Positions 1 through 64,000 of a stretch of DNA of 64,000 nucleotides are shown here, one piece after another. Source of the DNA: Amycolatopsis sp. WQ 127309 (GTDB taxonomy: Bacteria; Actinomycetota; Actinomycetes; Mycobacteriales; Pseudonocardiaceae); assembly GCF_023023025.1 (NCBI RefSeq), contig NZ_CP095481.1, positions 4,216,001-4,280,000 of the forward strand. The letters are read 5' to 3'. Each line of letters begins with the position of its first letter. Within the stretch, counting starts at the first letter, position 1. The position numbers and the translations under genes were made by a program. The notes below the pieces were generated by a model. That model was not told where the DNA came from. It did not search any database and saw only the letters and a program-made list of their open reading frames with translations.

Positions 1-792
1 GTCTTCCTCGGCGCGCCGGTGGTGATGGTCGCGGTCGGTGCCTTCCAGGACAACGACGGCGCGTTCACCACCGACAACCTCGGCGCGGCCTTCAAGGACC
101 AGTTCGGCCGGTCGTTCGTGACGTCCATCGAGCTGTCCGCGCTGACCGCCGTGGTCGGCGCCGTGCTCGGCGCGCTGCTCGCCCACGCCGTCCTCGGGTC
201 CAAGCCGGACGGCCTGCTGCGCAAGGTCGTCTCCAGCGCGGCCGGCGTGCTGGCCAACTTCGGCGGCGTGCCGCTGGCGTTCGCGTTCATCGCCACGCTC
301 GGCAGCATCGGCATCGTCACCAAGGCGCTGACCGGGCTCGGCCTCGACCTCTACGCGTCCGGGTTCAGCCTGTTCAGCTTCTCCGGCATCGCGATCGTCT
401 ACATCTACTTCCAGATCCCGCTGATGGTCATCGTGTTCACCCCGGCGCTCGAAGGCATGCGCGCGCAGTGGCGCGAGGCGGCGGAAAACCTGGGCGCGAC
501 GCGCACGCAGTACTTCCGGCTCATCGCCGTCCCGGTGCTGCTGCCGCCGTTCCTGGCTTCGACGCTCCTGTTGTTCGCCAACGCGTTCAGCGCCTACGCC
601 ACCGCGTACGCGCTGACCACCGGCATCATCCCGCTGGTGCCGATCCAGATCGGCTCGCTGGTCTCCGGCAACGTCGTAGCGGACCAGCAGAACCTCGGGA
701 AGGCGCTCGGCCTCGGCATGATCGTCGTGGTCGCCATCGTGATGGCGTTCTACTCGTGGATGCAGCGGCGCGCGTCGAGGTGGCTCGGATGA
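1..792 (+). CDS. ABC transporter permease, 5' end cut by window edge
   Basis: This is an inner-membrane permease subunit of an ABC importer. The reading frame is open to base 1 and begins inside a hydrophobic segment, so the true start lies outside the window; 263 codons are visible. Several membrane segments are evident. The EAA loop that docks on the ATPase is seen as EAAENLGATRTQYFRLIAVP near the middle, which places it in the spermidine/putrescine-, iron- or phosphonate-type permease family. Its stop overlaps the ATG of the second permease (ATGA), so the two are translationally coupled. The substrate cannot be read from this gene alone. Confidence 0.9.
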   Translation, partial: VFLGAPVVMVAVGAFQDNDGAFTTDNLGAAFKDQFGRSFVTSIELSALTAVVGAVLGALLAHAVLGSKPDGLLRKVVSSAAGVLANFGGVPLAFAFIATLGSIGIVTKALTGLGLDLYASGFSLFSFSGIAIVYIYFQIPLMVIVFTPALEGMRAQWREAAENLGATRTQYFRLIAVPVLLPPFLASTLLLFANAFSAYATAYALTTGIIPLVPIQIGSLVSGNVVADQQNLGKALGLGMIVVVAIVMAFYSWMQRRASRWLG

Positions 793-1592
793 CGAACAAA
801 TGGGGTCGCTGGACCATTCTCACCCTGTTCGGCCTGTACTTCCTGGTGCCGATGGCGGCGTCGGTCGAGTTCAGCCTGCGCGACGTCAACGACACGCACA
901 GCTTCGTCTCGTGGAGCAAGCTGCTCGACGAGCCGGGCCTGTTCGAGACACTGGGGACGTCACTGTGGGTCGCCGCGGGCACGGTCGTGCTCACGTTGCT
1001 GATCATGGTCCCGACGGTCAGCTGGGTGCACCTGCGCAAGCCGAAGCTGCGCCGGGTGATGGAGGGGATCAGCCTGCTGCCCCTGGTCATCCCGCCGATC
1101 GTGCTGGTCAACGGCGTGCTCGTGGTGTTCGCGGACGCGCCGGAGGTGATCAACGGGACGCCGGTGATCCTCGTGCTGGAGTACGTCGTCCTGGCCCTGC
1201 CGTTCACCTACCGCACACTCGACGCGGGCCTGCAGGCGATCGCGCTGCCGACGCTGGTCGAGGCCGCGCGCAGCCTCGGCGCCGGCTGGGGCACCGTGCT
1301 GCTGCGGGTGATCGTGCCCAACATCCGCAGCGCGGTGTTCGGTGCCGCGTTCCTCAACCTGGCGCTGGTGCTCGGCGAATACACCCTGGCCAGCATCCTG
1401 CTGATGGACACCTTCCCGGTGTGGACCGTCCAAACCGGACAGTCCGAGGCCGGCGTGTCGGTCGCGGTGTCGCTGTTCAGCCTGTTCGTCGCCTTCCTGC
1501 TGCTGTTCGTCCTGTCCCTCGTCGCGGGCCGCCGCCGTCGTGAGCACAACCCGGCCGCGCCCATCGCCCCCGCACCGCAAGGAACCGCCTGA
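789..1592 (+). CDS. ABC transporter permease (second subunit)
   Basis: This 267-residue inner-membrane permease pairs with the upstream permease. I chose the ATG at 789 because it overlaps the upstream stop (ATGA) and opens with a basic stretch followed by a membrane helix; longer versions of the frame are out-of-frame shadow. Hydrophobic helices and an EAA loop (EAARSLGAGWGTVLLRVIVP, around residues 158-177) are visible. The stop overlaps the ATPase start. Together the three genes form a typical importer of the PotBC or PhnUV kind. The binding-protein gene is not in the window and is presumably upstream. Confidence 0.92.
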   Translation: MTNKWGRWTILTLFGLYFLVPMAASVEFSLRDVNDTHSFVSWSKLLDEPGLFETLGTSLWVAAGTVVLTLLIMVPTVSWVHLRKPKLRRVMEGISLLPLVIPPIVLVNGVLVVFADAPEVINGTPVILVLEYVVLALPFTYRTLDAGLQAIALPTLVEAARSLGAGWGTVLLRVIVPNIRSAVFGAAFLNLALVLGEYTLASILLMDTFPVWTVQTGQSEAGVSVAVSLFSLFVAFLLLFVLSLVAGRRRREHNPAAPIAPAPQGTA

Positions 1593-2656
1593 TGACCGTG
1601 ATCGAAACCAAGACGGGCGCCTCCGTGGAGTTCCGCGGGCTGCACCGCGAGTTCGGCGACGTCAAGGCCCTCGACGGCCTGAACCTGCTGATCGAGCCCG
1701 GCGAGCTGGTCGCGCTGCTCGGGCCGTCCGGCTGCGGCAAGACGACGGCGTTGCGCGTGCTGGCCGGCCTCGAGCAGGCCGACGCGGGCGAGGTGCTCGT
1801 CGACGGCTCCGACGTCGTCGGCGTGCCGGCCAACAAGCGCGACATGGGCATGGTCTTCCAGGCCTACAGCCTGTTCCCGAACCTGACCGTGCGGGACAAC
1901 GTCGCGTTCGGGCTGCGGCTGCGCGGCCAGGGCACGGCGCCCCGGCACCAGCGGGCGCAGGAGCTGCTGGAGCTGGTCGGGCTGGACAGCCACGCCAAGC
2001 GCTACCCGCACCAGCTCTCCGGCGGCCAGCAGCAGCGCGTCGCGCTCGCCAGGGCGCTGGCCATCGAGCCGCGCGTGCTGCTGCTCGACGAGCCACTGTC
2101 CGCTTTGGACGCCCAGGTGCGCACGCAGCTGCGGGACGAGATCCGCCGGTTGCAGCTGCGGGTCGGCATCACCACGCTGTTCGTCACGCACGACCAGGAG
2201 GAGGCGCTGTCGATCGCGGACCGCGTCGGCGTGATGAAGGACGGCCGGCTCGAGCAGTGCGACACCCCGGCCGCGTTGTACGCGCGCCCGGCGACGGCGT
2301 TCGTGGCGGAGTTCGTCGGCACGATGAACCACCTCGCGGGCACGGTCACCGGCGGCGGCACCGAGGTCGACGTCGCCGGCCAGCGGCTGAAGCTGGCCGA
2401 GCCGGGGGAGCGGGCGGACGGCGCGGCCGTGCGCGTGCTGGTCCGCCCCGAGTCGGTGACGCTCGAACCCGGCGGCCCGGCCCGCGTCACCGACCACAGC
2501 TTCCGCGGCGCGGTCACCCGCCTCACGGCGGTGCTGCCGGACGGCACGACGGTGCTCGTGGACCTGCCGAGCGTGACGGCCGCGGAGCTGCTCCCGGGCA
2601 GCACGGCGGCCGTCGGCTTCGGCAGCCGCCCGGTCCTGCTGGCCGCGGACGCGTAG
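1592..2656 (+). CDS. ABC transporter ATP-binding protein with TOBE-like C-terminus
   Basis: This is the cytoplasmic ATPase of the importer (354 residues). Walker A is GPSGCGKTT (about 44-52), the signature LSGGQQQR lies near 140, Walker B is LLLDEPLSALD near 163, and the switch histidine is in FVTHDQEEALS. The roughly 120 residues after the ATPase domain resemble the TOBE regulatory domain of PotA, CysA and PhnT proteins. It overlaps its neighbours at both ends (TGATG and TAGTG), so the four-gene operon is tightly coupled. The following phosphoesterase suggests a phosphorus-containing substrate, but that is an inference. Confidence 0.93.
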   Translation: MTVIETKTGASVEFRGLHREFGDVKALDGLNLLIEPGELVALLGPSGCGKTTALRVLAGLEQADAGEVLVDGSDVVGVPANKRDMGMVFQAYSLFPNLTVRDNVAFGLRLRGQGTAPRHQRAQELLELVGLDSHAKRYPHQLSGGQQQRVALARALAIEPRVLLLDEPLSALDAQVRTQLRDEIRRLQLRVGITTLFVTHDQEEALSIADRVGVMKDGRLEQCDTPAALYARPATAFVAEFVGTMNHLAGTVTGGGTEVDVAGQRLKLAEPGERADGAAVRVLVRPESVTLEPGGPARVTDHSFRGAVTRLTAVLPDGTTVLVDLPSVTAAELLPGSTAAVGFGSRPVLLAADA

Positions 2657-4182
2657 TGGACACGACGCGCCGGCGGATCGTCCGGGCCGAGGCGGGCGAG
2701 CTGGGTTACCGGCGGCTCGCCGAGGCGCCGGGCGAACCGCACGCCGTCCGGGAGGACCTCGCGCCGGCGTCGCCGTCCCGGGCCGGGACGCCGCTGGCGC
2801 GGTTCGCGCACCTGTCGGACCTGCACGTGATGGACGCGCAGTCGCCGAGCCGGGTCGAGTACCTGGAACGGCACGCAGACCCGGACTCGCCGCTGCGGCC
2901 CTACCTCCCGTTGATCGGCACCTACCGGCCGCAGGACGTCTTCACGACGCACGTCGTCGAGGCGATGGTCCGCGCGGTCAACGAGTTCGACGTCGGCTTC
3001 GCGGTGTCCACCGGCGACGCGACCGACGCCTGCCAGGCCAACGAACTGCGCGCCTACCTGGGCACGCTCGACGGCGGCCCGGTCGACCCGGACTCCGGCG
3101 AGCGCGGGCACTGGGAGGGCGTCCACGCGAGCGACCCGGCGACCTACGACGTCCGCTACTGGCACCCCGACGGCACGCCGGAGGGCTGCGAGGACGACCA
3201 CGCGCGGGCCCGCTACGGCTTCCCGGAGGCGCCGGGTGTCCTCGACGCGGCCGCGCGCCCGTTCGAGGCGACCGGGCTGCACGTGCCGTGGTACGCCGTC
3301 TACGGCAACCACGACAACATGCTGCAGGGCGTCGTCCCGCCGTGGCCGGAACTCGGCGAGATCACGGTCGGCGGGGACAAGCTGACGGCCTTGCCCGAGG
3401 GCGACGTCGTCGAGCTGCTGCACGGCTTCGACCAGGCCGAGCGGGCCGTCGTCGCGCGGCTGCTGGACGGCGCCACGGTGCCGGTGACGCCCGATCCCGA
3501 GCGGCGGCACGTCTCGCGCGCCGAGTGGATCGGCGCGCACGTCGACTGCCACGGCCACGGGTACGTCCTGGCGAACGCCGACTCCGACACCGCCTACTAC
3601 GCGTTCGACCACGGCGTGCTGCGGTGCCTGGTGCTCAACACGGTCAACCCGCACGGCTTCTGGCAGGGCTCGCTCGACGTTCCCCAGTTCGAGTGGTTGC
3701 GCGCGGAGCTGACGGCGTCGGCGGACCGGCTCGTCGTGCTCTTCAGCCACCACCCGCTCGACACGCTGGTCAACGACCACGGCCCGGACCGGCGGGTGCT
3801 GGCCGACGAGCTGGCCGCGCTGCTGCACGCGTCACCGAACGTCGTCCTCTGGGTGAACGGCCACACCCACGAGAACAAGGTGACCGCGCAGGCGACGTTC
3901 TGGGAAGTGACGACGGCGTCGCACATCGACTGGCCGCAGCAGGCCCGGCTCGTCGAGGTCCGCGACAACGCCGACGGCACGCTGTCCATTGTGGTCACCA
4001 TCGTCGACCACAGTGGACCGGTGACGGGCGGCGGTGCCGACCCGATCGGGCTGGCGGGGCTGTCCCGCGAGCTGTCGGCGAACTACTGGCAGCACCGCGA
4101 CGGCCCCGAGCGGGGCGCCGGGACCGCGGCCGACCGCAACGTCGAGCTGCTGCTCCGGGATCCACGCCCGAACGGGTGGTGA
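2656..4182 (+). CDS. Metallophosphoesterase with long inserts
   Basis: This 508-residue calcineurin-like phosphoesterase uses a GTG start overlapping the ATPase stop (TAGTG). The metal-binding blocks appear in order: HLSDLH near residue 53, STGDATD near 119, YGNHDN near 215, FSHHP near 362 and NGHTHEN near 400. Long inserts between blocks are typical of the actinobacterial family modelled as TIGR03767. Members often carry a Tat signal; none is visible here, so the protein is probably cytoplasmic. Coupling to the importer suggests it dephosphorylates or hydrolyses the imported compound. That role is inferred; the fold assignment is secure. Confidence 0.88.
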   Translation: MDTTRRRIVRAEAGELGYRRLAEAPGEPHAVREDLAPASPSRAGTPLARFAHLSDLHVMDAQSPSRVEYLERHADPDSPLRPYLPLIGTYRPQDVFTTHVVEAMVRAVNEFDVGFAVSTGDATDACQANELRAYLGTLDGGPVDPDSGERGHWEGVHASDPATYDVRYWHPDGTPEGCEDDHARARYGFPEAPGVLDAAARPFEATGLHVPWYAVYGNHDNMLQGVVPPWPELGEITVGGDKLTALPEGDVVELLHGFDQAERAVVARLLDGATVPVTPDPERRHVSRAEWIGAHVDCHGHGYVLANADSDTAYYAFDHGVLRCLVLNTVNPHGFWQGSLDVPQFEWLRAELTASADRLVVLFSHHPLDTLVNDHGPDRRVLADELAALLHASPNVVLWVNGHTHENKVTAQATFWEVTTASHIDWPQQARLVEVRDNADGTLSIVVTIVDHSGPVTGGGADPIGLAGLSRELSANYWQHRDGPERGAGTAADRNVELLLRDPRPNGW

Positions 4183-4243
4183 ACCGCGCCGAGGGCGCCG
4201 GGTGTCGCGATACTGGGGCTCCCGGAGTGCAAAGGAGCGGGAC

Positions 4244-4807
4244 ATGACCGCCTTCGGAATCGTCGTCGAACCCCGGCAGGCCTGGCCGCTGACGGCCGTG
4301 CGCGGGGTGTTCGCCGTGCTGTTCGGGATCTTCGCGCTCGTCTGGCCGGGCGAGACCGTCCTCGTGCTGGCCATCCTTTACGGCGTCTACGCGATCGTGG
4401 ACGGCATCGGCGCGCTGATGCAGGCCTTCCGCCCCGGCGACGGCGCCCACCGCGCCGCGTACGGCGTGCTGGGCGTGCTCGGCATCGTCGCCGGGATCGT
4501 GGTGCTGGTGTGGCCGGGCATCACGGTGCTGCTGCTGGCGCTGCTGGTCGGCCTGTGGGCGATCGTCACCGGGATCGCCGAGATCGTCGCCGCGATCCGG
4601 CTGCGCAAGCAGATCCAGGGCGAGGCGTTCCTCGTCCTGGCCGGCGCGATCTCCGTGCTCGCCGGCATCCTCATCGTGATCAACCCGATCGCGGGCGCGT
4701 ACGGCGTCGCGCTGCTGGTCGGCATCTACGCGCTGGTCTACGGGATCGTGCTGCTCGTGCTGGCCTTCCGGCTGCGGAAAATCGCGAACACGCCCGCCGC
4801 GGTCTGA
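4244..4807 (+). CDS. HdeD-like small membrane protein
   Basis: This 187-residue integral membrane protein has about six hydrophobic helices and the repeated pattern of short helix pairs (FGIFALVWPGETV, then IVVLVWPGITV) typical of the HdeD/DUF308 family. HdeD is linked to acid resistance in enterobacteria; in actinobacteria the role is unknown. The ATG at 4244 follows a good ribosome site (AAAGGAGCGG). It sits alone between the phosphoesterase and RNase Z genes, 61 bp after the former. Confidence 0.85.
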   Translation: MTAFGIVVEPRQAWPLTAVRGVFAVLFGIFALVWPGETVLVLAILYGVYAIVDGIGALMQAFRPGDGAHRAAYGVLGVLGIVAGIVVLVWPGITVLLLALLVGLWAIVTGIAEIVAAIRLRKQIQGEAFLVLAGAISVLAGILIVINPIAGAYGVALLVGIYALVYGIVLLVLAFRLRKIANTPAAV

Positions 4808-4822
4808 GTACCGTGCGGGGAT

Positions 4823-5749
4823 GTGACCCGCGAACTGGTGGTGCTGGGCACCGCGAGCCAGGTGCCCACGCGCCACCGAAACCAGAACGGCTACCTCCTG
4901 CGCTGGGACGGCGAAGGCCTCCTCTTCGACCCCGGCGAAGGCACCCAGCGGCAGATGGTGCACGCCGGCGTCGCGGTCACGGACGTCACCCGGATCTGCG
5001 TCACGCACTTCCACGGCGACCACAGCCTCGGGCTGCCCGGCGTGATCCAGCGGCTGTCGCTCGACAAGGTGAAGCACCCGGTGCACGCGCACTTCCCGGC
5101 GTCCGGCGCGCACTACTTCGAGCGGCTGCGGCACGCGACGTCGTTCTACGAGACCGCCGACCTGCGGGAACAACCGATCGCCGCAGACGGCCCGATCGCG
5201 TCGGGCAAGTTCGGCGTCCTGGAAACGCGGCAACTGAGTCACCCGGTCGAGGCGTTCGGCTACCGGCTGGTCGAGCCGGACGGCCGCACGATGCTCCCCG
5301 AGCGGCTGCGCTCGTTCGGCATCCAGGGCCCGGACGTCGGCAAGCTCCAGCGCGACGGCCGGCTGGGGACGGTGAGCCTCGACGACGTCAGCGTGCCCCG
5401 GCGCGGCCAGCGGTTCGCGTTCGTCATGGACACCCGCCTCTGCGACGGCGTCTACGCCCTCGCCGAGGACGCGGACATGCTCGTGATCGAGTCGACCTTC
5501 CTCGCCGAGGACACCGCCCTGGCCCGTGACTTCGGCCACCTGACCGCCCAGCAGGCCGCCCGCGTGGCCGCCGAGTCCGGCGTCCGGCTGCTCGTGCTGA
5601 CCCACTTTTCGCAGCGCTACCCCGAGCCTCAGCGGTTCTTCGACGAAGCCCGGGCCGAGTTCGACGGCGAGATCGTGGTGGCCGCGGACCTGGAGCGGGT
5701 CCAGGTGCCGAAACGCCGGTCCTCCCCAGCGGAGCGCCTCGCGCCGTAG
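4823..5749 (+). CDS. rnz: Ribonuclease Z
   Basis: This metallo-beta-lactamase-fold endonuclease matures tRNA 3' ends. The 308-residue length suits the short RNase Z form. Seen: [15 protein letters not shown] near the N-terminus, the zinc motif HFHGDH near residue 62, a conserved FVMDTR block, and a late histidine in VLTHFSQRY. The start is GTG 15 bp after the upstream stop. The next gene begins 9 bp downstream. Other MBL proteins (arylsulfatase type) are possible but fit the GT-PT-RN start less well. Confidence 0.88.
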
Positions 5750-5758
5750 GCTGCAAGC

Positions 5759-7411
5759 GTGAGCCAGCCGATCCTGATGACCGTCGACGACGATCCCGCC
5801 GTGTCCCGCTCGGTCGCCCGTGACCTGCGCCGGCGCTACGGCAAGGACTACCGCATCATCCGCGCCGACTCGGGCGCCGACGCCCTCGACGCGCTGCGCG
5901 AGATCAAGCTGCGCGGCGACGCCGTCGCGGCGATCCTCGCCGACTACCGGATGCCGCAGATGGACGGCATCGCCTTCCTCGAGCAGGCGATGGACCTGTT
6001 TCCACACGCCCGCCGCGCCCTGCTGACCGCCTACGCCGACACCGACGCCGCGATCCAGGCGATCAACGTCGTCGACGTCGACCACTACCTGCTCAAGCCG
6101 TGGGACCCGCCGGAGGAGAAGCTCTACCCGGTGATCGACGCGCTCGTCGAGACCTGGAAGGCCGTCGGAGACAAGCCGGTCGACGAGGTCAAGCTCCTCG
6201 GCCACCGGTACTCGTCGCCGTCGTTCCACATGCGCGACTTCCTCGCGCGCAACGCCGTGCCCTACCGCTGGTACTCGGTCGAGGACGACGAGGGCAAGCG
6301 CTTGCTCAAGGCCGCCGACGCCGTCGAAGCCGACATCCCGGTGATCGTCACCCCCGACGGCACCGTGCTCAAGCACCCCTCCAGCGGCGAGATCGCGGAC
6401 GCGGTCGGCTTGTCGACCCGCCCCGCGCAGGAGTTCTACGACCTCGTCGTCATCGGCGGCGGCCCGGCCGGGCTCGGCGCCGCGGTGTACGGCGCGTCCG
6501 AGGGCCTGCGCACGGTGCTCGTCGAGAAGAAGGCCACCGGCGGCCAGGCCGGCACGAGCTCGCGCATCGAGAACTACCTCGGCTTCCCCGACGGCGTCTC
6601 CGGCGCGCAGCTGACCGACCGGGCGCGGCGTCAGGCGCAGAAGTTCGGCGCCGAGGTGCTGACCGCCCGCGACGTCGTCGGCCTGGAGGCCCGCGGCTCG
6701 TCCCGGGTCATCACCTTCGGCGACGGCAGCGAGATCGCCGCGCACTCGGTGATCCTCGCCAGCGGCGTCACCTACCGCGCCCTCGACGCCGAGGGCATCG
6801 AGGAGCTGAGCGGCCGCGGCGTCTACTACGGCTCGGCGCCCACCGAGGCGCCCGAGTGCAAGGGCGAGCACGTCTACATCGTCGGCGGCGCGAACTCCGC
6901 CGGCCAGGCCGCGGTGTTCTTCTCCAAGCACGCCAGCGACGTCAGCATCCTGGTGCGCGGGGAGTCGCTCGAGTCGTCGATGTCGCACTACCTGATCGAG
7001 CAGATCGCCGGCATCGAGAACATCCACGTCCGCACCCGCACCACGGTCAAGCAGGCCCACGGCGGCGACCACCTGGAGCGGCTCACGCTCTGCGAGAACG
7101 GCGTCACCGAGGAGGTCGACACCGGCCACCTGTTCATCTTCATCGGCGCGGCCCCCCGCACGGAGTGGCTCGGCGACGACCTCCACCGCGACGACCACGG
7201 CTTCGTCTGCACCGGCCCGGACCTGCTGGCCGCCGGTCAGCGCCCCCGGGGCTGGACGCTGGACCGTGACCCGCATTACCTCGAGTCGTCGATCCCGGGC
7301 GTCTTCGTAGCGGGCGACGTGCGGTCCCAGTCGGTCAAGCGGGTGGCCTCCGCGGTCGGCGAAGGCGCGATGGCCGTGACGCTGGTACACCGGTACCTGG
7401 AGGAACAATGA
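5759..7411 (+). CDS. Receiver domain fused to thioredoxin-reductase-like FAD oxidoreductase
   Basis: This 550-residue cytoplasmic protein has three parts. Residues 1-125 are a response-regulator receiver with the acidic pair (VDDDPA), the phosphoacceptor region ADYRMPQMDG and the lysine in LLKPW. Residues about 140-215 look like a glutaredoxin-fold segment without cysteines. Residues about 225-550 are a two-dinucleotide-binding flavoprotein (VVIGGGPAGLGAA; IVGGANSAGQAA; GVFVAGDVRS). The thioredoxin-reductase CxxC is missing: the equivalent place reads YYGSAPTEAPECKG. It overlaps the next gene, a histidine kinase (ATGA), which is its likely phosphodonor. The oxidoreductase substrate is unknown. 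Confidence 0.9.
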   Translation: MSQPILMTVDDDPAVSRSVARDLRRRYGKDYRIIRADSGADALDALREIKLRGDAVAAILADYRMPQMDGIAFLEQAMDLFPHARRALLTAYADTDAAIQAINVVDVDHYLLKPWDPPEEKLYPVIDALVETWKAVGDKPVDEVKLLGHRYSSPSFHMRDFLARNAVPYRWYSVEDDEGKRLLKAADAVEADIPVIVTPDGTVLKHPSSGEIADAVGLSTRPAQEFYDLVVIGGGPAGLGAAVYGASEGLRTVLVEKKATGGQAGTSSRIENYLGFPDGVSGAQLTDRARRQAQKFGAEVLTARDVVGLEARGSSRVITFGDGSEIAAHSVILASGVTYRALDAEGIEELSGRGVYYGSAPTEAPECKGEHVYIVGGANSAGQAAVFFSKHASDVSILVRGESLESSMSHYLIEQIAGIENIHVRTRTTVKQAHGGDHLERLTLCENGVTEEVDTGHLFIFIGAAPRTEWLGDDLHRDDHGFVCTGPDLLAAGQRPRGWTLDRDPHYLESSIPGVFVAGDVRSQSVKRVASAVGEGAMAVTLVHRYLEEQ

Positions 7412-8829
7412 GCGCATTGCCGCGGGAAGAGCTTCGCGGCCTCTTCCTGTTCGAACACCTTTCCGAAGACCAGCTCGACTGGATCGCCGGCAACGCCGTG
7501 CTCGAGGAGTACGAGGGCGACACCGTCGTCATCCGCGAAGGCGACGAAGCGACCTGCTTCTACGTCCTGCTGAGCGGCGCGATCCGGATGACGCGGCTCG
7601 TCAGCGGCACCGAGGTCGAGACCAACCGGTCCGACCAGCGTGGCGTCTACTTCGGCGCGACGCAGTTCTTCGTGCACCAGGACACCGACCACCGCTACGG
7701 CGCTTCGGTACGCGCGCTGTCCGACGTCACGTTCCTGGCGCTGCCCTCGCGGGAGTTCTCCGTCGAGTTCCGCCGGTGGTTCCCGATGGCGACGCACCTG
7801 CTCGAAGGCATGTACCTCGGCTGGCGCAACAGCGACACCGTGATCGGCTCGCGCCGCCGGCTCCTGGCGCTGGGCGAGCTGTCGGCCGGCCTGACGCACG
7901 AGCTGAACAACCCGGCCGCGGCCGCCGTGCGGGCGACGTCCGCGCTGCGCGAGCGCGTCGCCGGGATGCGGCACAAGCTGGCGTTCCTGGCGAAGAAGAC
8001 CATCGATCCCGAGCTGCTCTACCAGCTGATCGACGTCCAGGAAAAGCTCGTCAAGCAGGTCGCGCAGGCCCCGAAGCTGAGCGCGATGCAGCAGTCCGAC
8101 CGCGAGGACCAGATCAGCGACTGGTTCGAGGACCACGACATCGACGGCGGCTGGGACCTCGCCGACATCTACGTCCGGGCCGGGCTCACCACGACCGACC
8201 TCGACAACGTCCTGGAGCAGGTCGGCGACACTTTCATGGACGGCGCCGTCCGCTGGCTCGCCTACGCGCTCGAGACCGAGATGCTGATGGGCGAGATCGA
8301 GGACTCGACCACCCGGATCTCCGCGCTGGTCGGCAAGGCCAAGCAGTACTCGCAGATGGACCGGTCGCCGCACCAGTGGGTCGACGTCCACGACGGCCTC
8401 GACTCCACGCTCGTGATGCTCGCCGGCAAGATCGGCGACGGCGTCCGCGTCGTCAAGGAGTACGACCGCGACCTGCCGAAGATCCCGGCGTACGCGGGCG
8501 AGCTCAACCAGGTGTGGACGAACATCATCGACAACGCGCTGGGCGCGATGGGCGGCGAAGGCACGCTCACGCTGCGCACCTGGGGCGTCAACGACCAGGT
8601 CCGCGTGGAGATCGGCGACACCGGCCCGGGCATCCCGGAAGACGTCAAGGGCCGGATCTTCGAGCCGTTCTTCACGACCAAGGCGGTCGGCGAGGGCACC
8701 GGGCTGGGCCTGGACATCTCGTGGAAGATCGTCGTCGAGCGGCACCAGGGCGACTTGCGCGTCGAGTCCGAGCCAGGGAGCACCCGGTTCGAGGTGTGCC
8801 TCCCGACCGAAGAGCAGGCCTCCCTCTGA
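7408..8829 (+). CDS. Histidine kinase with N-terminal cyclic-nucleotide-binding domain
   Basis: This 473-residue soluble sensor kinase begins with a CRP-like cNMP-binding domain (about 20-130: HLSEDQLDWIAG, GDTVVIREGDEATCFYVLLSG). A phosphoacceptor helix follows (ELSAGLTHELNNPAA, histidine near 165), then a helical linker, then an HATPase domain from about 370 (NIIDNALGAMGG; GDTGPGIPEDVKGRIFEPFF; GTGLGL). No membrane segment is visible. It overlaps the receiver-flavoprotein gene, so signal input, kinase and receiver-coupled redox enzyme are likely made together. The esterase follows with another overlap (TGATG). Confidence 0.92.
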   Translation: MSALPREELRGLFLFEHLSEDQLDWIAGNAVLEEYEGDTVVIREGDEATCFYVLLSGAIRMTRLVSGTEVETNRSDQRGVYFGATQFFVHQDTDHRYGASVRALSDVTFLALPSREFSVEFRRWFPMATHLLEGMYLGWRNSDTVIGSRRRLLALGELSAGLTHELNNPAAAAVRATSALRERVAGMRHKLAFLAKKTIDPELLYQLIDVQEKLVKQVAQAPKLSAMQQSDREDQISDWFEDHDIDGGWDLADIYVRAGLTTTDLDNVLEQVGDTFMDGAVRWLAYALETEMLMGEIEDSTTRISALVGKAKQYSQMDRSPHQWVDVHDGLDSTLVMLAGKIGDGVRVVKEYDRDLPKIPAYAGELNQVWTNIIDNALGAMGGEGTLTLRTWGVNDQVRVEIGDTGPGIPEDVKGRIFEPFFTTKAVGEGTGLGLDISWKIVVERHQGDLRVESEPGSTRFEVCLPTEEQASL

Positions 8830-10322
8830 TGGCCTCGGTCCCGACGGTCACGACCGAGCTCGGGGCGCTGGTGGGGCTGGCGGGTGACGGCGTCCGCCGG
8901 TGGCGCGGGATCCCGTACGCCCGGCCGCCGGTGGGCGAGCTGCGGTGGAAGGCGCCGCAGCCGCCGTCGCTCTCGGGTGGCGTGCACGTCGCGGCGGAGT
9001 ACGGGCCGCACGCGATGCAGTCGCCCGACCCGATGAACCCGTCGGCGGTCTGCGACGAGGACTGCCTGTACCTCAACGTCTGCACGCCGGAGGAGCCCGC
9101 GCCCGAGGGCGGGTACCCGGTGCTGTTCTGGCTGCACGGCGGCGGTTACCGCGTCGGCCACGGCGAACAGCTCGGCGACGGCGAGGAGTTCGCGCGCGCC
9201 GGGATCGTCGTCGTCACGATCAACTACCGGCTCGGCTCGCTCGGGTTCCTGCACCTCGCCGGCGTCTTCGGCGAAGCCGAGGCGGACGCCGGGGTGGGCG
9301 GTCTGCTCGACCAGATCGCCGCGCTGAAGTGGGTGCGCCGCAACATCTCCGCGTTCGGCGGGGACCCGTCGCGGATCACCGTCTACGGCGTCTCGGCGGG
9401 CGCGAAGAGCGTCGGGAACCTGATGGGCAGCCCGCTCGGCGCGGGGTTGTTCGCGCAGGCGATCAGCAGCAGCGGCGGCGCGGACCACGTGGCGACGCCG
9501 GAAACCGGCACCGCGCTGGCCCTGCGGTTGCTCGACGAGGTCGGCTGCCACGACGTCGAAGCGCTGCGGGCGTTGCCGGCCAAGGAGTTCGTCGAGGCGC
9601 AGGAACGGATCCTCAGCGGCTTCCAGGCGTTGTGGCTGTGGCGCCCGACGCTGCACCCCCGCGTGCTGCCCGAGGTCCCGATCGAGCCGATCCGCCGCGG
9701 CAGCGCGGCCGGCGTCCCGCTGCTCGTCGGCTGCAACAGCAACGAAGGCAGCACGTACGCGATGATGCTCGGTGACGACGCCGCGACCGCGCCCGCGGAC
9801 GACGTCCTCTCCTCGATCCTCGGCGAGGAAGGCGCTTCGCAGCTGCTGGAGACCTACCTCCGCCGTGTCCCGGACCTCAACGCCGCGAAGATCGCCGCGA
9901 TGGGCGACGAACGCTACGGCGTCCCGACCCAGCGCCTCGCCGACGCGCAGGCCGCGCACGCGTCCGTCTACCGCTACCGCATCGACATCGCGGCCCCCGG
10001 TGTGCCCGAGCAGCTCGACGGCGGGCACGGCACCGAGACGACGATGGCGTGGAAGACGCCGCTGCCGCTGTTCGCGCAGGCGTCCGACGTGAACCCGGCC
10101 CGCGAGCGCGCGGCGTTCCTGATCCACCGGTGCTGGGTGCGGTTCGTGCACGACGGCGTCGCGGACGCGGACGGCCCCGAATGGCCGCCGTACGGCCCGG
10201 AACTGCGGCCGGTGCTGGTTTTCCGGGAAGACACGGATCTGGTGCTCGACCCACGCGCCGAAGAGCGAAAAGCCTGGGGCGACACGGAATGGGCGTCCGG
10301 GACCTGGTTCCCGGTGACCTGA
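8829..10322 (+). CDS. Type-B carboxylesterase/lipase family protein
   Basis: This 497-residue alpha/beta hydrolase of the carboxylesterase (PnbA-like) family hydrolyses esters. Seen: GIPYARPPVGELRW near the N-terminus, ECLYLN-type block as EDCLYLNVC, oxyanion loop LHGGGY, and the nucleophile elbow YGVSAGAKSVG with the serine near residue 188. The candidate His region is GGHGTETTMAW. No signal peptide is visible, so it is probably cytoplasmic. The ATG at 8829 overlaps the kinase stop; the larger frame upstream is a shadow of the kinase. Confidence 0.9.
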   Translation: MASVPTVTTELGALVGLAGDGVRRWRGIPYARPPVGELRWKAPQPPSLSGGVHVAAEYGPHAMQSPDPMNPSAVCDEDCLYLNVCTPEEPAPEGGYPVLFWLHGGGYRVGHGEQLGDGEEFARAGIVVVTINYRLGSLGFLHLAGVFGEAEADAGVGGLLDQIAALKWVRRNISAFGGDPSRITVYGVSAGAKSVGNLMGSPLGAGLFAQAISSSGGADHVATPETGTALALRLLDEVGCHDVEALRALPAKEFVEAQERILSGFQALWLWRPTLHPRVLPEVPIEPIRRGSAAGVPLLVGCNSNEGSTYAMMLGDDAATAPADDVLSSILGEEGASQLLETYLRRVPDLNAAKIAAMGDERYGVPTQRLADAQAAHASVYRYRIDIAAPGVPEQLDGGHGTETTMAWKTPLPLFAQASDVNPARERAAFLIHRCWVRFVHDGVADADGPEWPPYGPELRPVLVFREDTDLVLDPRAEERKAWGDTEWASGTWFPVT

Positions 10323-10346
10323 CACCGTTCCTTCACCCGCTGTTCA

Positions 10347-10384
10347 CTTCGAACCGGCTCGTTCGCGCGTCAAACGAGTCGAAG
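10347..10384. terminator. Hairpin after the esterase gene
   Basis: CTTCGA (10347-10352) and CTCGTT (10358-10363) pair with AACGAG (10373-10378) and TCGAAG (10379-10384), giving two six-base stem segments with a five-base bulge on one side and a nine-base loop. It lies 25 bases after the esterase stop and 36 bases before the next start. It has no T-run, as is common for actinobacterial terminators. It could instead sit in the leader of the next gene. Confidence 0.4.
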
Positions 10385-10419
10385 GCCCTGAATCATCGGG
10401 CCGTCGAGGGGAGTGGCTC

Positions 10420-11487
10420 GTGAAACGCCGGGTGTCGATCGGACTGGCCGTGGTGCTGCTGCTCGCGGTCGTGGCGGTGATCGTCTGGGGCAACGGCTCC
10501 GGGCCGGGTCTTGCGACGGTGCGCGGGGTCATCGGGTCGGAGAAGCAGGCCTTCTTCACCGACCAGCGCGTCGTCGACGCCTTCGCGCACCACGGGCTGA
10601 AGGTCGAGGTCGACACGGCGGGGTCGCGGCAGCTCGCGACGACCGTCGACCTCGGGAAGTACGCGTTCGCCTTCCCGTCGTCCTCGCCCGCGGCGCAGAA
10701 GATCCAGCGCGACCGCAAGGTCACGACCGTCTACACGCCGTTCCAGTCGCCGATGGCGATCGCCACCTTCGAGCCGATCGTCGCGCTGCTGCGCGCGAAC
10801 GGCGTGGTGCGCAAGGGCGCCGGCGACTACGACGTCCTCGACGTCGCGAAGTACCTGGACGTCGCGAAGGCGGGCACGCGCTGGGACCAGCTGCCCGGCA
10901 ACGCCGCGTACCCGGCCCGCAAGAACGTCCTGGTCACGACCACCGACCCGCGCGAGTCGAACTCCGCGGCGATGTACCTCTCGATCGTTTCCTTCGTGGC
11001 CAACGGCAACACCGTCGTCAGCACGCCCGAGCAGGAGGCGAAGGTGCTGCCGTCGGTGTCGAAACTGTTCCTGGACCAGGGATACACGCAGAACAGCACC
11101 GAAGGACCGTTCGAGGACTACCTGTCCGCGGGCATGGGCAAGACGCCGCTGGCGTTGATCTACGAGTCGCAGTTCGTGGACCGCGTCGTCCGCGGCGACG
11201 GCTCGATCCGGCCGGACATGCGGATGATCTACACGGCGCCGACGGTCTACTCGAAGCACACGCTGGTCCCGCTGTCCGCCGACGGCGACAAGGTGGGCCG
11301 GCTCCTCGCGACCGACCCGGAACTGGGCAAGCTCGCCGCGACCTTCGGGTTCCGCACCACCGACCCGAAGCTCTTCGCGGACGTCGCCGCGCCGGCGCAC
11401 GCGCCCGCCGACCTCGTGGACGCCGTCGAGCCGCCGTCGTTCGAGACCCTCGAGCGCCTGCTCGACGCCGTCGGCAAGCAGTACTGA
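10420..11487 (+). CDS. Membrane-anchored substrate-binding-like protein
   Basis: This 355-residue protein has an N-terminal signal anchor (MKRRV followed by a long hydrophobic helix) and no lipobox cysteine. The rest resembles a periplasmic-binding-protein fold used for extracellular solute recognition. It starts at GTG with a strong ribosome site (GAGGGGAG). The gene is followed within two bases by the TelA gene and then by a second binding-protein-like protein fused to a VWA domain, so it probably acts in that module at the outer face of the membrane. The ligand is unknown. Confidence 0.75.
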   Translation: MKRRVSIGLAVVLLLAVVAVIVWGNGSGPGLATVRGVIGSEKQAFFTDQRVVDAFAHHGLKVEVDTAGSRQLATTVDLGKYAFAFPSSSPAAQKIQRDRKVTTVYTPFQSPMAIATFEPIVALLRANGVVRKGAGDYDVLDVAKYLDVAKAGTRWDQLPGNAAYPARKNVLVTTTDPRESNSAAMYLSIVSFVANGNTVVSTPEQEAKVLPSVSKLFLDQGYTQNSTEGPFEDYLSAGMGKTPLALIYESQFVDRVVRGDGSIRPDMRMIYTAPTVYSKHTLVPLSADGDKVGRLLATDPELGKLAATFGFRTTDPKLFADVAAPAHAPADLVDAVEPPSFETLERLLDAVGKQY

Positions 11488-11488
11488 C

Positions 11489-12604
11489 ATGGACGAACTC
11501 ACCCCCGTCACCGCGGTCTCCCCCGAGCGCGCCGCCGGGCTCGTCACGCTCGGGGCCGACACCCGCGCCGAGATCACCGCGCGCGCCGGCGTCTTCGCGA
11601 CACGCCTGGAAGCCCTGGACGTCAAGTCGCCGGAGTTCACCGACGTCCTCGACGAACTGCTGGCCGTCGGCGAGGCCGACATGCGGGCCGCGGCCGGCGT
11701 CGCGGGCGCGATGCTGGACCGCTCGCTGCGTGGTTCCGCTTCCCCGCAGGACGGCGTCACGACGAGCCTCGCCGGGCTGCGCCGGACCGTTGCGGAGCTT
11801 GACCCCGCCAAGCTGCCGATCACCGGGCGGAAGCTGCTCGGGATGTTCCCGATGGCTGGTGCCGCGAAGCGGGCCCTGGATCGCTACCACGCGGCGAACG
11901 AGCCGGTGAACGCGCTGGTCGTCGATCTGCGGACGCGACAGGACCGGTTGCGGCGCGACAACGCCGCGATCAAGGGCGAGCGCGAACGGCTGTGGAAGGT
12001 GCTGGGGAAGCTTGCCGAGGCGGCCCTGTTCGCCGAAGCCGTCGACGCGGCCATCGAGCGTCAGGCGTCGGTGTTCGAGTTCGCCGACCCGTCGCGGGCC
12101 CGGGCGTTGCGCGGCGACATCCTGTACCCGATCCGGCAGCGGCACCAGGACCTGCTCACCCAGCTCGCGGTGAGCGCGCAGGGGTACCTCGCGCTGGACC
12201 TGGTGCGCCGCACCAACGACGAGCTGATCCGCGGCGTCGAGCGGGCGGTCTCGACGACCGTGTCCGCACTGCGCGTCGCGCTGCTCGTCTCGGCCGCTCT
12301 CGCGGGTCAGCGGGATGTCCTCGACGAGGTGGCGGCGCTGCAGTCGACCACCGACGGGCTGATCCGCGCCAACTCCGAGCTCCTGGAGACGCAGTCCGCG
12401 GAGATCCGCAAGGCGAGCAGCGACCCGGCCGTCGCGACCGAGACCATCCGCGCGTCGTTCGACCGGATCTACGCCTCGATCGACGCGATCGACGGCTTCC
12501 GCGCGGACGCCGTCCGCACCATGGCGACCACGGTCGAGTCCCTGACCGGCGAGCTGCGCCGCGCCGAGGACCACCTGCGGCGTTCGCACGAGGGGGAAGC
12601 ATGA
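11489..12604 (+). CDS. TelA-family toxic anion resistance protein
   Basis: This 371-residue, almost wholly helical cytoplasmic protein matches the TelA/KlaA family (PF05816). Seen: an N-terminal helical region, the central block around LPITGRKLLGMFPMAG, long amphipathic helices (ERERLWKVLGKL; DILYPIRQRHQDLLTQLA) and a C-terminal coiled segment (MATTVESLTGELRRAEDHLRR). TelA proteins are linked to tellurite and other stress resistance with unknown biochemistry. It starts one base after the preceding stop and overlaps the next gene by ATGA. The genomic partners here (binding proteins, VWA) argue for an envelope-stress role. Confidence 0.85.
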   Translation: MDELTPVTAVSPERAAGLVTLGADTRAEITARAGVFATRLEALDVKSPEFTDVLDELLAVGEADMRAAAGVAGAMLDRSLRGSASPQDGVTTSLAGLRRTVAELDPAKLPITGRKLLGMFPMAGAAKRALDRYHAANEPVNALVVDLRTRQDRLRRDNAAIKGERERLWKVLGKLAEAALFAEAVDAAIERQASVFEFADPSRARALRGDILYPIRQRHQDLLTQLAVSAQGYLALDLVRRTNDELIRGVERAVSTTVSALRVALLVSAALAGQRDVLDEVAALQSTTDGLIRANSELLETQSAEIRKASSDPAVATETIRASFDRIYASIDAIDGFRADAVRTMATTVESLTGELRRAEDHLRRSHEGEA

Positions 12605-14202
12605 GGAAGCTCGTTTTACTGGCGCTGAGCGCGGTGTTGCTGGCCGGCTGCTCCTCCGCGGCGTCGGACGGCCCTGAGCCGGGGACGCTCAGGATTCTCG
12701 CGGGCAGCGAGCTGGCGGACATGCAGCCGGTGCTCGACGAGGCCGCGAAAGCTACCGGCGTCAAGGTCAAGTTCACCTTCACCGGCACCCTGGAAGGCGC
12801 CGAGTCGCTGGCGAACGGCAGCGCCGACGGCAAGTACGACGCCGTGTGGTTCTCGTCGAACCGTTATCCGGCCGGGATTCCCGACGCAGCGAAGCGGCTC
12901 GGGAACCAGGTCAAGATCATGAGCTCGCCGGTGGTGCTGGGGCTGTCGGCGTCGTCCGCGCAGCGGCTCGGCTGGACCGGCAAGCCGGTCGGCTGGGGCG
13001 AGATCGCCGCGCAGGCCGGGAAGAAGGCGTTCACGTACGGGATGACCGACCCGTCGGCGTCGAACTCCGGGTTCTCGGCGCTGGTCGGCGTCGCGTCGGC
13101 GCTCGCGGGCGCGGGCACCGCGATCGACGCTCGGCAGATCGCCGCCGTCACCCCGCAGCTGACGCAGTTCTTCAGCGCACAGGCCCTTTCGGCCGGGTCG
13201 TCCGGCTGGCTGTCGGACGCGTACACGCGGCGCGCGACCGGCCAGGACCCCGGGCAGAAGGTCGACGGGCTGATCAACTACGAGTCCGTGCTGCTCTCGG
13301 CGAACGCGTCCGGGAAGCTGCCGGAACCGCTGAAGCTGATCTACCCGAGCGACGGCGTCGTCACCGCGGACTATCCCTTGACGCTGCTGGCGGACGCCGG
13401 TTCCGACGCGCGGTCGTCGCACCAGCGGCTTTCCGACTACCTGCGCACGCCGGACGTCCAGAAGCGGATCATGGACACGACTCAGCGACGTCCGGTCGTG
13501 CCCGGCGTCGCGCTGGGGTCGCAGTTCGCGCAGCGGGACCTCGTCGAACTGCCGTTCCCGGCGACGCAGCAGGCGGTGGACGCCCTGCTCCAGGCGTACT
13601 TCGACAAGATTCGCAGGCCGTCCCGGACGCTGTACGTGCTCGACACGTCCGGCTCGATGGAGGGCGACCGGATCGACTCCCTGCGCACCGCGCTGGCCGG
13701 GCTGACGGGCGCCGACAACTCGCTCACCGGCCGGTACCGGCGGTTCCGCAGCCGGGAGGAGGTGACGATGCTGCCGTTCAACTCGGGCCCCTCACCGGCT
13801 TCGACGTTCGTCGTGCCGGAGCAGGATCCGGCGGGTGAGCTGGCGCGGATCAAGGCGTTCGCCGAAGGGCTCTCCGCTCGCGGCGGGACGGCGATCTACG
13901 ACAGTCTCGTCGAGGCTTACCGGGTGCTGGAACCCTTGGCGGCGCGCGATCCCGATCGGTTCACCTCGATCGTCCTGATGACCGACGGGGAGAACGCGAA
14001 CGGCTCGTCCCTGTCCGATTTCCAGGCGTCGTTCGGCGCGCTGCCACCCGCGATGAAGGGGGTGCCGGTGTTCACGGTGCTGTTCGGCGAGGGGTCGAGC
14101 GACGAGCTGACGCAGGTCGCGACGATGACCGGCGGCAAGGTGTTCGACGCGCGGAAGGTCCAGCTTGCGAGCGTCTTCCAGGAGATTCGCGGATACCAAT
14201 GA
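12601..14202 (+). CDS. Lipoprotein: substrate-binding domain fused to VWA domain
   Basis: This 533-residue secreted lipoprotein has a lipobox LLAGCSS at the start. Residues about 30-330 form a solute-binding-protein-like domain (LRILAGSELADMQPVLDEAA). Residues about 340-533 are a von Willebrand A domain with the metal-binding MIDAS motif DTSGSM near 347 and the later threonine/aspartate blocks (RGGTAIYDSL; VLMTDGENANG). It is therefore a surface protein that could bind a ligand and another protein. It overlaps TelA at its start and the small membrane protein at its end. Confidence 0.85.
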   Translation: MRKLVLLALSAVLLAGCSSAASDGPEPGTLRILAGSELADMQPVLDEAAKATGVKVKFTFTGTLEGAESLANGSADGKYDAVWFSSNRYPAGIPDAAKRLGNQVKIMSSPVVLGLSASSAQRLGWTGKPVGWGEIAAQAGKKAFTYGMTDPSASNSGFSALVGVASALAGAGTAIDARQIAAVTPQLTQFFSAQALSAGSSGWLSDAYTRRATGQDPGQKVDGLINYESVLLSANASGKLPEPLKLIYPSDGVVTADYPLTLLADAGSDARSSHQRLSDYLRTPDVQKRIMDTTQRRPVVPGVALGSQFAQRDLVELPFPATQQAVDALLQAYFDKIRRPSRTLYVLDTSGSMEGDRIDSLRTALAGLTGADNSLTGRYRRFRSREEVTMLPFNSGPSPASTFVVPEQDPAGELARIKAFAEGLSARGGTAIYDSLVEAYRVLEPLAARDPDRFTSIVLMTDGENANGSSLSDFQASFGALPPAMKGVPVFTVLFGEGSSDELTQVATMTGGKVFDARKVQLASVFQEIRGYQ

Positions 14203-14765
14203 TGCTGCGTTATCTGGGCTCGACCAAGAACCTCGCCGGCTGCGTCGGCGGGCTCATCGGCCTGGGCCTGTACCTGACCGGGGTGATCGGTTGGCTGTGG
14301 TCGGTGGTCGTGGTCGCGCTGTACGCGGCAGGCGCGCTGCTCGCACCGCCGGAGAAGGTCCGGCTGCTGCCCGACGCTTCGGGGGAGCTGCGCGTGTCCT
14401 TGGAGACGCTGGTTTCCTCGGTTTACTCCCGGGCGTCGCAGATGCCTGAGTCCACTGTGGACACCGTGCGGCGGATTGCGGAAGTGCTGTTCGACCTGCT
14501 CGCACACCCCGCGCGGCTGTCGGCCGATCCGGACCTGCGGCACTCCGTGGACCGGCTGGTGTGGACGGATCTGCCGCTGTCGGTGGAATCCTTCCTGAAC
14601 CTGCCGCGGTGGTTCGCCTCCCGGCGGGCCGGTGCGGCTGCCGAACTGGTGGCACAGCTCGACTTGCTCGAAGCGGAGGCGCATCGGATCGCCGAGCGGT
14701 TCTATGCGGCGGACGTCGACCGGCAGGCGGACCACACGCGGTATCTGCGCGACCGGGACGCCTGA
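14199..14765 (+). CDS. Small membrane protein, possibly XpaC-like
   Basis: This 188-residue protein has two or one re-entrant hydrophobic segments in residues 12-50, then a soluble helical tail. Two start codons stand in tandem (14199 and 14202), overlapping the upstream stop. No family is certain. A hydrophobic N-terminus plus helical tail next to TelA is what is seen with XpaC (PF10112) in firmicutes, where xpaC and telA are neighbours, so an XpaC-like partner role is my inference. It is the last gene of the four-gene cluster. Confidence 0.65.
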   Translation: MMLRYLGSTKNLAGCVGGLIGLGLYLTGVIGWLWSVVVVALYAAGALLAPPEKVRLLPDASGELRVSLETLVSSVYSRASQMPESTVDTVRRIAEVLFDLLAHPARLSADPDLRHSVDRLVWTDLPLSVESFLNLPRWFASRRAGAAAELVAQLDLLEAEAHRIAERFYAADVDRQADHTRYLRDRDA

Positions 14766-14814
14766 TTCCTTGCTGTGCAAGGGTTTCCCGGTTGTACCCG
14801 TGTGAGTGATGTGT

Positions 14815-14830
14815 TCGAACGGGCGTTCGA
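14815..14830. promoter_or_regulatory. Perfect actinobacterial LexA (SOS) box
   Basis: The 16 bases read TCGAAC-GGGC-GTTCGA, an exact match to the TCGAAC-N4-GTTCGA consensus known for actinobacterial LexA. It lies between the convergent ends of the TelA-cluster gene and the LmeA-like gene, so it serves no obvious promoter. On the + strand it is followed by a good ribosome site (AAGGAG, 14863-14868) and an ATG at 14873, but that frame runs antisense through the LmeA-like gene and looks non-coding. Confidence 0.6.
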
Positions 14831-14835
14831 GTAGC

Positions 14836-14864
14836 TTCATTGACGTAGGGCCCACGTCGATGAA
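14836..14864. terminator. Bidirectional terminator-like hairpin
   Basis: TTCATTGACGT (14836-14846) pairs with ACGTCGATGAA (14854-14864) with one G-T pair and a seven-base loop AGGGCCC. It lies between two convergent genes and six bases from the stop of the minus-strand gene, so a shared terminator is the simplest reading. Confidence 0.5.
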
Positions 14865-14870
14865 GGAGAG

Positions 14871-15698
14871 TTATGAGCGCGTACCGAGTTTCGGCAGAGT
14901 CAGGGTCATGGCCGCGGTGGTCAGCCAGCTCAGCAGGTCGGTCAGCGGAATGCGGGAAAGCCGTTCCGGCCATTCCTCCGCCACGGTGTGGAGCACGAGT
15001 TCGTCCTGCCGTGGCTCCACCTTCGTCAGCTTTATCCCGGGCGGGAGTTCCGGCAGGGGAAGCACGATGGGGCGGAAGCGTGCCGGTGGTTTCAGCTGCC
15101 GGCGTCCGATGTGGAGGATCCGCGGCACGAGCACCACAGCGTCGTCCGCCACCTGGGCCTCCAGGGTCAGGTGGCCCCACTGTGGCCGCTTGGCCCAGTG
15201 GATCTGGAGCAGCCCGCTTTCGGCGGGCGCGGCGACGATCCCGGGGCGGACTGCCGCCACCCGTTCGCGCAGCACGTCCGCGGCCACGGCGATCCGCAGC
15301 TCGACTCGCGCGGGAATGGCGGCCGGCGTGGGCAGCGAGCGGAGGCGGACGTCCTCGGCGAGCACGGTGACCCGCTTGAGGAGGATGCTGCGCTGCTGGC
15401 CGGTCTCGTCCGCGGGCTCGGGCCAGTCGACGTCCTCGGCGACGATGCGCACGTCGCCGACGCGTCCGGTGGCCAGGCGCAGGCTGTCGGCCGGGTAGTG
15501 GAGTTCGGTGAGGGTGAGGCCCACTTCGCGGCCGTCGACCTTGGTGGTCAACCGGCGCCCGACGAGCTGCTCGGTGACACTCCGCACGACGGCGGCCGGC
15601 GTGACCGGGACGTTCGGAAGCAGTGAACGTCCGACCGCGGCCAGCCCGGCCAGCTCAGGCCAAGGTGCCCAGCCGTCGAACCATCTGCCGTCAGTCAT
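14871..15698 (-). CDS. DUF2993/LmeA-like lipid-binding protein
   Basis: This 275-residue protein resembles the actinobacterial DUF2993 (LmeA) family of TULIP-fold phospholipid-binding proteins. The pattern is beta-rich with blocks such as LTTKVDGREVGLTL and ISLDLG-like strands, a VRIVAEDVDW-type strand, and a C-terminal domain ending in a hydrophobic helix (PLTDLLSWLTTAAMTLTL). No signal peptide is visible, unlike mycobacterial LmeA. Start ATG at 15698. The assignment rests on pattern rather than a diagnostic motif. Confidence 0.7.
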   Translation of the reverse strand: MTDGRWFDGWAPWPELAGLAAVGRSLLPNVPVTPAAVVRSVTEQLVGRRLTTKVDGREVGLTLTELHYPADSLRLATGRVGDVRIVAEDVDWPEPADETGQQRSILLKRVTVLAEDVRLRSLPTPAAIPARVELRIAVAADVLRERVAAVRPGIVAAPAESGLLQIHWAKRPQWGHLTLEAQVADDAVVLVPRILHIGRRQLKPPARFRPIVLPLPELPPGIKLTKVEPRQDELVLHTVAEEWPERLSRIPLTDLLSWLTTAAMTLTLPKLGTRS

Positions 15699-15983
15699 CC
15701 GTCCAGTGTCGCCGAAGAACGCGGTCGGCGGGGATGGCGGGTGGCCGCCCGAAGGGGTGAGAGCGTGCCTGCCGTCGATTGCGTGTCGACAAGGGCCTTC
15801 GTGACCAGCCCGAACGGTTTCGGGCCGTGCCTGGCGCCTGCTTCGTCACATGCGCCAGGCAGTCGTGCGCGTTTCGTTGTCAGTGCGGTGAGCGCTGTCA
15901 GTGTGGTGAGCCACCTGCCGTCACCGGAGGGGTCGGCGACGGCAGGCGGCAGTCCAGTGGAAGGCGCGGGCGGCGAGCGCCCG
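15699..15983. other. Intergenic region with hairpins and a short direct repeat
   Basis: I see no gene here. It holds a seven-base-pair hairpin GCCCGAA-CGGT-TTCGGGC at 15808-15825, a nine-base-pair inverted repeat (GCCTGGCGC 15829-15837 with GCGCCAGGC 15852-15860), and two near-identical 15-base direct repeats reading TGTCAGTGYGGTGAG, 18 bases apart, around 15879-15911. The last hairpin (15913-15945) is listed separately. Confidence 0.5.
15913..15945 (-). terminator. Terminator-like hairpin for the small membrane protein gene
   Basis: CCTGCCGTC (15913-15921) pairs perfectly with GACGGCAGG (15937-15945) over a 15-base loop. It lies about 40 bases downstream of the minus-strand gene that ends at 15984. 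Confidence 0.4.
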
Positions 15984-16277
15984 TCACCGACCGGCGAAGC
16001 GGGCGATGATGCCCGTGACGACCAGCCAGAACACGGCGGCCAGACCGAAGTCGAGGATCACGGCCAGGCTCGGGTTGCTCACCGGGAACAGGCCCGGCCA
16101 GAACAACGCGAGAGGAACGGCCAACGACTTGATGAAGACGAAGAAGGAGTTACCGGCATTCGCGCCGGCGAGCACCATGATCATGTAAAGAACTTCGATC
16201 CCCGCGAAGATCGCGCCGATCGCCGTGATGACCCGCACGGCCGTGTTCCGTCGAGTGGTGGTTCGCCAAGGAGACAT
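15984..16277 (-). CDS. Small hypothetical membrane protein (97 aa)
   Basis: The protein has about three hydrophobic helices (residues about 15-38, 45-65 and 70-93) after a basic N-terminus (MSPWRTTTRRN), so the N-terminus should lie in the cytoplasm. No motif identifies it. The ATG at 16277 follows AAGGAG on its strand (as CCAAGGAGACATG read on the complement is not optimal, the start is a best guess). It stands alone, with non-coding DNA on both sides. Confidence 0.6.
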   Translation of the reverse strand: MSPWRTTTRRNTAVRVITAIGAIFAGIEVLYMIMVLAGANAGNSFFVFIKSLAVPLALFWPGLFPVSNPSLAVILDFGLAAVFWLVVTGIIARFAGR

Positions 16278-16360
16278 GCCGCCGAAATTCCCGGATTGGG
16301 TGACCTGTCAAACGCTTCAAGCCCCAGATTGCGCCGTTTGGCCGCTGTTATTGCTCTCTG

Positions 16361-16389
16361 CTGGCTCACTGGCACGCTCAGTGAGCCAG
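16361..16389. terminator. Perfect 11-bp inverted repeat
   Basis: CTGGCTCACTG (16361-16371) pairs with CAGTGAGCCAG (16379-16389) over the loop GCACGCT. It may end transcripts entering from the ornithine cyclodeaminase-family gene to the right, though it is 345 bases from that stop. Confidence 0.4.
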
Positions 16390-16552
16390 AATCCGCCTTT
16401 AGCGCCCCCCATCGCCGAGTCACTCCCTCCGCCACGGGCCAGCGATCCTGACCGGCGACTCAAGACACCCATCCACCGCCAGTTCCCCGCGAACGCCCAC
16501 CGATACCCCGAAAGGCCCCATCCTCGCTCACGCGGCTCGTCACCTTCGTGCG

Positions 16553-16640
16553 CTCGACGACCCCCTTCGCCGAGCGGCCGCGAAGTGGTCTAGTCCTGAC
16601 ATCGCCCTCGAAGAACGGAGCACGATCGATCCGCCTGGTG
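16553..16640 (-). pseudogene. Decayed duplicate of the 3' end of the cyclodeaminase-family gene
   Basis: The + strand here (GACCCCCTTCGCCGAGCGGC...) aligns with the 3' end of the intact gene from about 16740 (GACCCGCTTCACCGAGCAGC...) with roughly three in four bases equal over about 50 bases. Read on the minus strand, the fragment gives QD-stop-TTSRPLGEGGR where the intact gene gives QDWAIARLLGEAGR, so the tryptophan codon TGG has become TAG. It is a remnant of a duplicated or paralogous gene. Confidence 0.45.
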
Positions 16641-16733
16641 CTGGGACTTGAACGCTGGTCAACGAGGCAGTCGTCGTTCACACCCGCGCGACCGCCTGCT
16701 CATGCCCCGAGAGATCCATCCGCGCGGCGGCGC

Positions 16734-17627
16734 TCATCGACCCGCTTCACCGAGCAGCCGCGCGATGGCCCAGTCCTGCACCGCCAACCCGACGGACTTG
16801 AACACAGTCCGCCCGCCGACCACCGGAGGTTCCCGAAGCGCGTTCCCCAGCTCCACCAGCGAATCCCGCGAAACCAACCCGCTGTCCACCGCGTGGATCA
16901 CCTCGCCGGCCTCCTCCAGGACGGCGTCGACCTGGTCCACCACAACACAATCAGCCGTCGCGAGCAGCTCGGCGGGCAGTTCCCGCATCGACGGCAGGTA
17001 CGACCCGATCGCGTTGACGTGGACGCGCTCTGGCAAGGCGTCGACGTCGAAGAGAGGAGTGGCGGACGAAGTAGCACAACAAACGATCTCCGCGTTGGAC
17101 ACCGCGTCCTCGACGCTCGGTGCCACGCGCACGCCGGGGTACTCGCCCCGCAACCGGTCGGCGAACTCCGCGGCCCGTGCCGGCGAACGTCCGAAGACCG
17201 TCACCTGCCGGAGCGGGCGGACCGCAGCCACCGCGCGGACCTGGTCCGCGGCCTGGGCGCCGGTGCCGATGACGGCCAGGCGGCTCGCCTCGGGCGGGGC
17301 CAGCAGGTCAGTGGCGACGCCGGACACCGCGCCGGTGCGCAACGTCGTCACCGCGATCGCGTCGGCGACCAGCTGTCCCTCGGTGGTGTTCCACACCAGG
17401 GTCCCGAGGATCATCGGGTCGCGGCCGGCGACGAGGCTGAGCGTCTTCACCGCCGTCCGGCCGGTGGGGGTGTGGCAGGCACTCATGACGAGTGTCGTGC
17501 CGCCGTCGAAGGACAGGCGTTGCGGCACCTCGAAGTGGCCCGCGGCGAGGTCGAGGAACGCCTCCCGCACCGCGTCGACCGCCGCTTGCATCGGCACGGC
17601 GGCTCGGACGTCGTCGGCGTCCAGCAT
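16734..17627 (-). CDS. Ornithine cyclodeaminase/mu-crystallin family protein
   Basis: This 297-residue NAD(P)-dependent enzyme belongs to the ornithine cyclodeaminase, alanine dehydrogenase and mu-crystallin family. Seen: the N-terminal MLDADDVRAAVPMQAAVDAV, the substrate block TAVKTLSLVAGRDP, and the nucleotide-binding LAVIGTGAQAADQVRAV followed by FGRSPARAAEF. I start at 17627 (ATG, preceded by GAGGGGGG on its strand) rather than at the longer frame, because the family begins at this point. The substrate could be ornithine, an imino acid or alanine. It diverges from the pentapeptide gene, 44 bases away. Confidence 0.87.
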   Translation of the reverse strand: MLDADDVRAAVPMQAAVDAVREAFLDLAAGHFEVPQRLSFDGGTTLVMSACHTPTGRTAVKTLSLVAGRDPMILGTLVWNTTEGQLVADAIAVTTLRTGAVSGVATDLLAPPEASRLAVIGTGAQAADQVRAVAAVRPLRQVTVFGRSPARAAEFADRLRGEYPGVRVAPSVEDAVSNAEIVCCATSSATPLFDVDALPERVHVNAIGSYLPSMRELPAELLATADCVVVDQVDAVLEEAGEVIHAVDSGLVSRDSLVELGNALREPPVVGGRTVFKSVGLAVQDWAIARLLGEAGR

Positions 17628-17671
17628 GCTTCGGCACCCCCCTCGTGGTCGGTGGCCGCTAGCCTGGCCGA

Positions 17672-18283
17672 GTGTCCGATGCCACGCAAGATCCACCCGT
17701 CGAGGACCAGCGCTTCTCCCGTGACGACTGGTACGGCGAAGAGCTCGTCGGGCGGCATTACGTGCGGTGCGAGTTCCACGAGGTCGACCTCTCCGAGGCG
17801 GTCCTCCGGAACTCGACGTTCACCGATTGCGTGTTCGGCAACGTGCGCTTCAATTCGTCGCGGCACACCGACTCGGCCTTCACCGGGTGCGCCTTCAAGC
17901 GGTGCAACTTCTTCGACGCCGAGTTCACCGGGTGCAAGCTCGTCGGAACGACGTTCACCGAGTGCGAGCTGCGGCCGCTGCGGGTGACCGGCGGCGACTG
18001 GTCGTTCGCCGGGCTGGTGGGCGCCGACCTGCGGTCGGTCGCCTTCCACGGCGTGCGGATGCGGGAGGCCGACCTCACCGGGGCGAACTGCGGCGACGCG
18101 GTGTTCGCCGACGTCGACCTGTCCGGGGCGACGCTGCACGCCGTCAAGCTGCCGCGCGCCGACCTGCGGGGCAGCGACCTCTCGGCGCTCGACCCGCTGA
18201 ACGCCGAGCTGCACGCGGCGATCGTTTCACCCGAACAGGCTGCGGTGCTTGTCACGTCGCTCGGGCTTCAGGTGCGGGCTTAG
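17672..18283 (+). CDS. Pentapeptide repeat protein
   Basis: The 203-residue protein is built of A(D/N)LXX-type five-residue repeats (residues about 30-175: CEFHEVDLSEAVLRNSTF; ADLTGANCGDAVFADVDLSG), which form a right-handed square beta-helix. Such proteins mimic DNA in the gyrase-protecting MfpA/Qnr group, or are simply scaffolds; nothing here decides which. No signal or membrane segment is seen. Start GTG at 17672. Confidence 0.88.
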   Translation: MSDATQDPPVEDQRFSRDDWYGEELVGRHYVRCEFHEVDLSEAVLRNSTFTDCVFGNVRFNSSRHTDSAFTGCAFKRCNFFDAEFTGCKLVGTTFTECELRPLRVTGGDWSFAGLVGADLRSVAFHGVRMREADLTGANCGDAVFADVDLSGATLHAVKLPRADLRGSDLSALDPLNAELHAAIVSPEQAAVLVTSLGLQVRA

Positions 18284-18313
18284 ACTCGTCGGCAGCAGGA
18301 GAGGGAGGGCCGG

Positions 18314-18913
18314 ATGGGCGTCGTGACACCGGGGTTCCGGGGCCGTGCCCGCAGCGGCAACCCGCGCCTGCCACCCGGGCAGTACCTGGCCGAGGACTTC
18401 CCGGTGCTGTCGGCGGGCCCGACCCCGCGCGTGCGCACCGAGGCGTGGGAGTTCACGGTCACCACCGAGACCGGCGAGAAACACGCCTGGAACTGGGCCG
18501 AGCTGACGGCCCTGCCCAGCGAGAAGTTCACTGTGGACATCCACTGCGTCACCCAGTGGTCCAAACTGGACACCCGGTGGCGGGGCGTCCCGGTGGACAC
18601 GCTGGTCGGCGGGCTCGACACCGCGGCCGACTACGTGCTGGTGCACTCCTACGGCGGCTACACCACGAACCTGCCGCTGGCCGACCTGCTCGACGGCCAG
18701 GCCTGGATCGTCCACGAGTACGGCGGCCAGCCGCTGACCCCGGAGCACGGCGGCCCGGCGCGGCTGCTCGTGCCGCACCTGTACTTCTGGAAGTCCGCGA
18801 AGTGGGTGCGCGGGCTGGAGCTCAAGACCCGCGACGAACCGGGTTTCTGGGAGAACGTCGGCTACCACGACTACGGGGATCCATGGCGCGAACAGCGGTA
18901 TCAGGGCGACTAG
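18314..18913 (+). CDS. Sulfite-oxidase-like molybdopterin oxidoreductase
   Basis: This 199-residue protein has only the molybdopterin-binding core of the sulfite oxidase/YedY family (PF00174). The molybdenum-ligand cysteine lies in DIHCVTQWSK (near residue 78), and the family blocks HSYGGYTTNLPL and LLVPHLYFWKSAKWVRGLEL follow. No Tat signal and no dimerisation domain are seen. The flavin reductase downstream overlaps by 31 bases and most likely supplies electrons, as in the widespread two-gene arrangement. The physiological substrate is unknown. Confidence 0.9.
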   Translation: MGVVTPGFRGRARSGNPRLPPGQYLAEDFPVLSAGPTPRVRTEAWEFTVTTETGEKHAWNWAELTALPSEKFTVDIHCVTQWSKLDTRWRGVPVDTLVGGLDTAADYVLVHSYGGYTTNLPLADLLDGQAWIVHEYGGQPLTPEHGGPARLLVPHLYFWKSAKWVRGLELKTRDEPGFWENVGYHDYGDPWREQRYQGD

Positions 18914-19626
18914 CCTGGCGGGTCGCCCGCCTGGCCGCGTTCCGCGACGAGACCCCCACGGCCCGCACGCTCGTCTTCGACCTGCCGGGCTGGCCGGGGC
19001 ACCTCGCGGGCCAGCACGTCGACGTCCGGCTGACCGCCGCCGACGGCTACCGCGCGCAGCGCAGCTACTCACTCGCCGCCCCCGCCGACGGCGACCGGAT
19101 CGAACTGACGGTGCAGCGCGTCCCCGATGGGGAGGTGTCCGAACACCTCACCGGTCCGTACGCGATCGGCGACACGGTCGAGATCCGCGGCCCGGTGGGC
19201 GGCTGGTTCGTCTGGCGGCCTGCCGACCCCGAACCGGTCCTGCTGGTGGCCGGTGGCTCCGGCATCGTCCCGTTGATGGCCATGGTCCGCGCCCAGCGCG
19301 CGGCGGGCGTCCGCACGCCGTTCAAGCTGATCTATTCGCTGCGCACCCCGGCCGAGCTGTACTACGCCGACGAACTGCGCAAGCCGGTCGCGGGCCTGGA
19401 CGTCACGTACGTCTACACGCGCGAACTGCCCGACGGCCGCGAGGGGATCCCGCGCCGCATCGACGTCGCGACGCTCAACACCGCGGGCTGGCCCGCCGAG
19501 TTCGGCGCGACGTCCTTCGTCTGCGGCCCCACGGGCTTCGTCGAGACGGTCGCGGACATCCTGGTCGCGCTGGGCCACGACCCGCACCGCATCCGCACCG
19601 AACGCTTCGGTCCCAGCCGCGACTGA
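18883..19626 (+). CDS. FAD/NAD(P)-binding ferredoxin-reductase-type flavoprotein
   Basis: This 247-residue protein has the FAD-binding block QRSYSLAAPADG (RxYS), the LTVQRVPDGEVSEHL region, a glycine-rich NAD(P)-binding stretch LVAGGSGIVPLMAM and the CGPTGFVE motif near the C-terminus. It lacks a 2Fe-2S domain. I start at ATG 18883, inside the previous gene, because the family's N-terminus (WRVARLAAFRDETPTART) begins there; the longer frame is shadow. It is likely the electron donor of the overlapping molybdopterin enzyme. Confidence 0.88.
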   Translation: MARTAVSGRLAWRVARLAAFRDETPTARTLVFDLPGWPGHLAGQHVDVRLTAADGYRAQRSYSLAAPADGDRIELTVQRVPDGEVSEHLTGPYAIGDTVEIRGPVGGWFVWRPADPEPVLLVAGGSGIVPLMAMVRAQRAAGVRTPFKLIYSLRTPAELYYADELRKPVAGLDVTYVYTRELPDGREGIPRRIDVATLNTAGWPAEFGATSFVCGPTGFVETVADILVALGHDPHRIRTERFGPSRD

Positions 19627-19649
19627 CCGCCCCGCGTGAATGCCGGAGC

Positions 19650-22358
19650 CTAGGGGGCGTCGGGGCGGGACAGCAGCTCGCGCAACGTCGCCAGCAGCTC
19701 CCGGCGGTCCGACGCGCCCAGCTTCCCGCGGATCCGGGCCATGTGGTGCTCCACCGTCTTGCTCGAGATGAACAGCTTGCTGCCCGCCTGCTTGTACGTC
19801 AGGCCTTCGACCACCAGCCGCGCGACTTCGAGTTCGCGCTCGCTCAACGCCGCGAGCCCGGTGCCCGAGGACGCCGGTTCCGCCGCACCCGCCTCGCGGC
19901 GGACGCCCGTGCCCTGGAACTGACGGGCCGCCTCCAGCAGCTGGACCATCGCCTTGCGGTCGGACGTGCGGATCGCCGCCTGGCCGGCCAGGCGCGACGC
20001 GTCCCAGCGCAGCCCGAGATCGTGCAGCTCCGCCGCGGCCGCCGAGATCTCGTCCGGGGCGAACGTGCCGCTCAGCACCGCGAGCCAGCCGCGGGCCGCC
20101 GTGGCCAGGGCGCTCGGGTGGCGGCCGCAGTGGGCGTGGGACGTCAACGTCGCCAGGTGCGCCTTCGCCGCTTCCGCGTCCTCCAGCGTGATCGCCGCGT
20201 GGAGTTCGTGCCAGACCAGCGAAACCGTCCACAGTGGAGGTTCGCCGAGGCGGGCCAGCAGGGTGTGCGCGCGTTCGAGCTGGCCGGCGAGCTTCGCGTG
20301 GGCGCCGGTGCGGGCCGCCGCGATCACCAGCTCGCCCAGCGGCAGCAGCGTGAACAGGTCCGTCTGCTGGCGCATCGACGCCTGGTACGCGCGGTCCCAC
20401 GACCGCTGCAGCCCGACCAGGTCGCTGGAGCGCCGGGCCAGCCCGAGCTCCAACGTCGTGAAGAACATCTCGTCACGGGCTTCCAGCGGCCGGCCGGCGA
20501 CGGCGTCGCGGTGTCCCGCCGCCGTCGCGAGGTCGCCCGCGGTCATCGCCACCCAGCCCAGCAGCAGGCGGTGGCGGACCGCGAGGAGGTCACCGCCGAT
20601 CCGGCCGTCCAGGGCGCGCGTCAGCACGGATTCCGCCAGGGCCAGCTCACCGGTGTGCAACGCGGCGAGCGCGGCCAGCGCCGCGGGGCTGTCGGGCAGC
20701 AAGGTGCCGCCCAGCGCCGGTTCCAGCATCGCCGCCGCGCCGAGCAGGGTGGACAAGGTCTCGGTCGCACAGCCGGACACCGAGTCGGCGATACCGCGAG
20801 CCATCCGGGTAGCCGCACCGGCGAACAAGGTCGGCGCGACGCCGGGGGCAGGGGAGTCGAGCAGCCGGCGGGCGCTTTCGAGGTCGCCGGTGCCGACCAG
20901 GGCCATCACCGCGAAGGCATCGGTGCCGCCTCGCCCCGCCGAGAGGCGCGGGCCGCCGCGGGCCGCCGAGTAGTACGGCTCGGCGCCGCGACCTGCCGGG
21001 TAGCGCGGGTCTGCGTGGCTTGCCGAGAAGTCGGAGCCGGCGCTGTGAACGGCCGGGTAACGCGGATCGGCGCGGCGACCCGCCGAGTCCGCGCCGTGAG
21101 CGGCCGAGTGGCGGGGGTCGACTCCGTAGCTTGCCGAGGAGTCCGGGCCGGCGCCGTGGCCCGTCGAGTGCCGCGGGTCGCCCCACCCCGCCGGGGAGCC
21201 GGGGCCGGGGCCCGCCGAGTACGGGTCGGCCGCGTGCTGGCCCGGCGTCTGGCCGCCGAGGGCGGCCCATTGGTACAGCTCCGCGCCGCGGGCCAGTTCG
21301 CCTCGGTGGGCCAGCACGGTGGCCGCGATCTCCGCGCCCGCCGCGCGGGTTTCGGCGTCCTGAGCACCGAGCATGCCGTCGCCGAGGCGCAATGCCGTGT
21401 CCAGGTCGCCCGACAGCGCCGCCGCGCGGGCCCAGCCCGCGGTGACCGACGCCGAACGGTCGCCCGCTTCGGCCGCGGCTTCGAAGAGCCTGGTCGCCAG
21501 GCGGGCGTCCGTCGGCAGGGCTTCGGAGGCCGCCGCGGCGAAGGCGGCCGCTGCCGACGTGCCCGTGCTGCCCGTGCCCAGCAGCGAACGCGCCAGGTCG
21601 AGCACCGGGAGGCCGTTCGCCAGCTGCAGCTCGACGAGCCGCTGCACCGTGGTCAGCCGGCGCGCCGGCGGGCCGAAGTCGCGGACGGCGGCCGAGGCCA
21701 GCGGCAGCAGCGTGTCGTCCGGGGCGAGCAGGCCCGTCGCGCGGGCGCCGTCGACGATGCCCGGCAGCTGGTCCGGCGTGCGGTCCAGCAGCACGCACAG
21801 CAGGTCGAGGTTGCGGCCCGCGCCGGCTTCCGCCGCGATCAGGTAGCGCAGGACGTCGTCGTCGAGCTCGTCGAGCTCGGGGCGGAACTCCTCCAGCCGC
21901 CCGAGCAGCGCGCGCTCGGCCAGCCGGGGCACGCCACCGCTCACCCGGTGCAGCTCGGCCGCCGCGGCCGGCTCGGCCGGGGTGCCCGTCAGCGCCTCGA
22001 CCAGCCGCGCGACATCGTCGACGCCGAACGGGGCGAGCTGCAGCAACGTCCAGCCGGCCGCGACCGCGGCCGGGCGGTGCGCGACGACGATCGGGCCGTC
22101 GGCGCCCGCCAGCAGCTCTTCGAGCTGGTCGGCGTCGATCCGGTCGGCGTCGTCGACGAGCAGCGCGTCGGCGCCGGCGTCCCGGTAGGCGCGGGCGAGC
22201 GCGGCGAGCAGCACGCTCTTGCCGTAGCCGCCGGGGGCGACGACGGCGATCCGCAGCGGCGCGGCCGGGTCGGCGGCGACCTGGCGCAGCAGCTGCCGGG
22301 CCGCCGGGTGCACGGGGACGGGGTGGAGCGAGGCGGCCTGCGTGAGCAGAGTGTTCAA
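19650..22358 (-). CDS. LuxR-type regulator, IniR-like
   Basis: This 902-residue regulator has an N-terminal ATPase segment (Walker A APGGYGKS near residue 42, Walker B ALLVDDADRI), a long helical TPR-like middle and a C-terminal LuxR helix-turn-helix (LSERELEVARLVVEGLTYKQ near 830-890). Residues about 370-475 are a disordered tandem repeat rich in DPR(Y/H)(P/S)A and GAD, not found in typical family members. The start is TTG, overlapping the stop of the Hsp70-like gene (TTGA). In Mycobacterium tuberculosis a large LuxR-type protein, IniR (Rv0339c), sits beside iniBAC and activates it; the same place and size here suggest an orthologous role. Confidence 0.85.
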   Translation of the reverse strand: MNTLLTQAASLHPVPVHPAARQLLRQVAADPAAPLRIAVVAPGGYGKSVLLAALARAYRDAGADALLVDDADRIDADQLEELLAGADGPIVVAHRPAAVAAGWTLLQLAPFGVDDVARLVEALTGTPAEPAAAAELHRVSGGVPRLAERALLGRLEEFRPELDELDDDVLRYLIAAEAGAGRNLDLLCVLLDRTPDQLPGIVDGARATGLLAPDDTLLPLASAAVRDFGPPARRLTTVQRLVELQLANGLPVLDLARSLLGTGSTGTSAAAAFAAAASEALPTDARLATRLFEAAAEAGDRSASVTAGWARAAALSGDLDTALRLGDGMLGAQDAETRAAGAEIAATVLAHRGELARGAELYQWAALGGQTPGQHAADPYSAGPGPGSPAGWGDPRHSTGHGAGPDSSASYGVDPRHSAAHGADSAGRRADPRYPAVHSAGSDFSASHADPRYPAGRGAEPYYSAARGGPRLSAGRGGTDAFAVMALVGTGDLESARRLLDSPAPGVAPTLFAGAATRMARGIADSVSGCATETLSTLLGAAAMLEPALGGTLLPDSPAALAALAALHTGELALAESVLTRALDGRIGGDLLAVRHRLLLGWVAMTAGDLATAAGHRDAVAGRPLEARDEMFFTTLELGLARRSSDLVGLQRSWDRAYQASMRQQTDLFTLLPLGELVIAAARTGAHAKLAGQLERAHTLLARLGEPPLWTVSLVWHELHAAITLEDAEAAKAHLATLTSHAHCGRHPSALATAARGWLAVLSGTFAPDEISAAAAELHDLGLRWDASRLAGQAAIRTSDRKAMVQLLEAARQFQGTGVRREAGAAEPASSGTGLAALSERELEVARLVVEGLTYKQAGSKLFISSKTVEHHMARIRGKLGASDRRELLATLRELLSRPDAP
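20930..21255 (-). repeat. Degenerate tandem repeat inside the IniR-like gene
   Basis: About 100 codons encode diverged copies of a unit containing DPR-(Y/H)-(S/P)-A followed by (G/H)-(A/R)-G-A-(D/E). At least six copies can be picked out (DPRHSTGHGAG, DPRHSAAHGAD, DPRYPAVHSAG, DPRYPAGRGAE and others). The reading frame is kept, so the repeat is translated as a flexible insert. Confidence 0.6.
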
Positions 22359-23500
22359 CAGTGACCTTCACCGGAGGGGGCGCCGGAAGCGGCGCAGTGG
22401 CTCGGGGTGGATTGGCTGGGAGCCGGGGGCTGGTCGGGGCCGGCGGTGGCTTCGCGGGCGGTGATGGTGATCAGGACGGCCGAGACGGCCGCGGCGAGCA
22501 CGAGGACCGCGGCGGCGAGGGGACGCCGTCGCCGGAACAGGTCCATCGGGCCGGTGCGTTCGGGGAGCTCGAACGGCGTGATCTCGACCGGCGGGCGGGG
22601 TGGCCGCTCGCCGAGCTCACCGAGCGTGTCCATCTTGGGGAGCAGGGTGGTCTCGACGGCGGGGGGTTCCTGGGCGGTGCCCCGGCCCTCGGCGCGCAGC
22701 CCGGCGAGGGCGGCCGCGCCGAGCGCGGTGGTGGCCGGCGGGACCGGTCCCGCGAACATCGGGCACGGCGGCCGGGCGGGCAGCGCGTGCGGCGGGACGT
22801 CGCCGCAGAAGACCACGCCGGCGAGGCCCCGCGGGGACGTCGACGCGGAGCCGGCGAGCGCGAACAGCGTGCTCAGCGCGGCCGCCGGGGACACGCCTTC
22901 GGCGCTCGCCCCGATCTGCCAGCCGTTCACGCCGCTCGGGGTGGCCAGCGTGACGTTCACGCCGTCGGCGCCGAACTCGCAGACCCCGGCGCCGGTCACC
23001 CCCGGGCCCGGGACGGGCAGGTGCGCGCCGAGCGCCGCGATCGAGCCGGGGACCAGCGTGACCGCGGTGAACCCGGCGTCGGCCAGCGCGCGGCGCAGCA
23101 CGTCACGCCGGTAGCCGCCCCAGTCGCCGGGGTGCGTCATCACCAGGTGCTGCGGGGGCCCGCCGAACTGGTTCTCGGCGTGCTCGGCGATGCCTTCGAC
23201 GAGCACGGTGGTCAGCGTCTCCGGTGGGAAGGACTCGCCTTCGACGACCATCGGCACGTCGTCGCCGATGCGCCGGTGGAAGCCGGTGAGCAGCCGGGAC
23301 GGGACCCGGGTGCCCGCCTGCGCCGCCGCGTCGCCGGTGAGCAGGTACCCCTCGTCGTCCAGGAACAGCGCGGACGCCGCGGCCGGGGACCGTTCACCCA
23401 GCCACAGGGGTTCGGGGGCACCCCAGCCGGGGCCGTGGCGGTGGCTGATCGCGGCGTGGGTCCGCCCCTGGGCCACATCGATCCCGAGGACGTAGGACAA
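22355..23500 (-). CDS. Hsp70-like actin-fold protein with C-terminal membrane segment
   Basis: This 381-residue protein has an Hsp70/actin-type ATPase start (YVLGIDVAQGRTHAAI) and blocks such as LVMTHPGDWGGYRRDVL and GAGVCEFGADGVNVTLA, then a proline-rich stretch and one hydrophobic helix near residue 340 (PLAAAVLVLAAAVSAVLI) with a short outer tail. It is shorter than DnaK and lacks its substrate-binding domain. I prefer TTG at 23500, which follows GAGGTGAGGAGG, to the longer frame. It is co-transcribed with the IniR-like gene and diverges from iniB. Confidence 0.75.
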   Translation of the reverse strand: MSYVLGIDVAQGRTHAAISHRHGPGWGAPEPLWLGERSPAAASALFLDDEGYLLTGDAAAQAGTRVPSRLLTGFHRRIGDDVPMVVEGESFPPETLTTVLVEGIAEHAENQFGGPPQHLVMTHPGDWGGYRRDVLRRALADAGFTAVTLVPGSIAALGAHLPVPGPGVTGAGVCEFGADGVNVTLATPSGVNGWQIGASAEGVSPAAALSTLFALAGSASTSPRGLAGVVFCGDVPPHALPARPPCPMFAGPVPPATTALGAAALAGLRAEGRGTAQEPPAVETTLLPKMDTLGELGERPPRPPVEITPFELPERTGPMDLFRRRRPLAAAVLVLAAAVSAVLITITAREATAGPDQPPAPSQSTPSHCAASGAPSGEGHC

Positions 23501-23800
23501 CGGCGCTTCCTCCTCACCTCGCGGGGCCGATCGGGGGTGGCACACCCCCCTAGGGCTCGGGGCATCCTCACCCAAACGGGTTAGTCAGGCAAGGGTCTGG
23601 GGGGATTTAACCCAACTGCGAGCATCTCGGATGAGCCCCTAACTCCCTAACGATGACATATCGATCCCCTATCGGCTGAGCCGGATGCGACTCGGAGTGA
23701 TCCCCGATGTGCGTGGGGGGACCGGCTCCCTAACTTGGCCATGGACACCGGGCCCAGCGGCCGATGCCGTCCCCCGAACCACCGGATCAGGAGAACCTCC
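23501..23800. promoter_or_regulatory. Divergent control region of the iniBAC-type locus
   Basis: This 300-base stretch separates the Hsp70-like/IniR-like genes from iniB. It has fewer G and C than the genes beside it at 23600-23690, carries CCCTAAC three times (23637-23643, 23645-23651 and 23728-23734), and the imperfect repeat TATCGATCCCCTATCGG near 23658-23674. The IniR-like protein, Lsr2-type silencing or both may act here; this is inference from mycobacterial iniB. Confidence 0.5.
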
Positions 23801-24796
23801 ATGGACTCCGTGCAGACGTTGCACGATTTCGCCCTCAACCTGCTCAACGACCCGACCGCCCTCGCGGCCTTCGGGACGGACCCGCAGCAGGCGCTCGCCC
23901 TCGCCGGCCTCGGCGACGTCAGTGCCGCCGACGTGCACGAGGTCATCCCGCTGGTGCTCGACTACGTCCCGGTCGACAGCCTCCCCGCCGTCGGCGGTCT
24001 CCCGGTGGTCGGCGACCTGACCTCGCTGGGCACCGACACCACGGGCATCCAGGGCGCGATCGACCAGCTCACCGCCCTGACCGCGGGCCTCGGCCTGCCG
24101 GCCACCTCGGTGCTGCCGGGTGTCGGCGACCTCGGTGTCGGCGGCGTCGGCGAGCTGCCCGTCGTCGGCGACCTCGGCCTGCCGACCAGCGCGGTCTTCG
24201 GCGGCCAGCAGCTGTCGAGCGTGACCGACGTCACCAACGCCGCGAACGTGACGGCCCTCGCGGGCAGTGTCACCAACTCCCTCGGCCTGGGCGGCGACCT
24301 CGCTCACGGCATCGACGCCGGTTCGCTCGGCCTGGGCAGTGCCGTCACCGGCGCCGTCGACGGCCACAACGGCGTCGGCCAGGTCGAGCAGGTCGTCACC
24401 GGCGTCACGGGCACCGTCGCGGCCCCGGTCCACGGCGGCGACCTGGCCGGTGCCGTCACCGGCGCCGTGAGCCCCGTCGGCGAGGTCACCAACCACATCG
24501 GCGACTTCACCGGCACGCTGAAGAACGTGGGCGACCTCGACGTCAAGCACGTCGGCGGCGACCTGACCAGCGCGGTGCAGAACAGCCTGGGCGACATCAC
24601 CCACAACACCGTCACCACGGTGACCGGTGCCGTCGGCGGCGTCGACCACAACGCGGTCGGCGACATCGCGAGCAACAACGGCGTCGACGCGGTGCACGAC
24701 GTGGTGTCGGGCGTCACCGACAACCTCAGCCACAACGCGCTGGGCAACATCCACGTCGGCGACCTCGGTCACAACGACATCCACCTGGGTCACTGA
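23801..24796 (+). CDS. iniB: IniB-like protein
   Basis: This 331-residue protein starts with the IniB N-terminal domain (DSVQTLHDFALNLLNDPTALAAFGTDPQQALALAGL), about residues 1-60. The rest is low-complexity, rich in Gly, Val, Asp and Asn, with recurring GVGDL-, GAVTGAV- and HNxxGDI-like motifs, and no signal peptide. I start at ATG 23801, which follows AGGAGAACCTCC. In mycobacteria iniB is the first gene of the isoniazid-inducible operon; the order iniB-iniA-iniC is kept here. Its biochemical role is unknown. Confidence 0.85.
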   Translation: MDSVQTLHDFALNLLNDPTALAAFGTDPQQALALAGLGDVSAADVHEVIPLVLDYVPVDSLPAVGGLPVVGDLTSLGTDTTGIQGAIDQLTALTAGLGLPATSVLPGVGDLGVGGVGELPVVGDLGLPTSAVFGGQQLSSVTDVTNAANVTALAGSVTNSLGLGGDLAHGIDAGSLGLGSAVTGAVDGHNGVGQVEQVVTGVTGTVAAPVHGGDLAGAVTGAVSPVGEVTNHIGDFTGTLKNVGDLDVKHVGGDLTSAVQNSLGDITHNTVTTVTGAVGGVDHNAVGDIASNNGVDAVHDVVSGVTDNLSHNALGNIHVGDLGHNDIHLGH

Positions 24797-24888
24797 TCCC
24801 CTCCGGTGCCCGTTCCGCGGTCAGGGTGCGACCGCGGAACGGGCACCCGGCTCGCGTCCTTCACTCGTACGGGGGAGACTCCTTCGTC

Positions 24889-26670
24889 GTGACCGCCCCA
24901 GCTTGGCTCGAAGTGCTCAACGAGACCTTGGACGCGTGCCGCACCCACGGCCGCGCCGATCTCGCCGAGCTCCTGCGCAGACGCCGTGACGCCCCCGCCG
25001 AGCAGATCCGGCTGGGTGTCCTCGGCTTTCCCAAACAGGGCAAGGGCTACCTGCTCAACGCCGTCCTGAACGCGCCGGTGTGCGCGGTCGGCGACGCCGC
25101 CACCCCCGCCGTGCCGACCGAGATCGGGTACGCCGACGAACCCGCCGCCACCCTGGTCGGCCGGTCCCTCGAACGCATCCCCGTCGCGGTCGAACGGCTC
25201 ACCGGTGAGCTCGGTGCCCGGCCCGCCGGCACGCTCAGCCGCGTCGAGGTCGGTGTGCCCCGCGAACTCCTCTCGGCCGGGCTCATCCTGGTCGACACCC
25301 CGCCGGTCGGTGACCCGCGCTCGCCGCGCACCGCCGCCGCGCTCGACCTGCTCGCCGAAGCGGACGCGGTGATCCTCGTCTCCGACGCGACCGCGCCGCT
25401 GAGCCCCGCCGAGCTCGCGCTGGCCCGGCACGTGCGCACGTGGTGCCCGCACGTCGTGCTCGCGCTGACCAAGATCGACGCCTCCCCGGGCTGGCGCGCC
25501 GTCGCCGAGCGCGACCGCGCGATGCTCGCCGAAGCGGGGATCGACGCGCCGGTGCTGCCGGTGTCCGCCGTCGTGCGCCAGGCCGCTGCGAAGGCGGGCG
25601 ACGCCGACCTCAACGCCCGCTCGGGTTTCCCCGAGCTGCTGTCCTGGATCGCCGAGCAGGCCGCGCGGCCGCCGGAGCAGTCCCGCGCGCTGCTCGCCGC
25701 CGTGGGTGTGCGCGCCGCCGCCGCGGAACTCGTCGAATCCCTGCGCGACCGCGCGGACGCCGCAGGGCAGGACGCCGGGCTGGGCCAGGCCGCCCTGCTG
25801 CAGCGGGCACAACGCCGGGCCGACGACCTGCGCCGGCAGAACACCCGCTGGCAGAACCTGCTCTCCGACGAGATCACCGACCTGCTGTCCGACGCCGAGT
25901 ACGACCTGCGCGAGCGGACCCGCAAGATCGTCAACACCATCGACCAGACCTTCGACGACGGCGACCCGGCGAAGGTGTGGGACGAGTTCGCGCCGTGGCT
26001 GGACGGCGCGCTCGCCGAAGCCGTCGACACCAACTACACGTGGCTCGCCGACCGGGCCGAGTGGATCGCGCAGGCGACCGCGGCCTGCTTCGGCGCCCAG
26101 TACGAGGGCGCGCTGCCCGACCTGCGGCTCGACGGCCCGGGCATCGACGCCCTCGACGACGTCCGCCGCCCGAAGATCGACAAGTTCAAGGTCGGCCAGC
26201 AGGCCTTCACCGGCCTGCGCGGGTCGTACGGTGGCGTGCTGATGTTCGGCCTGGTGACCAGCCTCGCCGGGCTGCCGCTGATCAACCCGGTCTCCCTCGG
26301 GGCCGGCGCGGCGTTCGCCGCGAAGACGATCAAGGACGAGGGCGGGATGCGGCTGCAGCGCCGCCAGGCCGTCGCCAAGCAGGCCGCGCAACGGCACGTC
26401 GACGACGTCTTCCTGCGCTTCGGCAAGGAATGCCGCGACGCGATCCGCGTGGTGCAGCGACGCCTGCGCGACCACTTCACCGGCCTGGCCGAAGAGCTCG
26501 CGGACGAGCTGACGCACGAGCGCGAGACGATCCTGGCCGGCACAGCCGAGCGCGAGCGGCGGACGGTGCACATCCGCCGCGAGATCGACCGGCTCGCCGG
26601 CCTGCACCAACGCGCGGGCGAGCTCGGCACGATCGCCGGCCGGACGACGCGGCGGGAGCTTTCGGCGTGA
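24889..26670 (+). CDS. iniA: IniA-like dynamin-family GTPase
   Basis: This 593-residue bacterial dynamin-like protein has a G domain in residues 40-260, a long helical bundle, and a hydrophobic membrane-binding stretch near 453-482. The P-loop reads GFPKQGKG (46-53), lacking the usual Ser/Thr after GK; G3 reads DTPPVGD near 138 in place of DTPG; G4 is TKID near 193. Mycobacterial IniA is a membrane-fission dynamin tied to envelope stress and drug tolerance. It starts at GTG after GGGGGAG, 92 bases after iniB, and overlaps iniC (GTGA). Confidence 0.87.
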   Translation: MTAPAWLEVLNETLDACRTHGRADLAELLRRRRDAPAEQIRLGVLGFPKQGKGYLLNAVLNAPVCAVGDAATPAVPTEIGYADEPAATLVGRSLERIPVAVERLTGELGARPAGTLSRVEVGVPRELLSAGLILVDTPPVGDPRSPRTAAALDLLAEADAVILVSDATAPLSPAELALARHVRTWCPHVVLALTKIDASPGWRAVAERDRAMLAEAGIDAPVLPVSAVVRQAAAKAGDADLNARSGFPELLSWIAEQAARPPEQSRALLAAVGVRAAAAELVESLRDRADAAGQDAGLGQAALLQRAQRRADDLRRQNTRWQNLLSDEITDLLSDAEYDLRERTRKIVNTIDQTFDDGDPAKVWDEFAPWLDGALAEAVDTNYTWLADRAEWIAQATAACFGAQYEGALPDLRLDGPGIDALDDVRRPKIDKFKVGQQAFTGLRGSYGGVLMFGLVTSLAGLPLINPVSLGAGAAFAAKTIKDEGGMRLQRRQAVAKQAAQRHVDDVFLRFGKECRDAIRVVQRRLRDHFTGLAEELADELTHERETILAGTAERERRTVHIRREIDRLAGLHQRAGELGTIAGRTTRRELSA

Positions 26671-27869
26671 CCCAGGACGTCCGCGACCTGCTGGCCGCCG
26701 CGGCCGGGCTCTACCGCGACGACCCGCGCGCGTCGGCGTTGCTGCTCGACTGCCAGCACCGGCTGGAGCAACCGCTGCGCGTCGCGTTCGCCGGGGCGCC
26801 GTCGTCCGGGAAGACGACCCTGTCCGCCGCGCTGGGGGAGTGGCCGACGCGGGCGCTGCGCGACCTCGTGCTGCTCGACGACCCGGGCCCGGCCGACGAC
26901 TTCCCCGACGCGACGGTCCGCTTGGTGCGCCACCTCGAGCCGGACGAGCTCGCCGCGGCGCACCCGCCGGGCGGCTCGGCGTTCGCGCGGCAGAGCGCGG
27001 TCAACTCGGTGCTGGTGCTCTCGCGGGCCGACGAGGTCGGCGCGGGCCGGATCGACGCGCTGCTCACGGCGAAGCAGCTCGCGCGGCGGGCGTGGCGCGA
27101 AGACCCGCTGTGCACCGGGTTCCTGGGCGTGATCGCCGTCGCCGGGCAGCTGGCCTACGGCGGTCGTTCCCTGCGTGACGACGAGTTCGACCTCCTGGCC
27201 GCGTTCGCCGCGGTGCCGCGCGAGGAGCTGGAACGGCACGTGCTCTCGGTGGACTCGTTCACCGACCCGGCGTTCCCCGGCCCGATCCCGGTGGAGACGC
27301 GCCGGTCGCTGATCGTGCGGTTCGGCATGTTCGGCGTCCGGCTGGCGCTGACGCTGATCCGCACCGGCTGCGACGACCGCGTCAAGCTCTCGGCGGAACT
27401 GGTCCGCCGCAGCGGTCTCGGCGAACTGCGCGACACCCTGGCCGGCTGTTTCGTCGCACGGGCCGAAGCGCTGAAGGCCCGCACGGCGGTGATCCGCCTG
27501 GAAGCGTTGCTGGCGGCGCAACCCCGCGCGGGCGGCGACCGCCTGGTGTCGCGAGTGGAGCGCTTCGCGGCGGCCGCCCACGACTTCCGCGAGCTGCGCC
27601 TGATCGCCGACATCCGCGGCGGCCGCACGGCGTTGTCGGGCGAGCCGGCCGAGGAAGCGGTGCGGTTGCTGGGAGCCCAGGGCACCGCCCCGGCCGACCG
27701 CCTCGGCCTGGAACCGGACGCGGACCCGGGCGAAATCTACGACTCGAGCCTGGACGCGCTGCGCCGCTGGCGCCACGAGGCCGAGCGCCCGGACCGCCCC
27801 CACGCGGAACGCACCGCGGCGCACGTCGTGGTCCGGTCGACCGAGGGGCTGCTGGCCCTGTTCGGCTGA
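26667..27869 (+). CDS. iniC: IniC-like dynamin-family GTPase
   Basis: This 400-residue partner of IniA has an intact Walker A (GAPSSGKTT, about 43-51) and DDPG as G3, while the G4 position reads LSRADEV. A helical region follows. No clear membrane segment is seen. It starts at GTG overlapping the iniA stop, so the two are made together, and paired bacterial dynamins usually work as hetero-oligomers. The operon ends here, 125 bases before the acyl-CoA ligase. Confidence 0.87.
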   Translation: MTQDVRDLLAAAAGLYRDDPRASALLLDCQHRLEQPLRVAFAGAPSSGKTTLSAALGEWPTRALRDLVLLDDPGPADDFPDATVRLVRHLEPDELAAAHPPGGSAFARQSAVNSVLVLSRADEVGAGRIDALLTAKQLARRAWREDPLCTGFLGVIAVAGQLAYGGRSLRDDEFDLLAAFAAVPREELERHVLSVDSFTDPAFPGPIPVETRRSLIVRFGMFGVRLALTLIRTGCDDRVKLSAELVRRSGLGELRDTLAGCFVARAEALKARTAVIRLEALLAAQPRAGGDRLVSRVERFAAAAHDFRELRLIADIRGGRTALSGEPAEEAVRLLGAQGTAPADRLGLEPDADPGEIYDSSLDALRRWRHEAERPDRPHAERTAAHVVVRSTEGLLALFG

Positions 27870-27922
27870 CGCGGCAAGGAAAACACCGACCGGTCACCTG
27901 ACCCGGCGATCCCTGTCCGGCC

Positions 27923-27966
27923 TTGACGCGCGCCCGGGCGCGACGCACCATAGAGCGGTCTACGGT
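27923..27966 (+). promoter_or_regulatory. Promoter and TetR-type operator of the acyl-CoA ligase operon
   Basis: A -35-like TTGACG (27923-27928) is followed after 17 bases by CACCAT. Overlapping the latter is the palindrome ACC-A-TAGA-GCGG-TCTA-C-GGT (27947-27966), in which 14 of the 20 bases pair symmetrically. A TetR gene is the last gene of the operon, so autoregulation through this site is likely. Confidence 0.45.
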
Positions 27967-27994
27967 CCAGCGTCGGCCCGAAGGGAAACCCGCC

Positions 27995-29535
<1,541 letters not shown>

Positions 29536-29536
<1 letters not shown>

Positions 29537-30078
29537 TGCCGCCGGTCACGCGGCGGGCCTACTTCGAGGCCGCGCTGAAAGCGCTGGCGGAGCACGGGTT
29601 CACCGAGCTGAACGTCGGCCGGCTCTGCCGCGACCTCGGCGTCACGAGCGGGTCGTTCTACCACCACTTCGGCGGCTGGCCGGGGTTCGTGCAGCAGCTC
29701 CTGGACCACTGGGAGAACCGGCAGGTGCTGATCCTGCGCGAACGGGACTTCGGCACCGGCGGCCCGTCGGCGGACTTCGCCGCGCTGATGGACCTCACGC
29801 TCGGCCTGCACCACGAGGCCGAGGCGGCCATCCGGGCGTGGGGGATGAACGACGAGAGCGTGCGCGCGGCGCAGAAACGCGTCGACGAGGCCCGCGTCCG
29901 GACGGTCGGCAAGGCGGTCACGGGCATCGTCGGCGACCGCGAGCTGGCCCGGACGCTGACGTCGCTGGGCATGGCGATGCTGGTGGGCCACCAGCAGCTC
30001 GCGTCGGCGGGGGAGCACAGCGAGCTGGCGGCGCTGCTGGCCGAGTACACGCGGCTGGTGCACGCGCGCGCGGGTTAG
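29536..30078 (+). CDS. TetR-family transcriptional regulator
   Basis: This 180-residue regulator has an N-terminal helix-turn-helix (FTELNVGRLCRDLGVTSGSFYHHFGG, split over residues 20-45) and a helical ligand domain. It is the second gene of the acyl-CoA ligase operon, a common layout for regulators that sense the acyl-CoA product. A palindrome near the operon promoter (27947-27966) is its likely operator. Its end overlaps the convergent PPOX gene by four bases. Confidence 0.88.
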
Positions 30079-30467
30079 GCGTTGCCGAGGATCCGGTTCA
30101 CGGTGATTTCTAGGACCACCCGCCGCGGGTTCGGCTTCGGTTGCCGATAGCGCGCGGCGTAGCGGTTTTCCGCGTCCCGCACCGACTCCGGGTCGTCGCG
30201 CAGCACCGCTCGTCCCTCCAATGTGGACCACTTCGGGCCGTCGAGCTGGCAGACGGCGACCGGTATCCCGTCGGCGCCCGCGGCCCGGATCAGCCGCGCC
30301 TTGACGGACGTGTCGAACGTGATCACGCGGGCGAGGCCGGCTTCGAAGTCGACGGTCACGCCGACCGCGACGACGTGCGGGGTGCCGTCCGGGCGGACGG
30401 TCGTCAGGGACGCCAGGCGTCGTTCGGTCCAGAAGGCGCGGAAGTCCGCGCCGCGGTCGATCTCCAT
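30075..30467 (-). CDS. PPOX-class F420-dependent flavin/deazaflavin protein
   Basis: This 130-residue split-barrel protein matches the pyridoxamine-phosphate-oxidase-like, F420-binding group of actinobacteria. Seen: RLASLTTVRPDGTPHVVAVG at the start, TFDTSVKARLIRAA in the middle and YRQPKPNPRRVVLEI at the end. Such proteins reduce or bind small molecules with F420 or flavin; the substrate is unknown. Start ATG at 30467. Confidence 0.85.
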   Translation of the reverse strand: MEIDRGADFRAFWTERRLASLTTVRPDGTPHVVAVGVTVDFEAGLARVITFDTSVKARLIRAAGADGIPVAVCQLDGPKWSTLEGRAVLRDDPESVRDAENRYAARYRQPKPNPRRVVLEITVNRILGNA

Positions 30468-30524
30468 GCCCCCACGCTAGCCCGTCCGGGCAAGCATGGG
30501 GCCGTGAAACCACTCACGGTAATT

Positions 30525-30553
30525 GTAAGGAAAGTTTCCTAACGGTCTTGACC
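30525..30553 (+). promoter_or_regulatory. Palindromic operator and -35 box before the GH8 gene
   Basis: The palindrome GTAAGGAAAGTTTCCTAAC (30525-30543) has a perfect core AGGAAA-G-TTTCCT (30528-30540) and is followed by TTGACC (30548-30553), a good -35 box. GGTCTTGA occurs twice just after it. Palindromes of this kind are known before actinomycete chitosanase genes and bound by the ROK-family repressor CsnR; I recall the type but not the exact sequence, so the link is tentative. Confidence 0.5.
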
Positions 30554-30624
30554 AGGTCTTGAACCTTCTGTCACGCTCGGACCCGCCGTCGCCGCAGCCA
30601 TTCGATGTCCTTTACGGAGGAGCG

Positions 30625-31830
30625 ATGAAGAAGATCGTCCGGGCGGTGGTGGCCACGGCCGCGCTGGCCGCCGGGCTGCTGAGCGTGCCGACGACCGCGT
30701 CCGCGGCCGGCACCCCCTACGTGCCGGGAACCCTGCGGCCGTCGGTCTCGCAGGCCACGCAGGACCAGGTGCTCCAGAAGTACTACGACTTCTGGAAGAA
30801 GAACTTCCTGACGATCAAGTGCGGCAGCGGCACCTACGCCGTGCTGTCGAAGGACGCCGACCACTCGTTCGTGGCCGAGGGCGAGGGTTACGGCGTCACG
30901 ATCTCGGCGATGATGGCCGACAAGGACCCGCAGGCCCGCGCGATCGTCGACGGGATCGTGAAGTTCGTCAAGGCCCACCCGTCGGTCAACAACAAGGACC
31001 TGCACGCGGCCGAGCAGGACGCGAACTGCAAGAGCGTCAACGGCAGCGACTCGGCCACCGACGGCGACCTCGAAATCGCGTACGGCCTGCTGATCGCGGA
31101 CACGAAGTGGGGCAGCACGGGGTCGGTCGACTACAAGGCCGAGGCCGTCCGGATCATCAACGCGATCAAGAAGAGCGAGGTCAACAACAGCACCAAGTTC
31201 ACGCTGCTGGGTGACTGGGGCAACGACGCGGAGTACAAGAACAGCTCGCGCTCGTCGGACTGGATGCCCGGGCACCTGCGGGCGTTCGCGAAGGCCACCG
31301 GCGACAGCTTCTGGGACTCCGTGCGCACCCGGTCGGAGACCGCGGTGAGCCAGCTGCAGTCGCAGTACGCGCCGAACACCGGGCTGCTGCCGGACTTCGT
31401 GGTGAACACGAACTCGACGCCGAAGCCGGCGCCGGCGGACTTCCTCGAGGGCGAGAACGACGGCAAGTACAGCTGGAACGCCTGCCGCGACCCGTGGCGT
31501 CTCGGCGCGGACGCGATCTCGGCGTCCGGCAGCGCGGCGGCCGCGCAGGTCCGCAAGATGAACACGTGGATCAAGTCCGCGACGGGCGGCGACCCGTCGA
31601 AGATCCAGAGCGGCTACTCGCTGTCGGGCACGAAGACCGAGAGCGGCCAGCACCCGTGCTTCACGGCGCCGTTCGCGGTGGCGGCGATGACGGACCCGGG
31701 CAGCCAGGCGTGGCTGGACAAGCTGTGGACGTCGATCGCGGCGTTCGCCCCGGACTCGACGGACTACTACGGAACGGGCATCACGGTCCAGGTGCTGCTC
31801 ATCCTGACCGGTAACTACGTGGCCGCTTAG
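30625..31830 (+). CDS. Secreted glycoside hydrolase family 8 enzyme
   Basis: This 401-residue secreted enzyme has a Sec signal peptide (MKKIVRAVVATAALAAGLLS..., cleavage near ASAAG, residues 27-29). The GH8 acid is in VAEGEGYGVTISAM (Glu near 85), followed by the aspartate block SATDGDLEIAYGLLIA and the C-terminal DYYGTGI. Family 8 includes endoglucanases, licheninases, chitosanases and reducing-end xylanases; the operator upstream hints at chitosan, without proof. The ATG follows GGAGGAG. Confidence 0.88.
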   Translation: MKKIVRAVVATAALAAGLLSVPTTASAAGTPYVPGTLRPSVSQATQDQVLQKYYDFWKKNFLTIKCGSGTYAVLSKDADHSFVAEGEGYGVTISAMMADKDPQARAIVDGIVKFVKAHPSVNNKDLHAAEQDANCKSVNGSDSATDGDLEIAYGLLIADTKWGSTGSVDYKAEAVRIINAIKKSEVNNSTKFTLLGDWGNDAEYKNSSRSSDWMPGHLRAFAKATGDSFWDSVRTRSETAVSQLQSQYAPNTGLLPDFVVNTNSTPKPAPADFLEGENDGKYSWNACRDPWRLGADAISASGSAAAAQVRKMNTWIKSATGGDPSKIQSGYSLSGTKTESGQHPCFTAPFAVAAMTDPGSQAWLDKLWTSIAAFAPDSTDYYGTGITVQVLLILTGNYVAA

Positions 31831-31899
31831 TCGCACCGGCCGTCCCGCACCTCGATATTTCGGGTGCGGGGCGGCCGGTTCGTACGTGAAACTGGAGCC

Positions 31900-32481
31900 A
31901 TGACCGGTCACCCGCGCAGTGTCGAGGAGCTGACCCGTGCGCTGGACGCGGGGAAGCGGTTCAAGTACGTCTGCTTCTGGGGCAACCAGCCGCCGCGCGG
32001 GGGCGGCGTCGGCTCGGGGTGCCTCAGCCAGTGGTGGCCGTCGCCGTTCGTGGTCGACGACGTCCGGTTCGCCACGGCCGAGCACCACATGATGTGGCGC
32101 AAAGCAAAACTCTTCGGCGACGACGAGGTGGCCGCGCAGGTCCTGGCCGCGGTGCACCCCAAGCAGGCGAAGGACTTCGGCCGTCGCGTGCGACGTTTCG
32201 ACGAGGCGACGTGGGTCGCCTGCCGCCGCGAGATCGTCGTCGACGGCAACGTCGCGAAGTTCGCCCAGCACCCCGATCTCGGCCGCTACCTGACCGGCAC
32301 CGGCGATCGTGTGGTGGTCGAAGCGAGCCCCGTCGACCGGGTCTGGGGGATCGGCCTGGCCGCCGACGACCCGCGGACCGGGAACCCCCGCGGCTGGCGG
32401 GGGCTGAACCTGCTCGGCTTCGCCCTCGCCGATGTCCGGGCTCAGCTCGGTTCGCGCACGGGGAGCCCGGCCGCGCGGTAG
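31900..32481 (+). CDS. NADAR-family protein
   Basis: This 193-residue protein matches the NADAR/YbiA family (DUF1768) of N-glycosidases acting on riboflavin intermediates or removing ADP-ribose from nucleobases. Seen: KYVCFWG, SQWWPSPFVVD, the EHHMMWRKAKLF block (Glu and Met-Met typical) and GLNLLGFALADVR at the end. The ATG at 31900 lacks a strong ribosome site; the frame extends a little upstream. Its 3' end overlaps the convergent oxidoreductase gene by 40 bases. Confidence 0.87.
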   Translation: MTGHPRSVEELTRALDAGKRFKYVCFWGNQPPRGGGVGSGCLSQWWPSPFVVDDVRFATAEHHMMWRKAKLFGDDEVAAQVLAAVHPKQAKDFGRRVRRFDEATWVACRREIVVDGNVAKFAQHPDLGRYLTGTGDRVVVEASPVDRVWGIGLAADDPRTGNPRGWRGLNLLGFALADVRAQLGSRTGSPAAR

Positions 32482-33425
32482 ATCGCGTCGATCACGGTCA
32501 TCGTCCGCACCGCGTCCTCCGCCGACGTCTTCACCGGCGCGCCCTCCAGCACCGCCGCCGCGAAGGCGTCCAGCTGGTAGGCGTACGACGCCCGCCGCGG
32601 GAACCGCTCCACGCGGCGGGCGCCGCCGGCCCGGACCGTGAGGCGGTGGTACACCTGCGGGGACGCGGGGTTGAGCACGCTCAGCGACCCTTTCGAGCCG
32701 GTCACCTTCGCACTGATCTTGAGGACCGAAGACGACCACATCGAGCAGGTGACCCGCCCGGTGTGACCCGACGGGTAACGCAGCTCGGCCGTCATCGCGC
32801 GGTCGATCCGCGGGTCGCGCAATTTCGCCTGCGCCGAAACGACTTCCGGGGTCTCACCGCCGAAGATGCGGGCCATGTGGACGGCGTAGCAGCCCGCGTC
32901 CATCGTCGCGCCGCCCGCGAGGTCGTAGTCGTAGCGGATGTCGGAGAACTTGGGCAGCGGGAAGCACAACGCGGTCTCGACGCGCTGGAGCTCACCCAGT
33001 TCGCCGGACGCCACGATCTCCTCGACCCGCAGGGTGAGGGGGTGGTAGCGGTAGTGGAAGGCTTCCATGACGACGCGGTCGGACGCCGCGGCCAGGCCGG
33101 CGATCTCGCGGGCCTCGGCGGCGTTGGCGGTGAAGGGCTTCTCGCAGAGGACGTGCTTCCCGGCTGCTATCGCCGCCTTCGTCCACCGGCCGTGGAGCCC
33201 GTTGGGCAGCGGGTTGTAGACGGCATCGACGCCGGGGTCTTCGAGCAGGGCTTCGTAGGACGAGTGCGTCCGGGGGATGCCGTGCTTGGCCGCAAACGCT
33301 TGCGCCCGATCGGCCGACCGCGCGGCGACGGCCACGACCTCGACGTCGGAGTGGTGGGCGGCGGGCTTGATCAGGGCGGTGGGTGCGATCCGGGCCGCAC
33401 CCAGGATGCCGATCCGCAGGCTCAT
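32442..33425 (-). CDS. Gfo/Idh/MocA-family oxidoreductase
   Basis: This 327-residue NAD(P)-dependent dehydrogenase acts on sugars or similar substrates. Seen: the Rossmann start RIGILGAARIAPTAL, the cofactor-binding GKHVLCEKPFTANAAEA with the conserved Lys in CEKP, and the block ATMDAGCYAVHMARIF with the catalytic-region histidine. I start at ATG 33425; the longer frame reads into the repeat field and looks non-coding. It stands beside that field. Confidence 0.9.
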   Translation of the reverse strand: MSLRIGILGAARIAPTALIKPAAHHSDVEVVAVAARSADRAQAFAAKHGIPRTHSSYEALLEDPGVDAVYNPLPNGLHGRWTKAAIAAGKHVLCEKPFTANAAEAREIAGLAAASDRVVMEAFHYRYHPLTLRVEEIVASGELGELQRVETALCFPLPKFSDIRYDYDLAGGATMDAGCYAVHMARIFGGETPEVVSAQAKLRDPRIDRAMTAELRYPSGHTGRVTCSMWSSSVLKISAKVTGSKGSLSVLNPASPQVYHRLTVRAGGARRVERFPRRASYAYQLDAFAAAVLEGAPVKTSAEDAVRTMTVIDAIYRAAGLPVREPS

Positions 33426-33447
33426 GGCGGCGAAGCTAGCACCGGCG

Positions 33448-34040
33448 GGTTTGGGATCGCCCGGTCGCCTGGTCACCCGGGTCGGCCGCTTGCGCGCTTG
33501 CCCGCTCGCCGCTCGCCCGCTCGCCCGGGTCGCCACTCGCGCGCTTGGTCGCTCGGTCGCTCGTCTGGTCGCGTGCTTGCCCGCTTGCCCGCTCGCCCGG
33601 TCGCGCGTTTGGTCGCCTGTCGGCTGCGCGAACGGCCCGTTCGTGCTGTTTCGGTCGCGAACGGGCCATTCGTGCCGGCTGCCGCTCGCTGGTTCAGGCG
33701 AGCGAACGGCCCCGTTCGTGCGCTCCGCGCACCTTCGCTGGGCACGAACGGCCCGTTGGCGCTTCGGTGGTGGTCGCGAGCGGGCCGTTCGTGCTTTGCC
33801 GACTGTCGACAGGAGCCCGCTCGCGCCTGGGTGATGGTCGCCAGCGGGCCGTTCGCACCCCACGATGGTCAGCAACGGGCCGTTCGTGCGCGACTTGTTG
33901 TCGCCAGTGGGCCGTTCGCATCGTGCGGTGGTCGCCGACGGGCCGTTCGTGCGCTGCCGGCCGTTGGCGACGGGCCGTTCGCGCCCCCGCGGCCGTCACC
34001 AGCGGGCCGTTCGTGCGCCCCACCGGCCGCGAACGGACCC
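33448..34040. repeat. Intergenic field of GGGCCGTTCG palindromic repeats
   Basis: About 590 bases carry no believable gene. The left part (33448-33620) is a low-complexity run of GCTTGCCC, GCTCGCCC and GGTCGCTC words. The right part (33627-34040) holds twelve or thirteen copies of a 16-20-base element around GCGAACGGGCCGTTCGTGC, spaced about 30-45 bases, several of them palindromic and most preceded by GGTSGTCGCC. Copies differ by one to four bases. Frames through it give repeated NGPF- and ERPV-like peptides, as expected from repeats rather than genes. Confidence 0.7.
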
Positions 34041-34072
34041 TGTGTGACAGCCAGTGGCCGACCAAGCCAGAT

Positions 34073-34136
34073 TTCAACAAGCAGTTGACCTCTTCAACAA
34101 CGAGTTGTACCGTTCCCGCCAGCCGAACAGTGGAGG
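34073..34136 (+). promoter_or_regulatory. Promoter with tandem operators before the amino-acid ABC operon
   Basis: TTCAACAASSAGTTG occurs twice, at 34073-34087 and 34093-34107, exactly 20 bases (two helical turns) apart; each contains CAAC-N5-GTTG. They overlap a promoter reading TTGACC (34085-34090), 17 bases, TACCGT (34108-34113). A strong ribosome site GGAGG lies at 34132-34136. A repressor binding both sites would cover the promoter. The regulator fused to the aminotransferase in this operon is a candidate. Confidence 0.55.
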
Positions 34137-34142
34137 TCCGCT

Positions 34143-35096
34143 ATGTCCCGTTCCCGTGCAGTCCAGGCGGTGTTGCTCGCGAGCCTGGCCGTCCTGGTGA
34201 CCGCCTGTGGTGGTGGGCCCGACGGTGCCGGTGGGACGTCGCAGGCTCCCGGGGCGCTCGCGTCCGGCGGCATTCCCGATACCGCCGCGATCGTCCAAGG
34301 TGTGCAGAAGGATGCCCAGCTCAACGCCGCTCTCCCGGCGAACGTCAAGCAGGCCGGGGTGCTGCACCTCGCCTCGAACCTGCAGTCCGCGCCCAACAAC
34401 TTCTACGCCGCTGACGGCAAGACGCCGATCGGGTACGAGGTTGATCTTGCCAAGGCGATCGCCGCGAAGCTCGGCGTGACCGTGACGCACCAGGACATGG
34501 CCTTCGGCTCGCTCATCACCAGCCTCCAGTCCGGCCGCATCGACCTCACCATGGCCGGGATGAACGACACCAAAGCCCGCCAGGCCCAGATCGACTTCGT
34601 CGACTACTTCACCTCCGGCATCACGATCATGACCCGCAAGGGCAACCCGGACGGCATCACCGGGCCGGACGCCTTGTGCGGCAAGAACGTCGCCGTCGTG
34701 CAGGGGACCAGTCACCAGAAGTTCGCCGCGACGCAGAGCACCAAGTGCACGTCGGCCGGGAAGCCCGCCGTCAACGTCACGGCGACCGACAGTGACAACC
34801 AGAACCAGAACCAGCTGCGCACCGGCCGCGTCGCGGCGATCCTCAACGACCTGCCCAGCGCCGTCTACATCTCGAAGACGGCGGGCGACGGCAAGTTCTT
34901 CGAGGTCGTCCCCGGCGAGCCGATCGAAGGCGGGCCCTACGGCATCGGCGTCAACAAGCAGAACAAGCCGCTGACCGACTCCGTGCAGAAGGCGCTGCAG
35001 GCGCTCGTCGCCGATGGCACCTACGGCAAGATCCTGCAGGCCTGGGGGGTCGACCAGGGGGCGATCAAGGAGGTCGCGATCAATGGCGGCTCCTGA
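34143..35096 (+). CDS. Amino-acid ABC transporter substrate-binding lipoprotein
   Basis: This 317-residue lipoprotein has a lipobox LVTACGGG and a family 3 solute-binding domain (IGYEVDLAKAIAAKLGVTV; DLTMAGMNDTKARQAQIDFVDYF; GPYGIGVNK). Such proteins capture polar or cationic amino acids outside the membrane. The ATG at 34143 follows GGAGGT. Its 3' end overlaps the permease by 14 bases. The ligand is not readable from sequence. Confidence 0.92.
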   Translation: MSRSRAVQAVLLASLAVLVTACGGGPDGAGGTSQAPGALASGGIPDTAAIVQGVQKDAQLNAALPANVKQAGVLHLASNLQSAPNNFYAADGKTPIGYEVDLAKAIAAKLGVTVTHQDMAFGSLITSLQSGRIDLTMAGMNDTKARQAQIDFVDYFTSGITIMTRKGNPDGITGPDALCGKNVAVVQGTSHQKFAATQSTKCTSAGKPAVNVTATDSDNQNQNQLRTGRVAAILNDLPSAVYISKTAGDGKFFEVVPGEPIEGGPYGIGVNKQNKPLTDSVQKALQALVADGTYGKILQAWGVDQGAIKEVAINGGS

Positions 35097-35976
35097 ACCG
35101 GCCGGCACTGGACCGCTGCCGATCGTCCGGCTCCGGCACTGGGGCCGGTGGGTCGCCGCCGTCGTGATCCTGGCGCTGCTCGTGCTGCTGGGCGTCGCAC
35201 TGGGCAACGCGCAGATCGAGTGGAGCCAGGTCCCGGACTTCGTCTTCTTCAAGGTGATGGCGACCGGGCTGCTCAACACCGTCGTCCTCGCCGTGCTGTC
35301 GCAGGCCGTCGCGATCGTGCTGGGCATCGTCATCGCCCTGCTGCGCCGCAGCGCCAACCCCGTCGCCCGGTGGTTCGCCGCCGGCTACATCTGGATCTTC
35401 CGCGGCCTGCCGGTGCTGCTGCAGATCCTGCTCTGGTACAACCTGGCGCTCGTCTTCCCGGTCATCCACATCCCGTTCCTGGTCGACGCGCAGACGAACG
35501 TGCTGATCAGCGCGTTCACCGCGGCGTTCCTCGGCCTGGCGCTCAACGAGAGCGCGTACATGGCCGAGATCGTGCGGGCCGGGCTGAACAGCGTCGACAG
35601 CGGACAGACGGAAGCGGCGAAGTCGATCGGTATGACGCCGGCCGCGACGCTGCGCCGGGTCGTGCTGCCGCAGGCGATGCGCGTGATCATCCCGCCGACC
35701 GGCAACGACTTCATCAACATGCTCAAGGGGACGTCGATGGCGTCGGTGATCGGCGTGACCGAGCTGATCCACGCGGCCAACAACATCTCGTCGAACAACC
35801 TGCTGGTCATGGAGACGCTGCTGGCCGCGGCCGTCTGGTACATGGTCGTGGTGACCGTCGCCGGGGTCGGCCAGCACTACCTGGAACGCGCGTTCGGGCA
35901 GGCCGATCGCGGGCCGCTTTCCCGCGCGGGCAAGGCGTTGCGCGGCGTGCCGCTGGTGAGGAGTGCCCGTGTCTGA
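35083..35976 (+). CDS. Amino-acid ABC transporter permease
   Basis: This 297-residue membrane protein of the HisMQ/GlnP family has a first helix near residues 25-45, further helices and the EAA loop (QTEAAKSIGMTPAATLRRVVLP, read as EAAKSIG...LP). The block YIWIFRGLPVLLQILLWY is typical. I chose ATG 35083, inside the upstream gene, over the longer shadow frame. It overlaps the ATPase gene. Confidence 0.92.
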   Translation: MAAPEPAGTGPLPIVRLRHWGRWVAAVVILALLVLLGVALGNAQIEWSQVPDFVFFKVMATGLLNTVVLAVLSQAVAIVLGIVIALLRRSANPVARWFAAGYIWIFRGLPVLLQILLWYNLALVFPVIHIPFLVDAQTNVLISAFTAAFLGLALNESAYMAEIVRAGLNSVDSGQTEAAKSIGMTPAATLRRVVLPQAMRVIIPPTGNDFINMLKGTSMASVIGVTELIHAANNISSNNLLVMETLLAAAVWYMVVVTVAGVGQHYLERAFGQADRGPLSRAGKALRGVPLVRSARV

Positions 35977-36736
35977 GCCACTGCTGCGCGCCGTCGGCGT
36001 CAAGAAGTCCTACGGCCACACCGAAGTCCTCGGCGGCATCGACCTGGAGGTCCACAAGGGACAGGTCGTCTGCCTGCTCGGGCCGTCCGGTGCTGGGAAG
36101 AGCACCTTCCTGCGCTGCATCAACCACCTGGAGACGATCGACGCCGGCCAGATCTGGGTCGACGGCGAGCCGATCGGCTACCGGCAACGCGGCGGCAAGC
36201 TGTACGAGCTGCGCGAACGCGACGTCGCCCGCCAGCGCCGCGACATCGGCATGGTGTTCCAGCGGTTCAACCTGTTCGCGCACCGGACGACGCTGGAGAA
36301 CGTCGTCGAAGGCCCGATCCGGGTACTGGGTCTCAAGGCGGACGACGCGCGCAAGCAGGGCCTGGAGCTGCTCGACCGCGTCGGCCTCGCGCACCGCGGT
36401 GACGCCTACCCGGCGCAGCTGTCCGGCGGGCAGCAGCAGCGCGTCGCGATCGCGCGGTCGCTGGCGATGAAACCGAAGCTGATGCTGTTCGACGAGCCGA
36501 CGTCGGCGCTGGACCCGGAGCTGGTCGGCGAGGTGCTCGAAGTGATGAGTACGTTGGCGGGGGAGGGGATGACGATGGTCGTCGTGACGCACGAGATGAG
36601 CTTCGCCGCGGAGGCCGCCGACGAGGTGGTGTTCCTGGCCGACGGCGCCGTCGTCGAGACCGGGCCGCCTGATCAGGTACTGAGCGCGCCGAAGCACGAA
36701 CGCACCCGGCAGTTCCTGGCGAGGATCCTCGCGTGA
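35969..36736 (+). CDS. Amino-acid ABC transporter ATP-binding protein
   Basis: This 255-residue GlnQ-type ATPase has Walker A GPSGAGKST, the Q-loop MVFQRFNLFAH, signature LSGGQQQR, Walker B LMLFDEPTSALDPE and switch VTHEM. Two GTG codons (35963 and 35969) can start it; 35969 is better spaced from GTGAGGAG. It overlaps the permease stop and the next gene's start (GTGA), completing the importer. Confidence 0.92.
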   Translation: MSEPLLRAVGVKKSYGHTEVLGGIDLEVHKGQVVCLLGPSGAGKSTFLRCINHLETIDAGQIWVDGEPIGYRQRGGKLYELRERDVARQRRDIGMVFQRFNLFAHRTTLENVVEGPIRVLGLKADDARKQGLELLDRVGLAHRGDAYPAQLSGGQQQRVAIARSLAMKPKLMLFDEPTSALDPELVGEVLEVMSTLAGEGMTMVVVTHEMSFAAEAADEVVFLADGAVVETGPPDQVLSAPKHERTRQFLARILA

Positions 36737-38451
36737 CGCGGATTTCGCCCCGGTACCTGCTCCAGTTCGACGAGCCCGCCGGCTACCTCGACTTCGCCCG
36801 GTTCGGCCCGCCGTCCCACGCGGTGCTCGACACGACGGCCGCGCTGCTCGACCAGGCCACCACCGCCGGTCCGTCCACTGTGGACGAGCTGATGCGGCAG
36901 GAGATCCGGGCCAAGGCCGCCGCCGCGCGGCTGTCCGGCTCGGACACCGACCACACGGTCCTGCTGCCGAACACGAGCCTCGGGCTGTTCCAGGCCGCGT
37001 TCCACAGCAGTGGCGAGGTCCTGGTGTCGGCCGCGGAGTTCCCGGCCAACACCTACCCGTGGGCCCGCGCCGAGCAGGCTGGACGGCTCAAGCTGAGGCG
37101 CCTGACCGGCGGTTACGTGACGCCCGAGCGGATCGCGGAGGCGTTGACGCCGGAGATCACCACCGTCAGCGTCAGCGCCGTCGACTTCCGCACCGGCTTC
37201 CGCGCCGACCTCGCCGCGCTGCGCGACGTCGTCGGCGACCGGCTGCTGGTCGTCGACGGCATCCAGGGCTTCGGCGTCATCGAGGCGCCGTGGGAGGTCG
37301 CGGACGTCCTGGTCGTCGGCGGCCAGAAGTGGCTGCGCGCGGGCTGGGGCACCGGCTTCGCGGTGCTGTCGGACCGGGCGCTCGACCGGCTGGACCCGGT
37401 GCTGTCGGGCTGGACCGGCGCGCGTGACCCCGGCCTGTTCGACGACGAGATCCACCCGCCGGACACCACCGCCCAGGCCTGGTCGATCTCCAACCTCAGC
37501 CCGATCACGTCCGGCGCGTTCGCCGAGGCCCTGGAGCTGGTCGAAGACGCCGGTGTCGGCGCCATCGCCGCCCGCATCGCCGAGCGGATCGGGTCCTTCG
37601 AGGAGGTGCTGGCCTCCTGCGGCGCCGAGGTCGTCTCGGCGACCGAACGGCGGGCCGGGATCCTGGCGTTCACGCTGCCGGGTCACCCGGCCGAGCAGGT
37701 CGGCGCCGCGCTGGCCAACGCCGGGATCGCCGCGACCGTGCGGCCCGAGCACGTCCGGTTGTCGCCGCACGCGTCCACGCCGGCGGCCGCCGCGGACCTG
37801 CTCCGCGAGGCGTTGGAGACGCTGACCAAGCCCCGGGAACCGTTGGCCATCCCGGCCGCGGGCGCGACGACGCACGAGGTGCTGACCGCGCTGGTGCCGG
37901 CGATCCCGGGGCTGGCGGCGATGCTCGGCCCGGGCAACGAGGTGCTGCTGCACGACCTGAGCCGGCTGCCGGACTCGATCGTCGCGATCGCGGGTGACCT
38001 GACCGGCCGCAACGTGGGCGGCCCGATGACCGACCTGCTGCTCGGCCTGGTCCGCCGCGGCACGACGCAGGACCTGACGAACTACCGCACCCACGGCCCG
38101 GACGGCCGCGCGATCCGGTCGTCGACGCTCTTCCTGCGTGACGCCGACGGTGTCGCGGTCGGCTGCCTGTGCGTCAACAGCGTCGACGCGGCCGCTTCGG
38201 CGGGCGGCAACGGCGAGCCGGAGACTTTCCCACCGGATGTCGATAGCCTGCAACGGTTTCTGGTCGACCGGGCGATCGGCAAGGCCGGGATCCCGGTGGA
38301 CCTGATGAAGAAGCGTCACAAAGCCGGTGTGGTGCGTGAACTCGACGAGGCCGGGTACTTCTTGATCAAGGACGCGGTCGACCACCTCGCGGGGCGGTTG
38401 GACGTGACGCGCTACACGATCTACAACTACCTCAACGAAATCCGCGCCTGA
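36733..38451 (+). CDS. Class V aminotransferase fused to YheO/DauR-type sensor and HTH
   Basis: This 572-residue fusion has a class V (SufS/CsdA-like) PLP fold in residues about 1-370 and a regulator in 380-572. The PLP lysine is probably K199 in VVGGQKWLRAGWGTGFA, with the upstream aspartate in VVDGIQGFG. The second part matches the YheO PAS-like domain (PF08348; LGPGNEVLLHDLSRLPDSI, NVGGPMTDLLL) and a C-terminal helix-turn-helix of the HTH_22 type (DVTRYTIYNYLNEIR). DauR-family regulators control D-arginine catabolism. Translational coupling to the importer suggests that it senses or processes the imported amino acid. Confidence 0.85.
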   Translation: MTRISPRYLLQFDEPAGYLDFARFGPPSHAVLDTTAALLDQATTAGPSTVDELMRQEIRAKAAAARLSGSDTDHTVLLPNTSLGLFQAAFHSSGEVLVSAAEFPANTYPWARAEQAGRLKLRRLTGGYVTPERIAEALTPEITTVSVSAVDFRTGFRADLAALRDVVGDRLLVVDGIQGFGVIEAPWEVADVLVVGGQKWLRAGWGTGFAVLSDRALDRLDPVLSGWTGARDPGLFDDEIHPPDTTAQAWSISNLSPITSGAFAEALELVEDAGVGAIAARIAERIGSFEEVLASCGAEVVSATERRAGILAFTLPGHPAEQVGAALANAGIAATVRPEHVRLSPHASTPAAAADLLREALETLTKPREPLAIPAAGATTHEVLTALVPAIPGLAAMLGPGNEVLLHDLSRLPDSIVAIAGDLTGRNVGGPMTDLLLGLVRRGTTQDLTNYRTHGPDGRAIRSSTLFLRDADGVAVGCLCVNSVDAAASAGGNGEPETFPPDVDSLQRFLVDRAIGKAGIPVDLMKKRHKAGVVRELDEAGYFLIKDAVDHLAGRLDVTRYTIYNYLNEIRA

Positions 38452-38503
38452 GCCTGCCCGATCGGACCTTGTCCGCGCTCCCGGCGGGGCGGACGATGTG
38501 GCG

Positions 38504-38890
38504 ATGACCGAACCGGACACGCGGCGGGCGCTGCTGCGGCTGGAGGCGGACGACGAGGCCGACGCCGAGGAGCTGGACCGGCTGGCCCGGCGGTTGCGCG
38601 CCGAGCTGGCCGAGCTGGACCTCGACGTGCTCGCCGCCGTCCCGGCCGGGGAACCGCCGCCCGGGGCGAAGGCCGCCGACCCGGTGACGATCGGCTCGCT
38701 CGTGGTGGCCTTCAGCGCGGCCGGCGGGGTGTTCCCCGGGCTGGTCGAGACGCTGCGCGAGTGGCTGGGGCGGCAGGCGGGCAAGCACAAGATCACGGTG
38801 ACCGTCGACGGCGACACCGTCGAACTGGAACGCGCCACCGCGGCCGAGCGGCAGCAGCTGATCGACGCCTTCGTCCGACGGCACGGCTAG
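38504..38890 (+). CDS. EACC1-like small protein beside a caspase
   Basis: This 128-residue protein has an N-terminal helical, acidic region with several Arg/Asp pairs, then a glycine/alanine-rich hydrophobic segment (DPVTIGSLVVAFSAAGGVF), an amphipathic helix and a strand pair (HKITVTVDGDTVELERAT). This is the pattern of the effector-associated constant component EACC1 (PF19953), found next to caspase and other effectors in actinobacterial conflict systems. ATG 38504 is preceded by an alternative GTG at 38498. The caspase gene starts four bases after its stop. Confidence 0.7.
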   Translation: MTEPDTRRALLRLEADDEADAEELDRLARRLRAELAELDLDVLAAVPAGEPPPGAKAADPVTIGSLVVAFSAAGGVFPGLVETLREWLGRQAGKHKITVTVDGDTVELERATAAERQQLIDAFVRRHG

Positions 38891-38894
38891 AGCC

Positions 38895-39974
38895 GTGGCC
38901 GCCCGGCACGCGCTGCTGATCGCGACCGAGACGTACACCGACCCGGCGCTGCGGCGGCTGACCGCACCCGGCGGCGACGCCCGCGCGCTGGCGGAGGTGC
39001 TCAGCGACCCGGAGATCGCCGGCTTCGAGGTCACGACGCTGGTCGACCAGCCGCACCACGTCGTCGGCGAGGCCATCGGCGAGTTCTACCGCGGCCGCCG
39101 CCGTGACGAGCTGACCCTGCTGTACTTCACCGGCCACGGCGTGAAGGACGACGACGGCAGTCTCTACTTGGCGATGGCCAACACCCGCCGCGACAGCCTG
39201 ATGTTCACCGCGCTGGCGGCGGAGCAGGTCGACCGCGCGATGGCGGGCTGCGCGTCGCGGCAGAAGGTGCTGGTGCTCGACTGTTGTTACAGCGGCGCGT
39301 TCCCGTCGGGGAAGCTCGCGAAGGCGGGCACGGACGTGCACACGCTGGAGCGGTTCCAGGGCCGCGGCCGCGCGGTGCTGACGGCGTCGGACGCGACGCA
39401 GTACTCGTTCGAGGGCGATTCGGTGGTGGGCTCGGCGGCCCGTTCGGTCTTCACCCGGCACCTGGTGGCGGGCTTGCGCGACGGCAGCGCGGACCTCGAC
39501 GGCGATGGCGACGTCACGGTCGACGAGCTGTACAGCTACGTCCACGAGCACGTGGTGGCGGAGATGCCCCGGCAGCGGCCGAAGCACCAGTCCGATGTGG
39601 AGGGTCGCATCGTGCTGGCGCGCAACCCGCACTGGACGTTGCCGGAGTACCTGAGGCACGGCCTGGCGAGCCCGATCGCGGCGGACCGCCTGACGGCGCT
39701 GGAGGGGTCTGGTGCGGCTCAACCGGGTGGGCAACAGCGTGGTGAAGGCCCGCACGGAGAAGGAGATCCGCCGTCTGGTGGACGACGACAGCCGGATGGT
39801 CTCGGCGACGGCCCGGACGTGGGCGCGAGCGGCGGAGGAGGCGACGCGGGTCACGGAGGTCACGCCGCCGCCACCGGTCGAGGCGGCGGTTTCGCCGGGT
39901 GTTCCGGCCGGCTCGGTCGACGAGGTGGCCCAGGTCGCGGCGACCTCGGCACTTCAGCAGCCGTCGGCTGCTGA
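38895..39974 (+). CDS. Caspase-family (C14) peptidase, frame broken near 39707
   Basis: The caspase domain fills residues 1-240. The catalytic pair is His81 in LLYFTGHGVKDD and Cys131 in LVLDCCYSGAF; residues about 195-225 include an acidic DGDGDVTVDEL loop. Family members continue with a helical stretch; here the fitting continuation (LVRLNRVGNSVVKART...) lies in the next frame from about 39708. A GGGG run at 39704-39707 where GGG would keep the frame explains it as a one-base insertion or sequencing error. The residues read after 39707 in this frame (SGAAQPGGQQ...) look like shadow. Start GTG, four bases after the EACC1-like gene. Confidence 0.8.
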   Translation: MAARHALLIATETYTDPALRRLTAPGGDARALAEVLSDPEIAGFEVTTLVDQPHHVVGEAIGEFYRGRRRDELTLLYFTGHGVKDDDGSLYLAMANTRRDSLMFTALAAEQVDRAMAGCASRQKVLVLDCCYSGAFPSGKLAKAGTDVHTLERFQGRGRAVLTASDATQYSFEGDSVVGSAARSVFTRHLVAGLRDGSADLDGDGDVTVDELYSYVHEHVVAEMPRQRPKHQSDVEGRIVLARNPHWTLPEYLRHGLASPIAADRLTALEGSGAAQPGGQQRGEGPHGEGDPPSGGRRQPDGLGDGPDVGASGGGGDAGHGGHAAATGRGGGFAGCSGRLGRRGGPGRGDLGTSAAVGC

Positions 39975-40425
39975 AGTGGCCGAAGCGGAGCCGGAAGCCG
40001 GAGCCGCGCCCGGGATCGCACCACCGGCCCCGAAGCCGGCACCGATGGTGCCGCAGACGGCACCATCGGCGCCGAAGCCGACAACTCCGGCAAGGACGAC
40101 TCCGGCTCCGAAACCGCCGGCGACGACGACTCCGGCACGGACGACTCCGGCTCCGAAGCCGCCGACCCCGGTACCGCGAGCACCTCGGTCGAAACCGGCG
40201 GGACCGTCCGCCGGAGGCACGATCCCGCCGGATCCCGCCATCCCCGGTCGTCGCGGCCCGGCCCGCGACGCGCGGTTCTACCTGGGCACCGCCTGTCTCG
40301 TCCTCGTCCTGATCATGGCGCTCGGCTTCGGCGGTGTCGGCGGTGCGCTGATCCTTCTGCTCGCCATGATCTTCGTGGTCTTCCTCGGACTCGGCGTCGC
40401 CAATCTCCGCCGTCAGTCCAAGTAG
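39712..40425 (+). CDS. C-terminal part of the caspase protein in the +1 frame
   Basis: This 237-residue frame continues the caspase protein. It starts with the helical stretch RLNRVGNSVVKARTEKEI, followed by a proline/alanine/threonine-rich linker (repeating PAPKPP, TPART) and one or two hydrophobic helices near the end (ACLVLVLIMALGFGGVGGALILLL). It would anchor the enzyme in the membrane. The GTG at 39712 has no ribosome site and is probably not a real start; a full-length product of about 509 residues from 38895 is expected if the G-run is one base shorter. Confidence 0.65.
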   Translation: MRLNRVGNSVVKARTEKEIRRLVDDDSRMVSATARTWARAAEEATRVTEVTPPPPVEAAVSPGVPAGSVDEVAQVAATSALQQPSAAEVAEAEPEAGAAPGIAPPAPKPAPMVPQTAPSAPKPTTPARTTPAPKPPATTTPARTTPAPKPPTPVPRAPRSKPAGPSAGGTIPPDPAIPGRRGPARDARFYLGTACLVLVLIMALGFGGVGGALILLLAMIFVVFLGLGVANLRRQSK

Positions 40426-41585
40426 GACTCCACCGCGTCCGCCGCCGCGGCTACTCCGCCGTGGCCGCGGATCTCCGCCTTCAGCTCCGCGAGCCGGGAA
40501 GCGACGGAAGGTGACGACGACACCTCGTCGACCGCCTTCCGCAACGACTCCGCGGTCACCGAGGAAGCCGGCAGGTGCTTGCCTACACCCAGGGCCTCCA
40601 GCTGGGCCGCGTTGCCGAACTGGTCCGCGGCCTGCGGGATCGCGACGGTCGGGACGCCGAACCACAGCGACTCCGTCGCGCCGCCCATGCCGGCGTGCGT
40701 GATGAACGCCGACGCCGCCTCCAGCACGGCCAGCTGCGGCACGCTCTCGAACACCTCCACCGAGGGTGGCAGCGGCCCCAAGGCGTCCGGCGAGACGTGC
40801 TTGCCGATCGACATCACGACGTGCCATTCCGATGCGAACGCCTCGACGCACGCCCGGTAGACGTCGAGCTGGTCGTTGAACGCCGTGCCGAACGACACCA
40901 GCAGCACACGACGTCCCGAAACCGGTGGTTTCCACGACCGGTCCGCAGGCCGGGACGGGTCCAGGCACGGCCCGACGAACCGGACGTGGTCCCCGACGCG
41001 ATCCGCGTGCGGCTGCATCGCCCGCGGGATGAGCGACAGGACCTGCGGCGGGTGCCCGATCCAGTCCCAGGCGTCCGCGGAGATCCCGCTCGCCCGCAGC
41101 CACGCGGTGTACGTCGCGGCGTAGTCCACACCGGACGGTGACGCCTTGATCGGGGCCAGCACCTCGGCCATGTCGTCGTCGTAGCCGTCCCAGGCCACCA
41201 GCGTCGGCGACAGCTGCACGGCCGGGACGCCGTACCGCCGCCCGAGCACCGGCGCGCCCAGGCCGCCGATGTCGTACAGCAGCAGGTCGGGCCGGTCTTC
41301 GTCGAACACCGACGTCAACCGCGGGTGGATCGCGATCGCCTCGTCGAGGAAGACGCGCATCGCGTCGGCCGGGTCGTCCGGCCAGACGGCGGCCTCGCCG
41401 AGCGGGAAGATCGTCGGGTGCTCGACCACGGACGCGCCGGTCGGCGCCACCAGCCCGGCCAGCGGCGCGCCGACGACGTAGGACACGCGGTGCCCGCGCC
41501 GCACCAGCTCGCGGATGACGCCGAGCGACGGGTAGACGTGGCTCGGCGCGGAACAGCCGACCATGACGATGTGCTTGCGCAGCAT
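40413..41585 (-). CDS. MGT-family glycosyltransferase (macrolide type)
   Basis: This 390-residue GT1-family enzyme transfers a sugar from UDP- or TDP-sugar to a small hydrophobic acceptor. Seen: HIVMVGCSAPSHVYPSLGVIRELVRRGH at the start (split by His/Pro), the C-terminal donor-binding block VEVFESVPQLAVLEAASAFITHAGMGGATESL and VPTVAIPQAADQFGNAA. It resembles macrolide-inactivating MGT proteins of actinomycetes, and the leader peptide upstream supports an antibiotic-response role. ATG 41585 follows AAGGAG with four bases between. The 3' end overlaps the caspase gene's end by 13 bases. Confidence 0.87.
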   Translation of the reverse strand: MLRKHIVMVGCSAPSHVYPSLGVIRELVRRGHRVSYVVGAPLAGLVAPTGASVVEHPTIFPLGEAAVWPDDPADAMRVFLDEAIAIHPRLTSVFDEDRPDLLLYDIGGLGAPVLGRRYGVPAVQLSPTLVAWDGYDDDMAEVLAPIKASPSGVDYAATYTAWLRASGISADAWDWIGHPPQVLSLIPRAMQPHADRVGDHVRFVGPCLDPSRPADRSWKPPVSGRRVLLVSFGTAFNDQLDVYRACVEAFASEWHVVMSIGKHVSPDALGPLPPSVEVFESVPQLAVLEAASAFITHAGMGGATESLWFGVPTVAIPQAADQFGNAAQLEALGVGKHLPASSVTAESLRKAVDEVSSSPSVASRLAELKAEIRGHGGVAAAADAVESYLD

Positions 41586-41611
41586 GAGTCTCCTTCAAGA
41601 GCAAGAAGGGC

Positions 41612-41672
41612 AGACGGCGCGCAGATGGGGGGACCGGCCCGGTACGCGGGCGGTCCTGCGGTCACGCCGTCT
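41612..41672 (-). promoter_or_regulatory. Attenuator-like hairpins between leader peptide and glycosyltransferase
   Basis: Just after the leader stop, AGACGGCG on the transcript (complement of 41665-41672) can pair with CGCCGTCT (complement of 41612-41619), which lies 16 bases before the ribosome site. Between them a strong inner hairpin (41631-41656) pairs GGACCG/CCCG with CGGG/CGGTCC over a five-base loop. A ribosome stalled on the leader would change which stems form. This is the layout of antibiotic-inducible resistance genes. Confidence 0.5.
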
Positions 41673-41704
41673 CAGACGCGGCGGAGGCGGATGAAGTAGA
41701 TCAT
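41672..41704 (-). CDS. Ten-residue leader peptide with RLR stalling motif
   Basis: A short frame reads MIYFIRLRRV and stops 86 bases before the glycosyltransferase start. The R-L-R core is the known macrolide-dependent ribosome-stalling motif of leader peptides such as ErmDL. A -10-like TACGGT (complement of 41712-41717) ends seven bases before the ATG, so the transcript may be leaderless, as is common in actinobacteria. I infer that macrolide-bound ribosomes stall here and open the downstream gene. The frame is short and could be chance; the downstream gene's type and the hairpins make it credible. Confidence 0.55.
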   Translation of the reverse strand: MIYFIRLRRV

Positions 41705-41857
41705 GACCGGCACCGTACGGGATGTCCGATTCGGCGCGCCACCCGATTTCCTCCTTTCGTAGGGCATTCGCCGACGGGCAACCGTCCGCGGTACCTGCGG
41801 GCCGGAGGCGGGTCTAGGGTTCACCCGCTTTCGTCGGAGCTGAAAAGGGAGAAAACA

Positions 41858-43432
41858 GTGAGACGTGCTGTAATCGCCGCGGTGGCCGCCGCCGCGCTGG
41901 CGTCCGCGCTCGTGGCCGCGCCGGCCGCGACCGCCGCGCCCGCGCCGGCCGCCGCGTCGATCGCCTGGGGGCCGTGTACCGACCCGACGCTGGTCACCGC
42001 CGGCGCCGAATGCGGGTACCTGGCGGTCCCGCTCGACTACTCGAAGCCGAACGGCGAGCAGGTCCAGCTCGCCGTCAGCCGCGTCAAGCACAAGGTCGCG
42101 GACGCCCAGTACCAGGGCGTCATGCTGACCAACCCGGGCGGCCCCGGCGGCTCCGGCCTGCTGCTGGCCACCCGCGGCCCGAAGGTGCCGAACCACGCGG
42201 GCGACGCCTACGACTGGATCGGTTTCGACCCGCGCGGGGTCGGCGCGAGCAAGCCCGCGCTGTCGTGCGACCCGGACTACATGACCTACGACCGGCCGGA
42301 GTACGTGCCGGTGACGCCGCAGCTCGAGCGGACCTGGCTGGCCAAGGCCAAGGGCTACGCCGACGCGTGCGCCAAGAACAACTCGCGCGCGCTGCTGCAG
42401 AACATGAAGACGACCGACACGGTCAAGGACATGGACTCCATCCGGAAGGCACTGGGCCAGCGGCAGCTGAACTTCTACGGCTACTCCTACGGCACCTACC
42501 TCGGCCAGGTCTACGGCACGCTGTTCCCGCAGAACGTGCGCCGGATGATCCTCGACTCGACCGTCGACCCGCGTGGCGTCTGGTACGGCGACAACCTGAA
42601 CCAGGACGTCGCGTTCGACGTCAACATCCGGATCTGGTTCGGCTGGCTCGCCCAGCACGACGACGTCTACCACCTGGGCAAGACGCAGCCGGCGGTGCAG
42701 CGCGTCGTGAACGAGCAGCTGCTGAAGCTGGCGCTGCACCCCGCGGGCGGGGTCATCGGCTCGGACGAGCTGATCGACGTCATCCAGCAGGCGTCCTACT
42801 ACCAGCTGCGCTGGACGCTGCTCGGCGACGCGCTGTCGAAGTTCGTCAACAACGGTGACGTGGCGACGATGAAGTCGCTGTTCGAGGCGTTCGGCGGCCT
42901 CGGCGACGACAACGGCTACGCGGTCTACCTCGCCGTCCAGTGCTCGGACGTCCAGTGGCCGACGAGCTGGAACCAGTGGAAGGCCGACAACTGGAAGACG
43001 TTCGCCAAGGCGCCGTACTTCACCTGGCAGAACGCCTGGTACAACGCGCCGTGCTTGAACTGGCCGGTGAAGCCGGGCACGCCGACGAAGGTCGACGGCC
43101 ACGGCGTGCAGAGCGTGCTGATGATCGACGAGACGCTGGACGCGGCGACGCCGTTCCCGGGCAGCCTCGAGGTCCGCAGCCGCTTCCCGGGCGCGTCGCT
43201 GATCGCCGAGCCGGGCGGCACGAGCCACGCGATCACCCCGCGCGGCAACGCGTGCGTCGACAACAAGATCGCCGACTACCTGGCGACGGGCGCGCTCCCG
43301 GCCCGCAAGCCGGGCCGCACGGCCGACGTCGAGTGCGCCCCGCTGCCCCAGCCGACGCCCCCGGCACCGGCTCCGGCTGCTTCGGCCAAGGCCGACACGC
43401 AGGGTCTGGTTTCGGGTCGGTTCACCGGCTGA
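41858..43432 (+). CDS. Secreted alpha/beta-hydrolase peptidase (tripeptidyl aminopeptidase type)
   Basis: This 524-residue secreted enzyme has a long Ala-rich signal peptide (cut near ATAAP, residues 25-33). The alpha/beta-hydrolase blocks are NPGGPGGSGL (oxyanion region), DPRGVGAS, the nucleophile YGYSYGTYLG (Ser near 211) and the C-terminal TAP-like domain with a His in GGTSHAITP. Such proteins of Streptomyces release tripeptides from protein N-termini. The start is GTG after AAAAGGGAG. A strong terminator follows. A short Pro/Ala tail ends the protein. Confidence 0.88.
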   Translation: MRRAVIAAVAAAALASALVAAPAATAAPAPAAASIAWGPCTDPTLVTAGAECGYLAVPLDYSKPNGEQVQLAVSRVKHKVADAQYQGVMLTNPGGPGGSGLLLATRGPKVPNHAGDAYDWIGFDPRGVGASKPALSCDPDYMTYDRPEYVPVTPQLERTWLAKAKGYADACAKNNSRALLQNMKTTDTVKDMDSIRKALGQRQLNFYGYSYGTYLGQVYGTLFPQNVRRMILDSTVDPRGVWYGDNLNQDVAFDVNIRIWFGWLAQHDDVYHLGKTQPAVQRVVNEQLLKLALHPAGGVIGSDELIDVIQQASYYQLRWTLLGDALSKFVNNGDVATMKSLFEAFGGLGDDNGYAVYLAVQCSDVQWPTSWNQWKADNWKTFAKAPYFTWQNAWYNAPCLNWPVKPGTPTKVDGHGVQSVLMIDETLDAATPFPGSLEVRSRFPGASLIAEPGGTSHAITPRGNACVDNKIADYLATGALPARKPGRTADVECAPLPQPTPPAPAPAASAKADTQGLVSGRFTG

Positions 43433-43448
43433 CCTGCGGTAACCGCTG

Positions 43449-43487
43449 AAAGCGGGGTGTCGGGCCCAGGGCCCGGCACCCCGCTTT
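43449..43487 (+). terminator. Rho-independent terminator of the peptidase gene
   Basis: AAAGCGGGGTGTCGGGC (43449-43465) pairs with GCCCGGCACCCCGCTTT (43471-43487) with one T-G pair and a five-base loop, and TTTTGT follows. It lies 17 bases after the peptidase stop. Confidence 0.85.
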
Positions 43488-43506
43488 TGTCTGTGGTCAC
43501 CTCAAG

Positions 43507-43589
43507 CGCCCCAATGTGGCGTTGGGTGCATCTGACGCACCCAATGTGGCGTTCGGTGCGTCCAACGCACCCAACGCCACATTGGGGCG
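43507..43589. repeat. 23-bp inverted repeat with a third internal copy
   Basis: CGCCCCAATGTGGCGTTGGGTGC (43507-43529) is perfectly repeated in inverted orientation at 43567-43589. The 37-base loop holds a third, direct copy (CACCCAATGTGGCGTTCGGTGCG, 43538-43560). The element is non-coding and lies between the peptidase terminator and the operators of the next operon. Confidence 0.7.
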
Positions 43590-43625
43590 TTCGGGACTCT
43601 CCCGTACCGGGGGCTTTGAATCTGC

Positions 43626-43671
43626 GCGGACTTTGTGTTACAAAGTCCGCAGCGACTTTGCGATTCAAAGT
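43626..43671 (+). promoter_or_regulatory. Two ACTTTG-N5-CAAAGT operators
   Basis: GCGGACTTTG-TGTTA-CAAAGTCCGC (43626-43650) is a perfect ten-base-pair palindrome. A second copy of its core, ACTTTG-CGATT-CAAAGT, lies at 43655-43671, with centres 25 bases apart, and a half site CTTTGAA occurs near 43614. They end 16 bases before the ABC ATPase start. The winged-helix regulator encoded in the same operon is the most likely ligand. Confidence 0.6.
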
Positions 43672-43687
43672 TCACGAAGGGGGACCC

Positions 43688-44611
43688 ATGGACACCGGAC
43701 CGGCGTTCGCGCTCCACGGCCTGACCAAGCGGTTCGGGGCGGTCACGGCCGTCGCCGATGTGTCGGTCGAGGTGGCGCGCGGGGAGGTCGTCGCGCTGCT
43801 CGGGCCGAACGGCGCCGGCAAGTCGACCACCGTCGACATGCTGCTGGGGCTGACCAAGCCGGACGCGGGGGAGGTCGTCGTCGGGGGCGGGAGCCCGCGC
43901 GAGGCCGTCGACCGGGGGCTGGTCGGCGCGATGATGCAGAACGGCGCGCTGCTGCCGGACGTCACCGTCGGCGAGATCGTCGCGCTGGTCGTCTCGACGC
44001 ACGCCAAGCCGCTGCCGGCGGCCGAGGTGATCGCCCGGGCCGGCCTCCAGAACCTCGTGAAACGCCGCTGCGGCAAGCTTTCCGGCGGCGAGCGGCAGCG
44101 CGTGCGGTTCGCGCTCGCCCTGGCGGGCGACCCGCAGCTGCTCGTGCTCGACGAGCCCACCGCCGCGATGGACGTCGACGGGCGGCGGTCCTTCTGGGCG
44201 TCCATCCGCGGGTTCGCCGACACCGGCCGCACCGTGGTGTTCGCGACGCACTACCTGGCCGAGGCCGAGGACTACGCCGACCGCGTCGTGCTGATGCGCC
44301 ACGGCAAGGTCGTCGCCGACGGTCCGGTCGCCGAGGTCCGGGCCGCGGTGTCCGGGCGCGTGCTGAAGGCCGTCGTGCCCGGCGCCGGCGAGAGCGACCT
44401 GGCCGCGCTCCCGGGCGTCACGAGCGTGCAGATCCGCGCCGGCCGCGCCGAGCTGGCCTGCGCCGACTCCGACGCCGCGATCCGCGGCCTGCTCGCCGCG
44501 CACCCGCTCGCCGCCGACATCGAAATCACCGCGCTCGGCCTGGAAGAGGCGTTCCTCGCCCTCACCGCCGACGAGACCGAAGGAGCCGTCGCGTGTACAC
44601 GACGTACCTGA
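43688..44611 (+). CDS. ABC exporter ATP-binding protein
   Basis: This 307-residue ATPase of the drug/lipid-exporter (ABC-2) class has Walker A GPNGAGKST near residue 40, Q-loop MQNGALLP, signature LSGGERQR, Walker B LLVLDEPTAAMD and switch FATHYL. I start at ATG 43688 (after CGAAGGGGGACC), just beyond the operators, rather than the upstream shadow frame. It overlaps the permease by 19 bases. Confidence 0.9.
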   Translation: MDTGPAFALHGLTKRFGAVTAVADVSVEVARGEVVALLGPNGAGKSTTVDMLLGLTKPDAGEVVVGGGSPREAVDRGLVGAMMQNGALLPDVTVGEIVALVVSTHAKPLPAAEVIARAGLQNLVKRRCGKLSGGERQRVRFALALAGDPQLLVLDEPTAAMDVDGRRSFWASIRGFADTGRTVVFATHYLAEAEDYADRVVLMRHGKVVADGPVAEVRAAVSGRVLKAVVPGAGESDLAALPGVTSVQIRAGRAELACADSDAAIRGLLAAHPLAADIEITALGLEEAFLALTADETEGAVACTRRT

Positions 44612-45324
44612 GCCTGGAGATCAAGCGGATCGTCCGCAGCCCGCAGTTCACCATCTTCACCATCGGCATGCCGGTGGCCATGTTCCTGCTGTTCGGCTCG
44701 ATCTTCGGCAAGCTGATCGCGCCGAACGGCCTCCCGGCGGACGTCCAGACGATGATCAACCTCGCCGCGTACGGCGCGAGCGGCGGCGCCCTGTTCACCG
44801 GCACGAGAGTGGCGCAGGAACGCACCGACGGCTGGCAGCGGCAGCTGCGCCTGACGCCGATGCGCGGCCCCGGCTACCTGGTCGTCAAGGTCATCTCGGC
44901 CATGGCCGTCGCCCTGCCGGTGCTCGTGGTGGTGTTCGCCGCGGGCCTGGCGATGGGGGTGCAGATGAGCGCCGCGCAGTGGGGCCTGGTCCTGGTGTCG
45001 CTGTGGCTCGGCACGCTCCCGTTCGCCGTGCTCGGCCTGGCCATCGGCCTGTTCGGCAAGGGTGACACGGTCGGCGCGGTCACCGGCGCGCTGATGATGC
45101 CGCTGGGCATGCTCGGCGGCCTGTGGATCCCGCTCTACGTCCTCCCGGACTGGATGGCCACGCTCGCCCACTTCTTCCCGACGTTCTGGCTCGGCCGGGT
45201 CGGGCTGGAACCGCTCGCCCACGCGGGCGGGATGGGCCTGGCGGCGCTGGTGCTGGCGGGCTGGCTGATCGTCCCGGCCCTCGTGGTGGTGCGCCGGTTC
45301 CGGCTGGACACGGCGCGGCTGTGA
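44593..45324 (+). CDS. ABC-2-type exporter permease
   Basis: This 243-residue membrane protein has about six helices, opening with YLSLEIKRIVRSPQFTIFTI (typical of ABC-2 permeases) and including QERTDGWQRQLRLTPM and GMLGGLWIPLYVLPDWM. It starts at GTG inside the ATPase gene. With the ATPase it forms a two-component exporter, possibly for antibiotics or lipids. Substrate unknown. Confidence 0.88.
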   Translation: MYTTYLSLEIKRIVRSPQFTIFTIGMPVAMFLLFGSIFGKLIAPNGLPADVQTMINLAAYGASGGALFTGTRVAQERTDGWQRQLRLTPMRGPGYLVVKVISAMAVALPVLVVVFAAGLAMGVQMSAAQWGLVLVSLWLGTLPFAVLGLAIGLFGKGDTVGAVTGALMMPLGMLGGLWIPLYVLPDWMATLAHFFPTFWLGRVGLEPLAHAGGMGLAALVLAGWLIVPALVVVRRFRLDTARL

Positions 45325-45375
45325 ATGCGTGTTAACTTCCGTGCAGTACTGAGGGGTCTGCGCGGGAGGGTGATC

Positions 45376-46002
45376 ATGGTGGACGACGAACCGTTGTCGG
45401 CGGAAGAGTCGCTGAACCTGATCGCCCAGCAGAACCGGCGGATGCGCCGGGAACTGGGCGGGGGCCCGGCGCGCATCCTGGCGGCGTGGGCCCTCGCCTG
45501 GCTGATCGGCTGGGGCTTCACCTACTACGCCACCCAATCCGGTGACGCCGTGCCCGTCTGGATCGGCGGCATCGTCGTCCCGGTGCTGTTCTTCGGCGCC
45601 GTCGGCTACACGATCTACGTCACCGCGCGCGCCGGGCGCGGGCTGCGGGGACCGTCCCGCATCACCGGGGCGATGTACGGCTGGAGCTGGTGCCTCGGGT
45701 CGATCGGGCTGACGGTGGTCGACATCCGGATCACGAGCTTCGGCACGCTGACCCCCGACCAGATCTCCCTGATGTGGACCGGGACGTGGCTGCTGCTGAC
45801 GGGCGTCATGTACATGGCGGGCGGCACGATCTGGCAGGACCGGATGATGTACGGCCTCGGCGCGTGGATGCTCGTCTCGGCCGCGTTGAGCGTCCTCGTC
45901 GGCTACCCGGCGAACTTCCTCGTGCTCACCGTCTGCGGTGGCGGTGGGTTCCTGCTGGGCGCGATCGTGTACTTCGTGCGTGAGAAGTCCGGTCGCCGAT
46001 GA
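45376..46002 (+). CDS. Hypothetical five- to six-helix membrane protein
   Basis: This 208-residue protein has a short soluble acidic start (MVDDEPLSAEESLNLI) with an Arg-rich helix, then hydrophobic helices near residues 34-50, 58-80, 95-115, 128-150 and 155-195. I start at ATG 45376 after GGGAGGG rather than at the ATG 51 bases upstream. It overlaps the regulator gene by ATGA. In actinobacteria such proteins often sit beside small winged-helix regulators and ABC-2 exporters; the function is unknown. Confidence 0.75.
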   Translation: MVDDEPLSAEESLNLIAQQNRRMRRELGGGPARILAAWALAWLIGWGFTYYATQSGDAVPVWIGGIVVPVLFFGAVGYTIYVTARAGRGLRGPSRITGAMYGWSWCLGSIGLTVVDIRITSFGTLTPDQISLMWTGTWLLLTGVMYMAGGTIWQDRMMYGLGAWMLVSAALSVLVGYPANFLVLTVCGGGGFLLGAIVYFVREKSGRR

Positions 46003-46310
46003 GCGACCTGCCGCAGCTCGACCCCGTCATCCACGCCCAGGCGCGGCTGCGGGTCACGGTCGCGCTGGCCGGGCTGCACTCGAGCGACCAGATCACCTTC
46101 CCGCGGCTGCAGCAGCTGCTCGACATGACGGCCGGTAACCTCTCGACGCACCTGCGCAAGCTCGAGGACGCCGAGTACGTCGAGATCACGAAGGCCTACG
46201 AACACCGCACGCCCGTCACGCTGGTCCGGCTGACCTCGGCCGGGCGGGCCGCGTTCGAGAGCTACACGAAGGCCCTGCACCAGCTGCTGGACGCGACCGG
46301 CGGGGACTGA
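45999..46310 (+). CDS. Small winged-helix regulator (HTH_34 type)
   Basis: This 103-residue DNA-binding protein is a single winged helix-turn-helix (FPRLQQLLDMTAGNLSTHLRKLE, split over residues 35-60, and a wing with VEITKAY). The family (PF13601) commonly regulates the ABC exporter genes it neighbours. The operators at 43626-43671 are its probable sites, which would make the operon self-regulated. ATG overlaps the upstream stop. Confidence 0.87.
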   Translation: MSDLPQLDPVIHAQARLRVTVALAGLHSSDQITFPRLQQLLDMTAGNLSTHLRKLEDAEYVEITKAYEHRTPVTLVRLTSAGRAAFESYTKALHQLLDATGGD

Positions 46311-46311
46311 C

Positions 46312-47625
46312 GTGGCCCGCTGGGTGATCCACCTCGACCTGGACGCCTTCTACGCCTCGGCCGAGCAGCTCACCCGGCCGACGCTGGCCGGGCGTCCCGT
46401 CCTCGTCGGCGGCGCCGGGCCACGCGGCGTCGTCGCGGGCGCGAGCTACGAGTCCCGCGCGTTCGGCATCCACTCGGCCATGCCGATGGCGCAGGCGCGG
46501 CGGCTGCTGCCGGCCAACGGCGTGATCGTGCCGCCGCGGTTCCGCGTGTACGAGCGGCTCAGCCAGGAGGTCTTCGCCGTCGTCACGTCGGTGGCGCCGG
46601 TGCTGGAGAAGATCTCCCTGGACGAGGCGTTCGCCGAGCCGCCTTCGCTCGTGGGTGCCTCGCTCGAAGCGGTGACGGAGTTCTGCGCGTCGCTGCGGGC
46701 GCGAATCCGTGAGGAGACGGGCCTGGTGGCGTCGATCGGCGCGGGCAACGGGAAGCAGATCGCGAAGATCGCGTCCGACGAGGCCAAGCCGGACGGGCTG
46801 CTGGTCGTGCCGCAGGGCACCGAACGCGAGTTCCTGGCGCCGCTGCCGGTGCGCGCGCTGTGGGGGATCGGGCCGGTCGCCGAGGGCAAGCTGCGGTTCA
46901 TCGGCGTCCAGACGCTGGGGCAGCTGGCGGCACTGTCCGAAAAGGACGCCGTCGGCACGCTGGGCGGCGTGGTCGGGCGCGATCTGCGCCTGCTGGCCAC
47001 CGGCTTCGACGACCGCCCGGTCGCCGACCGCGGCGAGACCAAGCAGGTCAGCGCCGAGACGACGTTCGACATCGACATCAAGGACCTGGCGACGCTGCGC
47101 GAGCAGGTGCGGCGGATCGCGGTGGGCGCGCACCAGCGGCTGGTCAAGGCCGAGCGCGTGGCCCGCACGGTGGTGATCAAGCTGCGGCACACCGACATGC
47201 ACACGGTGACCCGCTCCGAGACGATCTCCGCGCCGACGGACGACCTGGCGGAGCTGGCCGCGACGGCGGAACGGCTCCTGCTGGACCCCGCGGAGTTCGG
47301 CGGCATCCGGCTGGCGGGCGTCGCGTACAGCGGTCTTTCGGTGCCGCACCAGGACGCGCTGTTCACCCTGGCCGTCCCGGAAACTCCGTCGTCGACGGTG
47401 GTCACCCCCGCGGCCCCGGCCACTCCCGCGCCACCGCCGTCGACCTGGCGCCAAGGCGACGACGTGGTCCACGACGAGCACGGCACGGGCTGGGTCCAGG
47501 GGGCCGGCCACGGCCGCGTCACGGTCCGCTTCGAGCACCGCACGAGCGGCCCCGGCCGCGCGAAAACGTTCCTCCAGGACGATCCCGCCCTGCGCCGCGG
47601 CGAACCCGGCGACTGCCTGCGGTGA
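46312..47625 (+). CDS. dinB: DNA polymerase IV (Y-family)
   Basis: This 437-residue translesion polymerase has the catalytic HLDLDAFYASAEQ near residue 6, KISLDEAF near 100, the helix-hairpin-helix region LWGIGPVAEGKL and little-finger domain. About 60 C-terminal residues beyond the usual end have the pattern GDDVVHDEHGTGWVQ, a small beta-barrel-like extension seen in actinobacterial DinB. It starts at GTG, one base after the regulator stop, so it is probably co-transcribed with the exporter. No SOS box is visible upstream. Confidence 0.92.
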   Translation: MARWVIHLDLDAFYASAEQLTRPTLAGRPVLVGGAGPRGVVAGASYESRAFGIHSAMPMAQARRLLPANGVIVPPRFRVYERLSQEVFAVVTSVAPVLEKISLDEAFAEPPSLVGASLEAVTEFCASLRARIREETGLVASIGAGNGKQIAKIASDEAKPDGLLVVPQGTEREFLAPLPVRALWGIGPVAEGKLRFIGVQTLGQLAALSEKDAVGTLGGVVGRDLRLLATGFDDRPVADRGETKQVSAETTFDIDIKDLATLREQVRRIAVGAHQRLVKAERVARTVVIKLRHTDMHTVTRSETISAPTDDLAELAATAERLLLDPAEFGGIRLAGVAYSGLSVPHQDALFTLAVPETPSSTVVTPAAPATPAPPPSTWRQGDDVVHDEHGTGWVQGAGHGRVTVRFEHRTSGPGRAKTFLQDDPALRRGEPGDCLR

Positions 47626-47628
47626 AAG

Positions 47629-47679
47629 CCGTGAAGGCCTCCTTCCCGGCCATAAGAGCCGGTAAGGAGGCCTTCACGG
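47629..47679. terminator. 16-bp perfect stem, bidirectional terminator candidate
   Basis: CCGTGAAGGCCTCCTT (47629-47644) pairs perfectly with AAGGAGGCCTTCACGG (47664-47679), and an inner CCGGC/GCCGG stem caps it. It lies between the convergent dinB and GH88/105 genes, nine bases from the latter's stop. The next bases read CCTTTG on the + strand. Confidence 0.7.
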
Positions 47680-47687
47680 CCTTTGAG

Positions 47688-48770
47688 CTACTCGGCCGAG
47701 CAGCCCTGGAGTTTGGCGACCTCTTGGCCGGCCAGCAGGAACGCGCCTACGCCGTACGCGGCGGTGTCGTTCAGTCCAGCGGTGGCCGGGCGGTCGCCGA
47801 CGCCCTGGACGTAACCCACCAGGCCGTTGGGCTGCAACGCCTTCGTCGACAGCGCCGTCCACGCCTTGTCGACGACCGGGCGGTACTTCGCGGCGGGGAG
47901 GATGCCCGCGTTGACGCCCCAGCCGATGCCGTACGCGAAGAACGCCGTGCCGCTGCTCTCCGGGCCGCCGTGGTCGAACGGGTTCAGCAGGTCCGAGTTC
48001 CAGAAGCCGTCACGCCGCTGCAGCAGGGACAGCGAAAACGCCATCTTCTTGTACACCCGCAGGTATTCCGCGCGGTGCGGGTCGGTGGCGGGCAGGGCCT
48101 GCAGCACCTTCGTCAGCGCCGCCAGGGCCCAGCCGTTGCCGCGCGACCAGAACACGCCCGAGCCGGTGAACCGCGCGTCGCGGTACCACAGGCCGGTGAA
48201 CTCGTTGAACAGCTTGTGCTCCGACGACTTGAACAGCTTGTCCATCGCGTCCACATAGGACGGATCCTGGTCGATGACGCTCATCCGCGCGAACGACGGC
48301 ATCGCCATGTTCAGCGCGTCGACGTAGTTCCAGTAGTCCTTGTGACCCGCGTTCACGCTGGCGACCTCGTCGCGAATCCGGGTGCGGATCGAGTCGAGCG
48401 AGATCTCCGGGTGGAAGTACGTGTAGAGGTCCAGGTAGGCCTCGCCGGCCGCCTGGTCGTCCGGGAAGAACGGCCGGTTCGGGTCCTGCGGCAGCTGGTA
48501 GTTCGCGGCCTCGGCCCAGGGGAGCGTCTTGTGGTTGGACTGGCCGGTGGTCCGGACCAGGGCGAGGTTGCCGACGTGGAACGTCGCGTTCTGCCAGTCG
48601 ATCGCGTCGAGGTTCGTGCCGTTGGCGACCCAGTAGTTGCCCGCGGACACCATCTGGTCGGTGATCGGGCACTCGGCGGGGGCCGCCACCGCCGCCGGAG
48701 CGGAGAACAGCCCGCCCGTCACCAGGGCGGCCGCGAGCACGCCGAAACCACGAATTCCCGGGAAACGCAT
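47688..48770 (-). CDS. Secreted GH88/GH105 unsaturated glucuronyl/rhamnogalacturonyl hydrolase
   Basis: This 360-residue secreted enzyme has a signal peptide (cut near AVAAP, residues 26-30). The alpha/alpha-barrel blocks MAMPSFARMSVIDQDPSY (catalytic-type aspartate near 145-150), FWSRGNGWALAALTKVL and GGPESSGTAFFAYG match the YteR/GH105 family that removes unsaturated uronic acid from pectin-derived oligosaccharides. It lies just behind the sugar importer and its GntR regulator on the same strand, so they probably form one sugar-use unit. Confidence 0.85.
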   Translation of the reverse strand: MRFPGIRGFGVLAAALVTGGLFSAPAAVAAPAECPITDQMVSAGNYWVANGTNLDAIDWQNATFHVGNLALVRTTGQSNHKTLPWAEAANYQLPQDPNRPFFPDDQAAGEAYLDLYTYFHPEISLDSIRTRIRDEVASVNAGHKDYWNYVDALNMAMPSFARMSVIDQDPSYVDAMDKLFKSSEHKLFNEFTGLWYRDARFTGSGVFWSRGNGWALAALTKVLQALPATDPHRAEYLRVYKKMAFSLSLLQRRDGFWNSDLLNPFDHGGPESSGTAFFAYGIGWGVNAGILPAAKYRPVVDKAWTALSTKALQPNGLVGYVQGVGDRPATAGLNDTAAYGVGAFLLAGQEVAKLQGCSAE

Positions 48771-48842
48771 GGGAGCGTCCTCCTCAGCACGTCATGGCGG
48801 CGGGTGGGTCGCAGCGAGTGTTCAGGCTTCCCGGTGGACGTG

Positions 48843-49499
48843 TCAAGGTGCCGCTGAGTGGTACGGCGCAACGGTTTCCAGCAACCGGCGCGACGCTGAT
48901 TCGGCCCCGTCGGCGTTCTTCGCCAGCACCAGCGTGAGCACGCGGGAGTGCGCGACGAGTTCGAGCGGCTCGCCGTGCGCCCGCAGTGCCGCGACGACGG
49001 GCACCTGCAGCTGCGCGATGAGCGCGTTGCCGGAAGCGCGGATCAAGGCCGCGTGGAACTCCGAGTCGGCGTCGTGGAAGGCCGCGGTGTCCTGGCGTTC
49101 CACCGCGTCCACCATCAGTGCGTAGGCCGCGGCCATCGCCGAGAGCTCGCCTGGACGCCGGTGGCGCGCGGCCAGCCGGGCCGCCTGTGGCTCGATGGTC
49201 AGCCGCAGCTCCAGCAGCTCGTGCAGGTGCTTGCGGCCGTCGGGCCCGTTGACGCGCCACGCGATGACGTCGGGATCGATCGCGTCCCACGCCTCCGGTG
49301 GCAGTGTCCACGTGCCGACGCGCGGCCGCGCGGTCACCATGCCCTTCGACTCCAGCACACGCAGCGCTTCGCGGACCACCGTCCGGGAGGCGGAGAAGCG
49401 GCGTCCGAGCTCCTCGGGGACGAGCGGCTGCCCGTCCCCGAGGACGCCTTCGACGATGAGCCTGCCCAGTTCGTCCACTATCCGGGCGTGGAGGTTCAC
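48843..49499 (-). CDS. GntR-family regulator, FCD subtype
   Basis: This 218-residue regulator has an N-terminal winged helix (LVPEELGRRFSASRTVVREAL near 25-45) and a C-terminal FCD ligand domain (DADSEFHAALIRASGN, with the metal-binding Asp/His pattern). It starts at GTG, two bases after the permease stop. A FadR-type operator at 53224-53234 before the first gene of this operon is its likely target, so it would repress the operon until a sugar-derived ligand binds. Confidence 0.87.
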   Translation of the reverse strand: MNLHARIVDELGRLIVEGVLGDGQPLVPEELGRRFSASRTVVREALRVLESKGMVTARPRVGTWTLPPEAWDAIDPDVIAWRVNGPDGRKHLHELLELRLTIEPQAARLAARHRRPGELSAMAAAYALMVDAVERQDTAAFHDADSEFHAALIRASGNALIAQLQVPVVAALRAHGEPLELVAHSRVLTLVLAKNADGAESASRRLLETVAPYHSAAP

Positions 49500-49501
49500 C
49501 G

Positions 49502-50536
49502 CTATTCGGGCAGGCCGACGCGGCGCTCTCCGCTGCGCAGCTGCTGCAGCACGACGGCGATCACCAGCAGGGCGCCGTGCGCGACGTTCTGCCAGAACGG
49601 GTTGATGCCGAGCCCGGACATGCCGTTGTCGAGCACGCCCAGGATGATCACCGCGAGCACGGTGGAGATGATCGACCCGCGCCCGCCCTTGAGCATCGTG
49701 CCGCCGAGCGCGGCGCCGGTGACGGCCTGCAGCTCCAGGCCCTCGGACCCGGACACCGGCTGGCCCGAGCCGGTGCGCGCGGTGATCAGGACACCCGCGA
49801 CCGCCGCGACCACGCCGGCCAGCGCGTAGACGCCGATGATGTACCGGTTGATGTTGATGCCGGCCAGCCGCGCGGCGGTGTCGTTGCCGCCGATCGCGTA
49901 GACGTTGCGGCCGATGTCGGTGTACTTCAGCAGGAAGTGCAGCGCGGCCGCGACGATCAGGAACACCCACACCAGCGACGGCAGGCCGAGGATGGCGCCC
50001 TTGGCCAGGAAGATGAACAGGTCGTCGCCGCCGGTGTAGCCCTGCGACTTGCCGTCGGAGATGACCTGCGCGATGCCCTTGTAGGTGGCCAGCATGGCCA
50101 GCGTCGCGACCACCGGGTTGACCCGGCCGAAGATGATGATCATGCCGTTGACCAGGCCGCAGACGATGCCGACGCCGACCGCGGCGAGGATGCCGACCTC
50201 GGCGTTGCCGGACGAGGTGAACACCATCGCCGAGACGACCGAGGCGAGCCCCGCCATCGAGCCGACCGAGATGTCCAGCGCGCCCAGGATGATCACCAGC
50301 GTCTGCACCAGGGCGAGCAGCCCCATGATGGTGATCGCGCTGCCGATCAGCAGCAGGTTGTTGGTGCGTAGGAAGTTGTCGTTCAGGATGCTCAGCAGCA
50401 CGATCAGCGCGACGAGCGTGATGATCAGGCTCGAGTTCTGGACGCCGATGCCGGTCAGCACCCGGCGGACCACCGAAGGCTGCTGCGGCGCGGCCGGCTC
50501 CGAGGACATGGCTTTCTCCTGAGTGGGGGTGCTCAT
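49502..50536 (-). CDS. Sugar ABC transporter permease (RbsC type)
   Basis: This 344-residue membrane protein of the BPD_transp_2 family has eight or more helices and the family blocks LVIILGALDISVGSMAGLAS, NPVVATLAMLATYKGIA, RNVYAIGGNDTAARLAGI and GRGSIISTVLAVIILG. It overlaps the ATPase stop (ATGA). It transports the sugar delivered by the binding protein at 52141-53166. Confidence 0.92.
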   Translation of the reverse strand: MSTPTQEKAMSSEPAAPQQPSVVRRVLTGIGVQNSSLIITLVALIVLLSILNDNFLRTNNLLLIGSAITIMGLLALVQTLVIILGALDISVGSMAGLASVVSAMVFTSSGNAEVGILAAVGVGIVCGLVNGMIIIFGRVNPVVATLAMLATYKGIAQVISDGKSQGYTGGDDLFIFLAKGAILGLPSLVWVFLIVAAALHFLLKYTDIGRNVYAIGGNDTAARLAGININRYIIGVYALAGVVAAVAGVLITARTGSGQPVSGSEGLELQAVTGAALGGTMLKGGRGSIISTVLAVIILGVLDNGMSGLGINPFWQNVAHGALLVIAVVLQQLRSGERRVGLPE

Positions 50537-52071
50537 GCGCCGATCTCCTGCTGCTCTTCTACTGCGGGTTCGGTTTCGGGGATGGCGAGGGTCAGCACGG
50601 CTTCCTCGGTCGCGTCGGCACTGGCGATCTCGCCGGCCAGCCGCCCGGCGCGCATCACGAGGATGCGGTCGGCCAGCGTCAGCACCTCGGGCAGGTCGGA
50701 CGAGATGACCAGCAACGCGATGCCCTCCGCGGCGAGGCCGTCGATGATCCGGTAGATCTCGGCCTTGGCGCCGACGTCGACGCCGCGGGTCGGCTCGTCG
50801 AGGATCAGCAGCTTCGGCCGCCGCGCGAGCCACCGCGCCAGGACGGCCTTCTGCTGGTTGCCGCCGGACAGTTTGCGGACTTCCTGCTCCATCGACGGCG
50901 TCCGCACGCGCAGCTCGCGGATGTACTCCTCGACGAGCGCGCGTTCCTTCGCCCGCTTCACCACGCGGAAGCGGCGAAGGCGGTCGAGCACGGAGATGGA
51001 GATGTTGTCGCGCACGGACCGCTGCATCAGCAGCGCGTCCGTCTTGCGTTCTTCGGGCGCGAAGCCGATGCCCGCTTTGACGGCGTCGCCGGGGTTGCGG
51101 GCGCGCAGCCGTTTCCCGGCGAGCTCGATGGTCCCCGAGCGGATCGGCAGGTCGGCGACGATCGCGCGGGCCAGCTCGGAGCGGCCCGCGCCGACCAGCC
51201 CGGCCAGGCAGACGACCTCGCCCGCGCGGACCTGCAGCGAGATGCCGGTGACGTCGTCGGTGGTCACGTCGTCGAGCTTCAGCACGACTTCGCCGGTGTC
51301 CTGCGTGACACGGCGTTCGAGCGCGGACAGGTCGCGGCCGATCATCATCCGGACCAGGCTGGCCTCGTCGGTCTCCGCGGCCTGCTGGACGCCGACGAGC
51401 TTCCCGTCGCGCAGCACCGCGACGCGGTCGGCGAGCCGGAAGATCTCCTTCAGCCGGTGCGAGACGTAGACGACGGCGACGCCGTTGTCGCGCAGCCGCC
51501 CGATCAGCCGGAACAGCGCGTCCACCTCGTGTTCGGACAGCGACGACGTCGGCTCGTCGAAGGCGATCACCTTCGGCGGGGTGTCCGCGGTGAGCACGCG
51601 CAGGATCTCGACGATCTGCCGCTGGGCGGCCGAGAGCGCGACGCCGAGCGTCGCCGGGTTGAGGACGCCTTCGAAGCCGTACTCGGCGAGCGCGTCCTGC
51701 GTCGCCTTCAGCAGCGTGCGGCGGTTGAAGACCCGCGCCTTGGCGGGGAGTTCGCCGACGAAGACGTTCTCCGCCACCGAAACGTGCGGGATGATCTCGG
51801 GTTCCTGGTAGATCACGCGCACCCCGGCGGCCATCGCGGCGCGCGGGGTGTCGAAGGTGACCTCGGTGCCGTCGAGCAGCAGCCGGCCGTCGTCGGGGCC
51901 CTGGTCGCCGGAGAGCACACGCAGGAGCGTCGACTTGCCGGCGCCGTTCTCGCCCATCAGCGCGAGCACCTCGCCGGAGCGGAACTCCAGCGAGACGTCG
52001 TCGAGGGCGGTGACCCCGGAGAAACGCTTGCCGATGCCCTCGACGGCGAGCGCGGGAGCAGAGCTGGACAT
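50533..52071 (-). CDS. Sugar ABC transporter ATP-binding protein (two-domain)
   Basis: This 512-residue protein has two ABC domains, as in RbsA and XylG. Domain one has GENGAGKST near residue 40 and FDEPTSSL; domain two has GLVGAGRSE near 285, signature LSGGNQQK and LLILDEPTRGVDVGAKAE. The first signature reads LSAAQRQ, and the second P-loop is degenerate, as usual in this class. I start at ATG 52071; the longer frame reads through the hairpin upstream. Confidence 0.92.
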   Translation of the reverse strand: MSSSAPALAVEGIGKRFSGVTALDDVSLEFRSGEVLALMGENGAGKSTLLRVLSGDQGPDDGRLLLDGTEVTFDTPRAAMAAGVRVIYQEPEIIPHVSVAENVFVGELPAKARVFNRRTLLKATQDALAEYGFEGVLNPATLGVALSAAQRQIVEILRVLTADTPPKVIAFDEPTSSLSEHEVDALFRLIGRLRDNGVAVVYVSHRLKEIFRLADRVAVLRDGKLVGVQQAAETDEASLVRMMIGRDLSALERRVTQDTGEVVLKLDDVTTDDVTGISLQVRAGEVVCLAGLVGAGRSELARAIVADLPIRSGTIELAGKRLRARNPGDAVKAGIGFAPEERKTDALLMQRSVRDNISISVLDRLRRFRVVKRAKERALVEEYIRELRVRTPSMEQEVRKLSGGNQQKAVLARWLARRPKLLILDEPTRGVDVGAKAEIYRIIDGLAAEGIALLVISSDLPEVLTLADRILVMRAGRLAGEIASADATEEAVLTLAIPETEPAVEEQQEIGA

Positions 52072-52093
52072 GATCGCCCTTCGAGCGGTGGAA

Positions 52094-52133
52094 CCCGTGC
52101 CCGTCACTTTCACGGGAAAGTGACGGGCACGGG
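52094..52133 (-). terminator. 18-bp perfect hairpin inside the sugar operon
   Basis: CCCGTGCCCGTCACTTTC (52094-52111) pairs with GAAAGTGACGGGCACGGG (52116-52133) over the loop ACGG. It lies eight bases after the binding-protein stop and 23 bases before the ATPase start on the same transcript. Such stems after binding-protein genes lower expression of the genes behind by partial termination or protect the upstream message. Confidence 0.65.
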
Positions 52134-52140
52134 AGTTCGG

Positions 52141-53166
52141 TCAGGTGCAGTTGACGCCGGCCTGCTTGTAGTTGTCCTTGTTGACGATCGTGGTCTTCGC
52201 GATCGTCTCGGCGGGCAGCTCCTTGCCGTTCTTCACCTTGTCCACCAGCACCTGGATCGCCGAGCGGCCGACCTCGGCGCCGGAGATGTAGAGCGCGGAC
52301 TTGTTGCCGGTGTCCTTGCCGGCCGCCCAGTCCTTGCAGGTGAGGTACGCGCCGAGCCCGACGCCGATGATGTTGTTCGCCTGCACGCCCGAGTTGGCCA
52401 GCGCCGTCACGACACCGGTCTCGTTCTCGTCGTTGCAGCCCCAGACGACCCAGTGCTTGACGCCCGGGTTCGAGCCGATCACCGCGCCGGCGCGGTTCTG
52501 CGCGTCGACCGGCGAGTTGTCCGTGCCGACGTCGATCACCGGGATGCTCGGGTCGCCGGCCTTCGCGAACGCGGACTTGGCGGCGTTGACGCGGTCGGTG
52601 CAGACGCTGAGGTCCTGCTTGTAGGCGCTGATGATCTTGGTGTCGGCGGCGGTCCAGCCGGCGGCCTTGTACAGCTTCCCGGCCTCGGTGCCGACCGAGT
52701 CGCCCATCTGGCTGCCGTTGAAGCCGACGAACGGGGCCTTCGCGCCGGAGCCGTCCTTGATGACGTCGTCCGAGGCGATGATCGGGATGCCCGCGCTCTT
52801 CGCCTTGTCGATCACCTGCGGGCCGATGGCCTGGTCGGGGACGACGATGGCGACGCCGTTGGCGCCCTGCGCGACCGCGGCGTCGAGTTCGGTGATCGCC
52901 TTGTTGGCGTCCTGGCCGAGGTTGACGACCTTGAGCTCGACACCGAGCTCCTTCGCCTTCTCCTGCGCCCCCTGCGCCTGCTCGACGAAGTACTGCTGGT
53001 CGCCCTGTTTCTGCAGGTAGTACAGCGTGATCTTGCCGTTGGCGGGCGCCTGCTGCGACGCCGGTGCTTCGGTCTTGCCGGAGGAGCAGGCGGCCAACAT
53101 GACGCCAGAAATCAAACAACAACCAACAACGCCCCAGGTCCGTGACCTGTGCGGGTATGTGGACAT
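52141..53166 (-). CDS. Sugar ABC transporter substrate-binding lipoprotein
   Basis: This 341-residue lipoprotein has a lipobox MLAACSS and a type 1 (RbsB/AraF-like) sugar-binding domain (KITLYYLQKQGDQQYF; GVAIVVPDQAIGPQVIDKA; HWVVWGCNDENETGVVTAL). It resembles arabinose-binding AraF proteins in the length and the GCNDE block; the GH88/105 enzyme downstream could supply a pectin-derived sugar. Start ATG at 53166. Confidence 0.9.
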   Translation of the reverse strand: MSTYPHRSRTWGVVGCCLISGVMLAACSSGKTEAPASQQAPANGKITLYYLQKQGDQQYFVEQAQGAQEKAKELGVELKVVNLGQDANKAITELDAAVAQGANGVAIVVPDQAIGPQVIDKAKSAGIPIIASDDVIKDGSGAKAPFVGFNGSQMGDSVGTEAGKLYKAAGWTAADTKIISAYKQDLSVCTDRVNAAKSAFAKAGDPSIPVIDVGTDNSPVDAQNRAGAVIGSNPGVKHWVVWGCNDENETGVVTALANSGVQANNIIGVGLGAYLTCKDWAAGKDTGNKSALYISGAEVGRSAIQVLVDKVKNGKELPAETIAKTTIVNKDNYKQAGVNCT

Positions 53167-53223
53167 CGAGTGCTCCCATGGGGGCCGGGGGTGAGTGTTG
53201 CGGGCGCGTGAACGCCGTGTGAC

Positions 53224-53234
53224 TCGTATTACAA
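53224..53234. promoter_or_regulatory. FadR/FCD-type GntR operator
   Basis: TCGTATTACAA fits TnGTnnnACnA on both strands, the consensus known for FCD-type GntR regulators. It lies 58 bases before the binding-protein gene, the first gene of the operon ending with the FCD regulator. Confidence 0.5.
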
Positions 53235-53496
53235 GACACTCGTTCGGGTGACGTCAAGACGCTCCGGCCTGGCAGTTAGCGGAGCGAGATCTACTCTGTG
53301 TGATCGTGGTGTTGCGCGGACCTGGCCATTAATCGTATTAATTACCGCCCGACCTGCGCGTTGTCCGGTGGCTGTCCGGTGTGAGTGTTGTGATCGGTGT
53401 TGTCGACTGTTGCGCTGGTTGACGGAGGACGTCGCCCCCGAGATGTCGGATTCGCCCGGCTGGGAGGATGACCGGACCACGTCACAAGGGGGATCG

Positions 53497-54624
53497 ATGA
53501 CGAGCTACCGCGTCGCCGTGCTCGCCGGGACCGCCGTCCTGCTGGCCGCCTGCAGCAGCCCGCCGCAGCAGGGCCCGGCGCCGACACCGTTCCCGGAGTC
53601 GTCTTCGGGCCAGTCATCGGCGGCGCCTGATGGCTCCTTCAGCGTCGTCGCGACCGGCGACGTCCTGATCCACCCGGCGCTGTCGGACCAGGCCGAGGCC
53701 GACGGGCACGGCAAGTTCGACTACCGGCCGCTGCTGGCCGGGATCAAGCCGCTGATCTCCGGCGCCGACCTCGGGATCTGCCACCTCGAGACGCCGCTGG
53801 CGCCCGAAGGCGGGCCCTACAGCGGGTACCCGTCGTTCAGCGCGCCGCCGGAGATCGCGGCCGCGATCAAGGACACCGGGTACGACACCTGCTCGACGGC
53901 GTCCAACCACACGATCGACCAGGGCGCCGGCGGCGTCGAGCGGACCCTGGACGCGCTCGACGCGAACGGCCTCAAGCACACCGGCTCGGCCCGGTCGGCG
54001 AGGGAGGCGGCGACGCCGCTGATCCTGGACGTCCACGGCGTCAAGGTCGCGCAGGTGTCGTACGCCTTCGGCTTCAACGGGATCAAGGTGCCGGCCGGGA
54101 AGCCGTGGCTGGCCAACCAGATCGACGTCGACGACGTCCTGGCGGCGGCGAAGAAGGCGCGCGAGGCGGGCGCGCAGGTCGTGATCGCGAGCCTGCACTG
54201 GGGCGTCGAGTACCAGCACGACCCGACGGCCGAGCAGCGCAGCCAGGCCAAGAAGCTGCTGGGGTCGGCCGACATCGACCTGATCGTCGGCCACCACGCG
54301 CACGTGGTGCAGCCGTTCGAGAAGGTGGGGGACAAGTGGGTGGCCTACGGCCTCGGCAACAGCGTCGCCCGCCACTCCGACCCGCGCGGGGACACCGAGG
54401 AGGGCGCGGCGGCCCGGTTCCGCTTCGTCCGCGACGGCGACCGCTGGAAGGTCGACAAGGCCGAGTACGTCCCGACCCTCATCAAGCTGGACGCGCCCAT
54501 CCGCCTTCTCGACTTGTCGACATCCCCGGCGTCAACGCAGGTCACGAAGGCCCTGTCCGACACGGACAAGAACATCCTGTCCCTGGGAGCCGACAAAGAC
54601 GGCCTCACCCGCCCCGGCAGGTAA
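53497..54624 (+). CDS. CapA-like lipoprotein (PGA_cap metallophosphatase fold)
   Basis: This 375-residue lipoprotein has a lipobox LLAACSS and a CapA domain: VVATGDVLIHPAL near residue 48, LGICHLETPL, STASNHTIDQG, SLHWGVEYQHDPT and VGHHAHVVQP. CapA is linked to poly-gamma-glutamate capsule export, but the actinobacterial members have unknown substrates. The AT-rich palindromic stretch ATTAATCGTATTAAT (about 53328-53343) upstream may hold the promoter. ATG 53497 follows AAGGGGG. A strong palindromic element follows the gene. Confidence 0.87.
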   Translation: MTSYRVAVLAGTAVLLAACSSPPQQGPAPTPFPESSSGQSSAAPDGSFSVVATGDVLIHPALSDQAEADGHGKFDYRPLLAGIKPLISGADLGICHLETPLAPEGGPYSGYPSFSAPPEIAAAIKDTGYDTCSTASNHTIDQGAGGVERTLDALDANGLKHTGSARSAREAATPLILDVHGVKVAQVSYAFGFNGIKVPAGKPWLANQIDVDDVLAAAKKAREAGAQVVIASLHWGVEYQHDPTAEQRSQAKKLLGSADIDLIVGHHAHVVQPFEKVGDKWVAYGLGNSVARHSDPRGDTEEGAAARFRFVRDGDRWKVDKAEYVPTLIKLDAPIRLLDLSTSPASTQVTKALSDTDKNILSLGADKDGLTRPGR

Positions 54625-54732
54625 CCCGTCACTCACGTGATCGGAGACGGAACTGGCGTGATTGAAGCCGGAACTCGCGAGTTCCGGCTTCAATCACGCG
54701 AATCACGGGTCTGGTCACGCGAGTGACGGGTT
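54623..54732. terminator. Nested palindromes between convergent genes
   Basis: A 42-base perfect palindrome (54657-54698, centre CG) reads CGTGATTGAAGCCGGAACTCG on each arm. Around it, AACCCGTCACTC (54623-54634) pairs perfectly with GAGTGACGGGTT (54721-54732), extended to 17 of 18 bases. It fills the whole gap between the CapA and polyprenyl synthase stops, so a two-way terminator is the least it does. Confidence 0.65.
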
Positions 54733-55761
54733 TCAGTGGGTGCGGGTGGTGATCAGGCGGGCCAGGGTGGCGAGTTCGGCGCCGGCGCGCGGGTTCGGGT
54801 TCACCGCGGCCAGGTCGCGGAGGCCCTTGGCCAGCAGCGCCTCGGCCTGGGCCTGGCTCCATTGGCGGCCGCCGGCTTCGTCGACGAGCGTGGCCGCGCG
54901 GGCCAGCGAAGCTTCGTCGAGCGGGTCCGTTCCCGAGTAGAGCTCGGCCAGCTCGGCGCCCGCCGCCGTGCCGGAACACAGGGCCGTCACGACCGGCAGC
55001 GACTTCTTGCGGTTCTGCAGGTCCGAGTACACCGGCTTGCCGGTGACGTCGGGGTCGCCCCAGATGCCGAGCAGGTCGTCGATGTGCTGGAACGCCAGCC
55101 CGATCGAGCGGCCGAACGCGCCCAGCCGCTCGGCGTCCCCGGGCTTCCCCTGCCCCGCCAGCGCCCCGAGCGTGCACGCCGCGCCCAGCAGCGCCGCCGT
55201 CTTGCCCTCCGCCATCCGGACGCACTCGCCCGGGGTGACGTCGTCGCGTTGCTCGAAGCCGAGGTCCGCGGCCTGGCCGTCGAGCAGGTCGAGCACCCCG
55301 GCCGACAGCAGCCGGGTGCTCGCGACGCCGCTCGGCGCGAGCAGCTCGAACGCCAGCGACAGCAACGCGTCCCCGGCGAGCACCGCCGGGCCGGTGCCGA
55401 ACACCGTCCACGCCGTGGCCCGGTGCCGCCGGGTCGTGTCGCCGTCCATGACGTCGTCGTGCAGCAGCGAGAAGTTGTGCACGAGCTCGACCGCGACGGC
55501 GGCGGGGACGGCGTCCGCCGCGTCCCCGCCCACCGCCTCCGCGCACAGCAGCACCAACGCCGGGCGCAGGGCTTTGCCGCCGTCACCCCGCGTCGGCTCG
55601 CCGTTCGCGTCCCACCAGCCGAAGTGGTAACCCGCGATCCGCCGCATCGACTCCGGCAGCCGCTCGGCCGCCGTCCGCGTCGCCGCGTCGACCAGGCTCT
55701 TGCTCCAGGTCAGGACGTCGGAGAGCGGCCGGGCCGCGGTGCGCGTGTCCAAGGTCGTCAT
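54733..55761 (-). CDS. Polyprenyl diphosphate synthase, encapsulin-linked
   Basis: This 342-residue isoprenoid chain-elongation enzyme has the first aspartate-rich motif LLHDDVMDGDTTRR near residue 105, the second QHIDDLLGIWGD near 235, and the GGKALRPALV start. It makes a prenyl diphosphate of uncertain chain length. It overlaps the shell gene (ATGA). Such synthases are known cargo of Family 2B encapsulins, whose targeting sits in a disordered N-terminus; here only about 12 residues precede the fold. Confidence 0.9.
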   Translation of the reverse strand: MTTLDTRTAARPLSDVLTWSKSLVDAATRTAAERLPESMRRIAGYHFGWWDANGEPTRGDGGKALRPALVLLCAEAVGGDAADAVPAAVAVELVHNFSLLHDDVMDGDTTRRHRATAWTVFGTGPAVLAGDALLSLAFELLAPSGVASTRLLSAGVLDLLDGQAADLGFEQRDDVTPGECVRMAEGKTAALLGAACTLGALAGQGKPGDAERLGAFGRSIGLAFQHIDDLLGIWGDPDVTGKPVYSDLQNRKKSLPVVTALCSGTAAGAELAELYSGTDPLDEASLARAATLVDEAGGRQWSQAQAEALLAKGLRDLAAVNPNPRAGAELATLARLITTRTH

Positions 55762-57149
55762 CAGCGCCCGACCTCGACGTCGCCGAGCACGCCGAGCGCG
55801 TCCGGCACCAGCACGGCCGCCGAGTGGTAGGCGCTGACCAGGTACGACGTCACCGCGCGCTCGTTGATGCCCAGGAACCGCACGTTGAGGCCCGGCTGGT
55901 ACTCGTCGGGCAGCGCCGCCGGCCGCAGCCCGATCACGCCGGCGTCGTCCTCGCCCGTGCGCATCGCGATGATCGACGTCGTGCCCGCGTCGGTGACCGG
56001 GATCTTGTCGCTCGGCAGGATCGGCACGCCGCGCCACGCGCTCACGCGCCGGCCGTCGAGGACCGTCGTCGCCGGGTAGAGCCCGCGTGCGGTGCACTCG
56101 CGCCCGAGTGCCGCGATCGCGCGCGGGTGCGCCAGGAAGAACCGGGTCTTGCGGCGGCGGGTGAGCAGCTCGTCCATGTCGTCCGGCGTGGGCGGGCCGC
56201 TGCGGGTGGTGATCCGCTGCTTGAGGTCCGCGCTGTGCAGCAGCCCGAACTCGGTGCTGTTGACCAGCTCGTGCTCCTGCCGTTCCCGCAACGCCTCCAC
56301 GGTGAGCCGCAGCTGCTGATCCAGCTGGTTCATCGGCTGGTTGTAGAGGTCGGTGACGCGGTTGCTGACGCGCAGGATCGTCTGCGCGACGGCGAGGTCG
56401 TACTCCCGCGGCGACGGGTCGTAGTCGACGTAGGTGCCGGCGAGGATCGGCTCGCCGTCGTGGCCGGCGGACAGGTCGATGCTCGCCTCGCCCCGGGCGT
56501 TCTGGGGTTTGCGCTCCCGCCCGGCCATCTCGGCGACGTGCGCGCGCAGCGACTCGGAGCGGCCGTTGAGCCGGGCGTACGCCGCCACCGGGAGGATCAG
56601 CGCGATCACCCGGGTCTTGGCGCGGGCGGTGAACTTCCACGTCGCGTCGTCGCGGGCGAGCAGGTCGGCGCCGAAGTGGTCGCCGTCGGAGGCGGTGCCC
56701 AGCAGCGTCTCGTCGCCGTACTCGCCGCGGCCGTGCTGGGTCACCTTGCCGTGCGCGATCAGCACCAGCGTGTCGAGCGGGTCGCCGGCGGTGGTGATCG
56801 TCGCGCCCGGCTCGTACTCGCGTTGCTCGAAGGCGTCGGCCAGCGCCGACAGCGCCTGCTCGTCGCCGAACCCGTGCAGCAGCTCGAGCTCGGTCAGTTC
56901 CGCGGGCACCACCTGGACGCGGGCGCCGGTGTTGAAGAAGCTGAGCTTGCCGTCGCCGATCGTGTAGGTCAGCCGCCGGTTGACGCGGTAGCTGCCCGCC
57001 GGGACCTCGACCCAGGGCAGCTGCGAGAGCAGCCACCGCGGGGTGATGCCGCGCATCTGCGGGAGCGACTTGGTGGTGGTGCTGAGCGTGCGGGCCGCCT
57101 GGGTGCCGAGCGACAGCTGCGGCGGCGCCGGTTCTTCGGTGACTGTCAA
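55761..57149 (-). CDS. Family 2B encapsulin shell protein (second copy)
   Basis: This 462-residue HK97-fold shell protein has a cNMP-binding-like domain inserted (about residues 75-200; [20 protein letters not shown]) as in Family 2B encapsulins. Conserved shell blocks include [50 protein letters not shown] and [16 protein letters not shown]. The start is TTG overlapping the stop of the small proline-rich gene (TTGA). It is similar to, but clearly diverged from, the first shell gene, so a mixed shell is plausible. Confidence 0.9.
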
Positions 57150-57328
57150 GGTTTCACGCGCCGATCGGGTTCTGGGGCTTCAGGAGGACGGGCGCCCGCG
57201 GGCTTCGGCACGATCCGGGCGGCGGCCGTGCCCAGGCCCGTCGGCCCGAAGGCCGACGGGGGGAGGCCGGAGCCCGGACGCGGGGGCTCCGCGTCCGGCT
57301 TCCGGGGTGGCGTGGCGGGTTCGGGCAT
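57146..57328 (-). CDS. 60-residue proline-rich protein between the two shell genes
   Basis: This small protein is rich in Pro, Ala, Arg and Gly, with no cysteine, aromatic residues but one Phe, and no predicted fold. Its middle reads [17 protein letters not shown]. It overlaps the stop of the first shell gene (ATGA) and the start of the second (TTGA), so it is translated as part of the operon. Family 2 cargo carries disordered Pro/Ala/Gly-rich targeting segments; here the synthase lacks a long one. I infer that this protein is a detached cargo-loading adaptor or a shell accessory. No family is known to me. Confidence 0.55.
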
Positions 57329-58740
57329 CAGCCCTCCCGGCCGATCTCGGCGCTCTCCAGGACGGCGAGCGCGTCCGGCACGAGCACCGCGGCGGAGTAG
57401 TAGGCGCTGACCAGGTAGGAGATGATCGCCTGCTCCGAGACGCCCATGAACCGGACGTTCAGGCCCGGCTGGTACTCGTCGGGCAGCCCGGTCTGGTGCA
57501 GCCCGACGACGCCCTGGGACTGCTCGCCGGTGCGCATCAGCAGGATCGAGCTGGTCCGGGTCTCGGTGACGGGGATCTTGTTGCACGGCAGGATCGGGAT
57601 CCCGCGCCACGCCGGCACCTGGTGCCCGCCCATGTCGACGGCGTCCGGGTAGATCCCGGCCTTGCTGCACTCGCGGCCGAACGCGGCGATCGTCTTCGGG
57701 TGGGCCAGGAAGAACCCGGGGTCCTTCCACACCAGCGAAAGCAGGTCGTCGAGGTCGTCCGGCGTCGGCGGGCCGGTGCGGGTCGGGACGCGCTGGGCGA
57801 AGTCGGCGTTGTGCAGCAGCCCGAAGTCGGTGTTGTTGATCAGCTCGTGTTCCTGGCGCTCCCGCAACGCCTCCACTGTGAGCCGCAGCTGCTGCTCGAT
57901 CTGGTTCATCGGCTGGTTGTAGAGGTCCGCGACGCGGGAGTGCACCCGCAGCACGGTCTGGGCGACGCTCAGCTCGTACTCGCGCGGCGAGCTGTCGTAG
58001 TCGACGAACGTGCCGGGCAGCGCCGGTTCGCCGTCGTGGCCGGCGGAGAGCGTGATCTCCGCTTCACCGTGGTCGTTGCGGGCCGACGCGCCACCGGCGA
58101 CGAAGGCGTCCAGGTGGGCCTGCAGGGTCTCCGACCGGTCCCGCACGTCCTGGAATGCCTGGCGCGGCAGGCTCAGCACGGTGCACCGGGTGACGGCCTT
58201 CGCCGTGAACTCCCAGATCCCGTCGCTGCTGATCAGCGAGCCTTCGCCGAAGTAGTCGCCGTCGGCCATCGTGCCGAGCACCGTCTGGTCGCCGTAGGCG
58301 CCGGTGCCGACCTTGGTGATCTTGCCGTGCGCGATGAGGAAGACGTGGTCGGCCTGGCTGCCGAACTCGACGAGCGCGTCACCCGGCTCGTACTCGTGCT
58401 GGCCGAAGCGGCTCGCCAGCTCGTTGAGGACCTCTTCGTCGTCGTACCCGCGCAGCGGCGCGAGCTCGCCGAGCTCCGGCGGGATCACGCGGACCTCGGC
58501 GCCGGTCGTGGTGAACGTGACCCGCCCGTCGCCCACGGCGTAGCTCAGCCGGCGGTTGACGCGGTAGGCGCCGCCGGAGACCTCGACCCACGGCAGCAGC
58601 TTCAGCAGCCACCGCGACGAGATGCCCTGCATCTGCGGGACGGACTTCGTCGTCGTCGCCAGGGTCCGGGCCGCGGCCCGGCCGAGGCTCAGAGGTGCCT
58701 GTTCCGCGGTCGCGGAGTCCACCGGGTCGGTGACAGTCAC
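57328..58740 (-). CDS. Family 2B encapsulin shell protein (first copy)
   Basis: This 470-residue shell protein has the same HK97-type core and cNMP-like insert ([20 protein letters not shown] near 160) as the second copy. Blocks: [67 protein letters not shown] start at GTG 58740, where the similarity to the second copy (VTVT) begins; the longer frame reads a non-similar leader. It is the first gene of the four-gene operon. Confidence 0.88.
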
Positions 58741-59223
58741 AGCGAGAACCACCCATTCGTTCGGAGTCGGTGCGCGCCCGCCCTGCGGCGCGCGGAGTTG
58801 TGACCTGCGATTTTCGATAATGCGCGGTTGCCGGCGCCGCGAAATCAACATATCAACCGGGCGGAGCCGCACAATGACACGATCGGGTCACCGGGATATT
58901 CGCCGGGCCGTGTTCCGGCCATTCCGGACACTCGTCGGCGGGTGCCGGGCACAGCTGGTGACGGCGGGTGCCCGCGCATCACTCGGTCGGGAAAGTTCCC
59001 TGCTCGTAAGGGGAATTCGGAGTAGCGCCACGCGGTGGCGGAATGGACCCCGGTGCCGGTCGGCTGGGCCGAACCGGCGATAATCGGACCGCGGGTGCGG
59101 CCACTCGGATGATTCCCACAATGTCACGTTGTCCGCCCGGAAATGGATGACTAACTTGAGCGGGTCCCGGTTGCGGAATTCACCGGGCGGCGCGTCCCGC
59201 GTTCGGCGGGTGAAAGGACTCGG
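58741..59223. promoter_or_regulatory. Divergent intergenic region before the encapsulin operon
   Basis: This stretch of 483 bases, less GC-rich than the genes, should hold the promoters of the encapsulin operon and the DUF4239 gene. ACAATGWCACG occurs twice (58871-58881 and 59118-59128); the second is part of the near-palindrome ACAATGTCACGTTGT (59118-59132). An imperfect inverted repeat GTGTTCCGG...CCGGACAC lies near 58911-58932. No gene is seen. Confidence 0.45.
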
Positions 59224-59988
59224 ATGAACATCTTCCTGGCCGGCAGTCTGTGGGTGGTCGGCGCGGCGCTCGTCGGCGCCGTGATCGGGTACCTGGTCCG
59301 GCGGTTCGGCTGGGACGAGGGGCGGGCCGACAACAACGACGCGGCCGGCCAGGTGTTCACCATCGTCGGCGGGCTGCACGCGGTGCTGATGGCGTTCGTG
59401 CTCATCTCGCTCTACGACTCGGTGGGCAGCGCGACCCAGGACGCGCAGACCGAGGCCGACAGCCTCGTGGCGGCCACCTGGGCCGCCGACGCGCTCCCGC
59501 CCGACACCGCGGACCGCGTGCGCCAGCTCGCCACCGCCTACTCGCAGACGGTCGAGCAGCAGGAGTGGCCGCGCCTGGCCGACGGCGGCGCGATCCCGGC
59601 CACCGGCTGGACGCAGCTGGACCAGATGCGCCAGGCCGTCGCGGCCGCGAACGTCGACGGCGACTGGCAGATCGACCGCAAGACCGAGGCCAGCAACCAG
59701 CTCTGGTCGGTGTACCAGTCCCGCACCCAGCGGCTGAACAACGCCGGCGGTGGTGGGGTCGGCGCGGTCGTCTGGTTCGCGCTCGTCCTCGGCAGCATCA
59801 TCACGGCGATCCTGCTGCCCAACCTCTTCGGCGGCACCCGGCTCGCCGCGCACATCATCATCGTCTCCACGCTGGCCGGCACGATCACGTTGCTGTTGTT
59901 CGCGATCTACCAGCTGCAGAACCCGTTCAGCGGCGGCGCGAGCATCCCGCCGGACGCGTTCAAGTCGGCGCTGGAAAGGCTGGCTTGA
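59224..59988 (+). CDS. DUF4239-type membrane protein
   Basis: This 254-residue protein has four hydrophobic helices (about residues 3-24, 45-65, 176-198 and 205-226) and a soluble helical loop, matching the bestrophin-like DUF4239 family. Its function is unknown. ATG 59224 follows GGTGAAAGGACTCGG. The next gene overlaps its stop by TTGA. Confidence 0.82.
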   Translation: MNIFLAGSLWVVGAALVGAVIGYLVRRFGWDEGRADNNDAAGQVFTIVGGLHAVLMAFVLISLYDSVGSATQDAQTEADSLVAATWAADALPPDTADRVRQLATAYSQTVEQQEWPRLADGGAIPATGWTQLDQMRQAVAAANVDGDWQIDRKTEASNQLWSVYQSRTQRLNNAGGGGVGAVVWFALVLGSIITAILLPNLFGGTRLAAHIIIVSTLAGTITLLLFAIYQLQNPFSGGASIPPDAFKSALERLA

Positions 59989-61349
59989 CCGGCGGGAGGG
60001 CCCGCTGGGCGGCGATGCTCGGCGTCGCCGCGGTGGTTTCGGCACTGCTCGCGGCGACGGGGTGGCTCGCTCCTTCGTCGCCGAAGCGCCCGGCAGCCCC
60101 GGCCCCGAACGGCTGCACGATCCTGCAGGCCGAGAACGAACGCAGCGGCGCGCCGACGACGTTGCGGCTGTTGTCGCTGCCCGACGGCCTCACGAAACGC
60201 CTGACCGAGGTCGGGTACTGGATCAACGCGATGGGCTACGCGCCCGCGCAGGACGTGGTGTACGGCGTCGCCGACGGCACCCGCGCCGGCCGCTACCACG
60301 ACGGCGCGCACGCCGTGCGCATCAGCCGGACCGGCGCGGTCACCGACCTCGGCGTGGTCGGCAAGGCGGGCACGCCGCACCCGGTGTGGAGCCAGGTCAC
60401 CGGCGCCACCGCCGGGGTCGTGGCCGGGAACCGCTGGTACGTCCGGCAGAACAGCGATCTGTACACAGTGGACGTCGACCCGGCGAGCGCCGACTACGTG
60501 CGCGTCGTGCGCCGGACGTCGCTGCGGCCGGTGTCGCTGGCGAACGGCGTCGACGACTTCGCCTACGACCCGGCGGACGGGCTGCTGTACGGCGTCTCGA
60601 CGTCGTCGCGCGGCGACAGTTCGGTGGTGACGGTCGACCCGTCGTCCGGCAAGGTCGCGGTGCTGCCGGGCCTGCGGCTGCCCAGCGGCGGCGCGTACGG
60701 CTCGGTCGTCCTCGGCCCGGGCGCGATCTACGCGACGGCCAACCACGAGGGCCGCCGGAGCGTGACGTACCGCCTGCCCCGCGACGGCTCGGGCCCGGCG
60801 GTCGAGATCTCGACCGGCCCGGTGCTGGCCAGCGGCGACGCGGCCGGCTGCTACGCCGAGGCGGCGGTGCCCCCGCCGCCGCCGACCGAGCCGCCGCCGA
60901 ACACGCCGCCGCCCACCGAGCCGCCGCCCAACACCCCGCCCCCGAACACGCCCCCGCCGAACTCGCCGCCGCCCAACAGCCCACCGCCCAACTCGCCGCC
61001 GCCGAACCCGCCGCCGAACCCGCCGCCGAACCCGCCGCCGCCGACCCCCGCACCGAAACCGAAGCCGAAGCCCCCGCCGGAGCAGCCTCCGCCGTCGCAG
61101 CCGCCACCGGTGGAGGAACCGGTCGCGCCGCCACCGCCACCGGCCGCGTCACCGCGGGAAGAGCCCACGACGGCGCCGCCGACCCCGGCACCGCCGACGA
61201 AGAAACCGCACGCCGTCCCGACGAAGAAGGCCGAACCCGTGGCGCAGGACACCGCTGTGCGGACGAAGGAGAAGCGCCGCTGGGGCCTCACGACGCTGAT
61301 CCTGGTCCTGGGCGCCGGAGCGGTCGCCGCGGCCCGCCGGCACCGTTAA
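59985..61349 (+). CDS. Proline-rich cell-surface protein with beta-propeller-like domain
   Basis: This 454-residue protein has a signal anchor (near residues 8-27), a beta-rich domain with DUF6923-like repeats (residues about 40-285: YVRQNSDLYTVDV, DDFAYDPADGLLYGVS), a long proline-rich stalk (about 288-425) built of PPPN(S/T/P) units, and a C-terminal hydrophobic helix with a basic tail (RRWGL...ARRHR). It lacks LPXTG. Such a protein would be displayed through the cell wall. The start is TTG 59985 (overlap) or ATG 60015; I cannot decide firmly. Confidence 0.75.
   Translation: MTGGRARWAAMLGVAAVVSALLAATGWLAPSSPKRPAAPAPNGCTILQAENERSGAPTTLRLLSLPDGLTKRLTEVGYWINAMGYAPAQDVVYGVADGTRAGRYHDGAHAVRISRTGAVTDLGVVGKAGTPHPVWSQVTGATAGVVAGNRWYVRQNSDLYTVDVDPASADYVRVVRRTSLRPVSLANGVDDFAYDPADGLLYGVSTSSRGDSSVVTVDPSSGKVAVLPGLRLPSGGAYGSVVLGPGAIYATANHEGRRSVTYRLPRDGSGPAVEISTGPVLASGDAAGCYAEAAVPPPPPTEPPPNTPPPTEPPPNTPPPNTPPPNSPPPNSPPPNSPPPNPPPNPPPNPPPPTPAPKPKPKPPPEQPPPSQPPPVEEPVAPPPPPAASPREEPTTAPPTPAPPTKKPHAVPTKKAEPVAQDTAVRTKEKRRWGLTTLILVLGAGAVAAARRHR
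60870..61045 (+). repeat. PPPN(T/S/P) codon repeat
   Basis: About 176 bases repeat CCGCCGCCSAAC-type codons, giving four or more PPPNT/PPPNS units and then PPPNP or PNPP units. It is an in-frame low-complexity repeat encoding a stiff stalk, prone to length change by slippage. Confidence 0.6.
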
Positions 61350-61397
61350 CGCCACGGCCTCCTCGAAGACGGGCGTTGTCCACTTCGGCCACTCAGA

Positions 61398-61433
61398 CTC
61401 CTCCTCCGGCGCAGTCACGCGCCGGAGGAGGAG
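61398..61433 (+). promoter_or_regulatory. 15-bp hairpin that hides the ribosome site
   Basis: CTCCTCCTCCGGCGC (61398-61412) pairs perfectly with GCGCCGGAGGAGGAG (61419-61433) over the loop AGTCAC. The GGAGGAGGAG ribosome site of the next gene lies wholly in the 3' arm, seven bases before the ATG at 61440. It could be a terminator for the preceding gene, but it should also block translation unless melted or bound. Confidence 0.55.
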
Positions 61434-61439
61434 AAACCG

Positions 61440-63008
61440 ATGAAGCGGGTACGAATCGCCCTGGTGGCCACGGTTCTGGCGCTGCCGCTGGCCGCCGCGG
61501 GGCCGGCCTCGGCGCACGAGCACGGGCCGCGGGCGAAGGACGACCACTACCGCGTCCGCGCGGGGCAGGCCCTGCACGACGACGTGCTCGGCAACGACCG
61601 CGGCGCCACCGCCGTCGTCCGGCACACCGCGGCCGCGCACGGCAGCGTCACGATCGGCGCCGACGGCGCGTTCCACTACACCCCGGCGCCCGGCTTCCAC
61701 GGCCGTGATTCCTTCACCTACACCGTTTCCGACGCGGTGAAGCTCTACCCGACCGCGGTGAAGCCGCTCGCCACGATCGGCGGCGTCCAGCTCAAGGGCG
61801 GTGCGTACGGCTCCGCGCTGACCCCCGTCCCGGGGGAGCGCGACGAGTTCTACGGCCTCACCGACCGCGGCCCGAACGTCGACGCGCCCGACAGCGGCAA
61901 GATCGAGCCGCTGCCCGCGTTCACCCCGGCCATCGGGAAGTTCCGGCTCCGCGACGGGAAAGCCGTGCTGGAGAAGACGATCCCGCTGCGCGCCGCGAAC
62001 GGCACACCGTACAACGGCCAGGTCAGTCCCCAGGCCGACACCGGCGAGAAGATCGTCGACCTGAACGGGAACGTCCTGCCGAAGTCGGCGAACGGCTACG
62101 ACTCCGAAGGCCTCGTCGCGCAGAAGGACGGCACGTTCTGGGTGTCCGACGAGTACGGCCCGTTCATCACGCACTTCGGCCGCGACGGCCGGGCGCTCGA
62201 GCGGCTCTCGCCGTTCGACGGCTCGCTGCCGGCCGAGCTGAAGTACCGGGTGCCGAACAAGGGCATGGAAGGCCTCGCGCTGACCCCCGACGGCCGGACG
62301 CTCGTCGGCGTCATGCAGTCCGCGCTGCAGCAGCCGGACCTGACGAAGAAGCCGGGCAACGTCACCACGCTGCGGATCGTCACCGTCGACCTGCGCACCC
62401 GCGCCACGCACGAGTACCTCTACCTGCTCGACGACCCGGACACGACGGGCACCGCGGTCAGCGAGATCACGGCGTTGTCGGCGACCCGCTTCCTGGTGGA
62501 CGAACGGGACGGCAAGCTCGAACCGGGCGCGTACAAGAAGCTCTTCGAGATCGACCTCACCGGCGCCACCGACGTCGGACCGCGGGCGGCGGGCTACGAC
62601 GCCGTCAAGGGTGGCGTGCTGGTCGGCGGCAAGAGCATCGACGCCTACGTCGGCAAGGACACCACCGCCGACGCGATCAGGGACCTCGCCGCGGCCGGGA
62701 TCACGCCGGTGAGCAAGAAGCTCTCGCTGGACCTCGGCGCGCTGGTGACCGGCCTCGACCCGGCCGGCGGCTTCTTCGGGCACGACAAGGTCGAGGGCGT
62801 CGCCACCACCGACGGCGGCCGGACGCTGGTCATCGGCAACGACAACGACTTCGGCATCGACGGCGTGACGAACGCGGCGCCGCCGTACGCGCTGCACGCG
62901 AAGACGCTGCCGGACGGCCGTCAGGACGACGGCGAGTACCTCGCGGTCGACACGACCCGGCTCCCGGCGGTCACCAGCACGGCGACGGTCACCATCGACG
63001 TCCGGTAG
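61440..63008 (+). CDS. Secreted phytase-like esterase (PF13449 type)
   Basis: This 522-residue secreted protein has a signal peptide (cut near GPASAHE, residues 21-27), a short Ig/cadherin-like domain (about 35-98: GSVTIGADGAFHYTPAPGFHGRDSFTYTVSD) and an esterase-like domain of the phytase family (about 105-520: GLTDRGPNVDAPDSGK, DSEGLVAQKDGTFWVSDEYGPFITH, GMEGLALTPDGRTL, NDNDFGIDGV). Substrate unknown; phosphoesters are possible. ATG 61440 follows a sequestered ribosome site. Confidence 0.87.
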   Translation: MKRVRIALVATVLALPLAAAGPASAHEHGPRAKDDHYRVRAGQALHDDVLGNDRGATAVVRHTAAAHGSVTIGADGAFHYTPAPGFHGRDSFTYTVSDAVKLYPTAVKPLATIGGVQLKGGAYGSALTPVPGERDEFYGLTDRGPNVDAPDSGKIEPLPAFTPAIGKFRLRDGKAVLEKTIPLRAANGTPYNGQVSPQADTGEKIVDLNGNVLPKSANGYDSEGLVAQKDGTFWVSDEYGPFITHFGRDGRALERLSPFDGSLPAELKYRVPNKGMEGLALTPDGRTLVGVMQSALQQPDLTKKPGNVTTLRIVTVDLRTRATHEYLYLLDDPDTTGTAVSEITALSATRFLVDERDGKLEPGAYKKLFEIDLTGATDVGPRAAGYDAVKGGVLVGGKSIDAYVGKDTTADAIRDLAAAGITPVSKKLSLDLGALVTGLDPAGGFFGHDKVEGVATTDGGRTLVIGNDNDFGIDGVTNAAPPYALHAKTLPDGRQDDGEYLAVDTTRLPAVTSTATVTIDVR

Positions 63009-63011
63009 AGA

Positions 63012-64000
63012 TCAGTACTTGAACTGGTCGACGTTGTCGGCGGTGATGAGCAGCGGATCGCCCAGCAGAACGGTCTTCGACGGGGCGTCGTACTTCACCG
63101 CCGGCAACTCCAGGCTCACCTTGTTGACCGGGCTCAGCGGCTTGCCGTCGGCGACCTGCTTCGCCGTCCACGCGGTCAGCCAGCCCAGCGACTCGACGTT
63201 CCACAGCACCGACTGCGAGCACGAGCCGTCGAGCAGGTACGGCTTGATCGACTGTGGCGTGCCGACGCCGACGGTGAACACCTGGCCGATCTTCTGCTGT
63301 TCCTTCACGGCTTTCGCGACGCCCGGCGCGGACGTAGTGCACTCGCCGACCAGGCCGGTCAGGTCGGGGTAGCGGGTCATCAGCTGCTTGGCCAGCGCCG
63401 TCGCGGCGTCCTCGTCCTCCCCGGCGTAGACGGTCTCGACGATCTGGGCCTTGGGGTAGTGCGCGGCCGTGTACTCCTTCTGGACCGAGATCCAGCTGTT
63501 GAGGTTCGCCGCGGCCGGGCCGCACGAGACGATCGCGTACTTGCCGGCGCCGCCGGTCTTCGCCATCAGCGCGTCGGTGACCGCCATGCCGATGCCCTCG
63601 GCGCTGGACTGGTTGACGAACACCTCGCGCTGCGTGCCCGGCGCGTCGGTGTCCGAGGTGAGCACGTGGATGCCCTTCGCCCGGGCTTCGGCGATCACCG
63701 GCGCGAGCGCGGCGGGGTCGTTCGGCGCGACGACGATGACGTCGACCTTCCGCGCGATCAGCGTGCGCAGGATCGTCACCTGCGCGGCCGGGTCGACCGA
63801 CGCCGGGGCGGTCATCGTCCACTCGGCACCCAGCTGCTTCGCGGCCTCCACGCCGCCGCTGTTCATCGCCTCGAAGTACGGGATCTTGGCGATCTTGGGC
63901 ACGAACACGATCCGCGTCGGTGCCGGTGGCGGCGTGCTGCCGAGCTGTTCCGAGCAGCCGCCGAGCGCGAACGCCACGCTCAACAGCAGCGTCGCGATCA
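63012..64000 (-). CDS. Sugar-binding lipoprotein (RhaS/AI-2 type), 5' end cut by window edge
   Basis: The frame is open to base 64000, so the N-terminus is outside. The visible part has the end of a lipoprotein signal (FALGGCSEQ) and a type 1 periplasmic-binding domain (RIVFVPKIAKIPYFEAM, VDVIVVAPNDPAALAPVI, HVLTSDTDAPGTQ, VGVGTPQSIKPYL), resembling rhamnose or autoinducer-2 binding proteins. It converges with the phytase-like gene, three bases apart. The rest of the transporter is presumably to the right. Confidence 0.88.
   Translation of the reverse strand, partial: IATLLLSVAFALGGCSEQLGSTPPPAPTRIVFVPKIAKIPYFEAMNSGGVEAAKQLGAEWTMTAPASVDPAAQVTILRTLIARKVDVIVVAPNDPAALAPVIAEARAKGIHVLTSDTDAPGTQREVFVNQSSAEGIGMAVTDALMAKTGGAGKYAIVSCGPAAANLNSWISVQKEYTAAHYPKAQIVETVYAGEDEDAATALAKQLMTRYPDLTGLVGECTTSAPGVAKAVKEQQKIGQVFTVGVGTPQSIKPYLLDGSCSQSVLWNVESLGWLTAWTAKQVADGKPLSPVNKVSLELPAVKYDAPSKTVLLGDPLLITADNVDQFKY

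What the first reader, a model, noticed from the sequence alone, without database searches (positions are those of the whole stretch)
54733..58740. Two-shell Family 2B encapsulin operon with a 60-residue proline-rich protein
Two diverged shell genes flank a tiny Pro/Ala-rich gene, all overlapping, and end with a polyprenyl synthase that has almost no N-terminal extension. Known Family 2 cargo is loaded through disordered N-terminal segments. A free-standing peptide might do that job here or sit between the two shell types. I know of no description of such a protein.
Basis: partly seen in the sequence, partly recalled or inferred. Interest (0 to 1): 0.85.

Follow-up and report, generated by a model that had tools for sequence, protein, structure and literature searches.

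The report
Free-standing docking tag in nanocompartment operon
Between two shell genes of a bacterial protein nanocompartment sits a conserved 60-residue protein that carries, with no enzyme attached, the motif proposed as the docking tag of enzymes packed into such shells, so it likely binds the shell on its own and would bring in a partner that has no tag.

Summary
On the minus strand Enc1, a 60-codon gene, Enc2 and a polyprenyl synthase overlap end to end. Both shells are Family 2B and show the published Enc1/Enc2 diagnostic motif 1. The new fact: the small protein contains [11 protein letters not shown], the motif (GPTGLGT / GPTGLGTSAAR) proposed in 2021 as the targeting tag of Family 2B terpene cyclases, here without an enzyme. 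Strong matches occur in 21 of 80 Amycolatopsis genomes searched, directly after Enc1 wherever the contig reaches that far. It evolves as a protein (pN/pS 0.42; shifted frames above 1.5) with two conserved modules (TPPR and the tag) joined by a variable linker. I commit to a shell-docking tether acting in trans, most likely for the synthase; docking is inferred, the partner untested. The gene has been lost repeatedly and sometimes stands in cyclase loci without a synthase, which speaks against a strict synthase role. Side finding: the tag resembles the shells' own N-terminal arm (LGxxAAR). New variant of a known kind.

The parts
57328..58740 (-). Enc1, Family 2B encapsulin shell protein (470 aa, GTG start)
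   Evidence: frame; PF19307, PF00027; LVWK at diagnostic motif 1 as in S. lydicus Enc1 TVWK (passage)
57146..57328 (-). Small gene, 60 aa, free-standing tag protein (ATG start)
57215..57247 (-). [11 protein letters not shown] core of the small protein (residues 28-38)
   Evidence: published cyclase consensus GPTGLGT / GPTGLGTSAAR (passage)
57302..57313 (-). TPPR module of the small protein (residues 6-9)
   Evidence: present in 36 of 37 distinct small proteins
57333..57338 (-). GGGAGG, likely ribosome-binding site of the small gene, inside the Enc1 end
   Evidence: in 12 of 18 small-gene loci printed
55761..57149 (-). Enc2, second Family 2B shell protein (462 aa, TTG start)
   Evidence: RRRK at diagnostic motif 1 as in S. 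lydicus Enc2
54733..55761 (-). Polyprenyl synthase (342 aa) without a long N-terminal extension
58666..58692 (-). Enc1 N-arm stretch LSLGRAAAR that resembles the tag
   Evidence: 307 of 20000 shuffles score as high
57090..57116 (-). Enc2 N-arm stretch LSLGTQAAR that resembles the tag
   Evidence: 90 of 20000 shuffles score as high

Best explanation
The 60-residue protein is a free-standing carrier of the motif (GPTGLGTxAAR) proposed as the shell-targeting tag of Family 2B terpene cyclases, and it likely docks in the mixed Enc1/Enc2 shell in trans and is predicted to hold a partner there, most likely the untagged polyprenyl synthase, through its second conserved module (TPPR). Shown: the gene, its overlaps, the motif, its conservation as a protein, two conserved modules joined by a linker of 16-40 residues, and the frequent order Enc1-small-Enc2-synthase. 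Inferred: that the motif binds the shell (a published proposal for the cyclases), that binding is on the inside, and that the gene arose from a cyclase gene that once lay between Enc1 and Enc2. Untested: which partner the TPPR module binds.
For: Motif identical to the published cyclase consensus. In 22 of 22 strong loci the small gene lies beside Enc1 (20) or at a contig end (2) (in L104 the upstream Enc1 is a fragment). The synthase follows Enc2 in 15 of the 22. pN/pS 0.415, bootstrap 0.32-0.53, against 1.54 and 1.75 in shifted frames; N-terminal module 0.33 and core 0.31, linkers 0.53-0.55. TPPR in 36 of 37 distinct proteins with a 16-40 residue linker to the core. AlphaFold2 finds no fold (pTM 0.17), as expected of a disordered tether. 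5 of 21 small-gene genomes lack a 2-MIB-synthase-like cyclase, so the gene is not just a cyclase accessory. In G331, G339 and G317, which have two shell loci, the gene is kept in only one, compatible with action in trans.
Against: Synthases look the same with and without the gene: no separating column, no long extension in either group. Within the clade that has the gene, 14 of 24 synthase loci and 4 of 13 cyclase loci carry it: a weak tilt only. In five loci (L092, L098, L104, L105, L107) a cyclase with its own tag stands upstream and no synthase is adjacent. The gene has been lost repeatedly (9 changes on the Enc1 tree). No binding was shown here, and the papers that I read in passages only propose that the motif targets.
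Confidence: 0.35

Rival explanations
1. A free shell ligand with no cargo of its own: the peptide would occupy tag sites (or N-arm sites) of the shell and so limit cyclase loading, change the pores, or help mixed Enc1/Enc2 shells form.
For: Tag without enzyme, translated between the two shell genes; resemblance of the tag to the shell N-arm; kept beside cyclase loci without a synthase; easily lost; synthase unaffected by its absence.
Against: Does not explain the second conserved module TPPR. 5 of 21 small-gene genomes lack the 2-MIB-synthase-like cyclase that it would compete with, though geosmin synthases were not counted.
Confidence: 0.3
2. A leftover of a cyclase gene, or a short relay frame that only couples translation of Enc1 to Enc2; the protein itself would do nothing.
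For: Same slot as cyclases in Enc1-cyclase-Enc2-synthase operons (passage; L053, L118, L121); overlapping start and stop codons; repeated loss and a likely relic in L108. A cyclase tail with the motif stands as a separate 90-aa protein in Streptomyces sp. R41 (P0102).
Against: Protein-level constraint with an intact core across lengths of 51-87 aa. Operons without the gene couple Enc1 to Enc2 directly, so no relay is needed.
Confidence: 0.12
3. A bridge between the two shell types: the tag would bind one shell protein and the TPPR module the other, favouring mixed shells.
For: Two conserved modules and a place between the two shell genes.
Against: L092 and L127 have Enc1 and the small gene without Enc2 beside them, though these genomes have Enc2 elsewhere; many two-shell operons lack the gene; the S. 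lydicus pair co-assembles in E. coli from the two shell genes alone (passages).
Confidence: 0.1

Closest known systems
Family 2B encapsulin-associated terpene cyclases (2-MIB-synthase-like with GPTGLGT; geosmin-synthase-like with GPTGLGTSAAR), PMC8346489
   Same: Same motif in a disordered Pro/Gly/Ala-rich stretch; same operon slot as cyclases in TC/PT operons
   Different: No enzyme domain at all; extra TPPR module; 51-87 aa
[quoted passage not shown]
   Same: Two shells about 60% identical, diagnostic motif 1, synthase after Enc2
   Different: A 60-residue gene stands between the shells; the passages that I read mention no such gene
Cysteine desulfurase of Family 2A (SrpI/CyD), PMC8049743
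   Same: Loading by a disordered N-terminal region, shown there to be necessary and sufficient
   Different: Tag fused to its enzyme, other motifs, Family 2A shell
Family 2B polyprenyl transferases, PMC8346489
   Same: Same enzyme family and neighbourhood
   Different: Described with a 50-100 residue disordered N-terminal domain; the synthase here has none

Membership tests
Family 2B encapsulin shell (Enc1 and Enc2) | SrpI-like HK97-type shell domain with an inserted cyclic-nucleotide-binding domain | tested here: met
   PF19307 and PF00027 in both proteins
Family 2B encapsulin shell (Enc1 and Enc2) | Two distinct shells, about 60% identical, with diagnostic motif 1 (TVWK in Enc1, RRRK in Enc2) | tested here: met
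   61% identity; LVWK and RRRK read against the passage
Family 2B encapsulin shell (Enc1 and Enc2) | Assembles into a shell and encloses cargo | not testable with these tools
   needs expression and electron microscopy
Published TC/PT operon type | Cyclase between Enc1 and Enc2, prenyltransferase after Enc2 | tested here: not met
   The synthase is in place, but the small gene stands where the cyclase would be; the genome's 2-MIB-synthase-like cyclase is unlinked
Family 2B cargo protein with GPTGLGT tag (tested for the small protein) | GPTGLGT / GPTGLGTSAAR-type motif in a disordered region | tested here: met
   [11 protein letters not shown]; AlphaFold2 pTM 0.17, no secondary structure beyond three residues
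Family 2B cargo protein with GPTGLGT tag (tested for the small protein) | Motif fused to an enzyme domain | tested here: not met
   60 aa, no Pfam match
Family 2B cargo protein with GPTGLGT tag (tested for the small protein) | Found inside the shell | not testable with these tools
   needs purification of shells
Family 2B polyprenyl transferase cargo | Polyprenyl synthase domain beside the shell genes | tested here: met
   PF00348, overlaps the Enc2 stop
Family 2B polyprenyl transferase cargo | Disordered N-terminal domain of 50-100 residues | tested here: not met
   Window synthase begins at the Enc2 stop; 51 of 54 shell-linked synthases of the family begin within 102 nt of it

The most novel reading that the evidence does not exclude
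The small protein is the first free-standing cargo adaptor of an encapsulin: a two-headed disordered tether whose tag head docks by mimicking the shell's own N-arm (LGxxAAR) and whose TPPR head brings in an enzyme that has no tag, so that loading is set in trans by a gene between the two shell genes.
Probability: 0.22. Interest if true: 0.82.

Novelty: new variant of a known kind. Interest (0 to 1): 0.6.

Why it matters
Encapsulin loading is described as a tag fused to each cargo enzyme. A conserved tag without an enzyme, translated between two shell genes, would mean that loading or shell composition can be set in trans. It offers a 60-residue reagent for mapping the Family 2B docking site and a direct test of whether polyprenyl synthases without an extension are cargo at all. 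If the tag mimics the shell N-arm, that points to where cargo binds in Family 2B shells.

Tried and rejected
Peptide makes up for the missing synthase extension: rejected as an argument (numbers in the first-reader field).

Synthase extensions elsewhere carry the same tag: not found. In 24 loci of synthase matches from 198 phylum genomes (the own locus not counted) the N-terminal side, up to 120 codons or the previous stop, was printed and none held the motif; 8 of the 24 had a shell gene on the fetched piece.

Free-standing tag outside the genus: profile A2 on 294 family genomes gave strong matches (E 2.5e-13 or better) only in the own genus; the next best is 1e-5, and some weak matches in short frames (L163, L179, L183) were looked at on small pieces and left unresolved. 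The genome-contig scan matched 545 stretches, of which 28 were returned: 9 are Amycolatopsis small genes and 19 lie in cyclase frames; the other 517 were not seen. The protein search with A3 listed 120 of 135 short proteins; I read 20 of them. They include Amycolatopsis small proteins, cyclase tails and three open leads named under Noticed in passing.

Motif by chance: the degenerate GPxGLGT DNA pattern occurs 12 times in the genome and its reversed control also 12 times, so the pattern alone proves nothing; exact GPTGLGT (only one of the 12), position and conservation carry the claim.

N-arm mimicry: kept as an idea. The best match of the tag profile lies in the first 40 residues in 64 of 64 distinct Enc1 and 46 of 63 distinct Enc2, but beats all of 20 own shuffles in only 48 of 64 and 27 of 63. 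Over 20000 shuffles, 12 shells gave 0 to 307 as high. The rows are related and the likeness was noticed first.

Rows dropped: pN/pS used 19 of 22 loci (L099 contig end, L104 damaged locus, L107 near-copy of L095; L127, below the strong cut-off, also left out); in L092, L095 and L098 the script took an ATG one codon upstream. The Enc1 tree used the 66 loci with a near full-length Enc1.

Literature: searches showed no description of such a protein; three papers were read in passages only. bioRxiv and most subscription papers are not held. I recall, but did not see, a separate experimental paper on a 2-MIB synthase encapsulin, which may bear on the docking site.

Full report
What is there. The window is bases 4216001-4280000 of an 11.13 Mb single-contig genome. 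On the minus strand Enc1, a 60-codon gene, Enc2 and a polyprenyl synthase overlap end to end. Both shell proteins match PF19307 and PF00027, the synthase PF00348, the small protein no Pfam family. The closest solved shells are 9bix, 9bhu and 9bje. Enc1 reads LVWK and Enc2 RRRK where the S. lydicus pair reads TVWK and RRRK (passage). The search found two shell matches in the genome, this pair.

The small protein carries a known motif. Its middle reads [16 protein letters not shown]. PMC8346489 (passages) gives GPTGLGT for 2-MIB-synthase-like and GPTGLGTSAAR for geosmin-synthase-like Family 2B cyclases and says that these may function as targeting sequences; I saw no experimental proof. The same genome encodes a geosmin-synthase-like frame (G000:C1:4088962-4090671; TATGLGTSAARI inside, GPTGIGTSSLRI at its end) and an unlinked 2-MIB-synthase-like cyclase (10696484-10697602; AGPSGIGTSAARL near its start).

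Conservation. A database search gave 30 homologues of 53-82 aa. The profile of these and the window protein, in 80 genomes of the genus, gave 22 strong places (E 2.4e-8 or better) in 21 genomes; 76 of the 80 have a Family 2B shell gene. I read all 22 loci. Enc1 lies directly upstream in 20 (a fragment in L104), and L093 and L099 begin at contig ends. Enc2 overlaps the small gene's stop in 16. The synthase follows Enc2 in 15. In five (L092, L098, L104, L105, L107) a 2-MIB-synthase-like cyclase stands upstream, each with its own tag variant, and no synthase is adjacent. A weaker copy in L127 has the order Enc1-small-synthase. Across 37 distinct proteins lengths are 51-87 aa, TPPR is present in 36, and the linker from TPPR to GPTG is 16-40 residues.

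Is it a protein? In 19 of the 22 loci pN/pS is 0.415 (bootstrap over codons 0.32-0.53), against 1.54 and 1.75 in the two shifted frames; the three codon positions differ in 0.20, 0.18 and 0.44 of comparisons. By segment: N-terminal module 0.33, core 0.31, linkers 0.53 and 0.55, last nine residues 0.43; Enc1 0.24 and Enc2 0.35 on 17 rows each. GGGAGG stands just before the small ATG in 12 of 18 loci printed; of eight operons without the gene, four have GGGAGG or GGGAAGG at the Enc1 end, ahead of Enc2. AlphaFold2 on the 31-row alignment gives mean pLDDT 64.7 and pTM 0.17, no fold.

Origin and loss. In L053, L118 and L121 the slot between Enc1 and Enc2 holds a long cyclase frame (762-928 aa) with the motif. 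The L053 cyclase ends in [29 protein letters not shown], a plausible ancestor of the small protein; this is inference. On an Enc1 tree of 66 loci the 19 rows with the small gene lie inside one clade of 38 rows (support 100/98) and need 9 changes. L108, sister of L044 on that tree, keeps ATGCCCGGACCCGCC after the Enc1 stop, in frame with Enc2, a likely relic. One gain and several losses is the simplest account; transfer between loci is not excluded.

What it might do. Two conserved short modules joined by a variable linker suggest a bivalent tether; the tag suggests that one end docks in the shell. I favour the synthase as partner because it follows in 15 of 22 loci, has no tag, and because 5 of the 21 genomes (G302, G304, G332, G336, G349) lack a 2-MIB-synthase-like cyclase. 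Against this: 78 of 80 genomes have a synthase match anyway, so co-occurrence says little; within the clade 14 of 24 synthase loci and 4 of 13 cyclase loci carry the gene (counted); no alignment column has disjoint letters between 15 synthases beside the gene and 11 from genomes without it; and 54 shell-linked synthases lack a long extension with or without the gene (51 of 54 begin within 102 nt of the shell stop). I therefore hold the partner step loosely and give the plain shell-ligand rival nearly the same odds.

Side finding. The tag resembles the shell N-arm. A profile of 28 distinct cyclase tags (small protein excluded) has its best shell match in the first 40 residues in 64 of 64 distinct Enc1 and 46 of 63 distinct Enc2. 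Over 20000 shuffles, as high a score was reached 307 times for the window's Enc1, 90 for its Enc2, 2 and 6 for two Archangium Enc1, 35 and 251 for their Enc2, 0 for L220 (SLGTSAARNL), and 3 to 9 for the five other shells tested. Family 2A shells keep the pattern more loosely (LALGDHAARQL, LALRDVAARQL). PMC12407261 reports an Enc1 N-arm at the two-fold pore that is resolved in some classes only (passages). PMC8049743 puts Family 2A cargo density at the luminal three-fold axis (passage), which does not favour the N-arm site. This stays a hypothesis.

Verdict.

Noticed in passing
window 58666-58692 and 57090-57116; L198, L207, L220: The shells' N-arm (SLGxAAAR) resembles the cyclase tag (GLGTSAAR), also in Archangium shells; possible docking by N-arm mimicry.
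   Followed up: partly
L098/L128 (G331), L129/L130 (G326), L131/L132 (G342), L092/L137 (G339), L135/L136 (G328), L133/L134 (G315), L105/L127 (G301), L101/L139 (G317), L039/L125 (G194), L138/L122 (G312): Genomes with a cyclase-shell locus and a shell-synthase locus: Enc1 copies are 97.5-100% identical in 8 of 9 genomes compared (G312 78.5%), Enc2 copies 93.5-99% in 5 of 5, and most pair by genome in the tree, as if kept alike by gene conversion.
   Followed up: partly
L104 (G239): A cyclase locus where only fragments of both shell genes match, yet the small frame is open; the genome has another Enc1-Enc2-synthase locus (L041).
   Followed up: no
P0119, P0124, P0102: Short motif-bearing proteins outside Amycolatopsis on longer contigs: Phytohabitans houttuyneae 57 aa, Kitasatospora sp. 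77 aa, Streptomyces sp. R41 90 aa (a cyclase tail). Their neighbourhoods were not read.
   Followed up: no
L093, L094, L095, L099, L107, L140, L142-L145: Several draft contigs end at or inside Enc1 or Enc2, as near-identical shell copies would cause; shell and small-gene counts from drafts may be low.
   Followed up: no
G000:C1:10696484-10697602 (outside the window): The genome's 2-MIB-synthase-like cyclase with an N-terminal tag is far from its only shell pair, so it may share this shell.
   Followed up: no
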